A stretch of 64,000 nucleotides of DNA, taken from NCBI RefSeq assembly GCF_003151135.1, contig NZ_QEQK01000016.1:14053-78052 (forward strand), given 5' to 3'. The translations under genes were made by a program, and so were the position numbers. The notes below the pieces were generated by a model that was not told the DNA's origin, searched no databases, and saw only the letters and a program-made list of their open reading frames with translations. Below, piece by piece: positions 1 through 64,000 of this stretch; position 1 is the stretch's first letter; each line of letters begins with the position of its first letter. The stretch comes from Abyssibacter profundi. GTDB taxonomy: Bacteria; Pseudomonadota; Gammaproteobacteria; Nevskiales; OUC007.

Positions 1-3000
1 ATCATCGCTGTAGGACAGCCCGCCCGTGGTGGTCACGAAGTAACGCCCATTGATCAGTCGAATTTCGTTGATCGGGCTTTGCAGACCGGGGGGGAGTTCG
101 GTCCAGGTGGACGCATCGGAAGAGCTGTAGAGCTTGCCGCTGCCCCCGCCGAACAGGTACTGGCTGCCGTCGTGGATGATCTCCAGCGAATGGAACCGGC
201 CAGTGCTGCCGCTGTAGACCTGCTCGGGCAACGTCCCGGTGATGTCGGTCCAACCCGTGCCGATGTCGCGGCGAATCTCACTGCTGGAGAAGCCGAACTG
301 CGGATAGGCGAAGAACGTCCCGGCGGCCTCGTCGAGATCGGCGTAGGTGCCGCGCACCAAGGTGTTCTCCAGCGTCCAGTTCTGCGCATCGGCGCTGACG
401 TAGGCGATCACGCGGTTGTCGCTGCCGTCTTCACCGAAGGTGGTCGAACTGATCGCGCCACCGACTGCGACGTACTGCATGCCGCTCCACTCGATTTCCT
501 GCAGCGGCACCTGGCCATTGGGCGAATCGAAGTCCAGCGGCAATGTCTGCTCCTGCCAGCTAAAGCCGCCGTCAAAGCTGATTGCGACAACCGGGTTGAT
601 ACCGTCTTCGAACCCTCGATCGTCGTAGACAATACGGCTGCCGGCGGCAATGAGCCGATCACCCGCGACGGCCACATCGTTGATTTCGAACGGCGCATGG
701 TGGCTGCGGGTATCCCAGTTGCGGGCATCCGCACTGGCCCAGATCTGACCATTGTTGCCGACGGCGACATACCAGGTCCCGTCATAGGCGATGTCATTGA
801 GCTGCTCGACCGCCTCGCCGACCCGGCCCTGATTGGTCCAGGTCAGGCCATCTGGGCTGGTGTAGACATAGCCACGCACGCCTACGATGACGAACTGCGA
901 ACCGTCATACAGGATGGCGCGCGGCAGCCCCAGGCTCACGAAGTGATCGCCAGAGATCGTGTTCCAGGTCCGCCCATCGGTGCTGCTTTGAACGGTTCGG
1001 CCATTGAACACGCGGATGAACGTCGTGCCATCAAAGGCGACCGTGGGGCTTTGGTTGGCCTGCAAGGCAGCGATGTACGCGGCATCGTCGGCGGCCTCGA
1101 CCCAGCTGTGGCCGTCCGGGCTGGTGTAGGTCCGGCTGCCGTTAATGGCCACGAACTGGCTGCCATCGTGGTAGATCTCGTTGACCCGCTCGGTCGGCTC
1201 GACCTGACCCCACAAGTCCCCATCAAAGCTCTTGAAGGTGCCTTGCGTGGATCCGCGAACGGCGGCGATGTAGGTCGTGCCGTCGGTCGCAAATGCGGAC
1301 AGGCTGCCACTGGAGCGATCAAGCAGGCCCGGCGTATTTGCGGCCACCCACAGCTCGGAGTTGGTGCTGCGGAAGATCTGCCCACGGCCGCCGACGGCGA
1401 AGAACTGCGTGCCGTCCCACACGATGCGGTTGAGGTCGCTGTAGGTCTGACGTGGTGACACCATCCGCCAGGCGTCGGACGCCTTCGGCGCCGCCGTGTC
1501 CTGCGGGTCGCCAAAGTAGCCGGCGCTGCTCTGACCCAGGGCAATGGTGCCGATGGTTCCCGTCGCCACGGTGAGCAAGTCACTGGACAGCGGGTACACC
1601 GTCAGGTCACGCAGGTTGGGGCCGATCATCATGACGTCATCACCGACCAGCACGTACAGGCCATTGGCCACCGTGACATCACGCAAATGGGCATTGATGC
1701 CGCCCAGCGACAGCCAGTTGAAGCCGTCGGCACTGATCGCAAGCGCATCCTGCCCCACGACCACGAACTGGCTGCCATCCCAGGTCACCGCCCGCAGATC
1801 GGGCGTGCCGGGAATCGGGTTGGCCAGCGTCCAAGTCTGACCACCGTCCACGCTGGTGACGATATCGCCGTCCAGCGCCACCGCCACGTAGGTACCGTTG
1901 TGCTCGGTGATGTCCTGCAGATTGCGGGAGCTGCCGGTGGCGACTTCGGTCCAGTTGCTCAGATCAGTGGACAGGAAGGCGCGACCGCCCAGTCCGACCC
2001 CGACATATCGGCCCGACTGACCCTCCAGGTACTGCATGTTCAGGATGGCCTGATTACCCGGCAGGTCGGTCCAGTTGCTGCCGTCTGTGCTGGTGGACAG
2101 GAATGCGCTGCGCACGGCGATGAACTGACTGCCATCGAACTCGATATCGGTCGGACCACCCTCGAACGTGCCCCCACCGGTGAAGTTTGCCCCGTCGGTT
2201 GTGACGAACGGCAGGCTGTTGAACTGCCCGGCCATGACGAACCGGCCATTCCCCCATTCGGCATCCAGAATCGTGCCGCTGGGCGGGGTGGCAATCGGTG
2301 CCATACCGCCGATCACATCTTCGCAATTGGCATTCAGGATCAAGTCCCGGCCCGGCATGGTGCCCGCCGCCGAGGTCGGGGTGGGTGTACAGCGCTGACC
2401 CTCAGGCTGGCGCGTGATCTCGAAGCTATACGGTGCGCCTTCTTCGGCGGTGCCATCCACGATGCGCACCGAGGAGTTGCTCTGCGTGTAGGTGTCCTCC
2501 AGCGGCACGCCGTCAAGCGTGAAGCGGTAGTCCAGCGTGGCACCGGTGTCCATGCCACTGATGAACAGATCGACGCTGTAGCGGCCGGCCTCCGAGCAGC
2601 TGATGTCGATGTTGGTGATATCGGCACCGTTCACCGCACCCGATCCGTTGGCCACATTGCAGACCAAACCGGACGAGGGCTGTGCCCGCACGGTGTAATC
2701 GCTGCCATCGGCCACGGTGGTGGAGTAGGTCACCGCACCGTTGCGCAAGCCGCCATCGTTGGCGATGCCGCCGCCGATCAGCAGCTCCCATTGCCCCATG
2801 GATGAGGTTCCGGGCACGCCGGAGATGGTGCCGGACAGCGTGTAGGTGCTCGGCGTCGAGCAGCTGATGTCGACATTGGTGACATGGCCGCCGGACACCG
2901 TGCCACTGGCATTGGCCACACTACAGACCAGACCGCCCGACGGCGTGGCCGTCACTTCGTAGCTGGCGCCGTCGGACACGCCGGATGCGTAGATCACCGC

Positions 3001-4818
3001 TCCGTCACGCAGCGGGCCATCGGCCACCAACGAGCCACCGATGAAGACCTCCCACTGGCCACTGGCCGTGGTGCCTGCTCCGGCAATATTGCCGCTGATG
3101 TCGTAGGTGCTGGCCTGGGCCGACATGCAGTTGATGTCGATGCCCGTGACATCAGCACCGGCGACCGTCCCGGCCGCATTCGCCACGGTGCAGCTGTAAC
3201 CGGTGGGCGCGAAAGCGCGCACGATGTAGCTCGAACCGTCGGCAACATCAGCCGTGTTGTAGGTAATGGGGCCATTGGCCATGGCGTTGCCCGCCACCAC
3301 CGTGCCATTGACCTCGACCTCGTAGGTTCCGGTGTCCCCGGTGGTGGGCAGCCCGGAGATCGTGCCCTTGAGGTCGTAGCCGGCCTGCTGCGTGCAGCTG
3401 ATATCGACACCCGTGACATCCGCCCCATTAACCGTGCCTGAGAAGTTCGACGCCGTGCAGTGGAGCCCGCCGGCAGGCGTGGCAATCACCTGGTAGGTGG
3501 TGCCATCGGCAACCGGAGACCCGTTGTAGGTGACCGCACCATCGACCAACGGCCCATCGTTGGCCAGCGAGCCATTCAGGAACAGTTCCCACTGGCCGCT
3601 GGAGCCGGCGCTGCCCGCACCCGAAATCGTGCCTTCGATATCAAAGCTCGAAGCCGACGCCACCGTCCGCGACGTGAACGCCTGCATCACCGTGCCGACG
3701 GTCAGGGTGGTGGTCACGGCCGTGTCAAAGCTGCTGGCCGAGGTATGGCGCACGCACAGTGTCTGACCCACCTCGACCACGCCGGCGGCCGTTGTAAACC
3801 CGCTGGGCTGGCAGTTGGGGGACCATTCGCCATTGGCGACCGAGACGTCGACGGTGGAGTCGATCCCGCTGATGGTCACGGTATTGGACGTGACGACCGT
3901 ATCCAGCGGAACGCCGGTCTGGTCTGCGAAGGCGAACGCATCCGGGGTCTCGTCGGGGCCGCCCGTGCTGGTCATGCGCAGCTGGCCCAGAAATGCCGGT
4001 ACACCGCTGGCCTGCGCCTGGCTGGCGTCGCCGACATTGATCTCATTGAAGCTGCCACTGTCGTTGTCAGACAGCGCGTACTCGATCTGCGCCGAGCCAT
4101 CCAGCCAGATGATCTCGGCCGTGTTCGGCGTTCCGCCGAAGCTGCGATAAAAGGGATTGCCCAGGACGCCGGCCGGCACGGTCAGGCGGCCATCGCTGCC
4201 CACCGTGACGTTGACCGACTCACCATCGGAGAACGGCCCGCCGGCTGCAGCCTGCTCGTAGGTGAGCGTGTAGCTGCCCACCAGGGCGCTGTTGATCGTG
4301 CCCGGTGTGGTGACACCGGCCCCGCCGGTGCGGGTGCCTGGCGCACCGGGGTCAACGACAACCCCGTTGACGACACCATCGTCGTCGCCTCGGCCACCAT
4401 CGACCAGCGTTAGCGTGACGGTGCGCCCGTTGATTCGCGCGCCCTCGACGCCATCGAAATCAAACGGCGTGAACTGGCCGTTCTGAACCTTGTAGTAGGT
4501 GTTTGGAGCGGCCCCAGCAGGCAGTTCGATGGTGACATCCACCGAGCCGCCGGGCGTCAGCCCCGTGACGCTGAAGTCGTAGAACCCATGATCGAAATTA
4601 ACCCCGGCCGGCGCGGCAGCAGGCGCCGGATTCGGCACCACACGCGCCTGGCTGAGCGTACCTGCCGACGCACTTAGCGAGACGGTACCGCCACCCGGGG
4701 CGGTGAGCTGGGTCTGGCCATCGCTGGCATTCAACAGATTGATTTCTGCGGGATCACCGCAGGCGGTAAGCCCAAGCGCCAGAGCGGCGCAGGACAGTGT
4801 TCTCAGAATCGCAGGCAT
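1..4818 (-). CDS. Giant multidomain lipoprotein with choice-of-anchor U domain, five tandem repeats and BNR-like propeller (3' end outside window)
   Basis: The reading frame is open from ATG 4818 to the window edge (1606 codons), so the C-terminus is missing. The N-terminus is a lipoprotein signal peptide with lipobox LTAC, predicting outer-membrane anchoring or surface display. Residues about 75-165 match the choice-of-anchor U pattern (FSVTGLTPGG, then DGGRGDDDG and NG-V-VDPG). Residues about 175-285 hold a module shared with the neighbouring lipoprotein gene (ends EIIWLD, EYALSDN, FNEINVGD). Next come five repeats of about 80-90 residues (nt 2310-3648). The remaining 770 residues are repeated units of the type DGSQFVVVG followed by S-DG-W, typical of BNR/Ycf48-like beta-propellers. 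No catalytic residues are evident. It may bind carbohydrate or protein; function unknown. A C-run/G-run palindrome lies about 70 bases upstream of the start. Confidence 0.85.
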   Translation of the reverse strand, partial: MPAILRTLSCAALALGLTACGDPAEINLLNASDGQTQLTAPGGGTVSLSASAGTLSQARVVPNPAPAAAPAGVNFDHGFYDFSVTGLTPGGSVDVTIELPAGAAPNTYYKVQNGQFTPFDFDGVEGARINGRTVTLTLVDGGRGDDDGVVNGVVVDPGAPGTRTGGAGVTTPGTINSALVGSYTLTYEQAAAGGPFSDGESVNVTVGSDGRLTVPAGVLGNPFYRSFGGTPNTAEIIWLDGSAQIEYALSDNDSGSFNEINVGDASQAQASGVPAFLGQLRMTSTGGPDETPDAFAFADQTGVPLDTVVTSNTVTISGIDSTVDVSVANGEWSPNCQPSGFTTAAGVVEVGQTLCVRHTSASSFDTAVTTTLTVGTVMQAFTSRTVASASSFDIEGTISGAGSAGSSGQWELFLNGSLANDGPLVDGAVTYNGSPVADGTTYQVIATPAGGLHCTASNFSGTVNGADVTGVDISCTQQAGYDLKGTISGLPTTGDTGTYEVEVNGTVVAGNAMANGPITYNTADVADGSSYIVRAFAPTGYSCTVANAAGTVAGADVTGIDINCMSAQASTYDISGNIAGAGTTASGQWEVFIGGSLVADGPLRDGAVIYASGVSDGASYEVTATPSGGLVCSVANASGTVSGGHVTNVDISCSTPSTYTLSGTISGVPGTSSMGQWELLIGGGIANDGGLRNGAVTYSTTVADGSDYTVRAQPSSGLVCNVANGSGAVNGADITNIDISCSEAGRYSVDLFISGMDTGATLDYRFTLDGVPLEDTYTQSNSSVRIVDGTAEEGAPYSFEITRQPEGQRCTPTPTSAAGTMPGRDLILNANCEDVIGGMAPIATPPSGTILDAEWGNGRFVMAGQFNSLPFVTTDGANFTGGGTFEGGPTDIEFDGSQFIAVRSAFLSTSTDGSNWTDLPGNQAILNMQYLEGQSGRYVGVGLGGRAFLSTDLSNWTEVATGSSRNLQDITEHNGTYVAVALDGDIVTSVDGGQTWTLANPIPGTPDLRAVTWDGSQFVVVGQDALAISADGFNWLSLGGINAHLRDVTVANGLYVLVGDDVMMIGPNLRDLTVYPLSSDLLTVATGTIGTIALGQSSAGYFGDPQDTAAPKASDAWRMVSPRQTYSDLNRIVWDGTQFFAVGGRGQIFRSTNSELWVAANTPGLLDRSSGSLSAFATDGTTYIAAVRGSTQGTFKSFDGDLWGQVEPTERVNEIYHDGSQFVAINGSRTYTSPDGHSWVEAADDAAYIAALQANQSPTVAFDGTTFIRVFNGRTVQSSTDGRTWNTISGDHFVSLGLPRAILYDGSQFVIVGVRGYVYTSPDGLTWTNQGRVGEAVEQLNDIAYDGTWYVAVGNNGQIWASADARNWDTRSHHAPFEINDVAVAGDRLIAAGSRIVYDDRGFEDGINPVVAISFDGGFSWQEQTLPLDFDSPNGQVPLQEIEWSGMQYVAVGGAISSTTFGEDGSDNRVIAYVSADAQNWTLENTLVRGTYADLDEAAGTFFAYPQFGFSSSEIRRDIGTGWTDITGTLPEQVYSGSTGRFHSLEIIHDGSQYLFGGGSGKLYSSSDASTWTELPPGLQSPINEIRLINGRYFVTTTGGLSYSDD
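2310..3648 (-). repeat. Five tandem protein repeats (about 80-90 residues each) inside the giant lipoprotein
   Basis: Each unit starts with a strand like GTISG, has GQWEL--NGSL-NDG-L-DGAV-Y in the middle, then VADG-SY-V-A-PSGGL-C and ends NASGTVNGADVTNVDISC. The two cysteines per unit probably pair. Approximate bounds on the minus strand are 3648-3400, 3396-3135, 3120-2868, 2855-2595 and 2588-2310. The last unit is the most divergent. The units look like secreted beta-sandwich domains, probably expanded by tandem duplication. Confidence 0.8.
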
Positions 4819-4879
4819 GGGTTCCACTCCCCGGGGATTTGGTCGGTGGAACGGTAGGCGCCTGCCGCCCGGGTCCATA

Positions 4880-4894
4880 CCCCCTAGATAGGGG
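4880..4894. promoter_or_regulatory. C5-N6-G4 palindrome upstream of the giant lipoprotein gene
   Basis: Five C, six bases (TAGATA), four G, centred near 4887, about 70 bases upstream of the ATG at 4818. The same architecture recurs at 7502-7517 and 12000-12017. It resembles an operator for a dimeric regulator; the binding protein is not known from sequence alone. Confidence 0.5.
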
Positions 4895-4912
4895 TTCGGA
4901 AGAAAGCCGCAC

Positions 4913-4940
4913 AAAAAAGGGCGGCCAAAGCCGCCCTTTT
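4913..4940 (-). terminator. Rho-independent terminator after the second large lipoprotein gene
   Basis: Perfect 7-bp GC stem (4919-4925 with 4930-4936) and a 4-base loop, flanked by an A-run at 4913-4918 that becomes a T-run on the minus strand, plus four T on the plus strand. It sits 25 bases past the stop codon at 4966 and may act in both directions. Confidence 0.85.
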
Positions 4941-4965
4941 GCTCAACCACTGCCGCGTGAATCCA

Positions 4966-7410
4966 TTACGGTGCCGACAATCGAACCACCCCTGATTCGA
5001 TCGCAACAGATTCAAGGCGGTTGTCGCGGAAGACTGCTGCGGTTCCGCTGAACGTTGCCTCCAGAAGACCGCCGCTAATCGACGTCACGGTGATCTCGCA
5101 GCCCGTATCGCCGGATACGGCGAAAAAGTCGACGCCATCGTTGAGCGAGATTTCGGTATTAACCGGTTCATCATTCCCGGCAAAACGGCAGGCGTGGGTG
5201 CCCACTTCGAGCGGGGCCCGCATCGTCCAGCGACGGGTCGCGTTATCTGGGCCTTGCGTATCAGTCACCGCCAGGCCGAAGTAACCATTACCCATATCGT
5301 TGTACGGTGAGGCCGACACGATGGTCGTGCGAATGCCATCCACCCGCCCGGAGACACCCGTCTCGCCCATTGCCAACGCGGCATCATCCGACGGATTCCC
5401 GGACGCATTGGGCGTCGCAGGATCGTAGTAGAAATAACCGTCGGTCACCGGCAGCTGGGTGACGTTATCGTTGGCGATCAGTGACCCGGTGAAGTAGCCC
5501 TCGACAATCGGACCGGCCTGGACCACTTTGATGGTGCACTGACCGTCCTGGGATCCGACACCAGCGTCAGGCCCGGTTCCGGCACCTTGCAAATGCTGCA
5601 ACTTGACCGCATCCGCAGCCGAGGCATCGTCGGCGCACTCGTAGGTGCCGGCGGCCTTGGTCACGGTTAAGCGCCACTGGCTGGACGGTCCGGTTGCCTG
5701 TAGGTAGAAGGTATTGCCGTTGTCCATCAGCACGATGTCATCGGGGCTGGTGTACTCGACACCGTCCACGATCCCGGTGACGCCGTTGTTGACCAGCGCC
5801 GCAGGTCCATTGTTGCCCACTTCGGGGTCATTGCTCTCCGCGCCCTGGAGGCTGACCGCGACCTCGCTGCCGGGGCTATCCAGCCCGTCGGTCAGAAAGC
5901 GCACCCGCTCCAGATTGCCGTCGCCATCCAGATAGAGATCGTAGGTTGGCTGGTTGCCGTCGCCTTGCACCACCATCTGAATACCCACACGCATGCAACA
6001 GTCGATGCGATCGAAGACAGCCTGGTAATCCGATGGTCCGAACTGGATGCCGTCGTCATAGTCGACTGCACCGTTTTCGTCGATCACCACCGTGCCACGG
6101 GTGTGGGTGCCATCGAGCACGGTATCGACCGCATAGGTACCGGCCAGCGCAGTCACCAACTCGATCCCGGCCGGACCCTCGCCGCCGCCGGACGACTGAT
6201 CGACCAACTGCCCCAAGAAGCTAGGAATCCCCTGCGACAATGGATTCGACGCATCGCCGATATTGATTTCGTTGAACGCGCCGGTGGCGTTGTCAGACAA
6301 CGCGTATTCCAGGTTAGCCGCCGTATCCAGCCAGATGATCTCTGAAGTCTGCGGACTGCCACCGATCTCACGAACGAACGGGTCGGTGAGCACCGGGCCT
6401 TCGCCGATCTGCAAGGTGGTGTCGGACACGATCACCATCACCATGTCGCCGTCGGCATAGGGAGACCCGGACTGGTTCTCGGTCGCGGTCAGCGTGTACT
6501 GGCTGACGAGTCCGGCGTTGACCGTGCCGGGGGCGGTTGTCCCGTTAGGCCCGGCATTGCCACCGCCGCCGCCTGACGTGCTGACCTGCGTCGACGCCGG
6601 GGCCAGCTGTGAGGCATTGGCCTGCAGGTCTGCATTCGCATAGGTGTTCGCTGCCGTGGTCAATGCGGCGGCCATGTCGCTCAGAAAATCACTGTAGGGG
6701 GCATTCGCAACGCTGGCGTCGATGGCTCCATCTGCGGCATCGGCCACCAGGGCGCTCAGTACAGCCAGCGCCGGCGACGGCTCACTCGCTGCGACCGTGG
6801 CCAGTGCAGCGAGGTAAAGAGCGTAGCGACCGGCATCCGTGTTCGTCAGCGACCCGGCAGCGGTGGTCGCGCCCACCGGGGTCGGTAATGAGGTGATGCT
6901 GCTCAGGCCGGGCGCCAGCGCGGCGCGGATCGCCTCATTCGCCGCGTTGACCTCGGTCACAGTGAGCGGAAACAGCCCGTCGTTAACGGCTGTTTGGTAA
7001 GCCAACTCGGTGAGCGTCGTCACCGCAATCGACGACCCGGGCGCCGGCGCAAGGGCGCGCAGTCGGGCGCCTGCCGGAAATGGTCGGAGCGTGCCAGCGG
7101 CCTCGTCGAAGTACATCGCGTCGATGTCATCGCCGAGAACCTCGACGACCACGGGGCCCGCGTAGGACGAGGTCACCGTCACGTTGACGGCGCCGTCGGC
7201 ACCCGTCGAACCGGTGCCGATCAACGTCGTGCCGTCGGCTTGGTAGAAGTTGACGTCGGCATCCGTCACCACGCCCAATGAGGCGGCACCGCCGAGTGTC
7301 GTGGCCATCGGGGCCGGTGAATCGGCATCGATGTCGATAGACGCGTTGTCGCAGCCAGTCGCCAGGATCGCGAGGCCGAGGGACAGGGCGCAGGACTTGA
7401 ATTGTTTCAT
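4966..7410 (-). CDS. Large secreted lipoprotein with N-terminal regulatory-like fold and shared repeat module
   Basis: The protein has 814 residues. ATG 7410 was chosen over an in-frame upstream start because it begins directly with a lipoprotein signal peptide (lipobox ATGC) and has GGAG about 10 bases before it. After the lipobox comes a beta-rich region resembling a carboxypeptidase-regulatory/transthyretin-like domain (NVTVTSSYAGPVVVEV), then an alanine-rich helical segment (residues about 120-280), a Gly-rich linker and, around residues 305-410, a module also found in the adjacent giant lipoprotein (EIIWLD, EYALSDN, FNEINIGD). The rest is beta-rich with a CC pair and an ECAD region. No enzyme motif is visible. 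It is the same orientation as the downstream giant gene but separated from it by a terminator, and has its own palindrome upstream. Function unknown. Confidence 0.85.
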   Translation of the reverse strand: MKQFKSCALSLGLAILATGCDNASIDIDADSPAPMATTLGGAASLGVVTDADVNFYQADGTTLIGTGSTGADGAVNVTVTSSYAGPVVVEVLGDDIDAMYFDEAAGTLRPFPAGARLRALAPAPGSSIAVTTLTELAYQTAVNDGLFPLTVTEVNAANEAIRAALAPGLSSITSLPTPVGATTAAGSLTNTDAGRYALYLAALATVAASEPSPALAVLSALVADAADGAIDASVANAPYSDFLSDMAAALTTAANTYANADLQANASQLAPASTQVSTSGGGGGNAGPNGTTAPGTVNAGLVSQYTLTATENQSGSPYADGDMVMVIVSDTTLQIGEGPVLTDPFVREIGGSPQTSEIIWLDTAANLEYALSDNATGAFNEINIGDASNPLSQGIPSFLGQLVDQSSGGGEGPAGIELVTALAGTYAVDTVLDGTHTRGTVVIDENGAVDYDDGIQFGPSDYQAVFDRIDCCMRVGIQMVVQGDGNQPTYDLYLDGDGNLERVRFLTDGLDSPGSEVAVSLQGAESNDPEVGNNGPAALVNNGVTGIVDGVEYTSPDDIVLMDNGNTFYLQATGPSSQWRLTVTKAAGTYECADDASAADAVKLQHLQGAGTGPDAGVGSQDGQCTIKVVQAGPIVEGYFTGSLIANDNVTQLPVTDGYFYYDPATPNASGNPSDDAALAMGETGVSGRVDGIRTTIVSASPYNDMGNGYFGLAVTDTQGPDNATRRWTMRAPLEVGTHACRFAGNDEPVNTEISLNDGVDFFAVSGDTGCEITVTSISGGLLEATFSGTAAVFRDNRLESVAIESGVVRLSAP

Positions 7411-7501
7411 GACGAATCTCGCTCCGTAAAACCAGTCGCAGCGCCCGCCGGGGCGGTACGCCGCCCTTCGCATCGTCACCGGCTCAACGTAACCGGGCTA
7501 T

Positions 7502-7517
7502 CCCCCATTCAGGGGGG
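7502..7517. promoter_or_regulatory. C5-N5-G6 palindrome upstream of the second large lipoprotein gene
   Basis: Five C, ATTCA, six G, extended by GGGCT on the left and AGCCC on the right, so dyad symmetry covers roughly 28 bases. It is centred about 100 bases upstream of ATG 7410, in the intergenic region shared with the divergent MCE operon (start near 7628), and could therefore serve either side. Confidence 0.55.
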
Positions 7518-7627
7518 AGCCCACACCGATACGCTTGTGATTTGCGTCCCGGCTTTCATAATCGGGGCTTGGGTGAGCGCCGTTCTTCGGGAAGCACCGA
7601 CGGCCATCACAGCGACGGGGAGTGTTC

Positions 7628-8473
7628 GTGGGGGACGCAGGTTCGCAAGCACAGGCCATGGGCCGTTCGACCGCTGCCCGACGCCTGATCGCAGTGCCCG
7701 GCGCGCTGGGCCGTAATGTGGTCGCGTCGCTGTTGTTTGTTGTGGACCTGGTCACGTTCATGCTGCAGGCGCTGCTGCACTGGTGGCAGCGCAGCCCGAT
7801 TCGCAACCGGGCCACACGCCGGGCGGTGGTGGTGCAGATTCTGTTCAGTGGTATCGATGCCCTGCCGCTGCTTCTGCTGATCGGATTGGCGATGGGCATG
7901 GCGCTGACACCACCGCTGCTCATGGCCGGCAATTCCATTGGTGAATCGGAGGAGCTGGCACGCCTGCTGGTCGTGGGTCTGGCGCTGCAGCTCGGCCCAC
8001 TGCTGACCGCATTGATCCTCATCGGCCGCAGCGGCTCGGCCATTGCGGTGGACCTGGCCCAGATGAAGCTCAACCGCGAAGTCGCCGCGCTGGACCTGCT
8101 GGGCATTCGGCTCACCGATTATTTTGTCGCCCCACGCCTGATCGGCGGCGCCATCGCCCAGCTGGCGCTATCCATCTACTTCGGGGCTGTCGCCTTGATT
8201 GGCGGCGGACTGGTCAGCGCGTTGGTGTTCAGCGCCGAGCACCTGGCCCTGCTGCCCGCACTGGCGGGCGCGATCACTCCCGGCGATGGCGCCATTTTCG
8301 TGATCAAGAACCTGATTTTCGGCCTGATCGTCACGGGCACCGCCTGTTTTTGTGCGCTCAAGGTCGAGGTGTCCCGCACCGAAGTCCCCCAACGCACCCA
8401 GCAGGCAATCGCATCCAGCTACGCGCTGGTGTTCGTCATCGCCGCCCTGTTTTCGTTGTTGGAACTGCCATGA
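7628..8473 (+). CDS. MlaE-family ABC permease of an MCE lipid transport system
   Basis: The protein has 281 residues and the MlaE fold: an N-terminal amphipathic segment, then five to six hydrophobic segments and the family core LLTALILIGRSGSAIAVDLAQMK with a following region that sets subunit contacts. It forms the inner-membrane channel that moves lipids between inner membrane and an MCE ring. GTG 7628 is preferred to GTG 7622 because GGGGAG at 7617-7622 is then correctly spaced; ATG 7658 is another option. It opens a four-gene operon in which each stop overlaps the next start as ATGA. Confidence 0.85.
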   Translation: MGDAGSQAQAMGRSTAARRLIAVPGALGRNVVASLLFVVDLVTFMLQALLHWWQRSPIRNRATRRAVVVQILFSGIDALPLLLLIGLAMGMALTPPLLMAGNSIGESEELARLLVVGLALQLGPLLTALILIGRSGSAIAVDLAQMKLNREVAALDLLGIRLTDYFVAPRLIGGAIAQLALSIYFGAVALIGGGLVSALVFSAEHLALLPALAGAITPGDGAIFVIKNLIFGLIVTGTACFCALKVEVSRTEVPQRTQQAIASSYALVFVIAALFSLLELP

Positions 8474-9219
8474 CGCTGGCGCTGCAATGTCGTGGCCTGC
8501 AACCGCAGGGCGAGCCGCCGCTGGCACCGTTGGACCTGGATGTTCGCGCCGGCAGCGTGGTCGTCATCGCCGCTCGCAGTGGTGCGCAGCGGAATCAACT
8601 GCTGCTGGCACTGGCTGCGCTGGAACCGGCGCATTGCCGGGCGCACATGATGTCCGGGGTGGATTTGCTGAAGCCGGACCGTCGACGCCGGGGGCGCCGC
8701 CCCACCGGCTCGGGGTTCATCAGCCACGCATTCCCCTTGATGAGCAATCTCAACGCCTGCGCGAATGTGATGCTGCCGCTGATGTATCACCGCAAGATGC
8801 CCCGGCGCGAAGCCATGTCCGCCGCTCACGCATTGCTCGATGCCGTGGACTTTCGCGCCGACCGCACGGCGCTGCCGGCCTTTCTCGACCGCAGATCGCG
8901 CTGGCAGGCCCTGCTGGCCCGGGCGCTGGGCAACCGCCCCCCGTTGCTGTTCATCGACGAACCTTTCGAACTCGACAGCGTGGAGCACTGGACGTCTATT
9001 GGTGACTTGCTGCTGTCATTGCAGCAACAGTTCGATTGCACGCTGATTGTGGAGACGGCCAACCTCGAATTCGCGCGTCACCACGCGGAACAAACCGTCT
9101 ACGCAGACACCCAGACGGCCCTGGTACTCGCGCCCGAAGAAGCGTTTTCGCCGGATAACCCCTATGCCAACTGGACGGCGTACCTGCGCCGGCTTGGCAC
9201 CTACCCGATACCCGCATGA
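8470..9219 (+). CDS. Degenerate MlaF-like ABC ATPase subunit (probable pseudo-ATPase)
   Basis: The 249-residue protein takes the ATPase position of the MCE operon, with ATGA overlaps at both ends. Overall layout is that of an ABC nucleotide-binding domain, but key motifs are gone. The Walker A site reads AARSGAQRNQ (residues 34-43) with no GK[ST]. The Q-loop region reads GFISHAFPL without Q. The signature region reads FLDRRSRWQALLARAL in place of LSGGQ. The switch histidine region reads LIVETANLE in place of VTHD. Only Walker B (PLLFIDEP, residues 158-165) with its glutamate is intact. The frame is undamaged and the gene sits in a tightly coupled operon, so it is probably expressed. Whether it hydrolyses ATP is doubtful. 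Confidence 0.75.
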   Translation: MTLALQCRGLQPQGEPPLAPLDLDVRAGSVVVIAARSGAQRNQLLLALAALEPAHCRAHMMSGVDLLKPDRRRRGRRPTGSGFISHAFPLMSNLNACANVMLPLMYHRKMPRREAMSAAHALLDAVDFRADRTALPAFLDRRSRWQALLARALGNRPPLLFIDEPFELDSVEHWTSIGDLLLSLQQQFDCTLIVETANLEFARHHAEQTVYADTQTALVLAPEEAFSPDNPYANWTAYLRRLGTYPIPA

Positions 9220-10253
9220 CCACATCTGATCACAGCCGCCCCGCAACCGGCACCGCCCCGCCCCGCCGCGTGCATTACGTGCACACGCTCGACTACAGCT
9301 GGCAGGAGCGGCTGGTCGGAGCGTTCGTGATCGGGGCGTTTTTGCTCCTGATCGCAGGCCTGGTCTTCAACGACCGCATCGGCTTTCTGCTCACCGACAG
9401 CTTCGAACTCCATGTGCTCACCGACCGGGCCGAAGGTCTGAGCACCCGGACGCGGGTCTACGCCTCGGGCGTTGAGGTGGGGCGTGTTCGCGCCATTGCG
9501 GTGGACGAGGCGGGCCGGATCGACGTGGCACTGCAGATTCGCGCCGCCTATGGCGACCTGATCCGCGAGGACTCGGTGGCCACAGTCGGGGCACCGTCCA
9601 TGCTGGGCAGTGCCACCGTGGACATCAGCGGCGGCAGCGAAGGCGCGCCCCCGATTCTGCCCGGCGCACGGCTGCGGGTGCAGCCCGGCGCTTCGTTGAA
9701 CGATGCGATCAGTGAAATCGGCCCGGCGGTGCAAAATCTTGCGGACATCCTCAACCAGCTGAATGCACCGAATGCGGACGGCACGCCACAGTTGCAGCAA
9801 ATGGTGGAGGATGTGGCCGGCGTGACGGCCAATCTCCACCAGCTCAGCGACACGCTGGTCACCGGGGACGGCAGCCTGCCCCGCCTGATCCGTGAGCCGG
9901 ATGCACTGGCGTCGCTCGAACAAACGCTGGATAACGCCCAGGCGCTCACCCGAAACCTTCAGGAACAAATGCAGGCCATCGAACCGATGATGCAGGATGT
10001 GGCGACGATGACGGCGCAGTTGCCGCAACTCAGCGAACGCCTGATGGCGCTGGAAGCCCATGCCAGCGAGCTCATGGCCACATTGGCCGACCAAGGCGAG
10101 GCAGTGCCGGGCATGGTTCGCGATATGCAGGCGCTGCTGGATGAAGTCAGCAAGACGGTTGAAGCCGTCAACACGACCTGGCCGATCTCGCGCGGCGTGG
10201 AGCGGCAAGAAGCCGCCGAACGCCCCACCCGCACCGTGCTCCCGCCGCAATGA
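9216..10253 (+). CDS. MCE/MlaD-domain lipid-binding protein
   Basis: The 345-residue protein has an N-terminal cytoplasmic stretch, one membrane anchor (residues about 35-52, AFVIGAFLLLIAGLVF) and a single MlaD/MCE domain (residues about 62-155) with the usual G-L---T-V--SGVEVG core. A long helical region follows (residues about 160-330), rich in Leu/Gln/Met heptads, expected to form a tunnel or needle as in other long MCE proteins. It ends in a charged Pro-rich tail. It probably forms the hexameric periplasmic ring on the permease encoded by the first gene. ATGA overlaps link it to both neighbours. Confidence 0.88.
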   Translation: MTTSDHSRPATGTAPPRRVHYVHTLDYSWQERLVGAFVIGAFLLLIAGLVFNDRIGFLLTDSFELHVLTDRAEGLSTRTRVYASGVEVGRVRAIAVDEAGRIDVALQIRAAYGDLIREDSVATVGAPSMLGSATVDISGGSEGAPPILPGARLRVQPGASLNDAISEIGPAVQNLADILNQLNAPNADGTPQLQQMVEDVAGVTANLHQLSDTLVTGDGSLPRLIREPDALASLEQTLDNAQALTRNLQEQMQAIEPMMQDVATMTAQLPQLSERLMALEAHASELMATLADQGEAVPGMVRDMQALLDEVSKTVEAVNTTWPISRGVERQEAAERPTRTVLPPQ

Positions 10254-11200
10254 GACGTCTGATTCCAAGCCTGCTGGCCCTCGCCCTGCTGACGGCCTGT
10301 GCCGGTCGCAGCGGACCGCAGACACCGCCTCCCAGTGACGCCCAACGGCTGCTCGCTGCCGGCCAGCAGGCACTGGCCGACGAGCATTTCAGCATGGCAT
10401 TGGGCCGGCTGCAGGACGCCCGCGTGCTCGCCCGCAGTCTCGATGACACCGAAACACAGATTCGCGCTGTGATGGGCCAGATCGATATCGCCCTGATCCG
10501 CGAACAATCCGACACGGCCGCGGCATTGGCCGGCACGCTGGATGCCCTGGCACGGCGGGATGGCGTCTCGGCCCTGACCCGCGCCCAGACCACGTACATG
10601 CTGGCGCGCGTTGATGCGGCGCATGGACGGTCTGCGCTGGCGCGACAACGCATCGCACCGCTGATTCAGCGTCGGGATGCACTGGGCCAGGTGGCGCGGC
10701 TGCTGGACTGCCGGGAGCTGCTGGCTGCCGGACCGTCCAACTGTGCGGAGCCGTTGCATGCCAGCGAGCCGCTGCTCAACGCCCGTATTCAACGTCTGCG
10801 GGCCGAGGCGGCCGTGCATGACCACCAGGCCGAACAGGCGATGCAGTGGCTGGAGTCGGCACGAGGCCTGTACCAGCAACTCGGTCAACGCACTGGAGTC
10901 GCAGCCACGCTGGAGACACTGGCCCAGGTCGCCGCCCGCGCGGGTGACTGGCCCCGCGCCTGTGACGCCATGACCCGCGGGCTGGGCGCCAACCTGGGGA
11001 TTCGCAATGCACCCGCCGCGCGGCGTCTGGTCGGCTCATTGGCGCAGCACTGCGCCACCGAACCGCATCGCCAGGCGGTACTGGATCAACTGCGCCTGGC
11101 CCTGCCCGAAGAGCGCCCGGCGCGCTGGCATCGCGCGGCGGCGCTGCTGGCGCAGTACGAGGCAACGCTGCACAGCCCCGCGCCTGCCCGCCCTCGGTAG
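10250..11200 (+). CDS. TPR-like lipoprotein, fourth gene of the MCE operon
   Basis: The 316-residue protein starts with a lipoprotein signal (LLTACAGR). The rest is almost all alpha-helical with repeating 34-38 residue helix pairs rich in Ala, Leu and Arg (for example LLAAGQQALADEHFSMALGRLQDA), as in TPR proteins. The stop/start overlap ATGA with the MCE gene implies a job in the same system. Its place is where other MCE operons carry a PqiC/ABC-auxiliary lipoprotein, but no sequence similarity to that family is evident. An outer-membrane docking or assembly role is inference. Confidence 0.7.
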   Translation: MRRLIPSLLALALLTACAGRSGPQTPPPSDAQRLLAAGQQALADEHFSMALGRLQDARVLARSLDDTETQIRAVMGQIDIALIREQSDTAAALAGTLDALARRDGVSALTRAQTTYMLARVDAAHGRSALARQRIAPLIQRRDALGQVARLLDCRELLAAGPSNCAEPLHASEPLLNARIQRLRAEAAVHDHQAEQAMQWLESARGLYQQLGQRTGVAATLETLAQVAARAGDWPRACDAMTRGLGANLGIRNAPAARRLVGSLAQHCATEPHRQAVLDQLRLALPEERPARWHRAAALLAQYEATLHSPAPARPR

Positions 11201-11298
11201 ACGCTTGCCGCTGGTCGTGGCCTCAGGTCAGACTTGCCGACCATGTTCACCTCCGTGCTATCAAGCCCCTCGCCACGCCCCTCTTGGTGTGGCCGGCC

Positions 11299-12042
11299 AT
11301 GACCTTCTGGCTGGCATTGGCGGTGGGGGTATTGGCCCTTGGCCTGGTCGTGCTGGGTGTGATGCTCAAACGGCAGCAGGCCGCCATCCGAGCCTTGCAG
11401 GCCTCGGCCGACTCGCTGAGCACGGCGCAGTCCACACAGGAAGCCATCGCCTCCGAACGCGACCGCATCTACCGGGATTTGCATGACGACATCGGCGGAC
11501 GGCTGCTGACGCTGGCCCACGGCAGCAGCGATCCGGACACGGCCGCGATTGCCCGGGACGTGCTCCAGGACCTGCGCGCCGTCGTCTCCCGCACCCAGGC
11601 TGCGGAGGGCTCATTGCTGGAGATCCTGGCTCAGATCAGAGACGAGATGGAGCAGCGCCTGGACACCATGGGGGTTGCGCTGATCTGGCAGCAAACCACC
11701 GACATTCCCGACCCCGACCTGCCGGAGGCGGATGCCCTGCACCTGTATCGCATCGCGCGCGAGGCCATCACGAATGGCGTGCGCCACGCCGAGGCCTCCC
11801 GTATTCGTGTCCGCGTCAGCGCGGCCGCCGACCTGCTGCTCATCGACTTCACCGACGATGGCGAGGGCATGCCGCCGGACCGCGTGGGGTCCGGTCGTGG
11901 CACGGCCAGCATGCGACAGCGTGCGGAAGAGCTGCATGGGAACATCGACTGGAACCCAGGCACCGAAGGCGGCACCAAGGTGGTCTTGCGGGTGCCGATC
12001 CCCCCATCTGAGGGGGGCGCCGGCGCGGGCAATCCCGCATGA
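11299..12042 (+). CDS. Two-component sensor histidine kinase, NarL/DegS type (HisKA_3)
   Basis: The 247-residue protein has a single N-terminal membrane segment (FWLALAVGVLALGLVVLGVML), a short coiled-coil-like linker and then the HisKA_3 dimerisation helix with the phospho-acceptor histidine in ERDRIYRDLHDDIGG. The HATPase domain shows an N box (REAITNGVRHAE), DDGEGMP and a GRGTASMRQRAEEL lid. There is no periplasmic or PAS sensing domain, so the signal must come through the membrane segment or a partner. ATG 11299 is chosen; TTG/GTG codons lie just upstream. The regulator gene follows after 7 bases. A C-run/G-run palindrome lies within the last codons. Confidence 0.85.
   Translation: MTFWLALAVGVLALGLVVLGVMLKRQQAAIRALQASADSLSTAQSTQEAIASERDRIYRDLHDDIGGRLLTLAHGSSDPDTAAIARDVLQDLRAVVSRTQAAEGSLLEILAQIRDEMEQRLDTMGVALIWQQTTDIPDPDLPEADALHLYRIAREAITNGVRHAEASRIRVRVSAAADLLLIDFTDDGEGMPPDRVGSGRGTASMRQRAEELHGNIDWNPGTEGGTKVVLRVPIPPSEGGAGAGNPA
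12000..12017. promoter_or_regulatory. C6-N6-G6 palindrome just upstream of the response regulator gene
   Basis: Six C, ATCTGA, six G, lying inside the 3' end of the kinase gene and ending 32 bases before the regulator ATG at 12050. The C-run, short AT-rich centre and G-run match the sites before the two giant lipoprotein genes. It may be an autoregulatory operator, or a hairpin affecting translation of the regulator. It also encodes the kinase's Pro-Pro-Ser-Glu-Gly-Gly tail, so selection on protein cannot be excluded. Confidence 0.4.
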
Positions 12043-12049
12043 TCCACCC

Positions 12050-12712
12050 ATGACTGAATCCACCGCCACCCCAGCCCTGCAGCATGGCTTGGTCGTCGAA
12101 GACCTGGAAGCCTCCGCGGCCTGGCTTTGTGATGTGCTGGAGGAAGTCTTCCCCGAGATGGCGGTGGCCCAGGCGGGCTGTGTGGCCGAGGGCCGGCAGG
12201 CCATCGAAGCCTGCACGCCGCAGCTCGCACTCATCGACCTCGGCCTGCCGGACGGCTCGGGCATCGAACTGATTCGCCAGCTGGCTCATGGCGGTCAGAC
12301 GCCGCACATCATCGTGTCCACGATTTACGCGGATGATCGCCACCTGTTTCCGGCACTGCGCGCCGGAGCCACGGGCTATCTGCTCAAGGACCAGGCCCGC
12401 GAACGGGTCACCAAGTCGCTGCGTGGCATTGCCGCCGGCGAACCCCCGTTGTCGCCTCGGGTCGCCCAGCGCCTGCTGCGCATCTTTGCCCAGGAGCAAA
12501 CCGAACCCGAGGTGCCGTTGTCACCGCGCGAACGTGAGGTGCTGACACTCATCGCCAAGGGCTTTCGCTTGCCCGATGTTGCCGAGACCATGGGGGTGAC
12601 CCGCAACACCGCCGCCGGCTACATCAAGGCGGTGTACCGCAAGCTCAATATTTCCAGCCGGGCCGAAGCCGCGCTGGAAGCCAGCCGGCTGGGTCTGGTC
12701 GGCGACCTCTAA
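12050..12712 (+). CDS. LuxR/NarL-family response regulator
   Basis: The 220-residue protein has a receiver domain at about 13-130: acidic pair VED, phospho-acceptor aspartate in ALIDLGLPDGSG, Thr/Ser switch in HIIVSTIYAD and lysine in YLLKDQ. A LuxR-type helix-turn-helix follows (LSPREREVLTLIAKGF through RNTAAGYIKAVYRKL, residues about 153-210). It should act as a dimer on an inverted repeat. It pairs with the kinase immediately upstream, and a matching candidate palindrome lies just before the gene and before two lipoprotein genes. Confidence 0.9.
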   Translation: MTESTATPALQHGLVVEDLEASAAWLCDVLEEVFPEMAVAQAGCVAEGRQAIEACTPQLALIDLGLPDGSGIELIRQLAHGGQTPHIIVSTIYADDRHLFPALRAGATGYLLKDQARERVTKSLRGIAAGEPPLSPRVAQRLLRIFAQEQTEPEVPLSPREREVLTLIAKGFRLPDVAETMGVTRNTAAGYIKAVYRKLNISSRAEAALEASRLGLVGDL

Positions 12713-12773
12713 CACCCGCAACAACCCGCCCGCCGGATTTCCAAGCGCTGCAGGCTTGCGTAGTCTTCGCAGC

Positions 12774-13565
12774 ATGTCGCGCCTCGCCATCTATATCCCG
12801 CTGTGCCTCTTGCTTGGCGTCGCCAGTGCCGGCGCGCTTGCGCAGCTGCCGGAATTCAGCCAGCCCATTGCCGCCATCGACGATCCAACCACCACCGTGC
12901 GCTCGGCCGGCGAGCTGGTGGATTCCGCCGAGCAGTATTTCCGTGCCCATGCCTGGAAAAACCCCGACTGGCATGACGCCTGTCTGACACCGGACTATGT
13001 CGCCAAGCCGGCGAAGTGTGCCGCGCCCACCGACCGCATCCCGATGACACGCAACGTGCCCCCCATCATCACGGGCCTGCGCCCCGGTATCGATGCGCGC
13101 GATCTGACCAGCCAGTGGTCACTGGCCAATCACTACGACCGCGGGCGCTATCTGCCGCGTGACTATCCCGAAGCCGCCAAGTGGTACGCGGTCGCCGCCC
13201 GCGAGGGCCTAGCTGCCGCGCAGTACGAACTCGGCACCCTGTATGCGGAAGGTGTCGGTGTCGAACACTCCGACCAGGCTGCGTTTTCGCTGATGAACTC
13301 GGCGGCCGATCAGGCCTATCCACCCGCCGTGGCCTACGAACAGGCCATGCTGGCCGGGCGCGACTATCGCGTCCGCAACGCCGGGGGCGTGCTTTACGAT
13401 CGCCCGGAGGCATTGACCGGCTATGGCCGGCGCCCTCATCTGCCCGGCGGGATGATCGTGCTGGTCTTTGATCGCCTGCCGCAGTGGTACCGCGTCTACG
13501 TCCGCCATCTCGACCGCTGGGGCTGGGTGCGCCGAGACCATGTGGAGTTCCGGGTCGACGGCTAG
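12774..13565 (+). CDS. Exported Sel1-repeat protein
   Basis: The 263-residue protein has a clear signal peptide (ATG 12774; LCLLLGVASAGALAQ). The middle carries Sel1-type repeats (AAKWYAVAAREGLAAAQYELGTLYAEG and a following variant), which form alpha-solenoids for protein-protein contacts. The C-terminus reads WYRVYVRHLDRWGWVRRDHVEF, which looks like a small SH3-type beta barrel. A periplasmic scaffold or envelope role is likely; substrate unknown. It overlaps by 26 bases the likely start of the next gene. Confidence 0.75.
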   Translation: MSRLAIYIPLCLLLGVASAGALAQLPEFSQPIAAIDDPTTTVRSAGELVDSAEQYFRAHAWKNPDWHDACLTPDYVAKPAKCAAPTDRIPMTRNVPPIITGLRPGIDARDLTSQWSLANHYDRGRYLPRDYPEAAKWYAVAAREGLAAAQYELGTLYAEGVGVEHSDQAAFSLMNSAADQAYPPAVAYEQAMLAGRDYRVRNAGGVLYDRPEALTGYGRRPHLPGGMIVLVFDRLPQWYRVYVRHLDRWGWVRRDHVEFRVDG

Positions 13566-14247
13566 CCACGGTCTGCCGGTCTGGCCGCTGGCCTGGGCCT
13601 GCGGCGTCGTGCCCGCCCTGGCCGTTGTGGCCTGCACGATGCTGTCGATGCATCAAGGACTCGTGCCGAGTTGCGTGCCGTTTGTTGACGGCTGCACAAC
13701 CGTGAGCGCCACCGGCCGCCACGGCGCGCCGTACTTCATCTTCAAGGCCTTGGTGATTCCCGGTGGCGTACTGTTGATGGCGTTCTGGCTAATCGCCGGC
13801 CTCTGGTGCCTGCACCTGCAACGCCGACTCGCGTCGATCGCCCTGCTCGGCGCCGGCATTGGCGGGGGCCTGTTCCTGATTCTCTACGCCACGTTTCTGG
13901 GTTCCGACGGCCTTTGGTATGACTGGCTGCGTCGATTCGGTGCCCGGATGTTCTTTGCCTTGACGGCGTTTGCGCAGTTACTGCTGACCGCAGCGGCCTG
14001 GCATGGCCTTGCACAGAGCAGGCGGCCCCAGGCTTTGCACGGGATGCTCTGGCTTTGCCTCCTGCAGCTGATCATCGGTGTCACCAGTCTTCCTGCCCCG
14101 TGGCTGCTAGAGAATCCAGACGCCGTCCAGAACATCGTCGAGTGGAACTACGGCCTGGCGATGCTGCTGTTCTTTCCCGCTGCCGGGCAGCTCATGCACC
14201 GCCAGGGTCTGCGCATGCAGATCGCGTTGTCGCCTGGCGCGCGCTAA
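13540..14247 (+). CDS. Polytopic membrane protein of unknown function
   Basis: About 235 residues with five to six hydrophobic segments (ACGVVPALAVVACTML, ALVIPGGVLLMAFWLIAGLW, IALLGAGIGGGLFLILYATF, MFFALTAFAQLLLTAA, MLWLCLLQLIIGV, YGLAMLLFFPAAG). Conserved-looking loop residues include HGAPYFIFK and LGSDGLWYDWLRRFGAR. It faintly recalls Frag1/DRAM-type proteins, but I cannot confirm a family. The start at ATG 13540 overlaps the Sel1 gene, suggesting translational coupling; a later start is possible. Confidence 0.65.
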   Translation: MWSSGSTASHGLPVWPLAWACGVVPALAVVACTMLSMHQGLVPSCVPFVDGCTTVSATGRHGAPYFIFKALVIPGGVLLMAFWLIAGLWCLHLQRRLASIALLGAGIGGGLFLILYATFLGSDGLWYDWLRRFGARMFFALTAFAQLLLTAAAWHGLAQSRRPQALHGMLWLCLLQLIIGVTSLPAPWLLENPDAVQNIVEWNYGLAMLLFFPAAGQLMHRQGLRMQIALSPGAR

Positions 14248-14338
14248 CCAGCACCAAGCAGGCGTCACGACATCCAAGCGCGTGTTGGGAACGATCGGGC
14301 CGGCAAGATGACCGGGGCGCAGACCTCCAGCGACCGGA

Positions 14339-14917
14339 CTAGGGCAGCCGACGAAACCCGAAGCTGACCAACATCAGCGGCACCTGTGATGCCACCGGCG
14401 GTACGCTGAGCACCATGTCATTGGGCGCGGCAAAACAGTCACCGGGGCGGGTGTCCTCGGGCACGAGGAACCGATGCTGGCCCAGGGAGCTGTGCTGGAA
14501 GAGGAAGCGGGTATCACCGGATAGGACGTAGGTCAGCGAGGCCACGCAGCGTTCCGGCTGATAGGCGGGAATCTGCTGGCCGCGCCGCACGACCAGCACG
14601 TCGGCAGTCTGCAGCGCGATGGCATCCGTGTTCATCAGCGCCCGGCAGAACTTGACCGCTCGCAGGCGAAGCAACTCGGCCTCGGGGGTATCCCAGGCAT
14701 CGAATTCCTCGATGCGGGCATGGCCGCCGGCTCGCGGCGCCGATCGGCTGCGATCTTCTTCGGCTTCTGCCAGGGCCTCGAACAAGGCCTCGTGGTAGCG
14801 CGCCTGATCCAGAAAGCGGATACGGCCGATGGTCGGCGAGGTATGCACCAAGTCGATGGCCAGATTCTCTGGCCACACCGTGATTTCACCCGTGTCGATT
14901 TGCATGGTCTGAGTCAC
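14339..14917 (-). CDS. Unknown soluble protein coupled to a PNPOx-like gene
   Basis: A 192-residue protein with no recognised family. GTG 14917 is chosen because it overlaps the upstream stop as GTGA and has GGAGG about 10 bases before it; ATG 14905 is the alternative. The C-terminal half is beta-rich (VASLTYVLSGDTRFLFQH, then HRFLVPEDTRPGDCF and VPLMLVSFGFRR), suggestive of a beta-sandwich or barrel, but no metal-binding His/Asp triad is obvious. It ends the three-gene operon glutathione peroxidase, PNPOx-like, unknown, so a role in redox or cofactor handling is only contextual inference. Confidence 0.65.
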   Translation of the reverse strand: MTQTMQIDTGEITVWPENLAIDLVHTSPTIGRIRFLDQARYHEALFEALAEAEEDRSRSAPRAGGHARIEEFDAWDTPEAELLRLRAVKFCRALMNTDAIALQTADVLVVRRGQQIPAYQPERCVASLTYVLSGDTRFLFQHSSLGQHRFLVPEDTRPGDCFAAPNDMVLSVPPVASQVPLMLVSFGFRRLP

Positions 14918-15456
14918 GGTGTCAGGGCCTCCGGTGCCCATTGGCTGTGGCGACAAAAGCGTGTGCGGCGGTGCTGCTGGCGTTCCAGTTCCAGTACATC
15001 CAGGCGATCTGCATGCAGGCTGAGCACGGCGAAATGCTGCCGCGCCGCTGCCTCCGAAACCGATTCGGCGCCCTGTTCCAGCGGCGTGCCGGGCGCGGTC
15101 GCCATCTGATACTCACGCCGCTGACCGGCATGCAATCCGGCCCAGGCGGCATCGACGGCGTCGCCCTGAAGATGGACCTTGGCGGTCCCCGCCACGCGCA
15201 ACTGCAATCCGGCCTCGGCATCGTAGAACATCCACTCCGCCTGTGCTGCCCGCTGGAGTGCAGCGACCTTGTCGCTGCGGCGATCCGTGTAGGCGCACAG
15301 CACCGCCAGATCGATGTCCACGGACCGCAGCACGACCATGCGGACCTGCGGCTGGTCGTCTTGCAGGGTGGCCAACGCGCCGACACGCATGGGGTGCCCG
15401 CGCTCGGTCGCCGCCCGCACCAATTGCCGCCAGTATGCTGCGCCGGCTGGATTCAT
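14914..15456 (-). CDS. Pyridoxamine 5'-phosphate oxidase-like FMN-binding protein
   Basis: A 180-residue protein of the PNPOx-like split-barrel family. Typical features are MRVGALATL, QVRMVVLRSVD, the pattern LCAYTDRRSDKVAAL (FMN phosphate contacts) and AEWMFYDAEAGLQLRVAGTAKVH. It is shorter than classical PdxH (about 215 residues) and lacks its C-terminal signature, so it is better placed among the Alr4036-type PNPOx-like proteins than called pdxH. The start overlaps the peroxidase stop as ATGA and its own stop overlaps the next start as GTGA, so translation is coupled through the operon. Confidence 0.8.
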   Translation of the reverse strand: MNPAGAAYWRQLVRAATERGHPMRVGALATLQDDQPQVRMVVLRSVDIDLAVLCAYTDRRSDKVAALQRAAQAEWMFYDAEAGLQLRVAGTAKVHLQGDAVDAAWAGLHAGQRREYQMATAPGTPLEQGAESVSEAAARQHFAVLSLHADRLDVLELERQQHRRTRFCRHSQWAPEALTP

Positions 15457-16034
15457 TCGGCCAGCGCTGCCTCGATTGCCTTGGTTAGCTCAGGATCATC
15501 GGGGCGGGTGGCGCTGGGGAAATCGCGAATGACCTGGCCGTCGCGACCGATCAGGTACTTGTGAAAATTCCACTGGGGATAGCGACCCGCCGATGCGGCC
15601 AGCGCCTGGTATAGCGGATCCTGCGTACCTTCGGCGGTGGCTGTTTTTTCGAACATGGGGAACTGGACCCCGTAGGTCAGACGGCAGAATTTGGCCACGG
15701 AGGCTTCCGTGCCCGGCTCCTGGCCGCCAAAATCATTGGACGGAAAGCCCAGGACAACCAGCCCTTCATCTCGGCGCTGGTCGTATAGCGATTCCAGCCC
15801 TTCGTACTGTTCGGTGTAACCGCATTTGCTGGCGGTGTTGACGACCAGCACGACCTGGTTCGCGTAGGCCTCGCACAGTCGCACGGTCTCGTCGCCGGCC
15901 AGCCGCCGTTTGCTGACATCCAGCGGCCCGTTGCAGCTGGCGACAGCGACAAACGCTGCCAGCCAACCCATCAGGATCCAAGCGGTACCAGTTGCCATGT
16001 CAACGCTTATTCGTTTGTTCATCGAATCGGCCAT
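15453..16034 (-). CDS. Glutathione peroxidase family protein, probably envelope-targeted
   Basis: About 193 residues. The GPx signatures are present: peroxidatic cysteine in VVNTASKCGYTEQYEGL, glutamine in LGFPSNDFGGQEPG and tryptophan-asparagine in QWNFHKYLIGRDG. The cysteine form is normal in bacteria and usually uses thioredoxin rather than glutathione. The N-terminus is hydrophobic (LMGWLAAFVAVASC) and may be a lipoprotein or export signal, an addition relative to cytoplasmic BtuE. ATG 16034 or 16022 could start it. It leads a three-gene overlapping operon and reduces hydroperoxides. Confidence 0.88.
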   Translation of the reverse strand: MADSMNKRISVDMATGTAWILMGWLAAFVAVASCNGPLDVSKRRLAGDETVRLCEAYANQVVLVVNTASKCGYTEQYEGLESLYDQRRDEGLVVLGFPSNDFGGQEPGTEASVAKFCRLTYGVQFPMFEKTATAEGTQDPLYQALAASAGRYPQWNFHKYLIGRDGQVIRDFPSATRPDDPELTKAIEAALAE

Positions 16035-16113
16035 CGGGTGTGTGAGGGCAGGAGGCTAAGCACCGACTGCGTGAGGCGCGAGTCGCGCCCGCAAATGTCC
16101 AAGGTGTGCATGA

Positions 16114-16710
16114 TCAGCGCTCCGGGTAACCCCGGCCGCCAACCTCGACGTCTGTCACCACACCCTGCTCGATCCAGACCGTGCGCAGCAACTGCTCCGG
16201 TCCGAAGTTGTAGATCCACCGCTCGCGCAGCACCTCGATCCGCTGGCCGGTCAAATGCGCGCCATGACCGCCAAAGTCCTCCGGCCGCACCGGACGCAGC
16301 ACACGGCCGATCTCGGTGTCATCAGGTGGGCCGCATTCCACCAGCAATCGGAACTTGGACCAGCCTGCGACCATGTCGAAGCCGCTGCAGCGCCCCGGCT
16401 CGGTCACGCGAAAGCCGTAACCGTCCTGGTCGATCTCCACCAATCGACCTCGGCGGAAGTGCAGCACCCGGATCAGCTGACGCGGCCCGAAGTTGTAGTA
16501 CCAAGTTTCCTGGTCCGCCTGCAGGGCATGACCGATGACCGCCTGCCCGGGTGCATCGATGAGGTCGGGCTCCCCGCACAGCGAGCGAACCTTCAACCGA
16601 TTGTCGCCCGTATCGATGATCTGGCCATCGCAGCGAAAGCCTGCATCTGCGGCCGTGGACAGACCCAGCCACAGCACGGCGAGAATAATTGGGCGCCAGG
16701 ATGGTCTCAT
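16114..16710 (-). CDS. DUF2845 periplasmic protein with two repeats
   Basis: About 198 residues with a signal peptide (ATG 16710; LAVLWLGLSTAADA). It contains two copies of the DUF2845 pattern: FRCDGQIIDTGDNRLKVRSLCGEPD, then WYYNFGPRQLIRVLHF and IDQDGYGF, followed by a second WIYNFGPEQLLRTVWI and VEVGGRGY. The family is small and exported with no established function. It is transcribed divergently from the ScsB/DsbD-like gene. Confidence 0.8.
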   Translation of the reverse strand: MRPSWRPIILAVLWLGLSTAADAGFRCDGQIIDTGDNRLKVRSLCGEPDLIDAPGQAVIGHALQADQETWYYNFGPRQLIRVLHFRRGRLVEIDQDGYGFRVTEPGRCSGFDMVAGWSKFRLLVECGPPDDTEIGRVLRPVRPEDFGGHGAHLTGQRIEVLRERWIYNFGPEQLLRTVWIEQGVVTDVEVGGRGYPER

Positions 16711-16776
16711 CGGCTGTGAGACAATCGCCGGCAACGGTGTTCGTCCTTGTCATCGTCCATTTTCAAGACCGATCTC

Positions 16777-18906
16777 ATGGCCCTAACTTCCGCTACAAGA
16801 CCACGCAGCCGGTCGGCTGTGCAATGCCTGACTCGGCTGGCGCTGCTCGCCCTGGCCCTGGTCCCGTTGACCGCACCGGCCGAGGCCGTGCGCCAGGACC
16901 ACATCAACGCCGAACTGGTTGCCGCCACCACGGCCGCCGTGCCCGGCGAGACGCTGACCGTCGCCCTGCGACTGGAGCCGGACAAGCATTGGCACACCTA
17001 CTGGCGCAACCCAGGCGACTCTGGCCTGCCCACCCGCTTGCGTTGGGATGTTCCCGAATCCATCGAGCCGGGCCCCATTCTGTGGCCGTTCCCCGAGCGC
17101 CAGCCCATGGGCCCGCTGACCAACTTCGGCTACTCCGGCGAACATTTTCTGCTCACGGACATCCCGGTCCCCGCCGATTTCGATGCCGAGGAGCTGACCC
17201 TGGATGTCGCCGCCAGTTGGCTGGTCTGCGAAAACATCTGCATTCCAGGCTCGGCCGATCTGAACCTGACCCTGCCGGTGCAGGCCAGCGCCCAGCCCTC
17301 CCAATGGGCCAAGGCCCTGCAGCAGACCCGCAAGCGGGTGCCCACCCCGTTGACCGCACCTGCACAGTTCGCCGTGGACGGTGAGCACCTGCGGATTCAA
17401 CTCGCACCGGATGCATTGCCGGCCGGCGACTCGCTGGTGTACTTCCCGGCCACGACCGAACTGGCCAGCAATACCGACACCCCGGTGTTCCGCCACGGTG
17501 AGGCAGTCATCGACATCCGGGTGGAGACCAGCGAGTACCTGGGTGCGCTGCCGAAGGAATCCGAGCACGTGGTGGTCATCAACAACCAGCGTGCCGTGGT
17601 GTTCACGGCCCGGCAGATCGGCGCGGACGCGCTGATCCCGGTCGATGGTGGCAGCACCGCTGCCGCCGGCGATGCCAGCTTCAACCTGGGCCTGGCTCTG
17701 GTCTTCGCCCTGCTGGGCGGACTGATTCTGAATCTCATGCCCTGCGTCTTCCCGGTGCTGTCGATCAAGGCGGTGTCGGTGGCTCAGCAGTCTGGCAGCG
17801 CGGCCGGTGAGCGGCGGGTTCATGCGCTGTGCTACACGGCTGGTGTGGTGGGTGGATTCCTGGTGCTGGCCATTGCGCTCATCGCCCTGCGCGAGGCCGG
17901 CGAGCGTATTGGTTGGGGCTTCCAGCTGCAGTCGCCGGTGTTTGTCACCGTGCTGGCCTGGATCATGTTCGTGCTGGGCCTCAGCCTGGCCGGCGTGTTC
18001 GAGTTCGGCACGCGGCTGATGGGCATGGGTGATTCGCTCACGCATCAAGGTGGCCGGCGCGGCGCCCTGATGACCGGCCTGCTCGCCTGCCTGGTCGCCA
18101 CACCCTGCACGGCACCGTTCATGGGCCCGGCGATGGGCTTCGCCATCACCCAGCCGGCCATCGTGGCGCTGGCCGTGTTCGCCGCTCTCGGTCTGGGCAT
18201 GGCCCTGCCCTTTTTGCTGATCGGCTTCGTACCGGCTACCGCCAGGCTGTTACCGCGACCCGGCGCATGGATGCTGACCTTTAAGCAGCTCATGGCCTTT
18301 CCCATGTATGTCACGGCCATCTGGCTGATCTGGGTGCTGGGCCGGCAGACCGGCGTCAACGGCATGGCGGTCGGCCTGTTGGGTGTCGTGCTGATCGGCT
18401 TTGCGATCTGGCTCTGGAGCAAGCGCCCGCAGCAGGGACCTGCGCGCGTCGGCCTGGCCCTCGCCGCCTGGCTGGCCGTGGCCGGCAGCCTGGCGATGCT
18501 CGCGTCGCCATTGTTGCAACCGGCACCTGCCAGCGCTGCCCCCACCGACGTGGCCAGCGCCGCCGGCTGGGGCGTGTATGCCCCCGACACCGTCGCCGAA
18601 CTACAAGCCAAGGGCCAGCCCGTCTTCGTGAACCTGACGGCCGACTGGTGCGTGACCTGCCACGTCAATGAACGTGTCGCATTGAACACAGCGACTGTCG
18701 TGAATGCGATGGAACGCAGCGGCGTTGCGCGACTCAAAGGGGACTGGACCAATCGCGACCCTGTCATCACCGCCGTGCTGGAGCAGTACGACCGCACCGG
18801 AGTGCCGCTGTATCTGCTCTATCCGGGTGAAGCCGGTGCCGCACCGATGGTCCTGCCACAGATTCTGACCCCACAACGCGTCGTCGACGCCCTCGACACG
18901 CTTTAA
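16777..18906 (+). CDS. ScsB/DsbD-type thiol:disulfide reductase
   Basis: 709 residues from ATG 16777, which begins a signal peptide; a TTG lies 10 codons upstream. Order: periplasmic N-terminal domain with the pair in WLVCENICIPG; eight-helix DsbD core with redox cysteines in LNLMPCVFPVLSIK and VATPCTAPFMGPAMG; C-terminal thioredoxin domain with ADWCVTCHVNE. It passes electrons from cytoplasmic thioredoxin to periplasmic targets. Size and the N-terminal pair fit the ScsB subgroup, linked in other bacteria to copper tolerance and to reduction of peroxiredoxins. The next gene, 11 bases on, encodes a secreted redoxin that may be its client. Confidence 0.9.
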   Translation: MALTSATRPRSRSAVQCLTRLALLALALVPLTAPAEAVRQDHINAELVAATTAAVPGETLTVALRLEPDKHWHTYWRNPGDSGLPTRLRWDVPESIEPGPILWPFPERQPMGPLTNFGYSGEHFLLTDIPVPADFDAEELTLDVAASWLVCENICIPGSADLNLTLPVQASAQPSQWAKALQQTRKRVPTPLTAPAQFAVDGEHLRIQLAPDALPAGDSLVYFPATTELASNTDTPVFRHGEAVIDIRVETSEYLGALPKESEHVVVINNQRAVVFTARQIGADALIPVDGGSTAAAGDASFNLGLALVFALLGGLILNLMPCVFPVLSIKAVSVAQQSGSAAGERRVHALCYTAGVVGGFLVLAIALIALREAGERIGWGFQLQSPVFVTVLAWIMFVLGLSLAGVFEFGTRLMGMGDSLTHQGGRRGALMTGLLACLVATPCTAPFMGPAMGFAITQPAIVALAVFAALGLGMALPFLLIGFVPATARLLPRPGAWMLTFKQLMAFPMYVTAIWLIWVLGRQTGVNGMAVGLLGVVLIGFAIWLWSKRPQQGPARVGLALAAWLAVAGSLAMLASPLLQPAPASAAPTDVASAAGWGVYAPDTVAELQAKGQPVFVNLTADWCVTCHVNERVALNTATVVNAMERSGVARLKGDWTNRDPVITAVLEQYDRTGVPLYLLYPGEAGAAPMVLPQILTPQRVVDALDTL

Positions 18907-18917
18907 GGAGAATTACG

Positions 18918-19520
18918 ATGCGCACGCTGCTTGCTCCCATCGCCCTGCTCGCCCTGCTCGTCGGCACAGCACAGGCCAAGGTTGCGCCGGGGAACCCGGC
19001 ACCGGATTTCACCCTGCCCAGCGCGGACGGCTCCGACGTCTCGCTCAGCGACTTCGCAGGGAAGACCGTCATTCTTGAATGGACCAATCACGGCTGCCCG
19101 TTCGTCCAGAAGCACTACAAGAGCGGCAACATGCAGTCGCTGCAAACGCGTTACACCGGTGACGACGCCGTCTGGCTGTCCATCATCTCGTCGGCACCTG
19201 GCAAGCAGGGTCATGTCTCCGCCGACAAGGCGCTCACGCTAACCGAAGCACGCGACGCCAAGCCCACCCATGTGCTGCTGGATGAGGACGGCACGGTGGG
19301 TCGCCTGTACGGCGCCAAAACCACACCCCACATGTACATCATCGATTCCGACGGCACGATGATGGCCTACATGGGCGCTATCGACTCGATCCCCAGCGCC
19401 GACACGGCGGACATCGAACGCGCCACCAACTACGTGCAGACCTCCATGGCCGCCCTGGCCCAGGATCGCCTGCCCGACCCGGCCTCGACCAAGCCCTACG
19501 GCTGCTCGGTTAAGTATTAG
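18918..19520 (+). CDS. Exported thioredoxin-fold redoxin (AhpC/TSA type)
   Basis: 200 residues with a strong ribosome site AAGGAG and a signal peptide ending AQA. The redoxin fold starts APDFTLPSADGSDVSLSDFAGKTVIL and has a single active-site-like cysteine in WTNHGCPFVQKHY, plus a second in the C-terminal GCSVKY. The usual CxxC is absent. It closely follows the ScsB/DsbD-like gene, so it is probably a periplasmic peroxide- or thiol-handling partner reduced by it. Confidence 0.85.
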   Translation: MRTLLAPIALLALLVGTAQAKVAPGNPAPDFTLPSADGSDVSLSDFAGKTVILEWTNHGCPFVQKHYKSGNMQSLQTRYTGDDAVWLSIISSAPGKQGHVSADKALTLTEARDAKPTHVLLDEDGTVGRLYGAKTTPHMYIIDSDGTMMAYMGAIDSIPSADTADIERATNYVQTSMAALAQDRLPDPASTKPYGCSVKY

Positions 19521-19540
19521 CCGATCCGACATGCAGACCG

Positions 19541-19570
19541 GGGCCGGACGTTGGAGTCAGCGCCCGGCCC
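19541..19570. terminator. Weak hairpin between convergent redoxin and mgtC-like genes
   Basis: Seven-base GC stem GGGCCGG (19541-19547) with CCGGCCC (19564-19570) and a 16-base loop, located between convergent stops. No T-run on either strand, so termination activity is uncertain. Confidence 0.3.
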
Positions 19571-19584
19571 GTTCCGACAGAAGG

Positions 19585-20043
19585 CTAGTCACCGTTGTCG
19601 TGGCCCTTGGGGGTATCAAGCAGCGCGAGCACCCGCAGCACGGCCAGCGTCAGCAGCGTGACGCCCAGCGCCACGACCCAGGCCTCGACAGCGATGGTGA
19701 CGCCGATACCAGCAACCATGAGCAGCGACGCGGCCGTGGTCAGTCCGCGGACCCGGTTCTGGCCCGAGACAAAAATGGTGCCCGCGCCAAGAAAAGACAC
19801 ACCGGCGACGATGGCCTCGACAATACGAATGGGGTCGGTGCGCATGGCCTCGCCGGCTTCGTGGCTGAAGGTTTCGATGAGCAGATCCGACAGCCCCACC
19901 AGCAGCGCCGCCGCACCCCCCACCAGCATGTGGGTACGCAGGCCGGCCGCCTTGCGATCCGCCTCGCGCTCAAAGCCGACAAGGCCCGCCAGCACCATCG
20001 CGGCGGCCACCTTGCCAAGCAGGTAAAGCTCCTCGATCACCAC
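19585..20043 (-). CDS. MgtC/SapB family membrane protein
   Basis: 152 residues with four to five hydrophobic segments and family motifs GLVGFEREADRKAAGLRTHMLV near the N-terminus and GVSFLGAGTIF in the middle. MgtC in pathogens modulates F-ATPase and adaptation to low magnesium; the C-terminal domain of classical MgtC is absent, as in the shorter SapB group. It is the last gene of a minus-strand run NfeD, slipin, small exported protein, this gene, and overlaps its neighbour by 7 bases. Confidence 0.85.
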   Translation of the reverse strand: MVIEELYLLGKVAAAMVLAGLVGFEREADRKAAGLRTHMLVGGAAALLVGLSDLLIETFSHEAGEAMRTDPIRIVEAIVAGVSFLGAGTIFVSGQNRVRGLTTAASLLMVAGIGVTIAVEAWVVALGVTLLTLAVLRVLALLDTPKGHDNGD

Positions 20044-20534
20044 GCAGGCGGGCTGTCGCGCCGGCCATCGAGATAGGCCTGCAAGGCCAGCAGGTCGTCC
20101 AGCCGGGCCTCGACGGCCGGCCAGTCCCGCCGACTCTGGCGACGCTGATTGCGCTGGGCTTCCAGCGTGTCGCGGGCGTCGACATACTCGCGCTGATCCA
20201 ACATGCCGGCGGCACGCAGATCCTTGATCTGCTCCAGCTGTTGCTGCAGGGCGGGAACATCCGCATCGGGCCGTTGCAGCTGGGTCATCGCCTCCCGGAT
20301 CCGCAGGCCATGAGCACGGTAGGCGGCGACGCTGCTGTAACCAGCGCTGGTCACACGGGCCTGCGCCGCCTCCACCAGCTGCCCGCCCTCACCCGCAGAG
20401 GGCTGCACGGCATGTACGGCCAGCCGGGTCTGCATCCATCGCTGGACCTCCTGGTCGCTCAACCCGCCGCCGGAGGCCATGGCCAGCAGCGGCGCGGCGA
20501 CCAGGGCGAGCATGAGGCCGCGCGAGCCCATCAT
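20037..20534 (-). CDS. Small exported helical protein between slipin and MgtC genes
   Basis: 165 residues with a signal peptide ([16 protein letters not shown]) and an otherwise helical, Gln/Arg/Ala-rich sequence (for example [38 protein letters not shown]), probably coiled coil. No family recognised. The start overlaps the slipin stop as ATGA, and its own end overlaps the MgtC start, so it is cotranslated with membrane-organising proteins and likely acts in the periplasm beside them. Confidence 0.65.
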
Positions 20535-21295
20535 TCGTCAGAGTTGAGCTTGGCCATCAATGGTTTGATCAGGTCCATGGGCAGCGGGAAGATGATCGTG
20601 GAGTTCTGCCCACTGCTGCCGGTGGTGACATCGAGCAGGGTCTGGAGGTAACGCAGCTGCATGGCCTGGGGTTCCAGCGCCAGTGCCTTGGCGGCTTCGG
20701 TGAGTTTTTCCGCCGCCTGCTGCTCACCTTCGGCGTGAATGACCTTGGCGCGCCGCGAACGCTCGGCCTCGGCCTGGCGGGCGATGGCGCGAATCATCGA
20801 TTCGTCGAGATCCACATGCTTGATCTCGACGTTCGAGACCTTGATGCCCCAGGCATCGGTGTGGCGATCGAGAATGGCCTGGATGTCCTGGTTGAGCTTG
20901 TCGCGCTCGGTGAGCATGTCGTCCAACTCATGCTGGCCCAGCACCGAGCGCAACGTGGTCTGGGCGAGCTGGCTTGTGGCCGCGTAGTACTGCTCGACCT
21001 GCAGCGTGGCCTTGCCGGCATCCACGACACGGAAGTACACCACGGCGTTGACCTTGACCGAGACATTGTCGCGGGAGATCACGTCCTGGGTCGGCACGTC
21101 CATGACGATGACCCGCATATCGACCTTCATCATCTTCTGCAGGAATGGGATGACGAGGATCAGGCCGGGGCCCTTGGTCCCGGTGTAGCGGCCCAGGGTA
21201 AAAATCACCCCACGCTCGTACTCGTTGAGAATCTTGATCGCGGACGCGAGCAGCGCGACAACCGCGAAGACGAAAATGCTGATCAATGGGGTCAT
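20531..21295 (-). CDS. Slipin / SPFH-domain membrane protein
   Basis: 254 residues: one N-terminal membrane hairpin ([18 protein letters not shown]), then the SPFH/Band 7 domain ([48 protein letters not shown]) and a coiled-coil oligomerisation region rich in EAE and [21 protein letters not shown]. This is the stomatin/slipin type that forms large membrane cages and typically pairs with NfeD, encoded 36 bases upstream. The pair is a classic conserved operon. Confidence 0.93.
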
Positions 21296-21331
21296 GCGAA
21301 CTCTCCGTCGAAAAGATCGTGCCGTTCGAAA

Positions 21332-22744
21332 TCAGTGTTGGGCGGTGGCCCGAACCGGTTCGACCTGTAACTCCAGGCCCTCGCGGTCGATCACGCGAAA
21401 CCGTTCGCCCGCCTCCAGAGGGGCGGTGGGGCGGATCTTCCAGGTCTCACCCGCCACGATCGACCAACCGGCCTCGCCCGCCGCCAGCGGGGTATCGGCA
21501 ACGCCGCACTCACCGGCCAGCGCCTCGGAGGCGGTGGAGATCGGCGCGCGACGGGATCGGGCAAACATCCAGGCGCTGAGCACCATCCCTGCGCAGCCCA
21601 CCGTGGCAATGCCGCCAATGACCCCGAGGTTAACGCCATAGCCGGGCACATCGGTGTCCATAAGCATGATAGAGCCGAAGACAAACGCCGCCAGGCCTCC
21701 CAGCCCCAGTGCACCAAAACTGGGCGCAAAGGCCTCGGCGACCATCAGTGCCAGGCCCAGCGCCATGAGAGCCAGACCGGCGTAATTAATCGGCAGCGCC
21801 TGAAAGGCGAACAAGGCCAGCAACAAGGCGATGGAGCCCACCACACCGGGCACGATGGCGCCCGGGCTGTAGCCCTCCAGCAGCAGGCCGTAGATGCCGA
21901 TCATCATCAGGATGTAGGCCACCGTCGGGTTGGTGATGATCGATAGCAGCTCGACCCGCCAGTCAGGCTCCACGCGCTGTAGCGTCAGGCCCTCGGTCGC
22001 CAGCGTGACCGAACCGGTGGCCAGCTCCACGGTCCGCCCGTCGATGGCCGCCAAGAGTTCAGGAATGCTCGCGGCCACCAGATCAATGACGTTGTCCGCC
22101 AGCGCCGCATCGGCCGACAGGCTGACGCCTTCGCGCACGGCCCGTTCGGCCCAGTCCGCATTGCGCCCCCGACGCTCGGCCAGCCCGCGGATATACGCCA
22201 CGGCATCGTTCACCGCCTTGCGCCGCGAGGCCGTGCCGGCCGGGGCCACCTCGTCCGGCTGGCTCGCCGGCTGAGCGTCACCAGCCGATTCGTCATCCGA
22301 CGCGGGCTCGGGCTGCTCCGCTCCGGGCTGGGTCGGCGCGCCACCGGGTGAGCCGCCGACCGGAATCGGTGTCGCCGCGCCCAGATTGGTGGCCGGCGCC
22401 ATGGCCGCCACATGACTGGCGTAGAGAATGTAGGTTCCGGCACTGGCCGCACGTGAGCCTGATGGCGACACATAGGTCACCACCGGAATCGGGCTGGCCA
22501 GGATGCGCTTGATGATGTCGCGCATGGCGCTGTCCAGGCCGCCGGGCGTGTCCAGCTCCAGGATCAACAGCCGCGCCCCGGCATCGATGGCGTCGTCCAG
22601 CGCACCCTCGAAGTAGGCCGCCGTGGCCGGACTGATGGCATCGTCCAGCGCGACAACAACAGCCTGTCCGGCGCCCTGGGCCCGGGTCGATGTGGCGGTG
22701 AGCGCGAGGCTCCATCCGCAAAGAAGAATGGCGATCCATCGCAT
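21332..22744 (-). CDS. NfeD family protein with ClpP-like serine protease domain
   Basis: 470 residues: signal peptide, an N-terminal ClpP-class protease domain with LILELDTPGGLDSAMRDIIKRI and the region SPSGSRAASAGTYILYASHVAAMAPATN (probable nucleophile serine in SAG), an Ala/Pro/Glu-rich insert, four to five membrane helices and a C-terminal OB-fold NfeD domain (GEAGWSIVAGETWKIRP). This is the long NfeD1b form. It cleaves hydrophobic stretches in membrane-associated partners and works with slipin. It starts the operon. Confidence 0.92.
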   Translation of the reverse strand: MRWIAILLCGWSLALTATSTRAQGAGQAVVVALDDAISPATAAYFEGALDDAIDAGARLLILELDTPGGLDSAMRDIIKRILASPIPVVTYVSPSGSRAASAGTYILYASHVAAMAPATNLGAATPIPVGGSPGGAPTQPGAEQPEPASDDESAGDAQPASQPDEVAPAGTASRRKAVNDAVAYIRGLAERRGRNADWAERAVREGVSLSADAALADNVIDLVAASIPELLAAIDGRTVELATGSVTLATEGLTLQRVEPDWRVELLSIITNPTVAYILMMIGIYGLLLEGYSPGAIVPGVVGSIALLLALFAFQALPINYAGLALMALGLALMVAEAFAPSFGALGLGGLAAFVFGSIMLMDTDVPGYGVNLGVIGGIATVGCAGMVLSAWMFARSRRAPISTASEALAGECGVADTPLAAGEAGWSIVAGETWKIRPTAPLEAGERFRVIDREGLELQVEPVRATAQH

Positions 22745-22904
22745 GCAATCAGACTACCACCGTCGTCGGCCCTGCGCCGCTCGTGCATGGCGCGTCATCA
22801 AAGGTTCATGCAACAGGACGCACTCGCGCCTGAAATCGGGATGACAACGACGCGCTCATCTGCCACTGTCAGCGCTCTCCACTGCGTGCCTCCAACCTGC
22901 GCCC

Positions 22905-23552
22905 ATGAGCGTCACCTACTCCGCTGGCGAAGAGATCGCCAACACCGTGACCCACGGCCTCGGGGCCGTGCTCGGCATTGCTGGCCTGGCGGTCCTGGTC
23001 GGTTTCGCTGTCCCCACCGGCGATGTGAAACTCATCGTCGGTTGCTCGGTCTTCGGCGGGACGCTGATCCTGACCTACGCGGCTTCGGCGCTGTACCACG
23101 GCATACCGATTCCTTCGGCCAAGCCCGTGCTCAAAGCCATCGACCATGCGTCGATCTACCTGCTGATCGCGGGCACCTACACGCCCTTCACCCTGTCGGT
23201 GCTGGAGCCACCCTGGGGATGGAGCCTGTTCGCGGTAGTCTGGAGCCTTGCCGGCCTTGGCGTGATCTTCAAAATCTTCACCGCCGGGCGCTACGAATGG
23301 TTCTCGGTGGCGCTTTACCTCGGCATGGGCTGGGTGGCCATTGTCGCCACCAAGCCGATTCTGGAGCTATTCCCCAGAGAGGGCATCGCGTTAATGGTCG
23401 GAGGCGGCTTGGCCTACACCCTGGGCGTGGCGTTTTATCTGTGGCGGTCGATGCGCTATCACCATGCGATCTGGCATTTGTTCGTGATCACCGGCAGCGT
23501 GCTGCACTACTTTGCCGTGTTGCTCTATGTCATCCCATTGGAGCGCGCCTAG
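22905..23552 (+). CDS. Hemolysin III family (PAQR-like) membrane protein
   Basis: 215 residues with seven hydrophobic segments. The PAQR/hemolysin III histidines and acid residues are present: EIANTVTHGLG, ASALYHG, DHASIYLLIAGTYTPF and HAIWHLFV near the end. In E. coli the homologue (YqfA/TrhA) affects membrane energetics and fluidity. Divergently transcribed from the NfeD operon, with 160 bases between them. Confidence 0.92.
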   Translation: MSVTYSAGEEIANTVTHGLGAVLGIAGLAVLVGFAVPTGDVKLIVGCSVFGGTLILTYAASALYHGIPIPSAKPVLKAIDHASIYLLIAGTYTPFTLSVLEPPWGWSLFAVVWSLAGLGVIFKIFTAGRYEWFSVALYLGMGWVAIVATKPILELFPREGIALMVGGGLAYTLGVAFYLWRSMRYHHAIWHLFVITGSVLHYFAVLLYVIPLERA

Positions 23553-23606
23553 GCGTGTCGGACCGGGCACGAATCCAACGTTCGAAACCCGACGAATAAC
23601 AGGGGC

Positions 23607-24215
23607 ATGACGCCCCCATCCGCCAGACGCCCCCGCACGCCCCGCGCCCTGCGACAATCGATCGTCCGGCGCGCCCCGGAAATCGAACGCAGGGCGTTTG
23701 CCCGGTTTTCGAGACGCAATCGATGGGGCGTGCAGATCACCCGCCTGCTGCCGGTGCTGCTGGGCCTATCCATTGCGTTGTGGGCGTTCGCACCGCTGCA
23801 AGTCATGCGCGTTCTGACCCCCTATGTGGGCGCCGCGGCCCTGGTCTGCGCCGGGCTATACCTGTTTCGGGTGCTCGCACGCATCGGACATTTCTCCAAT
23901 GAACACCTGTCCGCCCTGCCCGACAGCGCCCGCCCCGCGCTGCTCCGCCTCAAACGGTCGCTGTACAAGATGGCCTACGTGCTCATCGGCGTCCTGATCA
24001 TGGCCGGCGGGTACTTCTACCTGTCCGCCACCGTGCTGCGCGAGGCCCACTCGCTAACCGAACCCGGCCTGCTATGGACCCTGCCCATCGGGGGCTTGGT
24101 GCTGTCGATCTTCTTCGGCGAGGCTGTTACACGCCTGATCGAGGTAGTGGAAGAGGCCATGGAGCAAATTGCCGCCGAAACAGACGGGGCACCACGGCGC
24201 GAGGCTTCCGAATAA
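23607..24215 (+). CDS. Membrane protein of unknown function
   Basis: 202 residues with a basic, Arg/Pro-rich N-terminus (about 40 residues) followed by four hydrophobic segments near 48-66, 72-92, 122-143 and 153-174. The C-terminus is acidic (LIEVVEEAMEQIAAE). No family motif recognised. It lies 54 bases past the hemolysin III gene and 19 before a ParA-like gene, in the same direction, and may be cotranscribed. Confidence 0.65.
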   Translation: MTPPSARRPRTPRALRQSIVRRAPEIERRAFARFSRRNRWGVQITRLLPVLLGLSIALWAFAPLQVMRVLTPYVGAAALVCAGLYLFRVLARIGHFSNEHLSALPDSARPALLRLKRSLYKMAYVLIGVLIMAGGYFYLSATVLREAHSLTEPGLLWTLPIGGLVLSIFFGEAVTRLIEVVEEAMEQIAAETDGAPRREASE

Positions 24216-24234
24216 GCCGTTTAGAATGCGCGCC

Positions 24235-24984
24235 ATGCAGACTCTCGCGCTCTACCACCTAAAAGGCGGCGTCGGTAAAACCGCGGCGGCGGTCAATCTG
24301 GCGTATCTGGCCGCTCGCGACGGCTACCCCACTCTGTTCTGGGATTTAGACCCGCAGGGTGCCGGGAGCTGGTATCTGGAGTCCGCCCCCGGGCAGACGA
24401 TCGACGCCGCCAAGCTGGTCAAGGGCAAGCTGGCGGTGGGCCGGCTGGTGCGACCGACACGCTTTGAAAATCTGTCGCTGATGCCCGCAGATTTCTCGCT
24501 GCGTTATCTGGATATTCTGCTACGCAAAGTCCAGGGTCAGGATGCCCTCAAGCGGCTGCTGGCACCGTTCCGCGAGATGTTCACGCTGGTGGTGCTGGAC
24601 TGTCCGCCCAGCCTGTCGCATCTGGCCGCCAATATCTTCGCCGCCGCCGATGCGGTGGCCGTACCCATCGTGCCCAGCCATTTGTCGGTGCGGGCCTTCG
24701 AGATCGTGCATCAGGAATACAAAGCCCTGGGCCACAAACCGCGACGCCTGCACCCGTTCTTTTCGATGGTGGACCGACGTCGGCGACTGCACAACGCCTT
24801 GCTGGCCGAAACGCCCAAGCGACTGAAACGACGCATGGACGCGGTGATCCCCTACGCATCGGTCATCGAACAAATGGGGGAGGAACGCGCCCCGCTAGGC
24901 GCGTTTGCACCGCGCCACCCGGCCGCCCAGGCCTATGAATCGCTCTGGTCCGATCTGCGTGCTCGCATGGGCGAGTTCGCCTGA
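24235..24984 (+). CDS. Orphan ParA/MinD-type ATPase
   Basis: 249 residues. A deviant Walker A motif (HLKGGVGKTAAAVNLAYLA) lies at the extreme N-terminus, followed by LFWDLDPQGAGSWYL and LVVLDCPPSLSHLA, which define the ParA family. There is no ParB, MinE or chemosensory partner nearby, so the cargo is unknown. ParA-like orphans position chromosomes, chemoreceptors, carboxysomes or storage granules. The basic C-terminal half (KRLKRRMDAVIPYASVIEQMGEERAPL) contains the usual contact region. Confidence 0.85.
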   Translation: MQTLALYHLKGGVGKTAAAVNLAYLAARDGYPTLFWDLDPQGAGSWYLESAPGQTIDAAKLVKGKLAVGRLVRPTRFENLSLMPADFSLRYLDILLRKVQGQDALKRLLAPFREMFTLVVLDCPPSLSHLAANIFAAADAVAVPIVPSHLSVRAFEIVHQEYKALGHKPRRLHPFFSMVDRRRRLHNALLAETPKRLKRRMDAVIPYASVIEQMGEERAPLGAFAPRHPAAQAYESLWSDLRARMGEFA

Positions 24985-25077
24985 CGATGGGCCGCCGCGC
25001 CTCCGCCTTTGGGTGGGCCGCGTCGGCGGGCCCGGTGGTAGGCTTGCGCTCCGATTCACAGAGCACAGAACAAGAAC

Positions 25078-25845
25078 ATGAAGCTGAGCAACAGCACAGT
25101 GCTGGTTACTGGAGGGAGTTCCGGGTTGGGAGGCGCGACGGTCCGTGCGCTGGTCGAAGCCGGCGCCAAGGTCGTGATCGCCGATGTGAACATCGCGGCC
25201 GGCGAGGCGCTGGCCGCCGAGCTGGGCGACGCCGCACGGTTCGTCCCCACGGATGTCACCGACGAGGCGGCCGCCCGCACCGCGGTCGACGCTGCCGTCA
25301 CGCTGGGCGGCCGCATTGACGGCCTGATTAACTGCGCCGGTATTGTCGTGGCCAGCAAGGCAGTTGGGCGTCAGGGCCCACATGACCTGGCCAGCTTCAC
25401 CCGCTGCATCCAGATCAATCTGATTGGCAGCTTCAACATGATTCGCCTGGCGGCCGCCGCCATGCAGGCGCAAGACGCCAACGACGCCGGCGAGCGCGGC
25501 GTCATCATCAACACGGCTTCGGTCGCAGCCTATGACGGCCAGATCGGCCAGGCCGCCTATGCGGCATCGAAAGCCGGCGTGGTCGGCATGACCTTGCCGC
25601 TGGCTCGCGAGTTCGCCAAGACGGGCATTCGCGTGCTGACCATCGCACCGGGCCTGTTCGAAACCCCGATGATGGATGACCTGCCCGAAGCGGCCCGCGA
25701 GGCGCTCGGGCAAATGACTCCGTTTCCGGCCCGGCTCGGCAAGCCGCAGGAGTTCGCGGCACTGGCCTGTCACGCGCTGGGCAATACCATGTTGAATGGC
25801 GAAACCATCCGGCTAGACGGGGCGATCCGCCTGCCGCCCAAGTAG
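25078..25845 (+). CDS. Short-chain dehydrogenase (3-hydroxyacyl-CoA dehydrogenase type, HSD10-like)
   Basis: 255 residues. The NAD motif is [25 protein letters not shown], the serine in [11 protein letters not shown] and the YAASKAG catalytic pair all follow. Conserved stretches such as [11 protein letters not shown] and [12 protein letters not shown] suit the 3-hydroxyacyl-CoA/2-methyl-3-hydroxybutyryl-CoA dehydrogenase branch rather than FabG. The thiolase gene downstream supports a role in beta-oxidation or branched acyl-CoA breakdown. Confidence 0.85.
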
Positions 25846-25860
25846 GACACCGAACCCACG

Positions 25861-25882
25861 CCGCCGGGCGAACGCCCGGCGA
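25861..25882 (+). other. Hairpin between the SDR and thiolase genes
   Basis: An 8-bp perfect stem CGCCGGGC/GCCCGGCG with a 4-base loop sits 17 bases past the SDR stop and about 35 before the thiolase start. No T-run follows, so it is more likely an mRNA processing or stabilising element than a full terminator. Confidence 0.5.
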
Positions 25883-25916
25883 CAAGCAACGAATTCAATA
25901 GTTGAGAGGACACAGA

Positions 25917-27101
25917 ATGAGTGATGATCCGATTGTCATCAGTGGCGCTGCCCGCACCCCCATGGGCGGCATGATGGGCAGCCTCGCGGCGCTCACCGCC
26001 GCAGAACTGGGCGCGCTGGCCATCGGCCGCACCGTGGCCGCTGCCGGCATCGCCAACGATGCCGTCGACGAAGTGATCATGGGCAACGTCTTGGGTGCCG
26101 GCCAGGGTCAGGCGCCAGCACGTCAGGCTGCACGCGGCGCCGGCCTGGTTGACGCCACCAGCTGCCTGACCATCAACAAGATGTGCGGCTCGGGCATGAA
26201 AGCCGTGATGCTGGGCCACGATCTGCTCAAGGCCGGCTCCATCCGCACCGCCATCGTCGGTGGCATGGAGTCCATGACCAATGCCCCCTACCTCGTTCCC
26301 AAGGGACGCACGGGCTACCGCTTCGGCCACGCCGAGTTGCTGGACCACATGGCCCTGGACGGTCTGGAAGACGCTTACGAAAAGCGTACGCCCATGGGCG
26401 AGTTCGCCGAACGCACGGTCGAGCGCTATGGCTTCACGCGGGAAGACCAGGATGCCTTTGCCATCGAGTCCCTACGCCGCGCCAAACTGGCCAACGAAGA
26501 TGGGACGTTCGACGCCGAAGTCGTCCCGGCCACCATCAAGAGCCGCAAGGGCGACGTCACGGTCCAGCAGGACGACCAGCCCTTCAAGTCCAACCCGGAC
26601 AAAATTCCGGGGCTGCGCCCGGCCTTCCGTAAGGACGGCACCATCTCGGCGGCCACGGCCAGCTCGATTTCCGATGGCGCAGCTTCGATGCTGCTGAGCA
26701 AAGCGTCGACGGCGGAGTCCATGGGCCTTAAGCCGGTGGCCCGGATTGTCGGCCACGCCTCACACGCGCGCCTGCCCGCCGAGTTCACCATTGCCCCGGT
26801 CCACGCCATCCGCAGCCTGCTAGAACAGGTGCAGTGGAGCGTTGACGATGTCGATGTCTGGGAGGTCAACGAAGCCTTCGCCGTGGTGGCCATGGCGGCG
26901 ATGAAGGACATCGGCATTCCGCATGACAAGCTCAACATCCACGGTGGCGCCTGTGCGCTGGGCCATCCCATCGGCGCATCGGGTGCACGCATTCTCGTGA
27001 CCCTGCTCAACGCCATGGAGAAACGCGGCGCCAAGCGCGGTGTTGCCTCGCTGTGCATCGGCGGCGGCGAAGCCACGGCCGTGGCGATCGAACGACTGTA
27101 G
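25917..27101 (+). CDS. Acetyl-CoA C-acyltransferase (thiolase)
   Basis: 394 residues from ATG 25917, preceded by GAGAGGA. Catalytic cysteine is in TINKMCGSGMKAV, the second cysteine in SLCIGGGEATA, the histidine in NIHGGACALGHPIGASGAR and the NEAF loop in VNEAFAVVAMAA. Length and motifs are those of the tetrameric thiolase II/AtoB class. It condenses or cleaves 3-ketoacyl-CoA, fitting with the SDR upstream and the acyl-CoA dehydrogenase at 30.4 kb. Confidence 0.93.
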   Translation: MSDDPIVISGAARTPMGGMMGSLAALTAAELGALAIGRTVAAAGIANDAVDEVIMGNVLGAGQGQAPARQAARGAGLVDATSCLTINKMCGSGMKAVMLGHDLLKAGSIRTAIVGGMESMTNAPYLVPKGRTGYRFGHAELLDHMALDGLEDAYEKRTPMGEFAERTVERYGFTREDQDAFAIESLRRAKLANEDGTFDAEVVPATIKSRKGDVTVQQDDQPFKSNPDKIPGLRPAFRKDGTISAATASSISDGAASMLLSKASTAESMGLKPVARIVGHASHARLPAEFTIAPVHAIRSLLEQVQWSVDDVDVWEVNEAFAVVAMAAMKDIGIPHDKLNIHGGACALGHPIGASGARILVTLLNAMEKRGAKRGVASLCIGGGEATAVAIERL

Positions 27102-27114
27102 AGCAACGCGTATT

Positions 27115-27152
27115 AAAAAGCCCCGGTTGGCCAGCGGCCACCGGGGCTTTTT
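27115..27152. terminator. Bidirectional rho-independent terminator
   Basis: Perfect 13-bp stem AAAAAGCCCCGGT / ACCGGGGCTTTTT with a short loop, T-run on both strands, located 14 bases past the thiolase stop and about 100 bases from the end of the convergent serA. Confidence 0.92.
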
Positions 27153-27252
27153 CTTGCCCGCTTAGGCAGGAAAACGGCTAGGAAAGCACTGATTGATTCG
27201 CGCCGCCGAGTTGCTGCCTGCAAACCGGCAACACGAAACGCTCGGTGCGCCC

Positions 27253-28488
27253 CTAATAGAGCAAGCGCGTCTTCAAGGTGCCGGGCAGGGCGGCCAGTTG
27301 CTGGCGCATGGCGTTTGCGCCCTGGGCATCGGCATCGATGTCGATGACCACGTAGCCAATAGAGCCCCGCGTCTGCAGGAACTGGGCATCGATGTTCACA
27401 CGGCTGCCCGAGAAGACCTCGTTAACCGCAGACAGCATGCCGGGTCGGTTCTCGTGAATATGCAGCAGGCGGCGGCTGCCGGCGTGTTCGGGTAGCTGCA
27501 CCTCGGGGAAGTTGACGGCCGACAGGGTCGATCCGTTGTCTGAGTAGCGGATCAGCTTGCTGGCCACCTCGCCACCGATATTGACCTGCGCTTCCTGCGT
27601 GCTGCCACCGATGTGCGGCGTGAGCAGCGCGTTGTCCAGACCGACCAGCGGCGACTCGAAGGCCTCGCCATTGGCCTTGGGTTCCTTGGGAAAGACATCC
27701 ACGGCCGCACCGGCCAGGTGCCCGTCCTTCAGCGCTTCGGCCAGCGGTTCGATATCGACCACCGTGCCACGCGAGGCGTTGATCAGCATGGCGCCGCGGC
27801 GCATGGCGCGGATCTCCGTCACGCCAATCATCCGGCGCGTGGCCGGCGTGTCCGGCACATGCAGGGTCACCACATCGGATTGCGCCAGCAGGTCATCCAG
27901 AGTCGAAGCCGGCTGTGCATTGCCCAGCGCCAACTTGGGCTCCACATCGTGGAAGATCACCTGCATGCCCAGCGCTTCGGCCAGCACGCCGACCTGGGTG
28001 CCGATGTGGCCATAGCCGACGATGCCCAGCACCTTGCCGCGCACCTCGTAGCTGCCGGCAGCGGACTTCATCCACCCGCCGCGGTGACAGGCCATGTTCT
28101 TGGCCGGAATACCGCGCATCAGCATGATCGCCTCGGCCAGCACCAACTCGGCCACGCTGCGCGTATTCGAATACGGGGCATTGAAGACTGGAATCCCCTT
28201 CTTCTCTGCGGCTTCCAGGTCTACCTGGTTGGTGCCGATGCAGAAGCAGCCGACGGCCATCAACCGACGGGCGTGATCGAAGACTTCCTGGGTCAGCTGC
28301 GTGCGGGAGCGGATCCCGATGATGTGGGCGTCTGCAATCGCTTGCTTGAGATCATCCCCGGTGAGCGAACCGTCCCGATAGTCGATTTGCGTATACCCGG
28401 CGTTCTTAAGCGTCCGGACCGCGGAATCCGCCAGCCCTTCCAGCAGCAGAATCTTGATGTCTTCGCGGGGAAACGACGTCGCAGGCAT
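27253..28488 (-). CDS. serA: D-3-phosphoglycerate dehydrogenase
   Basis: 411 residues, matching E. coli SerA (410). ATG 28488 has AAGGAAG 8 bases before it. Motifs: substrate arginine region GIRSRTQL, Rossmann motif VGYGHIGTQVG, catalytic arginine in NASRGTVVD, glutamate in FPKEP and histidine in LLTPHIGGSTQEAQ. The C-terminal ACT domain (HIHENRPGMLSAVNEVFSGSRVNI) gives serine feedback inhibition. First step of serine biosynthesis. Confidence 0.97.
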   Translation of the reverse strand: MPATSFPREDIKILLLEGLADSAVRTLKNAGYTQIDYRDGSLTGDDLKQAIADAHIIGIRSRTQLTQEVFDHARRLMAVGCFCIGTNQVDLEAAEKKGIPVFNAPYSNTRSVAELVLAEAIMLMRGIPAKNMACHRGGWMKSAAGSYEVRGKVLGIVGYGHIGTQVGVLAEALGMQVIFHDVEPKLALGNAQPASTLDDLLAQSDVVTLHVPDTPATRRMIGVTEIRAMRRGAMLINASRGTVVDIEPLAEALKDGHLAGAAVDVFPKEPKANGEAFESPLVGLDNALLTPHIGGSTQEAQVNIGGEVASKLIRYSDNGSTLSAVNFPEVQLPEHAGSRRLLHIHENRPGMLSAVNEVFSGSRVNIDAQFLQTRGSIGYVVIDIDADAQGANAMRQQLAALPGTLKTRLLY

Positions 28489-28585
28489 TCCGGGGCTTCC
28501 TTGTGGCAATCGGGGCGCGGAGTTTGCCTGAAATCGCGGGTAAATCGAACTTCAGCCCCCCAGGACTTCCGCCCGAAGCCGAGTA

Positions 28586-28611
28586 AACCGGCCACGATCC
28601 GACGGCCGGTT
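28586..28611. other. Perfect hairpin in the serA/fasciclin intergenic region
   Basis: Eight-base stem AACCGGCC/GGCCGGTT with a 10-base loop about 100 bases upstream of serA and 87 bases upstream of the fasciclin gene. No T-run. It could be an operator or a structural element in a leader. Confidence 0.35.
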
Positions 28612-28697
28612 GCATCGACCCGGGTCTGAGGAGTCGAACTCCATAGAGTCGGCGTGTTGGCGTCGACGGTTCAACCCCAGACCTCAAAGGAGCAAGG

Positions 28698-29258
28698 ATG
28701 ACCCGACAAACACACAGTCGAATCGCCCGAAACGCTGGCGTGGCCCTGCTGGCCATGTCTTTGCCTGCAATGGCCGCCAAGACCACCGTCGTCGGTGGGG
28801 CGCAGATGTATCCGTCCAAGAACATCATTGCCAACGCCGTCAATTCGGAAGATCACGAAACTCTGGTCGCTGCGGTTAAGGCCGCCGGCCTGGTCGACAC
28901 CCTGCAGACCCAGGGCCCCTTCACCGTGTTCGCCCCAACCGATCAGGCCTTTGCAGCGCTGCCGGATGGCACGGTCGACACCTTGCTCGAGCCCGAGAAC
29001 AAGGAGCGCCTCACCGACGTGCTGACCTACCACGTCATCCCCGGCCGGCTTACAGCCGACCTGCTGGTCTCGCAGATTCGGATCAACGAGGGCCAGGTGC
29101 GCTACGCGACGCTGAGCGAAGACGTCCTGAGTTTCTCGCTCAGCGACGGCAGCCTGATGGTCGAGGATGAAGCCGGCAACACGGCCGCGGTCACGATTGC
29201 CGACGTCGCCCAGTCCAATGGTGTGATCCACGTCGTCGACACGGTGCTGCTGCCCTAG
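28698..29258 (+). CDS. Secreted fasciclin (FAS1) domain protein
   Basis: 186 residues, ribosome site AAAGGAG, signal peptide ending AMA. One FAS1 domain follows with the typical H1 (LVAAVKAAGLVDTLQTQGPFTVFAPTDQAF) and H2 (GVIHVVDTVLLP) signatures and YHVIPG. FAS1 proteins mediate adhesion or extracellular-matrix contacts; many free-living bacteria carry a single-domain secreted form like this. Confidence 0.93.
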   Translation: MTRQTHSRIARNAGVALLAMSLPAMAAKTTVVGGAQMYPSKNIIANAVNSEDHETLVAAVKAAGLVDTLQTQGPFTVFAPTDQAFAALPDGTVDTLLEPENKERLTDVLTYHVIPGRLTADLLVSQIRINEGQVRYATLSEDVLSFSLSDGSLMVEDEAGNTAAVTIADVAQSNGVIHVVDTVLLP

Positions 29259-29370
29259 GGAAGCACGGCGGCTCCGATCCGTGCCCGCCGGGATAGCACG
29301 GCCTATTCCGGCGGCGTTCGACCAAGCCGTAAACTCCAGCCATCCGAAATCTGCCAACGAGGTTTGATGC

Positions 29371-29850
29371 ATGGATGGCTATTTGCTCACCGCCACAGAC
29401 ATTGCGGCCATGGCCGGGACCGACAAGGTCCATTTCCTGAACGACAATGCGCGCCGGAACAACAAATCGCTGGGTGATGCCACCGGCCTGACCGGCTTGG
29501 GCGTTCATCTCATCGAGGTCCCTGCCGGCTGCGAATCCACTGAGTTCCACGTCCATAGCGACGAGGACGAGTGCACCTACGTGCTCGAGGGCCAGGGCGA
29601 GGTCGAGATCGGCGACACGCGCCACCCGATCGGCCCAGGAGACTTCATCGGTTACCGCGCCGGCGGGCTACCGCACAGCATGCATAACACCGGAACCACC
29701 CCCCTGCGCTGCCTGGTCATCGGCCAGCGCCTGGTCCATGACGTCGGCGACTACCCGCGCCTGGGCAAGCGCATCTACCGCCGCCAGGGGCATGCTCCGG
29801 ACCTCGTCGACACCCAGCAGATCAGCCATCCCGTCATGGGCGGAAAATAA
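29371..29850 (+). CDS. Cupin-domain protein
   Basis: 159 residues. Cupin motifs 1 and 2 are FHVHSDEDECTYVLEGQGEVEIGD (metal ligands HxH, E) and GDFIGYRAGGLPHSMHNTG (H). It binds a metal and probably a small carbonyl or sugar ligand; substrate unknown. It stands alone between the fasciclin gene and the convergent csaA-like gene. Confidence 0.85.
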   Translation: MDGYLLTATDIAAMAGTDKVHFLNDNARRNNKSLGDATGLTGLGVHLIEVPAGCESTEFHVHSDEDECTYVLEGQGEVEIGDTRHPIGPGDFIGYRAGGLPHSMHNTGTTPLRCLVIGQRLVHDVGDYPRLGKRIYRRQGHAPDLVDTQQISHPVMGGK

Positions 29851-29957
29851 CTGATGGCGGTTTGGGGCGGTGTGAATGAGACCGCCAATTGATGGGGAAC
29901 GCTCCAACGCTTACGCTCGAACATCGCCTGATCGAGGCCCGACCCACCCACGCGCGG

Positions 29958-30296
29958 CTACCCCAGCTTGGCCCCGTTGGCAACGGGCTGATCCGGCACG
30001 GCAAGGACCACGGCGCCATCATCGCGATAAAAACCGGTGATCAGACACTCCGAACGCATGGGGCCGATTTGCTTGGGAGGGAAGTTCACGACACCGACCA
30101 CCTGTTTGCCCACCAATGCATCGCAGTCGTAGAGATCGGTGATCTGTGCACTGGATTTGCGCACACCGATGTCGGTGCCGAAGTCGACCTGCAGCCGGTA
30201 GGCCGGTCGGCGCGCTTCGGGAAACGGCTCGGCGGCCACGATGGTGCCAACGCGGAGTTCCACGCGTTCGAAGTCGTCCCAGGTGATGCTGTCCAT
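29958..30296 (-). CDS. csaA: CsaA-like tRNA-binding-domain protein
   Basis: 112 residues, the full length of a CsaA/Trbp111-type OB-fold protein. Matches include DFERVELRVGTIVAAEPFPEARRPAYRLQVDFG, SSAQITDLYDC and VVGVVNFPPKQIGPMRSECLITGF. CsaA was described as an export-related chaperone with tRNA-binding fold. ATG 30296 is the natural start. The adjacent acyl-CoA dehydrogenase is divergent. Confidence 0.9.
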   Translation of the reverse strand: MDSITWDDFERVELRVGTIVAAEPFPEARRPAYRLQVDFGTDIGVRKSSAQITDLYDCDALVGKQVVGVVNFPPKQIGPMRSECLITGFYRDDGAVVLAVPDQPVANGAKLG

Positions 30297-30420
30297 GACC
30301 GAGATTCTGCCGCGCCACCCGCACGCAGGCCAGCAACCGGCCACAAACCCGGCGGGCCTGGTGGCCCCGGTCGCAGGGAGATGGCACCATCAGCGCCCGG
30401 AGACATAAACAGCCAAGTAC

Positions 30421-32226
30421 ATGACCAAGCCAATCAATCGCCGCGATCTGGATTTCCTGCTGTTCGAATACCTCAACGTCGGTGAGTTGAGCGGCCTGGA
30501 CCGCTACCGCGAACATGATCGCGCGACCTTTGATGCCGTGATCGATGCGGCCGAGCAATTGTCGGTTGACCAGTTCTTGTCCCACGCCGCCAAGCTCGAT
30601 GCCAATGAGCCGCACTTCGACGGTGAGCGCGTTCACCTGATTCCGGAAGTCCAGGCTGCCGTGGACGCCTATATCGAAGGCGGTTTCCTGGGCATGGCCT
30701 TTGACGCCGAGGATGGCGGCCTGCAACTGCCCTACACGGTGGCACAGGCCTGTGCCTCGCTGTTCTCCGCGGCCAACATCGGCACCGCCGGCTATGCGTT
30801 TCTGACCGCGGCCGCCGCCAACATGCTGCGCATTGTCGGCAGCGAAGAACAAAAGGCGCGCTACATGCGCCCGATGATCGAAGGCCGTTTTTTCGGCACG
30901 ATGTGCCTGTCCGAACCGCAGGCAGGCTCGTCACTGGGCGACATCAAGACCCGAGCCATCCCCCAACCCGACGGCAGCTACAAGCTGGTCGGCACCAAGA
31001 TGTGGATATCCGGCGGGGAGCACGATTTGTCGGAAAACATCATTCATATGGTGCTCGCCAAGATCGACGCACCGGACACGCCGCCCGGCACCAAGGGCAT
31101 CTCGCTGTTTGTCGTCCCCAAATTTCTGGTCAACGACGATGGCAGCCTGGGGGCGCGCAACGGCGTGCGGCTGGCCGGTCTTAACCACAAGATGGGTTAT
31201 CGAGGCACCGTGAACACGGTGCTGAACTTCGGCGAATCCGAAGACTGCATCGGGCATCTGGTGGGCACCCCGCACAAAGGCCTGGCCGGGATGTTCCATA
31301 TGATGAACGAGGCCCGGATCGGCGTGGGCATGGGCGCTGCCGTGCTGGGCTACGCCGGCTACCAGGTGGCGCTGGACTACGCCAAGAACCGGCCCCAGGG
31401 CCGGCCGGTCTCTGGCAAGGACCCGAACGCCAAGCCCGTCGCCATCATCGAGCATGCTGACGTGCGCCGTTTGCTGCTGGCACAAAAGGCCGCCGTCGAA
31501 GGCGCGTTCGGGCTGTGCCTTTACTGCGCCAAGCTCGTGGACATCGTGGATGCCAGCGACGACAGCGACGCCGTCGCCCACGCCCGCCTGCTGCTAGAGA
31601 TTCTGACGCCGATTGCCAAGTCCTGGCCCAGTGAGTTCTGCCTGGAGGCCAACAAGCACGCCATTCAGGTGCTGGGCGGCTATGGCTACACCCGAGACTA
31701 TCCGGTGGAGCGGCTGTACCGGGATAACCGGCTCAACCCCATCCATGAAGGCACCCACGGCATCCAAGGCCTGGATCTACTGGGCCGCAAGGTCATGATG
31801 CAAGATGGCGCGGCGCTTAAACTGCTGGTGGCCACGATCACCGAAACCATCAGCCGCACCGCAGGCACACCGGAACTGGCCGAGTTTTCCACCGAACTCA
31901 GCAGTGCTTTGACGGCCGCGGGCAGCACGACACAAACCCTGATCGGCGCCGCCATGAAGGGCGATACCGACCGCTTCCTGGCCAACGCCACGGTGTATCT
32001 GGACATGCTGGGCCACATCGTCATGGCCTGGCAGTGGCTGGAACAGGCGGCGGTGGCCGTCGCCGCACGGGCCGATGCCAGCGAGGCAGACAAGGATTTC
32101 TATGCCGGCAAACTCACCGCCTGCCAGTACTTCTTCCGATACGAGCTCCCCAAAATTCATACGCAGTGCGCCCTGCTGTCGCGTCTGGATGACACCACGC
32201 TGAATGCGCGGGCCGAAACCCTGTAG
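30421..32226 (+). CDS. Acyl-CoA dehydrogenase with C-terminal extension domain
   Basis: 601 residues, longer than the 380-residue classical enzyme. It has an N-terminal helical extension, the FAD-binding core (MCLSEPQAGSSLGDIKTRA, KMWISGGEHDL), the catalytic-glutamate region LNPIHEGTHGIQGLDLLGRKV and a 150-residue C-terminal helical domain typical of the FadE5/DUF-extended group. Oxidises acyl-CoA to enoyl-CoA using ETF. With the SDR and thiolase upstream it covers three steps of acyl-CoA degradation. Confidence 0.93.
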   Translation: MTKPINRRDLDFLLFEYLNVGELSGLDRYREHDRATFDAVIDAAEQLSVDQFLSHAAKLDANEPHFDGERVHLIPEVQAAVDAYIEGGFLGMAFDAEDGGLQLPYTVAQACASLFSAANIGTAGYAFLTAAAANMLRIVGSEEQKARYMRPMIEGRFFGTMCLSEPQAGSSLGDIKTRAIPQPDGSYKLVGTKMWISGGEHDLSENIIHMVLAKIDAPDTPPGTKGISLFVVPKFLVNDDGSLGARNGVRLAGLNHKMGYRGTVNTVLNFGESEDCIGHLVGTPHKGLAGMFHMMNEARIGVGMGAAVLGYAGYQVALDYAKNRPQGRPVSGKDPNAKPVAIIEHADVRRLLLAQKAAVEGAFGLCLYCAKLVDIVDASDDSDAVAHARLLLEILTPIAKSWPSEFCLEANKHAIQVLGGYGYTRDYPVERLYRDNRLNPIHEGTHGIQGLDLLGRKVMMQDGAALKLLVATITETISRTAGTPELAEFSTELSSALTAAGSTTQTLIGAAMKGDTDRFLANATVYLDMLGHIVMAWQWLEQAAVAVAARADASEADKDFYAGKLTACQYFFRYELPKIHTQCALLSRLDDTTLNARAETL

Positions 32227-32333
32227 CCTCAAGGGCGATCGGCGCCATGGAGGCCGATCACCCACCCGGAGTCGCCACTCCGGCATGAAACTTGTTGGCC
32301 CTGCGGCCACCGATCCAAGGAACCAGGAACCGC

Positions 32334-33578
32334 ATGCCATGCGCAATGCAGGGTGGCAACGGCGCAGAAGACGCCGGGACCGCCCGTCAAGTCACCCGCT
32401 TCGAAGGCTTCCGCCTGGAAAGTGCGTTTCAGCCCATTTTTAGCCACGCCCACCATCGCGCGGTGGGCCAGGAAGCACTGCTGCGGATTACCGATGCCAG
32501 CGGTCAACCCGTCGCCCCGCTGCATTTTCTCTGCCGCGACTGGCCCGAAGCCGATGCCATCGCCCTAAACGAGGTGGTGGCGCGGCTGCACGTCGCCAAC
32601 TTCTGCAGAGCCCGGCCGGGGCAGCAATGGCTGTTTCTGAACGTGGACCCGGTCGATGCCCGGCGCACGCGACTCGCCGCTCAAACCCTGGGCGAAACCC
32701 TGGCTGCCGCCAACCTTGACCCCGCGGATGTCGTCATCGAGATTGTCGAACAGGACATTCCCAATCCGGGCGATTTGCTGGACATCGTCGCGGCGTACCG
32801 TGAACTCGGCTGCCTGATCGCCATCGACGACTTCGGCACCGGGTTTTCCAACCTGTCGCGCATGATCAGGTTTAGACCCGACATCGTGAAGTTGGACCGC
32901 ACCTTCGTCACGGACAGCCGCAATGACGTACAGGCCGCGCGCTGCCTGCCGCTCATCGTCAACATGCTGCACGAGATTGGTTCGCTGGTGCTGGCCGAGG
33001 GCGTGGAAAACGAGGCCCATGCACTGGATGCCGTTCGCGCGGACGTGGATCTGATGCAGGGTTATTACTTCGCCCGGCCCAGCACAGAGCTCGCCAGCAC
33101 AGGGCTGGAGCACTTGCCCGCGGGCGGATTGCCGCAAGCCTACGACCAGCAGGTGCAGGATCACGAGTCCGCATTGCAACAGGCGCTCGATGCCTACACA
33201 CGGGCGTTCATGCAACTGCGCGCCGCCGTGGCCCGGGGTGTCAGTCTCGAGAACGCGGCCTCCGATTTGCTCAGCTTGCCCAGAATGGTCCGCCTGTACT
33301 GCCTGGACGATGCCGGGCGGCAGCGGGGTGCGAGTATTGATGGAGCCAATCGCCACGTCCTCAACCGCATGCCACACCGTCCCCTGCTCGATTCGGACGG
33401 TGCCAACTGGGCCCATCGCCCCTATTTCCGTCGCGCCCGCACCGACCCCGGCCATCTGCAGGTCACCCGCCCCTATCTGTCGCTAACCGGCTCGTATATG
33501 TGCGTGACGCTGTCACAGGTGACACGCATCGGACGCAGCGACTCGATTCTATGCTGCGACCTGGAGTACCCGCTGTAG
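32334..33578 (+). CDS. EAL-domain cyclic-di-GMP phosphodiesterase with YkuI-like C-terminal domain
   Basis: 414 residues. ATG 32334 follows AGGAAC. The EAL domain (residues about 25-265) has the catalytic set: QEALLR, LNVDP, EIVEQD, AIDDFGTGFSN, VKLDRTF, AEGVEN and MQGYYFARP, so it should hydrolyse c-di-GMP. The C-terminal 130 residues resemble the PAS/PDC-like domain of YkuI (VRLYCLDDAGRQRG, then the region HRPYFRRARTDPG and TGSYMCVTLSQV), probably sensing a ligand. No membrane segment, so cytosolic. Confidence 0.9.
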   Translation: MPCAMQGGNGAEDAGTARQVTRFEGFRLESAFQPIFSHAHHRAVGQEALLRITDASGQPVAPLHFLCRDWPEADAIALNEVVARLHVANFCRARPGQQWLFLNVDPVDARRTRLAAQTLGETLAAANLDPADVVIEIVEQDIPNPGDLLDIVAAYRELGCLIAIDDFGTGFSNLSRMIRFRPDIVKLDRTFVTDSRNDVQAARCLPLIVNMLHEIGSLVLAEGVENEAHALDAVRADVDLMQGYYFARPSTELASTGLEHLPAGGLPQAYDQQVQDHESALQQALDAYTRAFMQLRAAVARGVSLENAASDLLSLPRMVRLYCLDDAGRQRGASIDGANRHVLNRMPHRPLLDSDGANWAHRPYFRRARTDPGHLQVTRPYLSLTGSYMCVTLSQVTRIGRSDSILCCDLEYPL

Positions 33579-33750
33579 GCGCGACAAGCGGCCCGCTTGC
33601 CTGTAGACTCGCGCAGCTCGCTGCCTGTCCTCCGGTGACGGCGGCATGAACGTCGCTCTGCGACGGCGCCAGACCCGCAGCATCCAGCTGCCCTCATTCA
33701 TCAGCCTGAACCGGATCGCGCAGCTGCGCGAACAGGCTTCAGGAGATCAC

Positions 33751-35070
33751 ATGCATTTTTCCGAACTCGGGCTTCATGAAGCCCTGCTTAGCGCTGTTGC
33801 GCGTGAAGGTTATTCCACCCCGACCCCGATCCAGCAGCAGGCCATACCCGCCGTGCTCGCCGGCGGCGACCTCATGGCCGCCGCTCAAACGGGCACGGGC
33901 AAGACGGCGGCGTTCACGCTGCCCATCCTGCATCGCTTCGCCAATGAACCGAACCGTCGGGCCGGCGCGCCCCGCGTGCTGGTGCTCACCCCCACACGCG
34001 AACTGGCCGCCCAGGTCAGCGAGAGCGTCGAAACCTACGGGGCCGGCCTCAAGCTCAAGACGGCCGTGATCTTCGGCGGCGTCTCACCGCGGCCGCAGAT
34101 CAGTGCCATCCGCGCTGGCCTGGATCTCATGGTTGCCACACCCGGCCGCCTGCTGGACCACGTACGCGAAGGCCATCTGGATTTGTCCAAGATCGAGGTG
34201 TTCATCCTCGACGAGGCCGACCGCATGCTGGACATGGGGTTCATCCATGACATCAAGCGTGTGATCAAGTCGCTGCCGGCCCAGCGTCAGAACCTGCTGT
34301 TCTCAGCCACGTTCTCTAACGATATCCGCAAGCTCGCCAAGGGCCTGCTGAACAATCCCAAAGAGATCAACGTCGCGCCGAAGAACTCGACGGCCGAGAC
34401 CATCGAACAATCGATGGTGCCCGTCGAAAAGCGTCGCAAGCGGGCACTACTGTCCTGGCTGATCGGTTCCAACAACTGGCGCCAAGTGCTGGTCTTCACG
34501 CGGACCAAACACGGTGCCAACCGGCTGTGCAAACAGCTGGAAACCGACGGACTCACCGCCGCTGCCCTGCACGGCAATAAGAGTCAGAATGCACGGACCA
34601 AAGCCCTCAACGGCTTCAAGGACGGCAGCATCCGTGTATTGGTGGCCACGGACATCGCGGCCCGCGGCATCGATATCGATCAGCTGCCGCATGTAATCAA
34701 CTACGAGCTGCCCAACGTGGCCGAGGACTACGTGCACCGGATCGGGCGCACGGGTCGGGCTGGCGTTGAGGGCGAGGCCTTGTCCTTGGTCGATGGCGAG
34801 GAGGTCAAGCTGCTCAAGGGCATCGAGCGCCTGATCGGCCGCAAGATTCCGCAGCGCGACGTCGAGGGGTTTGACTTCAATGCCCCGCTGCCCGCCCAGG
34901 AACGCGATGAACGCGCGGCACGCCCGCCGCGCAAACCCGGTGGACAACCGTCGTCGCGCAACAGCCAGGCCAAACGACGCGGTGGCGGCGGTGAGCGCGC
35001 AGGCCAGCCGGGCAAGCCACGGCGCCGACGCCGCGCCTCGGGTGGCGGGGGCAATCGCCCGGCACGCTAA
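33751..35070 (+). CDS. rhlE: RhlE-type DEAD-box RNA helicase
   Basis: 439 residues from ATG 33751, preceded by AGGAG. Motifs in order: Q motif [11 protein letters not shown], Walker [36 protein letters not shown] and [10 protein letters not shown]. The C-terminus is a 75-residue basic, Arg/Gly/Pro-rich tail ([17 protein letters not shown]), as usual in RhlE. It remodels RNA during ribosome maturation and mRNA turnover. Confidence 0.93.
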
Positions 35071-35075
35071 TCCCC

Positions 35076-35105
35076 CTCCGACGCGGACGATCCCCCGCGT
35101 CGGAG
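35076..35105 (+). terminator. Hairpin after the rhlE gene
   Basis: Eleven-base perfect stem CTCCGACGCGG (35076-35086) with CCGCGTCGGAG (35095-35105) starting 6 bases past the stop. It lacks a T-run, so it is a candidate terminator or 3' stabiliser. Confidence 0.5.
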
Positions 35106-35258
35106 CCTCCTGCACCGTGCGCGCATAGCCAAGCGTCAGCGAGGTGCTGCGCACCGCCCGATGGCGACCACTACATGGCCTTTACCGGCCGCATTGTTCA
35201 ATGGCTCTGAATCGGATATCGGAGCGCATTGTCCTGCTTCGCAGGTCACGACAGTGGA

Positions 35259-35654
35259 GTGGATCGCCAACCCCTACATCGCGGAGTGTGTGCCGTGGGA
35301 CTGTGTCTCATGGCGCTGCATGCGACACCCGTGCTGGGCAACGGCGCTGGCGCAGATCTGCGAATCATGCTGCAGCTGGCGCCGCGGCTGTTCGTCACCA
35401 AGCTGCACACTGAAGACACCTCAGATCACAGCGTGACGGCATCGATGTGCGTGGAGCAACGGGCCGGCGCGGACTACGCGCTGGCGGTGCTCGGTGACAC
35501 CGGCAAGCAGGCTACAATGCTGCCTGGGCCTGGGGGAGGCGCCTGCCAACGGGGACAAGCGGCAGCGCTGCGAATTGAACGCCACTCGGGTCTCTGGGGC
35601 GCACCATCCGATTCAGGCCACGCTGTCATCACGCTACTGGTGATCTCGCAGTAA
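35259..35654 (+). CDS. Putative fimbrial subunit, first gene of a chaperone-usher cluster
   Basis: About 131 residues. GTG 35259 is one choice of start; TTG 35229 and GTG 35286 are alternatives. A signal peptide (LCLMALHATPVLGNG) precedes a beta-rich secreted domain whose end (DSGHAVITLLVISQ) resembles the final strand of the pilins at 38.9-40.5 kb. It contains two cysteines (residues about 65 and 100) that could form the pilin disulfide. Position just before the chaperone gene supports a fimbrial role. Coding status rests mainly on signal peptide, composition and context. Confidence 0.6.
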   Translation: MDRQPLHRGVCAVGLCLMALHATPVLGNGAGADLRIMLQLAPRLFVTKLHTEDTSDHSVTASMCVEQRAGADYALAVLGDTGKQATMLPGPGGGACQRGQAAALRIERHSGLWGAPSDSGHAVITLLVISQ

Positions 35655-35674
35655 GTCATCGGTCGGCTGGTTGC

Positions 35675-36418
35675 ATGGACCAACTGACAACAACAATGCG
35701 CATGACGGCTTTAAAACCGACCAGCGGCCGGCGGTCCCGGCTTTCCTTATTTCGACTCGGGTTCGTGGGCGCATTGCTGTTCAGCACAGTCGCGTCGGGG
35801 AACATGCAGCTGGATCGCACACAGATTGTGTTCGAGACAGATGGCCCTGGCCGCGAGGATGTCATCGTCCGCAATACTGGCGAGCATCCGCTTTATCTCA
35901 AACTCGAAGTCCTGGAAGTGACGGCGCCCGGCACGGAGGAAGAGCAACGCGAGGTTGTCGAGAACCCGGAAACGATCGGGCTGATCGCCAGCCCGACCAA
36001 ACTCGTCATCCAACCAGACCGGCGCCGCGCGATCCGGCTGGTCAACCTGCGGGGACACGGCGAACAGGAACGTGTGTACCGCGTGAACGTGCTGCCTGTC
36101 GCACCGCCTGTCGACGCCGAAGGGATTGGCGTGCGAATACTCATCGCCTATCAATTACTGGTCTTTGTCCGCCCCGTCGAAAGTCGCGTTCAGCTGGATG
36201 CAGAACGGACCCCGGAGGGCGTCCGACTGCGCAACAACGGCAACGTCAACGTCTTGTTGCGCGATGTGCAGCACTGCCCCGACGCGGCCGCAGACTGCAG
36301 CGAGCTGCGCGGCATGCGCCTGTACCCCGGCAACCAGCGCCTGTTGGACGCCCCGGCTGGCGGCCATGTGCAGTTCACGGCTGTGGCCAATGGCCGCAGT
36401 CGCACACACCGCTACTGA
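35675..36418 (+). CDS. PapD-like periplasmic pilus chaperone
   Basis: 247 residues with a signal peptide (LGFVGALLFSTVASG). The first immunoglobulin-like domain contains QLDRTQIVFETDGPGREDVIVRNTGEHPLYLKLEVLEV and the basic cleft residues (QPDRRRAIRLVNLRG) that bind subunit C-termini. The second domain has VRLRNNGNVNVLLRDVQHC and a disulfide candidate (HCPDAAADCSE), a feature of the CS1/alpha-type chaperones. It chaperones pilins to the usher 26 bases downstream. Confidence 0.88.
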   Translation: MDQLTTTMRMTALKPTSGRRSRLSLFRLGFVGALLFSTVASGNMQLDRTQIVFETDGPGREDVIVRNTGEHPLYLKLEVLEVTAPGTEEEQREVVENPETIGLIASPTKLVIQPDRRRAIRLVNLRGHGEQERVYRVNVLPVAPPVDAEGIGVRILIAYQLLVFVRPVESRVQLDAERTPEGVRLRNNGNVNVLLRDVQHCPDAAADCSELRGMRLYPGNQRLLDAPAGGHVQFTAVANGRSRTHRY

Positions 36419-36444
36419 TCACCCACAGGTTGCATCACTTCGCC

Positions 36445-38925
36445 ATGCTGCCCTGGTTGCGTTGGTGGCCGCTGATTCTTGGACTCGGCTTCACCGCACT
36501 GGCCAATGACGAATTTCGGGCGACTGTCCAGGGTCCGCCCGCGGGTTTCGAGAGCTTGCTCGAACCACAGATCACAGCCGTTGATGTGTACTTTGGCGGA
36601 CGATTCCTCGTCACCTCGCTGGCCGAGTTCACGGATGACACCCTCCGGTTCCTGCAGCCGGAACGCATTGTCGAATCGGTCGGTCAGTGGCGCGACCGGG
36701 CGCTGGCAGCCGACCTGCTAGCGCAGGATCTGCCCACGCATGGCCACCTGCTCTGCCACGGCCTGCAGTCACCCGACTGCGGCACATTGGTGCCTGAGGC
36801 GCTCGGCGTGATTTTTGATGTCACCCGCTTCACCGCCGAATTGTTCGTGGCGCCGCAGCTACTCGCACGCCCGGACACCCAGGAGCAGCGCTACTTGCCG
36901 GAGGGCGAGAGCCCGCAGATCACGGCCGTGCAGAACATCAATCTGTTGGTCAGCGGAGATTCGGAGGACAACCGCAACGACATTCGCTACAACCTGTTTG
37001 GTCGGACACGGGCGGGGCGCAACGACCGGTTCGGATTCGCCGAGTTCGCCAGCACGGATGAACAAGGCCTGCTTGTTGATGAGCTCGGCTACCACCACGG
37101 CTGGCCCGACCACAGCCTGGACATCGGCCTGTTTGAGCAGGACCCGAACACGCTGCGCGCAACCGGCCGGGACTTGATGATGGGCCTGCGGCTGGCCCGT
37201 AGCCTCGAACGCCTGTCCAATCGCGAACGATTAATCGCCACACCGCTCGAAGTCTTTCTGCCTCGCCGCAGCCGGGTGAATGTGTTTGCGGAAGGGCGCC
37301 TGATCGAGACGGGCTTCTATGAGGCGGGCTACCAACTCATTGAGACAGACGGCTTTCCGGCCGGCAGCTATCTCGTGGAGATTGTTGCGATCGACAGCGC
37401 CGGGGTCGAAACCCGCGAACAGCGATTTTTCGTCAAATCCGCCCTGCTGGCACCACTGGGCGAACCGCTGTGGCAGATTGCACTCGGAAGCACCGGGGCA
37501 CGTGCCACCGAGCAGACCCTGCCGGCCGTGGAACAAGACTGGCAGCTACGCGGCGATTATCGCTGGCGTCAGACGGACTGGCTGGGCCTGGGCGTTGCAG
37601 GCGCCGCGAACCAGCAAGAAGGCCTGGGCGAACTTTCGGCTTCGGCCATCACGCCTTGGCTCAGCATCGGAGGCGAGCTGTTCGCCAGCTCCCGCGGAGC
37701 GTCCGGCTGGTCGGTGCGCGGATCTGCTCGCTGGCGGAGCAGCCATTTGTCGATGAGTACGCAGCGCCAGTCTGCAAGCAGCGGAGGAGAAGACCACCGG
37801 CTCGTTACACAAAGCCTCGCTTCACATTCGGCCTTTTTCTCGCAGCGCTGGGGCAACAGCCTACTCGGTCTGTCGGTGACCAGAAGCCAGCAAACGGATG
37901 GCTCTGTCAGTGAACGCAGGACACTTCGACTGTCGCAATTGGTCCGTCTGACCCATAGCAACCGACTGCAGCTATCGGCCAGCCTGAGCCGTATCGAGGA
38001 CGAGTCCCAGATCGGCCTCAGCCTGCAATGGCTGGCCGGCGGCGCTCGCTGGCGCTACGGCGCAACGCATGAACGGATTCATGATGACCGGGGCGAGCAG
38101 ACCTCACACCATGCAACATCCGCTTACAGTCGCTGGGACACCAGCCTGGAAGATGGCTCACGCTGGAATGTGAACCTCGGCGCCCGCACCGATGACAGCG
38201 GTGATGAGTTGACGCTGGACACAGAGCACCGAGCAACTGGCGGTGACTCCCGCCTGGGACTCGCCCACCGGAGTCTCCAGGGGCGCAACGCGACCCAGTA
38301 CACCCTGGGTCACCAGAGCAGCTTGACATTGGGCCCTGATCACTCCTTGCGCTGGGGCGGTCTGGACCGGGGGCTGGCCGCCGTGCTGATTAACCTCGAG
38401 ACCGTCGAGGCTGGAAGAGTCGACGTGCTTGTAGACGGTCGTCGCGCGGTCACGACCGATACCGGTCGCCAGGTGCCGCTGACGCTCAAACCCTATCGGG
38501 AGTACGTCATCGATCTCCGCGACCGCGGCACCCAGCTGCTGCAACTGCAAGGCGGGGAGCAGCGCGTCGTGCTCTACCCCGGCGACGTCAAGACTGTCCG
38601 CTGGGAAGCCGAGGAGATTCACATCGTGCTTGCCCGGGTCTATACGACGCAGCGCCATTGCCTCGCAGGGCAGCGCTACTGCCTGGATATCATGAAACCG
38701 TTGGACTCAGCGCCTGTTCTTGGGGCCAGCGGCTGGGCCGAGACCACCGCCACCGGCTTTCTGCAGGCCGAAATCGCAGCAGGCACCACTCGGCTGGACG
38801 CCCGGGACGACTCGGGCCCATGCTGGATCGACCTCGAACCCTTGCCTGAACGCGACGGCATCCTCCGCAGTGAGATGCTGCTGTGTCGACCGATCAGGTC
38901 CGCATCTACTCCAGCTCAATCGTGA
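36445..38925 (+). CDS. Outer-membrane usher, CS1/TcfC-like (alpha-fimbrial type)
   Basis: 826 residues. The start at ATG 36445 begins a signal peptide (WLRWWPLILGLGFTALAND); the same frame stays open far upstream but that part is antisense-like to the chaperone gene. Typical features: N-terminal domain DVYFGGRFLVTSLAEFTDDTLRFLQPERI, Cys pair HLLCHGLQSPDC, plug region FLPRRSRVNVFAEGRLIETGFYEAGYQLIETDGFPAGSYLVEI, a long beta-barrel with alternating aromatic and polar strands, and C-terminal beta domains. It builds and exports the pilus. The 3' end overlaps the convergent adhesin gene by 20 bases. Confidence 0.88.
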   Translation: MLPWLRWWPLILGLGFTALANDEFRATVQGPPAGFESLLEPQITAVDVYFGGRFLVTSLAEFTDDTLRFLQPERIVESVGQWRDRALAADLLAQDLPTHGHLLCHGLQSPDCGTLVPEALGVIFDVTRFTAELFVAPQLLARPDTQEQRYLPEGESPQITAVQNINLLVSGDSEDNRNDIRYNLFGRTRAGRNDRFGFAEFASTDEQGLLVDELGYHHGWPDHSLDIGLFEQDPNTLRATGRDLMMGLRLARSLERLSNRERLIATPLEVFLPRRSRVNVFAEGRLIETGFYEAGYQLIETDGFPAGSYLVEIVAIDSAGVETREQRFFVKSALLAPLGEPLWQIALGSTGARATEQTLPAVEQDWQLRGDYRWRQTDWLGLGVAGAANQQEGLGELSASAITPWLSIGGELFASSRGASGWSVRGSARWRSSHLSMSTQRQSASSGGEDHRLVTQSLASHSAFFSQRWGNSLLGLSVTRSQQTDGSVSERRTLRLSQLVRLTHSNRLQLSASLSRIEDESQIGLSLQWLAGGARWRYGATHERIHDDRGEQTSHHATSAYSRWDTSLEDGSRWNVNLGARTDDSGDELTLDTEHRATGGDSRLGLAHRSLQGRNATQYTLGHQSSLTLGPDHSLRWGGLDRGLAAVLINLETVEAGRVDVLVDGRRAVTTDTGRQVPLTLKPYREYVIDLRDRGTQLLQLQGGEQRVVLYPGDVKTVRWEAEEIHIVLARVYTTQRHCLAGQRYCLDIMKPLDSAPVLGASGWAETTATGFLQAEIAAGTTRLDARDDSGPCWIDLEPLPERDGILRSEMLLCRPIRSASTPAQS

Positions 38926-39829
38926 GTGTCAGCGTGCCCGCGTAGCCGCCGGAAACGATGCCGTCCGTCAGGAATTCGGCCTGATCGATGCGCGCGCTGA
39001 GTTCAGCGTTGTTGGACAAACCGTTATTGCAGGTGGCTGAACCCGTGAAGGCATTACCCCGCCCCGGTAGCAACGCACCAGGCGATAGCGGCGCAGGTCC
39101 CGAACCATCATCCCAGGTCAGTGAGAGCGGAAGCTCGGCCGCCCCATTCGTAATGACAAAACTGCCACCCGCGCCAGCACCGGTGACGGACACCGCGTAG
39201 GGGCCGCCGCTGCGTCGAAACACGCACAGCTGGTCGCTGCCCTGTAAATCCGCACCAGCATAGGTGCCAAGATCGATGTCATCGATCTCGCTGACCTGAA
39301 CGGAATCCGGGAGGGTCAGCTCGACGTCCAGGCGGGACATGCCCTGGGACTTGCCCTGCCCGTTGTTGGCAACTTCGATCCGGTAGGTTTGCCGGTAGGT
39401 TCCAGGGGCCGCACCTGCAACTCCAGCCTCGGGGTAGGTAATGCGCAGACGCCCGTTGTCGCCACCCGGGCAGTTCTGAATCACGCCCGTTTGCGAATCG
39501 CTTGTGAACACGTTGGGCGACAGGCTGGTGGCGGACGCGACCTCAAGATCGACCCACTCCAAGACACCCGAGATCGTATTGGCGCCGCTCTCAAGCTCAA
39601 ACGGACCCTCGACCATGACCCGATAAGGAATCACAGTAGTGGACGTGGCCTGGGGCGCCTGCACAGACAGCACGCAGAAATCCTGGAGAACAACCAGATC
39701 GCCCCCAGTCCAGGAGACGACTTGCGCCGGGGCGTTACCGGGATCGATATCGATTCGCGCACTCACCAGTCCGGGCAACAACAGCCCCAGGGTGAGTACA
39801 AACCGGCCCCCGCACTTGCGTAACCGCAT
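38906..39829 (-). CDS. Adhesin-like fimbrial tip or minor subunit (two domains)
   Basis: 307 residues with a signal peptide (LTLGLLLPGLVSA). The N-terminal domain (about 25-165) is beta-rich with CVLSV and NCPGG cysteines. The C-terminal domain shows the pilin pattern DIDLGTYAGADLQGSDQLCVFRRSGGPYAVSV with a second Cys and the last strand YAGTLTLTIELE. This two-domain layout is that of a tip adhesin. It lies 60 bases downstream of the pilin gene on the same strand and converges on the usher. Confidence 0.8.
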   Translation of the reverse strand: MRLRKCGGRFVLTLGLLLPGLVSARIDIDPGNAPAQVVSWTGGDLVVLQDFCVLSVQAPQATSTTVIPYRVMVEGPFELESGANTISGVLEWVDLEVASATSLSPNVFTSDSQTGVIQNCPGGDNGRLRITYPEAGVAGAAPGTYRQTYRIEVANNGQGKSQGMSRLDVELTLPDSVQVSEIDDIDLGTYAGADLQGSDQLCVFRRSGGPYAVSVTGAGAGGSFVITNGAAELPLSLTWDDGSGPAPLSPGALLPGRGNAFTGSATCNNGLSNNAELSARIDQAEFLTDGIVSGGYAGTLTLTIELE

Positions 39830-39838
39830 AACCAGAGA

Positions 39839-39858
39839 GGGGCGGCCATCGCCGCCCC
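39839..39858 (-). other. Stem-loop between pilin and adhesin genes
   Basis: Eight-base perfect stem GGGGCGGC (39839-39846) with GCCGCCCC (39851-39858) and a 4-base loop, in the 60 bases between the pilin stop and the adhesin start. No T-run. Such intercistronic hairpins often partially terminate or protect mRNA so that major pilin exceeds tip protein. Confidence 0.5.
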
Positions 39859-39889
39859 CCCAAGTCCATTCGGCTCGACAGCCGACGAC

Positions 39890-40450
39890 TTAGTCTTCGG
39901 CGACCAGCAGGGTCAGCGTCGCCGTGTAGTCATTTGCGGCCAGCGCGTCTTCCAGCACGGTCTCGTCGATCGTGATTACGAGCTCATCTGCGTCGCCGCT
40001 GTCACAGTTCGACACGGCCAGGCTGGAGGCGCTATCCGGCGTGTTGCCAGCCAATGCAGTGTTGTACGTCAGCGGGGAGCCGTTGAACTCGGCAGTGAAC
40101 GCGATCGAGTCGGAGGCGGTAGCGCTGTCCAGCTGAAACGCGGCGGTATTCGAGGACACGATGACGTTATAGGTCGTGCTGTTGTTCATCAGCACGCAGA
40201 CATCCGTCGAACCGCTCAGGCCCTCGTTGCTGTTGTCATTGTCCGACGGGTTGTACGTCCCGAGGTTAATGTCAGCCAGGTTGAAAATGCGGATCAAGGG
40301 CGGAACGGAAGCCGTCACAGTGGTGGAGCCACTGGACGTGTCGCCGGGATTGCCCTGCGAGGCGGCAAACGCGCCAGTCGCCGAAAGGCCAAGAACAGAC
40401 AATGAAACAAGCGAAGCCGCACGGACGGCCGTGAAATGAGTTAGACGCAC
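39890..40450 (-). CDS. Major fimbrial subunit (pilin)
   Basis: 186 residues from GTG 40450, chosen because GGGGA lies about 7 bases upstream and a clean signal peptide follows (AASLVSLSVLGLSATGAFA); an in-frame ATG at 40525 would add 25 residues. The mature part contains FNLADINLGTYNPSDND, DVCVLMNNSTTYNVIV and SNCDSGDADELVITI with a conserved Cys pair, ending YTATLTLLVAED, the donor strand. It shares this pattern with the adhesin's C-terminal domain. Confidence 0.82.
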   Translation of the reverse strand: MRLTHFTAVRAASLVSLSVLGLSATGAFAASQGNPGDTSSGSTTVTASVPPLIRIFNLADINLGTYNPSDNDNSNEGLSGSTDVCVLMNNSTTYNVIVSSNTAAFQLDSATASDSIAFTAEFNGSPLTYNTALAGNTPDSASSLAVSNCDSGDADELVITIDETVLEDALAANDYTATLTLLVAED

Positions 40451-40618
40451 CTGATTTCCCCAATATTTGAATGGATTCCGAAAGCGTCGGTACTCCCCAG
40501 CACCGACTCGGAGCCATCTCCTCAAGCACAGGAGGAGACGTTAAATAGATGTTAAACCGACCACATGGGGTAGCAACCACTCATAGGTTTTACGACGCAA
40601 TGCATCGTAACTGGCAGA

Positions 40619-42436
40619 TCACGAACCGGTCGCCGACGTTGACTGTGCTGTTGCCACCAACTCCAAAATGGCATCGCCGTAGCGTTCCAGGCGTTTGACC
40701 GACACGCCGCCAATGGCGCCCAAGGCCGCCGAATCCGCAGGCTTTTCACGGGCGATGTCGCGCAAGGTGGCGTCGTGGAATACCACGTAAGCGGGCACGC
40801 CCTGCTCGTCCGCTTCGCTTTTGCGCCAGCGGCGTAATGCCTCGAACAGCCCTTCATCACCGGGCGATAGCGTGGATTGAGCCGCACTGGCGCGGCGACT
40901 GCCGCCACTGCCTGTTGCGACTTTGCGACGCACCCGAATGGTCTCCTGCCCCTTGAGCAGCCCCCTGGCGGATTCGCTCAAGCGCAGGCCACCGTAGCCG
41001 TCGACATCCACATCCAGGTAGCCGCGGGCAATCAGTTGACGGAACAAACGCCGCCAGCGCTCGGCCGTCAACTCGCGCCCGATGCCGAAGGTCGAGACCT
41101 GATCATGGCCAAAACGCTGCGCGCGCTCGTCGGCCTTGCCCATTAAATGATCCACCAGATAGCTGACGCCGAAGCGCTGGCCGGTGCGATAAACCGCCGA
41201 CAACGCCTGCCGCGCCGGCTCGGTCGCGTCATCGGTTTCCGGCGGCCACAGACAGTTGTCGCAGTTGCCGCAAGCCGTTTCGAGCGACTGGCCAAAATAG
41301 CGAAGCAGGGGCTGGCGACGACAGCTGTCCAGTTCGCAGTAGCCCAGCATGGCGTCGAGCTTGCTGCGTTCGACCCGCTTGCGCTCGTCGCCGGCCTCGC
41401 CGGAGTCGATCATCTGCCGCCGCTGCACCACATCACCCAGACCGTAGAGCATCCAGGCATCGGCGGGTTCGCCGTCACGGCCTGCGCGCCCGGTCTCCTG
41501 GTAATAGGCTTCGACGCTCCCGGGCAGGTCGAGGTGGGCGACGAACCGCACGTCGGGCTTGTCGATCCCCATGCCGAAAGCAATGGTGGCGACAACAATG
41601 ACGCCGTCCTCGCGCAGAAACCGTTCCTGATGCGCCGCCCGCATTTCGGCCGGTAGGCCGGCGTGGTACGGCACGGCATCGAACCCGGCATCGCGCAGCC
41701 ACTCGGCCGTGGCCTCCACCTTCTTGCGTGAGAGGCAGTACACCACCCCGGCCTCGCCGGGATGCTCTTTCTGCAGGAACCGCAGCAACTGCTGCTTGGC
41801 ATTGCCGCGCTCGCTGACGCGGTAGCGAATGTTGGGGCGGTCAAAACTGGCAACGAACCGTGCCGGATCTTGCAGGGCCAAGCGCTGGACGATCTCGTCG
41901 CGGGTGGGCACATCGGCCGTGGCCGTCAGCGCCATGCGGGGCACACCGGGAAAACGCGCGGCCAACGCTGACAGGCCCAGGTACTCGGGCCGGAAGTCAT
42001 GCCCCCACTGCGACACGCAATGCGCCTCGTCGATGGCGATCAGCGCCAGTGGCGACTCGGCGAGCAGGTCCAGCGTGCGTGGCAGCATCAGCCGCTCCGG
42101 CGCCATGTACAGCAGATCCAGCTCACCCGCCCGCAGCTGGGCCTCGATCTCGGACGCCTGCTGAAAGTCCAGCGTTGAGTTCAGGTACGCCGCCCGCACC
42201 CCGAGCTGGCGCAGGGCCGCGACCTGATCGGACATCAGCGCGATCAGCGGCGAGACGACAATCCCCACCCCCTCGCGGACCAGCGCCGGGATCTGATAGC
42301 AAACGGACTTGCCGCCTCCCGTGGGCATGAGCACCAGCACATCTCGTCCGGCGACGGCGGCATCGATGATGGCCTCCTGCTCTCCCCGAAATGCCGAATA
42401 CCCGTAAACCCGCTGCAAGACTGCTTGTGCTGACAT
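40619..42436 (-). CDS. recQ: ATP-dependent DNA helicase RecQ
   Basis: 605 residues. Walker A LMPTGGGKSVCYQIPAL, DEAH-like IDEAHCVSQWGHDFRPEY, TATAD, the aromatic-rich loop, VATIAFGMGIDKPDVRFV, QETGRAGRDG. The RQC domain carries the zinc ligands GYCELDSCRRQ and CGNCDNC, and an HRDC domain ends the protein (LFEALRRWRKSEADEQGVPAYVVF). Start ATG 42436. Involved in recombination and fork repair. The adaptor gene upstream is divergent. Confidence 0.96.
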   Translation of the reverse strand: MSAQAVLQRVYGYSAFRGEQEAIIDAAVAGRDVLVLMPTGGGKSVCYQIPALVREGVGIVVSPLIALMSDQVAALRQLGVRAAYLNSTLDFQQASEIEAQLRAGELDLLYMAPERLMLPRTLDLLAESPLALIAIDEAHCVSQWGHDFRPEYLGLSALAARFPGVPRMALTATADVPTRDEIVQRLALQDPARFVASFDRPNIRYRVSERGNAKQQLLRFLQKEHPGEAGVVYCLSRKKVEATAEWLRDAGFDAVPYHAGLPAEMRAAHQERFLREDGVIVVATIAFGMGIDKPDVRFVAHLDLPGSVEAYYQETGRAGRDGEPADAWMLYGLGDVVQRRQMIDSGEAGDERKRVERSKLDAMLGYCELDSCRRQPLLRYFGQSLETACGNCDNCLWPPETDDATEPARQALSAVYRTGQRFGVSYLVDHLMGKADERAQRFGHDQVSTFGIGRELTAERWRRLFRQLIARGYLDVDVDGYGGLRLSESARGLLKGQETIRVRRKVATGSGGSRRASAAQSTLSPGDEGLFEALRRWRKSEADEQGVPAYVVFHDATLRDIAREKPADSAALGAIGGVSVKRLERYGDAILELVATAQSTSATGS

Positions 42437-42542
42437 CCAGATATTGTGAGGCACAGCGCAGGCGGCGGCGAGCCCTTCACAGCCCTCGACGCCGGGCACC
42501 CAGCTTGTTCAATATGATGGTTTGACCCTCGGACACTTCGCC

Positions 42543-43637
42543 ATGGAACGGCCGTCTCGAATTGTCACGTCTTGGCCTGCAGCGCTACTGGCCTTTTGGG
42601 TGTCGACGCTTGCCGCCGCCCAGCCCACTCCCGTGACGGCGGAGACCATTGAAGCGTCTCACGCCGCCGCGCCGCTGCGGTTGTCCGGCACGTTTACGGC
42701 GCGTCAGCGCGCTGATCTGTCGCCCGCCGTCGCCGGGTTGATCCAGACCTTGGCCGTCGATGTCGGCGACCGGGTTGACGCGGGTACAACGCTGCTGGGG
42801 CTGGACCCCGAACTGGCCGAGCTGCAGCTCGCCCGTCTGCAGGCTGCCGCCAAAGAAGCCGAGGCGCTACGCGATGAGGCCCAACGTCAGGCACAGCAGG
42901 CCCGCGTGCTGGCGGAGTCGGGCGACCTGTCGGCCTCGCTGGCCCAGACCCGTGCGGCGGAAGCAGCCACCGCCGAGGCGCGGTTCGCGAGTCGCCAGGC
43001 GGAAGTGCGCGAGCAGGCCGCGCGTCTGCGACGACACCGCCTGTAGGCCCCTTTTGCTGGCGTCGTTACGCGGCGCTACGCCGATATCGGCGAGTGGGCC
43101 GTCCCCGGCACACCGGTGCTGGAACTGGTCGACCTGACCAGCCTGCGCCTGGATGTTCCGGTGCCACAGGCTCGTTTCGCAGCCATCACGCCGGACACCC
43201 GCGTGACCGTGACCACGCCCGCGCTGCCCGACCAAACGCTGGACGCCGCGGTTGCGGCCTCCGTGCCCGTGAGCGACCCCGCCGCGCGCACGCTGCGGGT
43301 GCGCCTAACCGTTGACAATCCCGAGGCCCGCCTGCTGCCGGGCATGTCGGCGCAGGCCGAATTTCACATCCGCACGGCCAAGGGGTTGGTGCTGGCGCCA
43401 CGTGATGCCCTTGTCCGCCGCCCCGAGGGCGGCTACGGCGTTTGGGTCGTCCAGGCATCGAATGGCCAGCTCAAGGCAACAGCGCGCCCGGTGCGTACCG
43501 GGCGCACGGTGGGCAATCGCGTGGAGATCCGCGAGGGCCTGACGCCAGGCGACCGCGTGATCGTGCGGGGCAATGAAGGCCTGTCGGAAGGTCAGGTTCT
43601 GCGACTCGTCGACCGCATGGGCCAGGCAGACCCATGA
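42543..43637 (+). pseudogene. RND efflux membrane-fusion (adaptor) gene with an internal in-frame amber codon
   Basis: One continuous frame from ATG 42543 to the stop at 43637 encodes a normal adaptor of 364 codons except that codon 43044-43046 is TAG. Before it: signal peptide, barrel/lipoyl half (LAVDVGDRVDAGTTLLGLDPELAELQLARLQ) and helical hairpin. After it, in the same frame, the second lipoyl half (APFAGVVTRRYADIGEWAVPGTPVLELVD) and the beta-barrel and membrane-proximal domains (LLPGMSAQAEFHI, APRDALVRRPEGGYGVWVV). Family members usually have Arg or Gln there. The result would be a truncated, inactive adaptor unless read through or restarted; sequencing error is possible. Confidence 0.82.
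43044..43046 (+). other. In-frame TAG codon within the adaptor gene
   Basis: The codon lies between ...RLRRHRL and APFAGVV..., where adaptor proteins read R/K/Q-APF. A single base change (for example AGG or CAG to TAG) would explain it. Both halves keep normal codon use, pointing to a recent event, an assembly error or rare readthrough. Confidence 0.85.
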
Positions 43638-46600
43638 TCGAGGCCCTGGTCCGTCGCGGCACGCTGCTGACCGTCGCGGCGCTCGTACTGTGCGTCCTGG
43701 GCTTGCTGGCGGCGTTGCGTGTGCCGGTGCAGATGATCCCGGACCTGGAGGTCCGCGAGATCTCGGTTCGCACCAGCTGGCCGGGTGCCACGCCGCAGGA
43801 CGTGGAAAAGGAAATTCTCATCGAGCAGGAAGAATTCCTGCGCGCCGTACCGAACCTGGCCCGGCTGATCTCTTATGCCTCGACCGGCCGCGCCGAAATC
43901 GAGCTGGAGTTCCCTTTTGGCACCGACATCACCCAGGCGCTAATCGACGTCAACAACGCCTTGTCGCAGGTTCCGGCCTACCCGGAAACCGTCGACGAGC
44001 CACGCGTCACCGCGGATTCTTTCTCCCAGAACGCGTTCATGTACTACCGCGTCGTGCCCCTGCCAGGCAACCCGCGCGCGCTGGACATGGACATGATGCA
44101 GGACTTTATCGATGACAACGTGCGCACACGCATGGAGCGGGTGCCCGGCGTATCGCAGGTGGAGGTGCGGGGCGGGGCGGAACGGCAGATTCAGATCTTC
44201 GTCGACCCCGCCGCCCTGGCCGAGCGCGGCGTCTCGCTCACCCAGCTGCGCGAGGCGATCCGGGCGCGCAACCGGGATGTCTCGGCCGGTGATCTCAATA
44301 CCGGCAAGCGACGATACCTGCTGCGCACGGTGGGTCGGTTTGACGACCTGATCGACATCGAGGACCTGATCATTGCCCGCGAAGGCGACGCCGTCGTGCG
44401 CCTGCGCGATGTCGCCGAGCTTCGCCTGGATCACTTCGAACTGCGGCGTCTGTCCTATGCCGAAGGCGCGCCGGCCATCACGCTGGCGGTCAACCGCATT
44501 TCGGGCTCCAACGTCATCGCCATCAAACAGGCCATGGCGCCGGTGGTCGAGGCCGTGAACCGCGACGTGCTGGAGCCTGCCGGCATGCGCATGAGCCTGA
44601 CCAGCGACGATGTGCGCTATGTCGAAGCCTCGGTGGCCAACGTCTGGCAGAACCTGGGCATTGGCGCCGTGCTCGCCACGCTGGTGTTGTTCGCGTTCCT
44701 GCGGTCGGTGCGGGCGACCGCCGTCGGCGTGCTCGGCGTACCCATCTGCACCATCGCGGCCTTCATGGGGCTGTTGCTGGCCGGGCGCACGATCAATGTG
44801 ATCTCGCTCGCGGGCGTGGCCTTTGCCATTGGCATGACGCTGGACAACACCATCGTCGTGCTCGAGGCCATCGAGCGCGAACGCCGGCAGGGTCTGGGCC
44901 GCTTTGCATCGGCGGTGGCCGGGGTCAAGCGCGTGTGGAGCGCGGTGCTGGCGTCCACGCTGACGACGGTGCTGGTGTTCGCCCCCATCCTGTTTATCGA
45001 AGAGGAAGCCGGGCAGCTGTATTCCGACATCGCGGTCGCCATTTCGGCGTCCATCCTCGCGTCGATGCTGGTGGCCATCACGTTGGTGCCCACGGCAGCC
45101 GCGCGACTCACCATGGCCGAAAACCGCCCCGAACCCGGCCGTGCGGTCCGCAAGCAAGTCGCCGCTGCCGTGGCCTGGCTGGTGGCCCGCCCCAGCCGTC
45201 GCTGGGGCTATCTGGGCGGTCTGACGGCCCTGGTCGTCGCCATTCTTGTTTGGCTGACGCCGCCTGCCGAGTACCTGCCAGAGGGTGAGGAGCCCAAGCT
45301 GTTTGCACGGATGATCGCGCCGCCCGGCTACAACCTGGACGAGATGACGGTCATCGCGGACGACCTCCAGGCCAAGCTCATGCCCTATGTCGAAGACGAT
45401 CCCGATCGCTTCGCGCGCGGCGAGGTTGACGTGCCCGCGCTGGCCTATATCAATCTGTCGGTGGACCCGGGCGGCCTGCGCATCATCACCGAGACCATCC
45501 GGCCCGCCCAGATCGATGCCCTCATCCCCATCCTGACGGACCTGTACACGGCCTACCCCGGGATGCGTGCATTCGTGTCCCGCGGTTCCATTATCAGCAG
45601 CAACGATGGCGGCACCCGCAGCGTGAATGTCGATATTTCCGGCGCAGATCTGGGTGCGATCTATACGGCGGCTGACCTGGTCTATGACCGCGCTCGCAGC
45701 GTGCTGGACGATCCGCAAATCGGCTCCCAGCCCTCGTCGCTAACGCTCAACCAACCGCTGGTGGAGGTGCGACCGGACTGGCTCCGCGCCTCCGAACTGG
45801 GGCTGACCGCCGAGGAACTGGGCTTTGCCGTCGCCGCCCTGTCTGATGGCGCCTTTGTCGACGAGTACTTTGTCGGCGATGACAAGGTCGACATGTACCT
45901 CTACAGCCAGGCGGGTCATGCGCAGGACCTTTCTGCCCTGCCCGAGCTGCCGATCGCCACTGCGGCCGGCATTGTGCCGATTTCAGCTGTGGCAACGCTG
46001 GTGGACACCGTGGATACCGACGAGATTCGCCGGGTCAATGGACAGCGCACAGTCACGCTCAACATCATCGCCCCGCGCTCCATCGCGCTGGAGACGGCGG
46101 TTGGCATCGTGCGGGAGGACATCATCGGCGCCCTGCAAGCCTCGGGAGAGCTGCCGGCGGGTGTGGTGCTCGATATCTCCGGTGCGGCCGACCAGCTCGA
46201 CGCCACACGCCAGGCCTTATCCGGCAATTTTGTGGTTTCACTGGTGCTCTGCTATCTGCTGCTGGTGGCCATCTTCACGCACTGGGGCTACCCCTTCGTG
46301 ATCATGACCATTGTTCCGCTCGGCGTAGCCGGGGGGATTGGCGGGCTGGTGTTGCTCAACCTGTTCCTGCGTCAGCCCTTCGACATGATTTCCATGCTGG
46401 GATTTCTGATTCTGCTGGGCACGGTGGTTAACAACCCGATTCTGATCGTGGACCGGGCACTGCAAAACCTGCGAGATGGCGAAGCCTCACCCGAGCGCGC
46501 CGTCACCGAGGCCGTGGACGCGCGCCTGCGCCCCATCATGATGTCGATGATCACCACCGTTGCCGGGTTGTCGCCGCTGGTCTTTATCCCCGGTGCGGGC

Positions 46601-46729
46601 ACGGAGCTCTACCGCGGCGTCGGCACCATCGTGTTGGCCGGCCTCGTGTTTTCCACCCTGGTCACGGTCACGCTGCTACCGGTTCTGCTCACCACGCTGC
46701 TGCGACTGCGGCCACGGCCGGCAGGCTAG
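43634..46729 (+). CDS. RND efflux transporter (inner-membrane pump)
   Basis: 1031 residues of the AcrB/HAE family: first helix, porter domain (PDLEVREISVRTSWPGATPQDVEKEI), TM helices 2-6 with GMTLDNTIVVLEAIERERRQG, second porter half and C-terminal TM bundle (GFLILLGTVVNNPILIVDRAL, MSMITTVAGLSPLVFIPGAGTEL). The single aspartate in the fourth helix (MTLDN) replaces the usual DD pair. ATGA overlap with the adaptor gene shows translational coupling. No outer-membrane TolC gene adjoins. The 3' end overlaps yceH by 4 bases. Confidence 0.93.
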   Translation: MIEALVRRGTLLTVAALVLCVLGLLAALRVPVQMIPDLEVREISVRTSWPGATPQDVEKEILIEQEEFLRAVPNLARLISYASTGRAEIELEFPFGTDITQALIDVNNALSQVPAYPETVDEPRVTADSFSQNAFMYYRVVPLPGNPRALDMDMMQDFIDDNVRTRMERVPGVSQVEVRGGAERQIQIFVDPAALAERGVSLTQLREAIRARNRDVSAGDLNTGKRRYLLRTVGRFDDLIDIEDLIIAREGDAVVRLRDVAELRLDHFELRRLSYAEGAPAITLAVNRISGSNVIAIKQAMAPVVEAVNRDVLEPAGMRMSLTSDDVRYVEASVANVWQNLGIGAVLATLVLFAFLRSVRATAVGVLGVPICTIAAFMGLLLAGRTINVISLAGVAFAIGMTLDNTIVVLEAIERERRQGLGRFASAVAGVKRVWSAVLASTLTTVLVFAPILFIEEEAGQLYSDIAVAISASILASMLVAITLVPTAAARLTMAENRPEPGRAVRKQVAAAVAWLVARPSRRWGYLGGLTALVVAILVWLTPPAEYLPEGEEPKLFARMIAPPGYNLDEMTVIADDLQAKLMPYVEDDPDRFARGEVDVPALAYINLSVDPGGLRIITETIRPAQIDALIPILTDLYTAYPGMRAFVSRGSIISSNDGGTRSVNVDISGADLGAIYTAADLVYDRARSVLDDPQIGSQPSSLTLNQPLVEVRPDWLRASELGLTAEELGFAVAALSDGAFVDEYFVGDDKVDMYLYSQAGHAQDLSALPELPIATAAGIVPISAVATLVDTVDTDEIRRVNGQRTVTLNIIAPRSIALETAVGIVREDIIGALQASGELPAGVVLDISGAADQLDATRQALSGNFVVSLVLCYLLLVAIFTHWGYPFVIMTIVPLGVAGGIGGLVLLNLFLRQPFDMISMLGFLILLGTVVNNPILIVDRALQNLRDGEASPERAVTEAVDARLRPIMMSMITTVAGLSPLVFIPGAGTELYRGVGTIVLAGLVFSTLVTVTLLPVLLTTLLRLRPRPAG

Positions 46730-47361
46730 TTGCCCAGGGCGTCTTCCAGTGCCTGCATCCGGGCCTCCAAGGCCTCGACCCGGGCCAGCAGCTCGTCCCG
46801 GCTGGCGGATGATGCCCGTGAGGCCGGCGGCGTCGGCGGCGCCACGGCCACATCCGGAATCTCTGGCGCACCGCAAAGTGTATGCGCGATGCGTGGTTCC
46901 TTCTGCCCCGGCTGACGCGGCAGCGTCAGGATGAGCGGCTCGCTGCGATCACCAAGAAATTCCAATGCGGCGTCCAGCTCCGCTGGCGTGCCGGGGCCCC
47001 GCAGGCCCTCGGCCCGACTGCGCAACTCCGACCGGGTCTGTGGTCCGCGCAGCATCAATACCGCGAGAATCGCGGCCGAATGATCCTTGAGCAACAAGCG
47101 GTGTTTGAAGTTCTGGCGCCATTTCGGCACTCGGGAGCCGCTGTCCTCACGACTGCAAAAACGATACTCGGCCAGCTGCGTCAGCGCGCGACCAACCTCA
47201 CCCTCCGTCAGCGACATGACCGGCAGGCGTGAGGATTTTTGATTGGACGCCGCCATGATCGCGTTGACGGTCATGGGGTAGTAATTGGGGGTCGTGATCG
47301 ATTTCTCGAACAACGCGGCGAGGACGCGAGCCTCGGCCGGGGACAGTTCTGGCGTCTCCAC
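46726..47361 (-). CDS. yceH: YceH family (DUF480) protein
   Basis: 211 residues. GTG 47361 is preferred over GTG 47376 because AGGAG lies 6 bases before it and the protein then begins near the family start ETPELSPAEARVLAALFEKSITTPNYYPMTVNAI. Two winged-helix domains follow (SLTEGEVGRALTQLAEYRF; AILAVLMLRGPQTRSELRSRAEGL), then FLGDRSEPLILTLPRQPGQKEPRIAH. The last 40 residues are a coiled coil. Function not established; the fold suggests DNA binding. Confidence 0.92.
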   Translation of the reverse strand: METPELSPAEARVLAALFEKSITTPNYYPMTVNAIMAASNQKSSRLPVMSLTEGEVGRALTQLAEYRFCSREDSGSRVPKWRQNFKHRLLLKDHSAAILAVLMLRGPQTRSELRSRAEGLRGPGTPAELDAALEFLGDRSEPLILTLPRQPGQKEPRIAHTLCGAPEIPDVAVAPPTPPASRASSASRDELLARVEALEARMQALEDALGN

Positions 47362-47540
47362 GAAACGCTCCTGCACGTTGGCGGGGCGTCAGTTTGCCAT
47401 GGCCACGCGCTGTTCGCTGCGCGGGTTACCGGCGCTCGTCGTTGCCGCTTTCGGGCAGGCCGGATAGGCGGGTCAGCCACTCGGCATGGGGCGGAGCGTC
47501 CACCCACCGACCATCGCTCACCAGATGCGGCGGCTCCGCG

Positions 47541-47573
47541 CTCCGGGCCGTCGATGTACACGACGGCCCGGAG
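47541..47573. other. Long perfect hairpin in the yceH/subtilase intergenic region
   Basis: Thirteen-base perfect stem CTCCGGGCCGTCG (47541-47553) with CGACGGCCCGGAG (47561-47573) and a 7-base loop, 18 bases past the subtilase stop on the minus strand. No T-run; candidate terminator or RNA-stability element. Past it, minus strand, is a short open stretch ending VDAPPHAEWLTRLSGLPESG near 47464, possibly a gene remnant. Confidence 0.5.
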
Positions 47574-47590
47574 ACCTCACGACGCCGGGC

Positions 47591-49498
47591 TTATCGCGGC
47601 GACACAGACCGCCGTCGCAGCGAGGCGGCAAGGAACAGCGGCAGCAAGGCCCATAGCCCCCAGGCACCGCTGGACCCGGATGGCGGCTGCCCGCCGGCAG
47701 CGGCGGTTCCGTTCACGGCGGGTGCAGCGACGGCGCTGACTTGGTCTGCCTCCACCTCGGCGGTGATGGGCTGGTCGCCAGCTCCCTCGATGGTCAGACT
47801 CAGCGCCCAGTTGCCGCCCGGCGCCAGACTGTCAATCTGGTACTGCTCGGTCGCCTTGGTCGTCGGCATCTGCACGCTGGAATCCACCGCCGTCACCGTT
47901 GCGCCCGCGGGCAGGTCTACGGAGACGGTGACACCCGTGGCTGCGATGGCGGCATCTGCGGGCAGGCTGACCGTGGCGACATAAGTCAGGCTGTTACCCG
48001 AGGCCGAGCCACTGGCATCCACCGCCAGCACCGGCCGCCGCGTCACCGCTTCATACGCGTCGATACGGCCGTAGCCGGAGGTGTTGTTGGGGATGTCGGC
48101 ATCCGTCGTGCCGCCACAGGTTTCGCCATGCGCAATGGGCACGGCGGTCTGCTCGATGATCGCCCGTACATCGTCCACGCGACCGATGAGTTTGGGTTCA
48201 GCAGACAGCAGCAGGGCCACCAGTCCGGCCACATGCGGGCCCGCCATACTGGTGCCGCTCAGAGCCGCGTACTCACCGTTGATCGTCGCCGACAACGTGC
48301 TGACGCCCGGGGCGACGACATTGGGTTTGACCCGCATGGACAAATCGCTGAGCACCGGGCCACGGCTGGAAAAGCCGGCCATGACGTCCTCGACATTCGT
48401 CGCGCCTACCGAGAAGGATTCCTCGTAAACCGCCAGCGGGAAGGCGATGGTGCTGCACTCGGACCCATCGTTCCCGGCGGACACGACCTGCACAATCCCT
48501 GCGGCCTTGGTGGCCTTGTTCAGGTCATCGAGCATCGGCGGTGCACAGCCCTCCAGGCAGCCCCAGGAGTTGTTGACCACATGCGGCGCCATGGCCGGGT
48601 CGGCACCGGCCGGGTCGTCGATGGGATACGGCGCGATCATCCACTCCATGCAGTCCATGTAGGCCGGGACCGTGCCGAGACCGACGATGGGGTCATAAAG
48701 CGAGCGGCAGGCAATCCACTCGGCGCCCGGGGCCATGCCAATCTGCATGCCCTGGCCATCGTCACCCACCATGGTCCCGGTGGTATGCGTGCCATGACCG
48801 TGTGAGTCACAGGGCTCGCCCGGATCGGCACAGAACAGATCGGACGCGCCGAAGGCATTGCGCCAGTTGTAGTCGTGGCTGCCCGTCCGGGTGCCTGGAT
48901 CCCAGCCGCGGTACTTGTCCTGCAGGGCCGGATGCGTCCATTCCACACCGATATCGTGATCACCGACGACAATCCCCTCACCGTTGATACCTGCCGCCCA
49001 GACCTCAGGGGCGCGAACCAGCGCAACGCCGGCTTCCACCGCCTTGTGCGGGGTCTGCTTGGGCGCAGCCTGCTCGACCGGCGCGGGCGCCGGAATCGGC
49101 TGGAGCCAGTGCACATGCGCCACACCGGGCAGTCGCGCCACCGCTTCCAGGTCTGCCACGGTGCCCTGAACATGCACGGCATTGGAAATCCAGAAGGCTC
49201 GGTGCGTGACTCCGCGGGCCTGCAGCAAAGCCAGCAGCGGAGCCTGACTCCGCTGCGCCGTGGCCTGCAGGGTTTGCATGACAAAGCGCCCCTTGGCCGC
49301 CTTATCGGTCAGCGCCTCGGCACCTGATAGGTCGGCCTGATCCTGCAACTGGACCATGAAGTCGACCGTGGTCAGCGTCTGTAAATCACTCAACAATTGC
49401 TGATCGACCTTGGCACGCCAGTCGACATCCAGAGCCCAGCTGGCCGTGCTCACACACAACCACGCACTGATGCACAGTGCGATTCGTTTGCTATTCAT
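47591..49498 (-). CDS. Secreted subtilisin-family (S8) serine protease with C-terminal sorting-like tail
   Basis: 635 residues from ATG 49498 (GGGGA upstream), signal peptide LCISAWLCVSTASWALD, then an I9-like propeptide (residues about 25-140). Catalytic Asp is in VVGDHDIGVEWTHP, His in SHGHGTHTTGT and Ser in SGTSMAGPHVAGL, with the oxyanion Asn in HVVNNSWG. A beta-rich domain follows (VSVDLPAGATVTAVDSS), then Gly/Ser linker, hydrophobic GAWGLWALLPLFLAASL and RRR, which looks like a GlyGly-CTERM sorting tag. It is likely exported and anchored or released by rhombosortase. Confidence 0.9.
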   Translation of the reverse strand: MNSKRIALCISAWLCVSTASWALDVDWRAKVDQQLLSDLQTLTTVDFMVQLQDQADLSGAEALTDKAAKGRFVMQTLQATAQRSQAPLLALLQARGVTHRAFWISNAVHVQGTVADLEAVARLPGVAHVHWLQPIPAPAPVEQAAPKQTPHKAVEAGVALVRAPEVWAAGINGEGIVVGDHDIGVEWTHPALQDKYRGWDPGTRTGSHDYNWRNAFGASDLFCADPGEPCDSHGHGTHTTGTMVGDDGQGMQIGMAPGAEWIACRSLYDPIVGLGTVPAYMDCMEWMIAPYPIDDPAGADPAMAPHVVNNSWGCLEGCAPPMLDDLNKATKAAGIVQVVSAGNDGSECSTIAFPLAVYEESFSVGATNVEDVMAGFSSRGPVLSDLSMRVKPNVVAPGVSTLSATINGEYAALSGTSMAGPHVAGLVALLLSAEPKLIGRVDDVRAIIEQTAVPIAHGETCGGTTDADIPNNTSGYGRIDAYEAVTRRPVLAVDASGSASGNSLTYVATVSLPADAAIAATGVTVSVDLPAGATVTAVDSSVQMPTTKATEQYQIDSLAPGGNWALSLTIEGAGDQPITAEVEADQVSAVAAPAVNGTAAAGGQPPSGSSGAWGLWALLPLFLAASLRRRSVSPR

Positions 49499-49647
49499 TG
49501 ATTCCCCATCTGATCTTGTTGTGGCCACGGGCGGCGCTGCCGCTCGGTGGAGCAAGAAGCTTGCCGCATTCCCGTCGCGCTGTCCGCCACTCGCCTTGTG
49601 TGCCTTGGCGGCGCACACTGCACCCAAAGCGACAGGAGATCCGCGCC

Positions 49648-50577
49648 ATGAGCTATCACCCTGCCCCAACACCCGATTGTCAGGAGCAGCACGGACGCGT
49701 GCAGCGACTGGTCGAGGGCAGACAGCGCGACCTCGGCGGTTTCTGTGTCCGCCGGGTGCTGCCTGCACGAGATCAACCCATGCTCGGACCCTTTATCTTC
49801 CTGGACGAAATGGGGCCGGCCGAGCTACCTGCCGGCAAAGGCATCAATGTTCGCCCCCACCCGCATATCGGGCTGGCCACGATGACCTACTTGTTTGAGG
49901 GCGAGATTCTGCATCGCGATAGCGTGGGCGCGGTGCAGCCGATTACGCCGGGGGCCGTTAATCTCATGACCGCCGGCCGCGGTATCGTCCACTCCGAGCG
50001 GGCGGGTTCTGATCTGGACCGGGCCGCAGGCCTGCATGGCCTCCAGTGCTGGATGGCCCTGCCGGACGACCTGGAAGACTGTGCCCCCGCGTTCGCCCAC
50101 TACACCGCCGACGACATTCCCAGCATTTCACGGCCCGGCGCCGATATTCGGGTCATCATGGGACAGGCCTTCGACCAACGGTCGCCTGTGCAGACCGCAT
50201 CCCCTGCGCTGTACTGCGAATGCCGTCTCGCCAGTGGCGCCACCCTGGCCTGCCCGGCCGCCACGGAGCGCGGGATTTACGTGGTTCAAGGTCGACTGCG
50301 CATCGGCGGCACCGTCTGCGAAGCCGGCAGCCTGGCCGTGCTGGATGCCGAAGACGCCGTCGAATTAAGGGCCGAAACCGACACGCTGTGCGTGATTCTC
50401 GGCGGCGACCCCGTGGGTCAGCGGCACATTTTCTGGAACTTCGTTGCGCGCAGCCCCGCGACCATCGAGCAGGCCAAAGCCGACTGGATGGCGCGCCGCT
50501 TCCCCGACATTCCGGACGACAACGAAGAGTGGATCCCGATCCCCGAATGGCCCGGCGCCAGCGGGACCCGGCCATGA
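49648..50577 (+). CDS. Pirin family protein
   Basis: 309 residues. ATG 49648 follows AGGAG. The cupin metal ligands are in HPHIGLATMTYLFEGEILHRDS and the pirin motif GRGIVHSERAGSD is intact; a second degenerate cupin occupies the C-terminal half. Bacterial pirins often act as quercetinase-like dioxygenases or affect central metabolism. The stop overlaps the OsmC gene as ATGA. Confidence 0.9.
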   Translation: MSYHPAPTPDCQEQHGRVQRLVEGRQRDLGGFCVRRVLPARDQPMLGPFIFLDEMGPAELPAGKGINVRPHPHIGLATMTYLFEGEILHRDSVGAVQPITPGAVNLMTAGRGIVHSERAGSDLDRAAGLHGLQCWMALPDDLEDCAPAFAHYTADDIPSISRPGADIRVIMGQAFDQRSPVQTASPALYCECRLASGATLACPAATERGIYVVQGRLRIGGTVCEAGSLAVLDAEDAVELRAETDTLCVILGGDPVGQRHIFWNFVARSPATIEQAKADWMARRFPDIPDDNEEWIPIPEWPGASGTRP

Positions 50578-50975
50578 AGACACTGGCCACCGCAACCGTC
50601 CGCTCGACGGACACTCCCTATCGTCAGGACATCGAGACCCGGGGTTTTCACCTGGTGGGTGACGAGCCGCCAGAACCCGCTGGCCCTGGCCCCTACGACT
50701 ACTTCCTCACCGGCCTGGGCATGTGCACCACCATCACCTTGCAAATGTACGCCGAGCGCAAGGGCTGGGATCTCGGGACCGTCTCGGTGTCACTGACCCT
50801 AACGAAGGATGCCGACGGACAGACACACATCCATCGCCACATCCACGCGACCGGCGACCTCAGCGACCGCCAATGGGATCGCCTGCTGGAGATCGCAGCG
50901 AAAACGCCGGTGACCCGCACGGTCATCGACGGGGCCTCGGTCACCAGCGACCGAGGCAACGCAGCCGCACCGTAA
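50574..50975 (+). CDS. OsmC family protein
   Basis: 133 residues. Family features: GDEPPEPAGPGPYDYFLTGLGMCTTITLQMYAERKGWDL, where the Cys in GMCTT is the first peroxidatic cysteine; the second OsmC cysteine, usually after a CPV-type motif, is replaced here by TPVTRT, so the peroxide cycle is probably lost. Coupled to the pirin gene. Confidence 0.82.
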   Translation: MKTLATATVRSTDTPYRQDIETRGFHLVGDEPPEPAGPGPYDYFLTGLGMCTTITLQMYAERKGWDLGTVSVSLTLTKDADGQTHIHRHIHATGDLSDRQWDRLLEIAAKTPVTRTVIDGASVTSDRGNAAAP

Positions 50976-51112
50976 CCCGGCCGCCTCATGTCCGGTGTCT
51001 GGTCGCCTTCGCCCAGCCCCTGCTGCAGGCATCCAAGCCCCGACGCGCGATGCAAACCGCAGCTGTGACCGGACACATGCGCGATGTAGCGCGACTTGCG
51101 GGGGCAGGCCGC

Positions 51113-51445
51113 ATGCTTCAGCGTCAGCAAGTTATGGTTAGCCGCGCATCGACATTCCAGACCCTGACGCCCCGGCGCTTGACGCCCGTGCTTGCGCTCG
51201 TGGTGCTGGTATTGCTCGCGCAATATGCGTCGGTCATCCATGCCGAAGAGCATCTATTTCACGAAAGCGATGACACTTGCATCGCATTTCACCAGGCCGA
51301 AAAACAGCCGCTTCCCAACAGCTCAGCCACGCCCCCCGCAAGCATCGTGGGGACGGCGCAACGCAGCTGTGCCCCGCTTCAGCGCGCCCTCGTGCCCGTT
51401 GTCGCGAACTTTCACGCACGTGCACCGCCCAGCCGCCCGCTGTAA
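51113..51445 (+). CDS. Small exported Cys/His protein upstream of a metal-type TonB receptor
   Basis: 110 residues from ATG 51113. Ala/Leu-rich membrane or signal segment (LTPVLALVVLVLLAQYASVIHA), then EEHLFHESDDTCIAFHQAEKQP and an Ala/Pro-rich tail ending in HARAPPSRPL. The pattern H---H----C--FH could bind metal. A second protein of the same layout occurs at 62925. Proteins of this sort often precede zinc-type TonB receptors; function unknown. Confidence 0.7.
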   Translation: MLQRQQVMVSRASTFQTLTPRRLTPVLALVVLVLLAQYASVIHAEEHLFHESDDTCIAFHQAEKQPLPNSSATPPASIVGTAQRSCAPLQRALVPVVANFHARAPPSRPL

Positions 51446-51634
51446 GCGCTGACACATTCCGGCCATGGCCGGAGCACTGGCATTTGCGATGCCAGTCGAA
51501 TCTGTACGGGCACCGTGTCTCCGCAGGGCGCCCCGAACCCAAATCCAGCGAACAAGCCCGCAGCTTGCCGGCGCGCCGTGAATAACGCGCGAGCCGCGAG
51601 CGGGGGTTGTGTGCGCAATCCAAGAGTATTTCTC
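51446..51634 (+). other. Leader region with two perfect hairpins before the His-rich lipoprotein gene
   Basis: Two inverted repeats, CCGGCCATGGCCGG near 51465-51478 and ACTGGCAT-TTGCG-ATGCCAGT near 51477-51498, lie in the 190 bases before the lipoprotein ATG. I compared them with cobalamin, TPP and manganese riboswitch cores and saw none of the invariant blocks. They could mark an operator, terminator of the small gene or structured leader. Confidence 0.35.
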
Positions 51635-52669
51635 ATGCGACTGAACAAAAAATTCTTGCTTGTCTCCTTGCTGAGCGGCCCGGCACTGCTGCTGGGCGCC
51701 TGTAGCGATTCCTCCGGCGGCTCCGGTGACGATGGCGAGGGCGTCTTCATCGGCCTGCCGGAAGGCTTGAGCCTGAACATGATCAATGCCTCCAACGGCG
51801 GCTTTTATACCTACAACACGACCACCGGCATCCTCGCCGACCAGAACGCTGTTGCGGCCGCTAGCCAGGATTCAGCCGTACAGAACACCCAGATCACGGA
51901 TACGTCGGCTATCGGCCACTTTCTCGTCTGGGCGGATGCGGAAGACGAGCATGATCACGAGGCCAAGAACGAGGAAGAGGAAGACATCCATCTGGAATCT
52001 CGCTTCCTGCTGATGCGCCCCAGCTACCAGCCCGGCAGTTCGATCGATGCCGACCAGTTCTCGGTGTTGTTCGACTTTCACGACGACGAACTGGCCGGCC
52101 ACTTGGCCGACGAGTACCGGGATCCCGAACCCGGCAGCCAGGTGACCGAGGAACTGGAGCGCCTCAATGCGTTTGTCACCGAGCAATCCGAACTCGAGGC
52201 GGAAGTCGCGGAAGCGCTGGACAGCGAGGGGCAGACGCTCTGCAAAGCCTATATCGACCCCTATCTCGCCGCTGAATTAGCCCACACCCACGAAGGCGAG
52301 GAAGGCAGCAGCGAAGAGGCCGCGCACGAGGAAACGCTGGTCCACTACGCGCTCACCGACACCGGCCGGATGTATTTCTACGAGGAACACGAGGGCGCAC
52401 TGGAAAGCCTCCAGGGCTTCGTCAAGCTCGACGCCACCAGCAGCATCCAGGATTGCGCCCGGACCAGCATCGCCCGCGTCAGCGAAGCAGGCGTGCTCGT
52501 CTTCATCCCCGAGACCCAGACCCTCTACCTGGTCGACGCGCATGACGGGTCCGACTTCCATCAGCACTCCACATGGTCAGCGGACTTGCTCATGCCTGCG
52601 GGCGCGCGAGCCGACCTCGTCGCAATCGTCGGGGCTGGTGAGGCGCACGAGCACGACCACGAAGAGTAA
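51635..52669 (+). CDS. His/Glu/Asp-rich lipoprotein, likely metal-binding
   Basis: 344 residues, lipobox LLGACSDSSGG. The mature protein has many acidic and His clusters: DAEDEHDHEAKNEEEEDIH, FHDDELAGH, HTHEGEEGSSEEAAHEE, YEEHEGALE and the terminal EAHEHDHEE. Two lone cysteines (TLCKAY, QDCART) occur. Composition suggests binding of zinc or other divalent metal on the outer membrane. Position before a ZnuD-like receptor supports a role as metal scavenger or chaperone for it. No catalytic domain recognised. Confidence 0.78.
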   Translation: MRLNKKFLLVSLLSGPALLLGACSDSSGGSGDDGEGVFIGLPEGLSLNMINASNGGFYTYNTTTGILADQNAVAAASQDSAVQNTQITDTSAIGHFLVWADAEDEHDHEAKNEEEEDIHLESRFLLMRPSYQPGSSIDADQFSVLFDFHDDELAGHLADEYRDPEPGSQVTEELERLNAFVTEQSELEAEVAEALDSEGQTLCKAYIDPYLAAELAHTHEGEEGSSEEAAHEETLVHYALTDTGRMYFYEEHEGALESLQGFVKLDATSSIQDCARTSIARVSEAGVLVFIPETQTLYLVDAHDGSDFHQHSTWSADLLMPAGARADLVAIVGAGEAHEHDHEE

Positions 52670-52675
52670 ACCGGT

Positions 52676-52705
52676 GACGCCGGGGTGCCTGCGCGCCCCG
52701 GCGTC
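52676..52705. other. Perfect 10-bp hairpin between lipoprotein and TonB receptor genes
   Basis: Stem GACGCCGGGG (52676-52685) with CCCCGGCGTC (52696-52705), 10-base loop, in the 48 bases between the two genes and 12 bases before the receptor ATG. No T-run. It may attenuate or pace receptor translation. Confidence 0.5.
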
Positions 52706-52717
52706 CGGGTACTGCCT

Positions 52718-54799
52718 ATGAATATTCAAGCCAAGGCGCTGCTTGTCGCCTGCCTGCTGGCGGCCACGCCCGCAACCGCGGAGCAGCTGGAGCTGGAGCC
52801 GGTAGACGTCACGCATACACCGGAACCCGACCCGACATCCCAGGACACCGACACCCTCGAACAAGGGGCCAGCAACGACACGTTGGGTAGTTACCTGGAC
52901 GACCTGCCCAATGTCGACTCCGCCAGTTATGGAGAAGCCGTCGGGCGGCCAGTGGTCCGCGGGATGAGTGGCTACCGGATCAAGATTCTGCAGAATGATC
53001 ACGAAGTCAGCGACTTGTCGGCGATGAGCCAGGACCACGCCGTTGCGGTTGCCCCGCAGGCCTCCGAGCGCATCGAACTACTCAAGGGACCGGCATCCCT
53101 GCTCTACGCCGCCCAGGCCGGCGGCGTTGTGCGGATTAGCGATGCACTGGACGACCTGTTCTCCAAGCCCGGCCTCCATACCGAGTTGTCGGGCGACCTG
53201 CGGGCCGAACCGTCGAGCGCGGGGGCGACGGCCCACCTGCATTACGCCAATAACCGATGGGCCGCGCACCTCGGTGGTTTAAGCCGGGACTCCGATCCCT
53301 ACGAATCAGGCGACGGGCAGGTTGTTCGAGATTCTGACCTCAGCACCCAGCAAGCCCAGCTCGGCTTCGGCTGGCGTGTCGGCGATCGCACCGAAGTTCA
53401 GTTCGGCGCCACCGGATTGACCAAGGACTATGGCATTCCAAACAGCACCGCAGAGCAAACGCGTATTGAGTTGCAACGAGAGGACTACAGGGGCTCATTC
53501 CGCTATCTGCCTGACTCGCTCTGGCTCAGCTCGGCGCAGCTCAGCGTACATGGCAGCGACTACCTGCATGATGAGACCGAGGACGGCCGTCAGGACGGCC
53601 TGTTCGGACAACAGGTGCTAGGCAGCACGCTCGAACTGGAATGGTGGGCGGGCAGCTGGACCGGCGACACCCGACTCGGCGTCAGCAGGAGCAAGTTGCG
53701 CGTCTGCCATGAGCACGGTGGCTGCGACGACTTTCGCGATGCGGTCCGCACTGGCGGCCCGCTGGGTGAGTCCATCGCCCAATCTGTCCAGGACACGGGG
53801 CTGCCTTACAGCCACGGCCATCCCATGCCGGATACCGAAGACGAAGGGCTGCAAATCTCGACCGTTGTTCACCGCATGGTCAGCGCGGACCACGCGCTCA
53901 GCCTCGGCTCACATCTGCAATGGCGCACGCTGACGCCCGATCCTGACAACATTCAGGAACAGTGGGTCCACCCAGAATCGCTGGACCCCGACCACTACCG
54001 TCGGCAGTCGGACCAGGCGCTGAGCCTTTCCGTTGGCCTGGGCAAGCAGGTCAGTGGAAATGCGTTGCTATGGGACGTGAGCGTCAGCTATCTCGAACGT
54101 TTCCCCAGCGCAGATGAGCTGTACTGGAACGGGTTTCATCACGCGACCGACACCTACATCTTCGGCAACGTCGATCTGGACAAGGAGCGTAGCGTCAACC
54201 TGGATGTCGAGTTGGTGCTCAAACACGATGAACACCGGGCGCAGCTCTCCAGCTTCTACTACCGATTCGACGATTACATTTTCCAGGATCAGGGATTCGC
54301 AGCCGACGGCTCGCCGCTGGTGGATCCATTCCACCTCAGCGAAGTGTGGTTCACGCGACAAACAGACGCTCGGTTCTACGGCGCGTCCCTCCGCTATGAG
54401 AACCATCTCGACGTTCACCGAGGCTGGCCCGTCACGCTCTGGGCACAGGTCGATGCCTTGTCCGCAACAACGGCCGGCGGCGAGCATCTACCGCGCACAG
54501 CGCCCACGAATGGCGCGCTCGGCGTGGTTTACGACACGCCGCGCTGGCTGGCGTCCGCCACGGTCAAGCGCGTGCTGCGGTCGGACAATCTGGCACCCAA
54601 CGAAGATGAGACCGAGGGCTACACTTGGTTATCTGCCAGGCTGCAACGCAACTGGACACTCCAGGACCAGGCGTGGCAGCTCTGGATCATGGGCGAGAAC
54701 CTGCTGGATGCTGACGCCCGAAACCACCTGTCTGTGCTCAAGGACACCGCCCCCCTGCCCGGCAGGCAGGTCATCGCGGGCATCAAATGGGCGTACTAG
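52718..54799 (+). CDS. TonB-dependent outer-membrane receptor, ZnuD-like
   Basis: 693 residues, ATG 52718, signal peptide ending ATA. TonB-box-like ELEPVDVTHTPEP, plug domain (GRPVVRGMSGYRIKILQNDHEVSDLSAMSQDHAVAVAPQASERIELLKGPASLLY), then a 22-strand-like barrel. An extracellular loop carries CHEHGGCDD and YSHGHPMPD, His and Cys clusters typical of ZnuD zinc receptors. The His-rich lipoprotein and small Cys/His gene upstream agree with zinc (or similar metal) uptake. Confidence 0.88.
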   Translation: MNIQAKALLVACLLAATPATAEQLELEPVDVTHTPEPDPTSQDTDTLEQGASNDTLGSYLDDLPNVDSASYGEAVGRPVVRGMSGYRIKILQNDHEVSDLSAMSQDHAVAVAPQASERIELLKGPASLLYAAQAGGVVRISDALDDLFSKPGLHTELSGDLRAEPSSAGATAHLHYANNRWAAHLGGLSRDSDPYESGDGQVVRDSDLSTQQAQLGFGWRVGDRTEVQFGATGLTKDYGIPNSTAEQTRIELQREDYRGSFRYLPDSLWLSSAQLSVHGSDYLHDETEDGRQDGLFGQQVLGSTLELEWWAGSWTGDTRLGVSRSKLRVCHEHGGCDDFRDAVRTGGPLGESIAQSVQDTGLPYSHGHPMPDTEDEGLQISTVVHRMVSADHALSLGSHLQWRTLTPDPDNIQEQWVHPESLDPDHYRRQSDQALSLSVGLGKQVSGNALLWDVSVSYLERFPSADELYWNGFHHATDTYIFGNVDLDKERSVNLDVELVLKHDEHRAQLSSFYYRFDDYIFQDQGFAADGSPLVDPFHLSEVWFTRQTDARFYGASLRYENHLDVHRGWPVTLWAQVDALSATTAGGEHLPRTAPTNGALGVVYDTPRWLASATVKRVLRSDNLAPNEDETEGYTWLSARLQRNWTLQDQAWQLWIMGENLLDADARNHLSVLKDTAPLPGRQVIAGIKWAY

Positions 54800-54915
54800 C
54801 CGAGCAGAGGCCCACTCGCTTAGCGCGTGGCTGGCTGGACGCCTGGCTGTGATGACACCGCCATCCGCACAGACCCGAACAGCGGGCCACGTGCGGATGG
54901 CAGCCAATCCCGCAG

Positions 54916-55353
54916 TCAGGCCTTGGTGGTGACGTAGCGCAGCAGTTCAACCACCTGCTTTGGCGTCTCGGCCCAGGCCATGGCAGCCGCATCAACTTCC
55001 TTCAGCGCATGGATGAGCGACTCGTCGTGCAGTGTGATGTAAGGCTTGTCCAATGCCGCGCAGTAGCCGGCATCGAACGCCGCGTTCCACTGCTTGTACT
55101 TGTCACCAAAACGCACAACGGCGATATCGCACTGCTCGATCAAGGTCTTGGTGCGAATGGCATTGACCCGCGCCGACTGGTGATCACGCCAGTAGCCGGA
55201 CTCGGGCTGACGCAGCAAGTCACCCGCGGCATCACTCGCCGCGTGGTCGGTGACGGCAGAGGCGAAATTCACCGGCAAATCCTCGGCGCCGGCAATGATC
55301 TGCTCGCGCCAGTCGGTGTGGATTTCACCGGAGAGATAGACATTCCATTCCAT
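54916..55353 (-). CDS. ytoQ: YtoQ family protein
   Basis: 145 residues with AGGGAA before the ATG. Family motifs: WNVYLSGEIHTDWREQI, AVTDHAASDAAGDLL, NAIRTKTLIEQCDIAVVRFGDKYKQWNAAFDAGYCAALDKPYI. The fold resembles nucleoside 2-deoxyribosyltransferases, and cytosolic location is expected; substrate not known. Confidence 0.93.
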   Translation of the reverse strand: MEWNVYLSGEIHTDWREQIIAGAEDLPVNFASAVTDHAASDAAGDLLRQPESGYWRDHQSARVNAIRTKTLIEQCDIAVVRFGDKYKQWNAAFDAGYCAALDKPYITLHDESLIHALKEVDAAAMAWAETPKQVVELLRYVTTKA

Positions 55354-55380
55354 GGTGTTCCCTGTCAGATTCGATCAAAG

Positions 55381-55408
55381 AAAAGGGCCGCATTGTGCGG
55401 CCCTTTGC
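55381..55408 (-). terminator. Rho-independent terminator after the third large lipoprotein gene
   Basis: Eleven-base stem AAAGGGCCGCA (55382-55392) with TGCGGCCCTTT (55396-55406) and a 3-base loop; minus strand continues with TTTTCTTT. It separates the lipoprotein gene from ytoQ. Confidence 0.9.
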
Positions 55409-55424
55409 GTTTCATCCAACAAGT

Positions 55425-57482
55425 TTATTGCACACGCTGGTGCCTGGCGACCACTGACGCAGATTCGGATTCCCTGCGCTCGAGCCGCTGACGCTTCGAG
55501 ACCCCATCCACCGGAACCTCTGTCGCGGAGTAGTCATAGAATCTCTGAATGTATGTCGTGTCTTCGGTCGAGCCACCAAAGTAGCTCAAGTCGAATTGAC
55601 GCACTTCCATCCAATAGAAGCGCTGACCATCGATGGTTAACGGCACCAATTCCCGGCGGTCCCAGGTGTAACAGTCAGCCGTCCCTGGCTCGCAGCCCGG
55701 GTAGAAACTCGAGCCGTCGTAGTATTCAGTGCGCTGAATCACGACCGTATTGTCCGGGCTCAGCGCCCAATAAAACTCGGCATAACTCTCTAGTGGTCGC
55801 CGATCACCCGAATCGGGTTGGTTGTAATACTCGGATTCCTCCGGTTCACCGTCACCGTCCTCGTCGACCCTGCGGATCTCGTTAACAAACTGTGCGCCCG
55901 TGCCATCGGCATCGAAGCGCAGGCCAAAACCCACGACATCGTCATCCGAAGCCTCTTCATCACCAACACCAAACTGATAGTAGTAGCCGGGAATATCAGC
56001 TGGCGTAAATGCTGCGCCGGAATCGCAAACCGCAAGCCCTAGATCGACACGGCGGCTGGCGTCCGCGCCCTCCGACTCCGTCAGCCAAGTGGCGGCGCAA
56101 TCATCAATCCGGGTACCGAGCCGGTACCTCATGCGCGTCCCGCTGACGAAATTCACGGACAACGCGTCGTCCCCCTCTGTCCAGGTGAAATCCTCGCCAA
56201 GAACAGCTGCCGACCCCATGCCTCCAGACTGAAACGAGAGTCGGTCTGCCGTCAGGCCACGTGACTCGACCCCCTCGTTCGTGTTGTAGACGTCTGCAGA
56301 CACACCCGATCCGACCGGTGCCCGCACCGCGGGAAAAGCGGCACGCACATCGGCATCCGCCAGATAGCGCACGTTACTGACGAACATCCTTGTCTCGGGG
56401 CTCGCGTTCGGATCGTCCGGATAGGTGGTTTCGTAGTAGCTACGCAGCTGCGCAATCCCGTTACCCAGCGGCACGATCTCCACATGCAGCTCAGTATCGA
56501 CGGCATTGATTGCCCCGCCCGATCCGTCCGCAACGCTGTACTCAAACCGCTCTGGATCGTCAGGAACCACCGTGAGGGTGTTGCCGGACTGGCTCCAGGT
56601 CGTGGATGTGTCACGGACCGCATCGAAAACGAGCCCGGTGCCATCGGCCTCAAATTGGTAGACATCGACCAAATTGAAGTAGTTGTAGGCCATCGGCGGG
56701 ACGTAGCCAATGGTCACCAGGCGTTGTGGCACGCCGGCCATATCCTCTTGCGCGACCACGTTGGGATCATCGGCCGTCGCTGTTTGGGCATCCTGGAAGT
56801 CCTGCTGCCCCTGTGTGGTGGAGGTCACGTCCTCCACAAACTGCTCAACCAGCTCGGCCTGCTCTGCGAAGGCCAGCGTGTCGGTCACTGAATCCGGCAA
56901 CGCATAGCGATCCGCCTGATCGACCAGCAGTTTGATGGAAGCAGCAGTGTTCAGCAGCCGCTCAGGGTCAACCTCAGCCAGCGCCGTCTCGAGATCGGCA
57001 TCGCCGGTCAGCTGGCTCCCGAGCTGGGCCGACTCCGCCGTGCTGAGATGCGTCACGTTGGCTCGGATATTGTCGCCTGCAGACAGACTGCCGTCTGGGC
57101 CGGCCTGCTGCACCAGCGTGTCTAGCGAAGCCAGCTGACTCCGGAAGCGTACAAAAGACTGCTGCCCTCGCCCGCGCGCCTCCAACCGGAGCAAGCGGTC
57201 CGACTCGGTCACCGGTGCGGAGACCTGTAACGAGTAGAAGCCGTTCGAGTCTGCGGTCGCCGAAAACGACCGATTCCCGAGCGATGCCACAACCTCAGCC
57301 AACGCGATGGGCGCATCGGTGACACGCCCCTCGATCGTGAGCACGGTCTGCTGTCCGTTCGGAGGCGGCGGGGCACAGCAATCTTCCGCATCCTCGCCTC
57401 CGCAGGCGCCAAGCAGTCCGCCTACGCCGATCACCACTCCCCAATGCCACATCGCTCGCTTCGTCACCGCAGTCTTCCCCAT
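55425..57482 (-). CDS. Large secreted lipoprotein of unknown function
   Basis: 685 residues from ATG 57482; upstream in-frame codons are poor. Lipobox LLGACGGE followed by an acidic Cys pair DCCAPPP. Residues about 45-125 resemble a carboxypeptidase-regulatory-like sandwich (EGRVTDAPIALAEVVASLGNR). A helical segment (about 130-250) is followed by repeated beta segments with DGTGLVFDAVRD, DADGTGAQFVNE and Asp/Glu-rich loops (DEDGDGEPEESE) that could bind calcium. It shares the overall design with the lipoprotein at 4966-7410 but not its module; no palindrome of the C-run/G-run type precedes it. Confidence 0.75.
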   Translation of the reverse strand: MGKTAVTKRAMWHWGVVIGVGGLLGACGGEDAEDCCAPPPPNGQQTVLTIEGRVTDAPIALAEVVASLGNRSFSATADSNGFYSLQVSAPVTESDRLLRLEARGRGQQSFVRFRSQLASLDTLVQQAGPDGSLSAGDNIRANVTHLSTAESAQLGSQLTGDADLETALAEVDPERLLNTAASIKLLVDQADRYALPDSVTDTLAFAEQAELVEQFVEDVTSTTQGQQDFQDAQTATADDPNVVAQEDMAGVPQRLVTIGYVPPMAYNYFNLVDVYQFEADGTGLVFDAVRDTSTTWSQSGNTLTVVPDDPERFEYSVADGSGGAINAVDTELHVEIVPLGNGIAQLRSYYETTYPDDPNASPETRMFVSNVRYLADADVRAAFPAVRAPVGSGVSADVYNTNEGVESRGLTADRLSFQSGGMGSAAVLGEDFTWTEGDDALSVNFVSGTRMRYRLGTRIDDCAATWLTESEGADASRRVDLGLAVCDSGAAFTPADIPGYYYQFGVGDEEASDDDVVGFGLRFDADGTGAQFVNEIRRVDEDGDGEPEESEYYNQPDSGDRRPLESYAEFYWALSPDNTVVIQRTEYYDGSSFYPGCEPGTADCYTWDRRELVPLTIDGQRFYWMEVRQFDLSYFGGSTEDTTYIQRFYDYSATEVPVDGVSKRQRLERRESESASVVARHQRVQ

Positions 57483-57697
57483 TTCAGATTCAACAGGGAC
57501 CGAACCTAGCGGCATACATACAAGCCATGCATCGCCCACTTGGATGATGATCAACCCAACCGGCCGCCAGCCGACGGGGTGACGAGTGGCCCGACCGCTC
57601 CCGGCCAGACACGAAGCGTGCAGCGCGACCCGGTACATCCATGTACCGCGTCGCGGTGCAATCAACAGCTTGGTGGGGTGAAACCCGCCAGCGTGTC
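57483..57697. other. Intergenic region between hslU and a large lipoprotein gene
   Basis: Holds a stem-loop around CGGTACAT-CC-ATGTACCG (57633-57650), extended outward by GCGAC and GTCGC arms, about 50-70 bases past the hslU stop, with no strong T-run. It may terminate the hslVU transcript. Nothing else recognised. Confidence 0.4.
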
Positions 57698-59065
57698 CTA
57701 GAGGATGAAGCGGGACAGGTCCTCGTCCTTGGACAGCTCGGACAGGGCGGCATCCACGCGCCCGGCGTCGATGGTCACGGACTCACCCGCGCGATCCGGC
57801 GCCTCGAATGAGAGCTGTTCCACTAGGCGTTCCAGCAAGGTGTGCAGGCGACGGGCGCCGATGTTCTCGGTGCGCTCGTTCACCTCGCTGGCGATTTCTG
57901 CCAATCGCCGTACGCCGGGTTCGTCGAAGCTGACCTGCAGGCCTTCGGTTCCCAGCAAAGCCACGTATTGCTCGGTGAGCGAGCAATCGGGTTCGGTGAG
58001 AATGCGCAGGAAGTCATCGGCTGTCAGCGCGGACAGTTCGACACGGATGGGCAACCGACCCTGCAGTTCGGGAATGAGGTCGCTGGGCTTGGCGAGGTGG
58101 AAAGCGCCGGAGGCAATGAACAGGATGTGGTCGGTCTTCACCATGCCGTACTTGGTGTTGACGGTGCAGCCCTCGACCAGTGGCAGCAGGTCGCGTTGCA
58201 CACCCTCGCGGGACACATCCCCACCCATGGCGCCGTCGCGCTTGCAGACCTTGTCGATTTCGTCGATGAAGACGATGCCGTTCTGCTCGACATTGCGCAC
58301 GGCATGGGCCTTGAGGGCTTCCTCGTCGACCAGACGGGCCGCCTCTTCATCCGTCATGACCTTCATGGCCTGCTTGACGGTCATCTTGCGCTTACGCGTC
58401 TTGCCCTTGGACAGGTTCTGGAACAGGCCCTGCATCTGACTGGCCATTTCTTCCATACCTGGCGGGGTCATGATCTCCACACCAGGGGTGGGCATCTGCA
58501 CCTCGATCTCGATCTCGGTATCGTCCATCTGCCCTTCGCGCAGGCGCTTGCGGAACACCTGACGGGCCGTGCCGGTTTCCTGCTCACGGGTTTCCGAGCG
58601 CTCCCCCCCGTACTCACGGGGACGCGGGACCAGGGCATCCAGCACCCGCTCCTCAGCCGCCAGCTCCGCCTTGGGACGGGCCTGCTGCATGGCGGTTTCG
58701 CGCTCCATCTTCACGGCCGCATCGACCAGGTCGCGGATGATGGAATCCACCTCGCGGCCTACGTAGCCAACCTCGGTGAACTTGGTCGCTTCAACCTTGA
58801 TGAATGGCGCCCGCGCCAGCTTGGCCAGCCGCCGCGCAATTTCGGTCTTACCAACGCCCGTGGGACCAATCATCAGAATGTTTTTGGGCGTGATCTCGCC
58901 GGCCATACGCTCGTCGAGTTGCATGCGCCGCCAGCGGTTGCGCAGGGCAATGGCCACGGCGCGCTTGGCTTCGCTCTGGCCGACAATGTGCTTGTCCAGT
59001 TCCTGGACGATCTCACGCGGCGTCATCGTGCCCGTGGTGGGTAATGCCTGGGTGGCGTCGCTCAT
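57698..59065 (-). CDS. hslU: ATP-dependent protease ATPase subunit HslU
   Basis: 455 residues. Starts [37 protein letters not shown]; Walker A GPTGVGKT, pore GYVGREVDS, Walker B FIDEID, sensor region [26 protein letters not shown] and a long I-domain at about 120-240. C-terminal ends LSRFIL, which docks HslV. The start overlaps the hslV stop as ATGA. Confidence 0.97.
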
Positions 59066-59601
59066 GCGTCCAGCACCTCTAGAGTCAGATGGTCGTTGGT
59101 ATACACACAGGTATCGGCGGCAATCTTCATTGCACGCTTGACGATTTCGTCGGCAGGCAGGTCGGTGTTGTCGACCAGGGCACGCGCCGCCGCCTGGGCG
59201 AAGCTGCCGCCGGAGCCGATGGCGATGGAGTCGTACTCCGGCTCCATCACATCTCCCGTACCGGAGATCATCAGCGAGGCCGTGGTATCGGCCACCAGCA
59301 GCAAGGCTTCCAGACGGCGGAGTGAGCGATCGGTGCGCCAGTCCTTGGCCAGCTCGACCGCGGCGCGGACCAGATTGCCCGAGTGGGTTTCCAGCTTGCC
59401 TTCGAAGCGCTCAAACAGCGTGAAGGCATCGGCGGTGCCGCCGGCGAAGCCCGCAATGACCTGATTGTTGTACAGGCGCCGTACCTTCCGGGCATTGCCC
59501 TTGACCATGGTGTTGCCCATGGACACCTGCCCATCTCCGCCAATGGCAACGCGATCGCCGCGCCGTACGCAGAGGATGGTGGTTCCTCGAAATTGTTCCA
59601 C
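59062..59601 (-). CDS. hslV: ATP-dependent protease peptidase subunit HslV
   Basis: 179 residues. The catalytic N-terminal threonine region ([43 protein letters not shown]) and [15 protein letters not shown] are intact. The mature enzyme begins at one of the two threonines after autoprocessing. Forms the two-ring protease with HslU. Confidence 0.97.
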
Positions 59602-59693
59602 GATGATTCCGTGTCTGGGTCGTCGCCCCTATGTCGGGACGGGCGGGGCGGCTTTCAATGCGTGCCCGCATTCAGGGCCGCGCAGCACCACAC

Positions 59694-60242
59694 TCAGCGC
59701 GTGCGAGATGCGGACCAGCGACTGCGCGTGACGGCGTACAGCCAGGCATCGTGCCGGGCGTCGTCTCGAAACAAGCGTTGCTGCAGGCGCGCTTCGCGAC
59801 AGGCACCAATCGCTTCCGCCAGACCAATGCTGGCGGTGTTGTCGCAATCGATGATCAGCTCGACCCGCGACAGCACATGCTCGCGAAAGGCTTTGTCCAG
59901 CAGCTGTGTCAGGGCCCTGCGCGCCACGCCACGGCGCCAATGATCCATACGCACCCAGTAGCCGGCCTCGGCGGTGGCATGCAACACGTCAATGCGATGC
60001 AGACCGCAAACACCCAGCACCTGCCCGCCCGGCGTCACGATGCCGTAGTTAAACTCCAGGCCCGCACCGCGCAACACGGCGCAACGTGCCTGAAAGGCCT
60101 GCTGGTCGCGCAAGGAGTAGGCCGATGTCAGCCAGTGCATCCACGGTGCCAAACCGTGGCGGCTGGACATCACCGCGTCATACGCCGAGGCGGAGGACAC
60201 CTGCTCCACCGGCTGCAGCGAGATGCGAGGGCTCTTGATCAT
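59694..60242 (-). CDS. GNAT-family (RimJ/RimL-type) acetyltransferase
   Basis: 182 residues. GNAT core GVCGLHRIDVLHATAEAGYWVRMDHWRRGVARRALTQLLDKAF with the acetyl-CoA loop (RRGVAR) and NTASIGLAEAIG. Typical of enzymes acetylating ribosomal-protein or other N-termini; substrate unknown. It lies between hslV and xerC on the same strand. Confidence 0.82.
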   Translation of the reverse strand: MIKSPRISLQPVEQVSSASAYDAVMSSRHGLAPWMHWLTSAYSLRDQQAFQARCAVLRGAGLEFNYGIVTPGGQVLGVCGLHRIDVLHATAEAGYWVRMDHWRRGVARRALTQLLDKAFREHVLSRVELIIDCDNTASIGLAEAIGACREARLQQRLFRDDARHDAWLYAVTRSRWSASRTR

Positions 60243-60303
60243 GCGGCGATGGTATCCCAGCTTGAACGGCGACCCGCGCTGCGGCCACCGTGACAGAAGC
60301 GGT

Positions 60304-60327
60304 CGCCGACCTGGGCCAAGGTCGGCG
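60304..60327. other. Hairpin after xerC
   Basis: Nine-base stem CGCCGACCT (60304-60312) with AGGTCGGCG (60319-60327), 6-base loop, located between the xerC stop and the acetyltransferase start. No T-run; weak terminator candidate. Confidence 0.4.
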
Positions 60328-60344
60328 CTCGCGCACCGCCATGC

Positions 60345-61265
60345 TCAGTCTTCAGGCGTCTCCGCACTCCCCGACCGACGGGCGCGCGGATGCGCCTTGT
60401 CGTACACATCGGCCAGGTGCTGAAAATCCAGATGGGTGTAGACCTGCGTGGTGCTGATGCTGGCATGGCCCAACAGCTCCTGCACTGCGCGCAGATCGCC
60501 GCTGGACTCCAACATATGCGTGGCAAAAGCATGTCGCAGCCGGTGAGGGTGCAGCCGACTCGGCAGGCTGGCACGCTCGGCGGCCTGGGCCAGGCGCGAC
60601 TGCACCGAGCGAGGTGACAGCCGCCCCCCGCGCGTCGAAACGAACAGCGCGGGCTCATCCGGCGCGGCCATCTCGCCGCGCAGCTTGACCCACCGCCGAA
60701 CCGCACGGGCGGCCATCCGCCCGACGGGCACCTCACGGGCCTTGGCCCCCTTACCCGTCACACGCAGCAGCCCTTCATCGGGCCGAAAGTCATTGAGGTT
60801 GATGCCGACCAGCTCGGCCAGACGCAGACCACTGGAATAAATCAGTTCCATCATCGCCTGGTCCCGCACCGCCACGACCGAGGCCGGTTCGCTCTCCAGC
60901 AAACTGCTGACCTCATCGACATCGAGGCTCTTGGGCAACGGCCTGCCCCGCTTGGGCGCCTGCACATCGGCTGCCGGATCGGCGCTGGCTTGACCGTGCC
61001 GGATGAGGTGCGCATAGAAGCTGCGCACCGCCGACAACGCCCGCTGCAGAGACGCCGCTGACAAGCCGCGCCGGTGCTCCGCTGCGACCCACTGGCGGAT
61101 GTGGGCAACACCGACCCGCCCCCAGTCCTCCACCGATTGCGTGATCAAGAAGGCCTGCAGACGACCGAGATCACGCTGATACGCGGCGCGGGTATGGGCC
61201 GAGAGCTGGCGCTCGTCGCGCAGCACCCGGTCAAAGGCGTCCAGCTCAGTCTGAAGCGCAGGCAT
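60345..61265 (-). CDS. xerC: Site-specific tyrosine recombinase XerC
   Basis: 306 residues. SAM-like N-terminal domain (YQRDLGRLQAFLI), then catalytic residues: Arg in SSGLRLAELVGI, Lys in VTGKGAKAREVPVG, HxxR in HPHRLRHAFATHML, His in LGHASIS and Tyr in TTQVYTHLDF. Acts with XerD at dif to resolve chromosome dimers. Its start overlaps the DUF484 gene by 20 bases, as in many gammaproteobacteria. Confidence 0.96.
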   Translation of the reverse strand: MPALQTELDAFDRVLRDERQLSAHTRAAYQRDLGRLQAFLITQSVEDWGRVGVAHIRQWVAAEHRRGLSAASLQRALSAVRSFYAHLIRHGQASADPAADVQAPKRGRPLPKSLDVDEVSSLLESEPASVVAVRDQAMMELIYSSGLRLAELVGINLNDFRPDEGLLRVTGKGAKAREVPVGRMAARAVRRWVKLRGEMAAPDEPALFVSTRGGRLSPRSVQSRLAQAAERASLPSRLHPHRLRHAFATHMLESSGDLRAVQELLGHASISTTQVYTHLDFQHLADVYDKAHPRARRSGSAETPED

Positions 61266-61974
61266 CGGGCAGGTGACGCCGAATCGCTGCCGTCAGCAAA
61301 TCGGCGATCAGGTCCAGAAACAGCGTGCCCATGCCGGGCTGGAATCGCGCGCCGTCTTCGCTGCCTACGGCCAGCAACCCCAAAGGCTGCACTCGATCCA
61401 GTGGCACCACGGCTGCCGAGGCGATCGACTGTTCGCCGAACAGCGCCTGCCGGGCCTTTGCATCGACTGGCCCGCATTCGATCAGACCAGTACGCATGAG
61501 GTTGGCGTAATGCTGGCGCAGCGCGTGTCCCGCGCCGATCGCAGGGATCTCACTGTGGGGCTGCTCATCGTACAAGCCGATGAACACGGCATCCACGGCG
61601 AACGCCCGGGTGACCTCGTCGCGCGTGATGTTGGCGACCTCGGCCAGGGAACCGGCCCCCAGCAGGGCAACGGCCAGGCGATTGGCATGACGCATGCGGC
61701 GTTCGTTATGACGCGCCAGCTCAGCCAGCTGATGCAGCCGCTCTCTCAACTGCTCGTTGCGCTGCCGCAGCAAGCCCACCTGGCGCTCGATGAGCGAGGC
61801 TGCGGAGCCGGTGGCATGCGCCAGTTCCACACCCTCCAGCAACTGCGGGTGGTCGGCGAACAGCTGCGGATGTTGTTCGAGATAAGCGATGACGTCGTCC
61901 TCGGTGACCCCGGCCACCGCCATGTCATCCGGCTGCATGGCCGCCAATGCGACCTTGTCTTCTGAATTCCCCAT
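61246..61974 (-). CDS. DUF484 family protein
   Basis: 242 residues; typical ending and sequence for the family (VIAYLEQHPQLFADHPQLLEGVELAHATGSAASLIERQVGLLRQRNEQLRERLHQL), GAF-like. It lies between dapF and xerC as usual in gammaproteobacteria. Function unclear. Confidence 0.93.
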   Translation of the reverse strand: MGNSEDKVALAAMQPDDMAVAGVTEDDVIAYLEQHPQLFADHPQLLEGVELAHATGSAASLIERQVGLLRQRNEQLRERLHQLAELARHNERRMRHANRLAVALLGAGSLAEVANITRDEVTRAFAVDAVFIGLYDEQPHSEIPAIGAGHALRQHYANLMRTGLIECGPVDAKARQALFGEQSIASAAVVPLDRVQPLGLLAVGSEDGARFQPGMGTLFLDLIADLLTAAIRRHLPDACASD

Positions 61975-62043
61975 GCTCCCCGCAGGCTCTTCGCTTCAGT
62001 CCAGACCAAATGCTAACGGAATCGGCCGGTTCGGGCCGCTGTG

Positions 62044-62877
62044 TCAGCGATTGAAGTCGATATGCCCCTCGAAGACGTAGCTTGCCGGGCCTTCCATCCA
62101 CAGATCATGGCCTGGGCCCGGCCAGCGAATATCCAGCTGGCCTCCCGGCAGCTGCACTCGCACCTGAGGCCCCACCACGCCCAGGCCGTGCAACACGGCC
62201 ACGGCGCCGCAGGCACCGCTGCCGCAGGCCTCGGTCTCTCCGGCCCCTCGCTCCCAGACCCGCAAACGAATCTCATCGGTCGCCACGACCTCGGCAAAGC
62301 CGATATTCGCCCTCTGGGGAAACAGTGCATGCGTCTCCAGCCGGGGGCCCAGCGTCGTCACCGGCGCTTGATCGACATCTTCAACAAGCAACACCGCATG
62401 CGGGTTCCCCATGGAGACGGCGCCGAACATCCATGCCGTGTCGTCGATCGTCGCCGTGTAACGGTCTGCTGCCCGGGGCGCATCCAGGGGAATCCGCATG
62501 GGATCGAAGATCGGCTCCCCCATGTTGACGATCACCTGGGCCGCGTCGACCTCCACCCGCATGCGGGTGGTGCGTGTGGCAAAGACCAACTCGTCGCGCT
62601 GGGTTAGACCGCGATCAACGACATAGCGCGCCACGCAGCGCACTCCGTTGCCGCACTGGCCCACCTCGGTGCCATCGGCATTGAGAATGCGATACCCGAA
62701 ATCCACGCCCTGCTCATCCGTCGGTTCGACCAGCAAGACCTGATCACAGCCCACACCCCGGCGACGATCAGCCAGGCGGCGGACCTGCCCGGCCGTGAGT
62801 GGAACCGCCGCACGCGTGGCGTCGATCACGACGAAGTCGTTACCCAGGGCATGCATCTTGGTGAATTCGAGCTTCAT
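62044..62877 (-). CDS. dapF: Diaminopimelate epimerase
   Basis: 277 residues from ATG 62877. Starts MKLEFTKMHALGNDFVVIDA; catalytic cysteines in GQCGNGVRC and ACGSGACG. Converts LL- to meso-diaminopimelate for lysine and peptidoglycan. Heads the dapF-DUF484-xerC run. Confidence 0.97.
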   Translation of the reverse strand: MKLEFTKMHALGNDFVVIDATRAAVPLTAGQVRRLADRRRGVGCDQVLLVEPTDEQGVDFGYRILNADGTEVGQCGNGVRCVARYVVDRGLTQRDELVFATRTTRMRVEVDAAQVIVNMGEPIFDPMRIPLDAPRAADRYTATIDDTAWMFGAVSMGNPHAVLLVEDVDQAPVTTLGPRLETHALFPQRANIGFAEVVATDEIRLRVWERGAGETEACGSGACGAVAVLHGLGVVGPQVRVQLPGGQLDIRWPGPGHDLWMEGPASYVFEGHIDFNR

Positions 62878-62924
62878 GCGGCTCCGGCATTGCTTGTCCG
62901 ATAGGGCCATGCAGAATACGCGGG

Positions 62925-63209
62925 ATGCGCACGCCCGTCCGCCAATCTCTATTGCAGGTTGTTGCCGTTGCTCTGCTTGCCCTGCAGTGGAGCGCTGCCA
63001 CGCATGCGGCGGACCATGCGCTGGAACCTGCCCACCAACTCTGTGCGCTTTGTCATGTGGCCCAGAAGGTCACAACGCCCCCGGCATCCACGGGTGCCGT
63101 CGGCCCGTCACAACACCGTGCGCAGGGCGATGCTCCGCTACCAATCGCCGCTCTGCAGCGGGTGGCCTGGGCATCACAGGCTCTGCGCGGCCCGCCGCTG
63201 TACACCTGA
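62925..63209 (+). CDS. Small exported Cys/His protein before the second TonB receptor
   Basis: 94 residues. Signal segment LLQVVAVALLALQWSAATHA followed by ADHALEPAHQLCALCHVAQKV, a C--C pair framed by histidines that could bind metal, and an Ala/Pro tail ending PPLYT. Layout matches the protein at 51113, and both lie upstream of a ZnuD-like receptor gene. Divergent from dapF by 47 bases. Confidence 0.65.
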   Translation: MRTPVRQSLLQVVAVALLALQWSAATHAADHALEPAHQLCALCHVAQKVTTPPASTGAVGPSQHRAQGDAPLPIAALQRVAWASQALRGPPLYT

Positions 63210-63313
63210 CCCGAAAACCGCTGGATGCTCTGCCGCGTGACGTCGCCGACGTCGACGCACCGATTTCCGCTTCGACCGGCCCCGAACCCGGGTCCATCAG
63301 GAGTACACATCCG

Positions 63314-64000
63314 ATGAACCGATATGTTTTCCCGCTGGCCGTGATCGCGACCAGCCATCTGCCCGTAGCCGTTGCTGACGAGCAACCGCTGGAGCTTGAA
63401 CCGATCTCGGTCACCGCCGAACCCTTCGCCGACCGGGGGGAACTCGATTCCACCCGTCCCGTTGATGTCCTGGTGGGGGATGCGCTGGACCGCGCGCGCG
63501 CCGCCACGTTGGGCGAAACCCTGGATCGACAACCGGGCATTGCGAACGCCGGCTTCGGCCCAGGTGCCGGCCGGGTCGTGATTCGTGGCCAGTCGGGCCC
63601 CCGCGTCCGTGTGCTGGACGGCGGTGTGGGCGTGCTCGACGCCTCCACGGTCAGCCCTGACCACAATATTTCCACCGAGCCCTTTCGTGCGCGCCAGATC
63701 GAAGTGCTGCGTGGTCCCGCTGCCCTGCTGTATGGCAACGGCGCGATCGGCGGAGTCGTCAACGTGGTGTCCGACACGATCCCCACTGAGCCGGTCGAAC
63801 AAATCGGCGGCTCACTGGGCATGCGCTATGACGACGGGGCGGAAGCACTCACCACTTATGGCCACACCGAGTTCGGCATCGGCCGGCTCAATGTGCATCT
63901 CGACGGCCTGATCCGAAACACCGATGACCTCAAGATTCCGGCCGGCTCGGTCCGAGACGAGGAAGAGGCACACGAGGGAGAAGCCCCCGAAGAGGTGCAT
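63314..64000 (+). CDS. TonB-dependent receptor, ZnuD-like (3' end outside window)
   Basis: Open from ATG 63314 to the edge (229 codons). Signal peptide VFPLAVIATSHLPVAVA, TonB-box-like LELEPISVTAEP (compare LELEPVDVT in the other receptor), plug domain (TLGETLDRQPGIANAGFGPGAGRVVIRGQ and IEVLRGPAALLYGNGAIGGVVNVV) and the start of the barrel with acidic/His loop RDEEEAHEGEAPEEVH. Metal or metal-complex uptake is the likely role. Confidence 0.85.
   Translation, partial: MNRYVFPLAVIATSHLPVAVADEQPLELEPISVTAEPFADRGELDSTRPVDVLVGDALDRARAATLGETLDRQPGIANAGFGPGAGRVVIRGQSGPRVRVLDGGVGVLDASTVSPDHNISTEPFRARQIEVLRGPAALLYGNGAIGGVVNVVSDTIPTEPVEQIGGSLGMRYDDGAEALTTYGHTEFGIGRLNVHLDGLIRNTDDLKIPAGSVRDEEEAHEGEAPEEVH

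Follow-up and report, generated by a model that had tools for sequence, protein, structure and literature searches.

Can an MCE transporter retain the NBD of its ABC permease after the residues for ATP hydrolysis have gone from it? This question is raised by an operon of Abyssibacter profundi, located in a stretch of 64,000 nucleotides (contig NZ_QEQK01000016.1 of assembly GCF_003151135.1) that was analysed as a whole and is called the window here. The operon has the MlaE-type permease (E) and the MCE protein (D) of an MCE/Mla-type ABC transporter, and an intact MlaF-type ATPase is absent from it. Its four genes lie on the + strand in the order E, F, D and TPR lipoprotein and are ATGA-coupled. 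The genes and the segments discussed below are:

7622..8473, + strand: E, MlaE-type permease (PF02405, 140 bits; the orthologue in G002, a genome of the same genus, is 85% identical)
8027..8104, + strand: E residues 136-161, RSGSAIAVDLAQMKLNREVAALDLLG, interpreted as the TM2-TM3 coupling-helix region contacting the NBD (conservation and PMC7790496)
8470..9219, + strand: F, putative pseudo-ATPase, an ABC NBD homologue without Walker A, Q-loop Gln, signature and switch His (profiles and alignment)
8572..8598, + strand: degenerate Walker A ARSGAQRNQ, F residues 35-43 (alignment column of GPSGIGKTT)
8725..8727, + strand: Q-loop position of F, His86 for Gln (alignment)
8734..8790, + strand: F residues 89-107, PLMSNLNACANVMLPLMYH, best-conserved segment of F in the clade and putative permease-docking surface (column conservation)
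8884..8907, + strand: degenerate ABC signature FLDRRSRW, F residues 139-146, replacing ELSGGMxR (alignment)
8944..8964, + strand: retained Walker B LLFIDEP, F residues 159-165 (alignment)
9049..9069, + strand: switch (H-loop) region VETANLE, F residues 194-200, Ala197 for His (alignment)
9216..10253, + strand: D, MCE (MlaD-type) protein with one MCE domain, residues 64-140 (PF02470, 54.5 bits)
10250..11200, + strand: TPR lipoprotein, lipobox LTAC, Cys17, fourth gene of the operon (PF13424, 21.6 bits, below cut-off)

The reading frame of F (8470-9219, +) encodes 249 aa from an ATG start and has no internal stop. Its start overlaps the permease stop in an ATGA at 8470-8473, the start of D overlaps its end in another ATGA at 9216-9219, and the start of the TPR lipoprotein overlaps the end of D at 10250-10253. 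The initial annotation, made from the letters of the window, was thus right in describing an intact ATPase gene within an ATGA-coupled operon. The permease is listed with a GTG start at 7622, but the ATG at 7658 could be the true start; MlaE is its sole Pfam match (residues 70-279). Beyond the MCE domain, D continues for about 200 residues with only weak matches to families of coiled-coil type, and the lipoprotein matches nothing in Pfam but TPR_12 and SNAP at E ≤ 0.1. The operon is flanked by a large divergent ORF of 837 aa with the lipobox-like start LGLAILATGC (4966-7479, - strand) and, on its 3' side, by genes for a histidine kinase and a response regulator (11284-12712). The kinase is also found downstream in G002 (75% identical) and was seen in none of the other loci.

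The motifs of F were compared with a canonical set of 45 sequences, consisting of 44 MlaF proteins from fetched loci and E. coli MlaF. The E. coli MlaF and MlaE sequences served for numbering, as query and as one tree row each. All 45 canonical proteins keep the Walker A Gly and Lys, Q92, SGGM with G147 and G148, D169, E170 and H203. In F of the window, Walker A has changed from GPSGxGKTT to ARSGAQRNQ (K47 to R41 and T48 to N42, E. coli MlaF numbering first), the Q-loop Q92 is H86, the signature LSGGM reads LDRRS (S146, G147 and G148 to D140, R141 and R142) and the switch H203 is A197, while Walker B with the catalytic Glu is intact (LLFIDEP, D163 and E164). Both the set of missing motifs listed in the initial annotation, with Walker B left over, and its statement that MlaF-type subunits keep these motifs are therefore borne out by the alignment.

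Is F then still an ABC protein? Against Pfam ABC_tran it scores 21 bits, which is below the cut-off of 25 bits. Since NCBIfam LolD nevertheless aligns with residues 19-209 at 3.5e-20, F is by its profile matches a real but eroded ABC NBD. The PDB chain YbbA aligns over nearly the same part of the protein (residues 18-203, 1e-18). An AlphaFold2 model of F, computed from a five-sequence alignment, reached a mean pLDDT of 45 only, and for this reason our statements on fold and docking of F rest on sequence profiles.

We looked for relatives with permease profiles in samples of the class, of the phylum, of two orders covered more fully and of the window's own order. The clade obtained in this way comprises 21 operons, nearly all of them from scattered relatives within the gammaproteobacterial class. 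The operons read were the window and 18 loci (L071, L073, L098-L106, L118-L124), to which L153 and L154 were added later. In the class sample, members score 190-320 bits with permease model A1 and the next match, G292, scores 129.5; nine of 369 genomes, that of the window included, reach at least 190 bits. In the phylum sample three of 398 genomes pass with model A2. Both prevalences depend on the sampling. The single other operon found in the genus, that of G002, is orthologous throughout (E 85%, F 68%, D 80% and lipoprotein 55% identical), and its F is devoid of the same motifs as that of the window. A divergent permease in G098 (L072) was dropped from the set as it has no relative of F or D adjacent to it. 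A scan of contigs for further relatives of F returned only canonical or unrelated ABC ATPases, such as those of the Luteimonas mla operons. Several near-complete genomes of the same order are without any MlaE match (G003, G006, G007, G010, G013, G016 and G021).

The arrangement of the genes is largely preserved. Nearly all loci of the clade have the order E, F, D. In G811, the lipoprotein comes after F and D, with E set apart about 2 kb downstream, and in L154 the order may differ, F being placed on the opposite strand arm in the orientation chosen for that locus. By a script check, a lipobox-bearing lipoprotein ORF lies 3' of D in 15 of 18 loci, and for L100, one of the remaining three, a relative was detected by tblastn. 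In the permease tree 19 clade permeases fall on one side of a branch with support 100/98, and in the F tree 17 clade F proteins group together with support 95/91, so that by both trees the clade is monophyletic. Both groups sit near canonical operons of the E-F type (for example in G005) and away from mlaFEDCB of the E. coli type. The exact placing of L105, L106 and L124 is unsure because their long branches were flagged.

Within this clade the loss of motifs is shared but uneven. Q92, G147 and G148 are absent from all 18 aligned F proteins, the window included, and the Q-loop Gln and both signature glycines are absent from all 20 readable ones when L153 and L154 are added. F of L100 (in G417, at about 5690-6459 on the reversed strand) was excluded from these counts, since its frame is interrupted by a shift that may be natural or a sequencing error. 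As 45 of 45 canonical proteins keep Q92, G147 and G148 and none of the 18 clade members does, the loss goes beyond chance variation. L153 and L154 were examined once the pattern had emerged, and neither has the Q-loop Gln, the signature, the catalytic Glu or the switch His. As they belong to the same genus as L101, which was already in the set, they test the pattern only modestly. The other positions vary among the 18 aligned proteins: the Walker A lysine and E170 are each kept in seven, the Walker B Asp in ten and the switch His in four. On the permease tree, the parsimony minimum is one change each for Q92, G147 and G148, three for K47, four for E170 and two for H203. With a single change for each of the former against three for K47, the signature and the Q-loop Gln most likely disappeared in the ancestor of the clade, before the repeated losses of Walker A.

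The scores with ABC_tran follow the same gradient, from 81 bits (L106) through 74, 66, 59, 50, 39, 27 (G002), 21 (window) and 17 (G811) to no match (L105). The long-branch sister L106 (5042-5758), whose operon is the only MlaE system of G292, keeps Walker A (GEHGAGKSV) and has lost the signature, the Q-loop and the switch His, and its catalytic Glu is replaced by Asn. The most eroded F seen, with 210 aa and a Walker A region that can no longer be recognised, is that of G811 (L149:5410-6039, L124:4058-4840). The total loss described in the initial annotation is accordingly true of F in the window, but only its Q-loop and signature part extends to the whole clade; the window stands at one end of a gradient, because more distant relatives (for example L073, L098 and L123) keep Walker A.

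This gradient bears on the question whether F still binds nucleotide. In members such as L073, L098, L104 and L123, F may still bind ATP, since the lysine of Walker A, the Glu of Walker B and the switch His are all present. One could therefore imagine that F, at least where Walker A and B are kept, gates the permease by binding, but not hydrolysing, ATP or another nucleotide. The pattern GxxxxGK[ST] in L073, L098, L104, L106 and L123 and the Walker B Asp in ten of the 18 proteins would agree with such a regulator. However, the Walker A lysine is lost in F of the window and in ten others, with a parsimony minimum of three changes, so ATP binding is not a general need of the clade, and we regard a nucleotide-gated regulator as improbable.

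Is the operon simply dying, and does the motif loss mark the onset of this? The faster evolution of F than of E could be read in this sense, and so could the broken frame in L100, unless it is a sequencing error. Against decay stand the intact overlapping genes, the conservation of the four-gene set in many genera over deep divergence, and the dN/dS values between the window and G002, which are 0.11 for E, 0.18 for F, 0.10 for D and 0.30 for the lipoprotein. F is thus under constraint, if a weaker one than E and D. Nor were intact motifs, which would have pointed to recent decay, seen in G002, the one operon of the same genus that was found. On the strength of the dN/dS values and the deep clade in the trees we reject recent decay and consider a dying operon very improbable indeed.

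How the constraint on F may have shifted can be judged from the wider comparison. In 135 of 136 clade pairs the identity of F is lower than that of E, the means being 32% and 45%; among 12 canonical operons of the sister branch, F is the better conserved of the two in 33 of 66 pairs, with mean identities of 46% for F and 45% for E. The pair of window and G002 alone would not reveal relaxation, because canonical pairs at 80-90% identity of E often show a lower identity of F. The faster divergence of F in the clade fits a lost catalytic constraint with another constraint remaining.

Where this remaining constraint may act is suggested by two segments. In residues 89-107 of F, with the clade consensus PLLSxLxxxxNVMLPAxYH, eight of 19 columns are conserved to at least 80% versus 13 of 230 elsewhere (Fisher 2.7e-5). 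Residues 136-161 of E have 14 of 26 positions that are fully or almost invariant, versus 43 of 257 elsewhere (Fisher 5.9e-5). Both p-values are descriptive, because the stretches were picked after the alignments had been viewed. Canonical MlaF also conserves a part of the F segment (N105, P109 and H113). The F segment follows the Q-loop, with which ABC NBDs face the transmembrane domain. The E segment corresponds by sequence to the TM2-TM3 coupling helix of the E. coli structure, and in E. coli MlaFEDB this helix of MlaE contacts MlaF (PMC7790496).

A permease with a degenerate partner could also be driven by an intact ATPase encoded elsewhere, with F as an accessory or silent half of a heterodimer. 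There is precedent for sharing, as MceG is the ATPase common to Mce1 and Mce4 (PMC9947336), and most carriers outside the window's genus also bear a canonical MlaE system whose ATPase could in principle be shared. In the host genome, however, this source is missing: in its 3.74 Mb on 47 contigs (99.75% complete), the one MlaE and the one MCE domain are both those of this operon, and no second MlaE or MCE protein was found. G002 likewise has a single MlaE. The host genome has 41 ABC_tran matches, with separate domains of one protein counted. We fetched 20 regions holding most of the high-scoring matches and compared 27 ABC proteins with the canonical set; matches on contigs C23 and C9, for example, lie outside these regions. 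The best of the 27 reaches 144 bits, whereas every canonical MlaF finds a best match of at least 222 bits within the canonical set, so that no MlaF-like spare motor was found among the 27 ABC ATPase sequences. An unrelated ABC ATPase could still serve the permease, given that the comparison covered these 27 proteins rather than every ABC match. On the other hand, F itself holds the position of the motor in the operon and retains the docking segment. Taken together, we judge a borrowed motor to be unlikely, if slightly less so than the nucleotide-gated regulator. The host genome, which is without MlaFEDB, encodes an MlaC (contig C9, 108278-108766) directly followed by MlaA (L145:6823-7521), and G001 and G003 have an MlaC without any MlaE match.

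Three readings had been offered in the initial annotation: a permease working with a borrowed ATPase, a non-hydrolytic regulatory subunit or a passive system. The search it had called for, of an intact MlaF elsewhere in the genome, weakens the first, and a non-hydrolytic subunit, an ATP-independent system or both remain. The two ATP sites of an ABC homodimer are composite, each combining Walker A from one subunit with the LSGGQ signature from its partner. A homodimer of F should have no competent site, because the signature glycines are gone in every member of the clade and, in the window, Walker A as well. We therefore prefer, with a probability of roughly two in three, the reading that F is a conserved pseudo-ATPase which can no longer form a hydrolysis site and is retained in an MCE lipid transporter for a structural role. 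Since all relatives found in other bacteria have lost parts needed for hydrolysis too, it seems that a whole branch of ABC-like transporters keeps the motor as a structural part and not as an engine. For the further step, that an old MlaE-type branch gave up ATP hydrolysis, kept the NBD as a structural clamp and works as an ATP-independent lipid conduit between membranes, we would give about even odds.

From the gene content and the conserved segments we infer how such a transporter might be assembled. F would clamp the cytosolic face of the permease, with segment 89-107 gripping the coupling helix of E. The resulting E2F2 base in the inner membrane would hold a hexamer of D, whose MCE ring would carry a helical needle reaching toward the TPR lipoprotein. 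The lipoprotein, probably located in the outer membrane, would meet the needle there. Lipids, the presumed cargo, would flow downhill, or their movement would be powered by a source other than F.

Both the direction of MCE lipid transport and the source of its energy are under debate. If the clade is indeed ATPase-dead, it would separate the structural from the catalytic role of the NBD in an MCE-ABC system and would show whether an MlaE-type permease moves lipid without ATP. The loss of both sites of a single-NBD ABC system whose subunit is nevertheless under selection is unusual. The open-licence literature that was searched yielded no description of an MCE system whose NBD or ATPase is degenerate, and a conserved degenerate NBD would thus be new relative to the MCE systems described there.

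Degenerate NBDs as such are known from other ABC proteins. Heterodimeric ABC exporters with a degenerate site keep one competent site. They resemble the present case in that degenerate NBD motifs are tolerated and conserved (PMC7756269); in contrast, the single NBD gene of our operon would give two dead sites in a homodimer. That an NBD can be more than a motor is known from mycobacterial Mce1 and Mce4, where MceG is needed for the stability of the transporters (PMC9947336). MceG differs from F in having intact motifs and ATPase activity and in being shared, whereas F is encoded in the operon and degenerate. As Walker B mutants of MceG failed to stabilise the transporters, a purely structural role is partly counted against in Mce1 and Mce4 (PMC9947336).

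MlaFEDB of E. coli and others (PDB 6xbd and related entries, PMC7790496) shares with our operon the MlaE permease by profile (140 bits), an MCE subunit and an NBD homologue. It differs in its ATPase, all motifs being kept in the 45 canonical MlaF proteins and not in F of the window, and in its genes, since the operon described here has the order E-F-D and is without MlaB and MlaC. The closest described layout is that of Mpc (MpcEFDA) from Brucella abortus, likewise a four-gene operon of E, F, D and lipoprotein, in which D has a single MCE domain and a long helical part and the fourth gene encodes the lipoprotein (PMC12436622). However, the ABC transporter of Mpc is described as well conserved, with MpcF as a homologue of MlaF, MpcA resembles PqiC and MpcE has a STAS domain (PMC12436622), whereas here F is a predicted pseudo-ATPase, the lipoprotein is of the TPR type without a PqiC match and E has no STAS match in Pfam. 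In energetic terms, the probable analogues are PqiABC and LetAB, which also combine an MCE bridge with a membrane subunit that has no ATPase domain. Their membrane subunits are PqiA and LetA instead of MlaE, they have no NBD homologue, and their chains carry several MCE domains in contrast to the one of D. PqiA and LetA are examples of MCE systems with no ATPase domain in the membrane subunit (PMC12436622).
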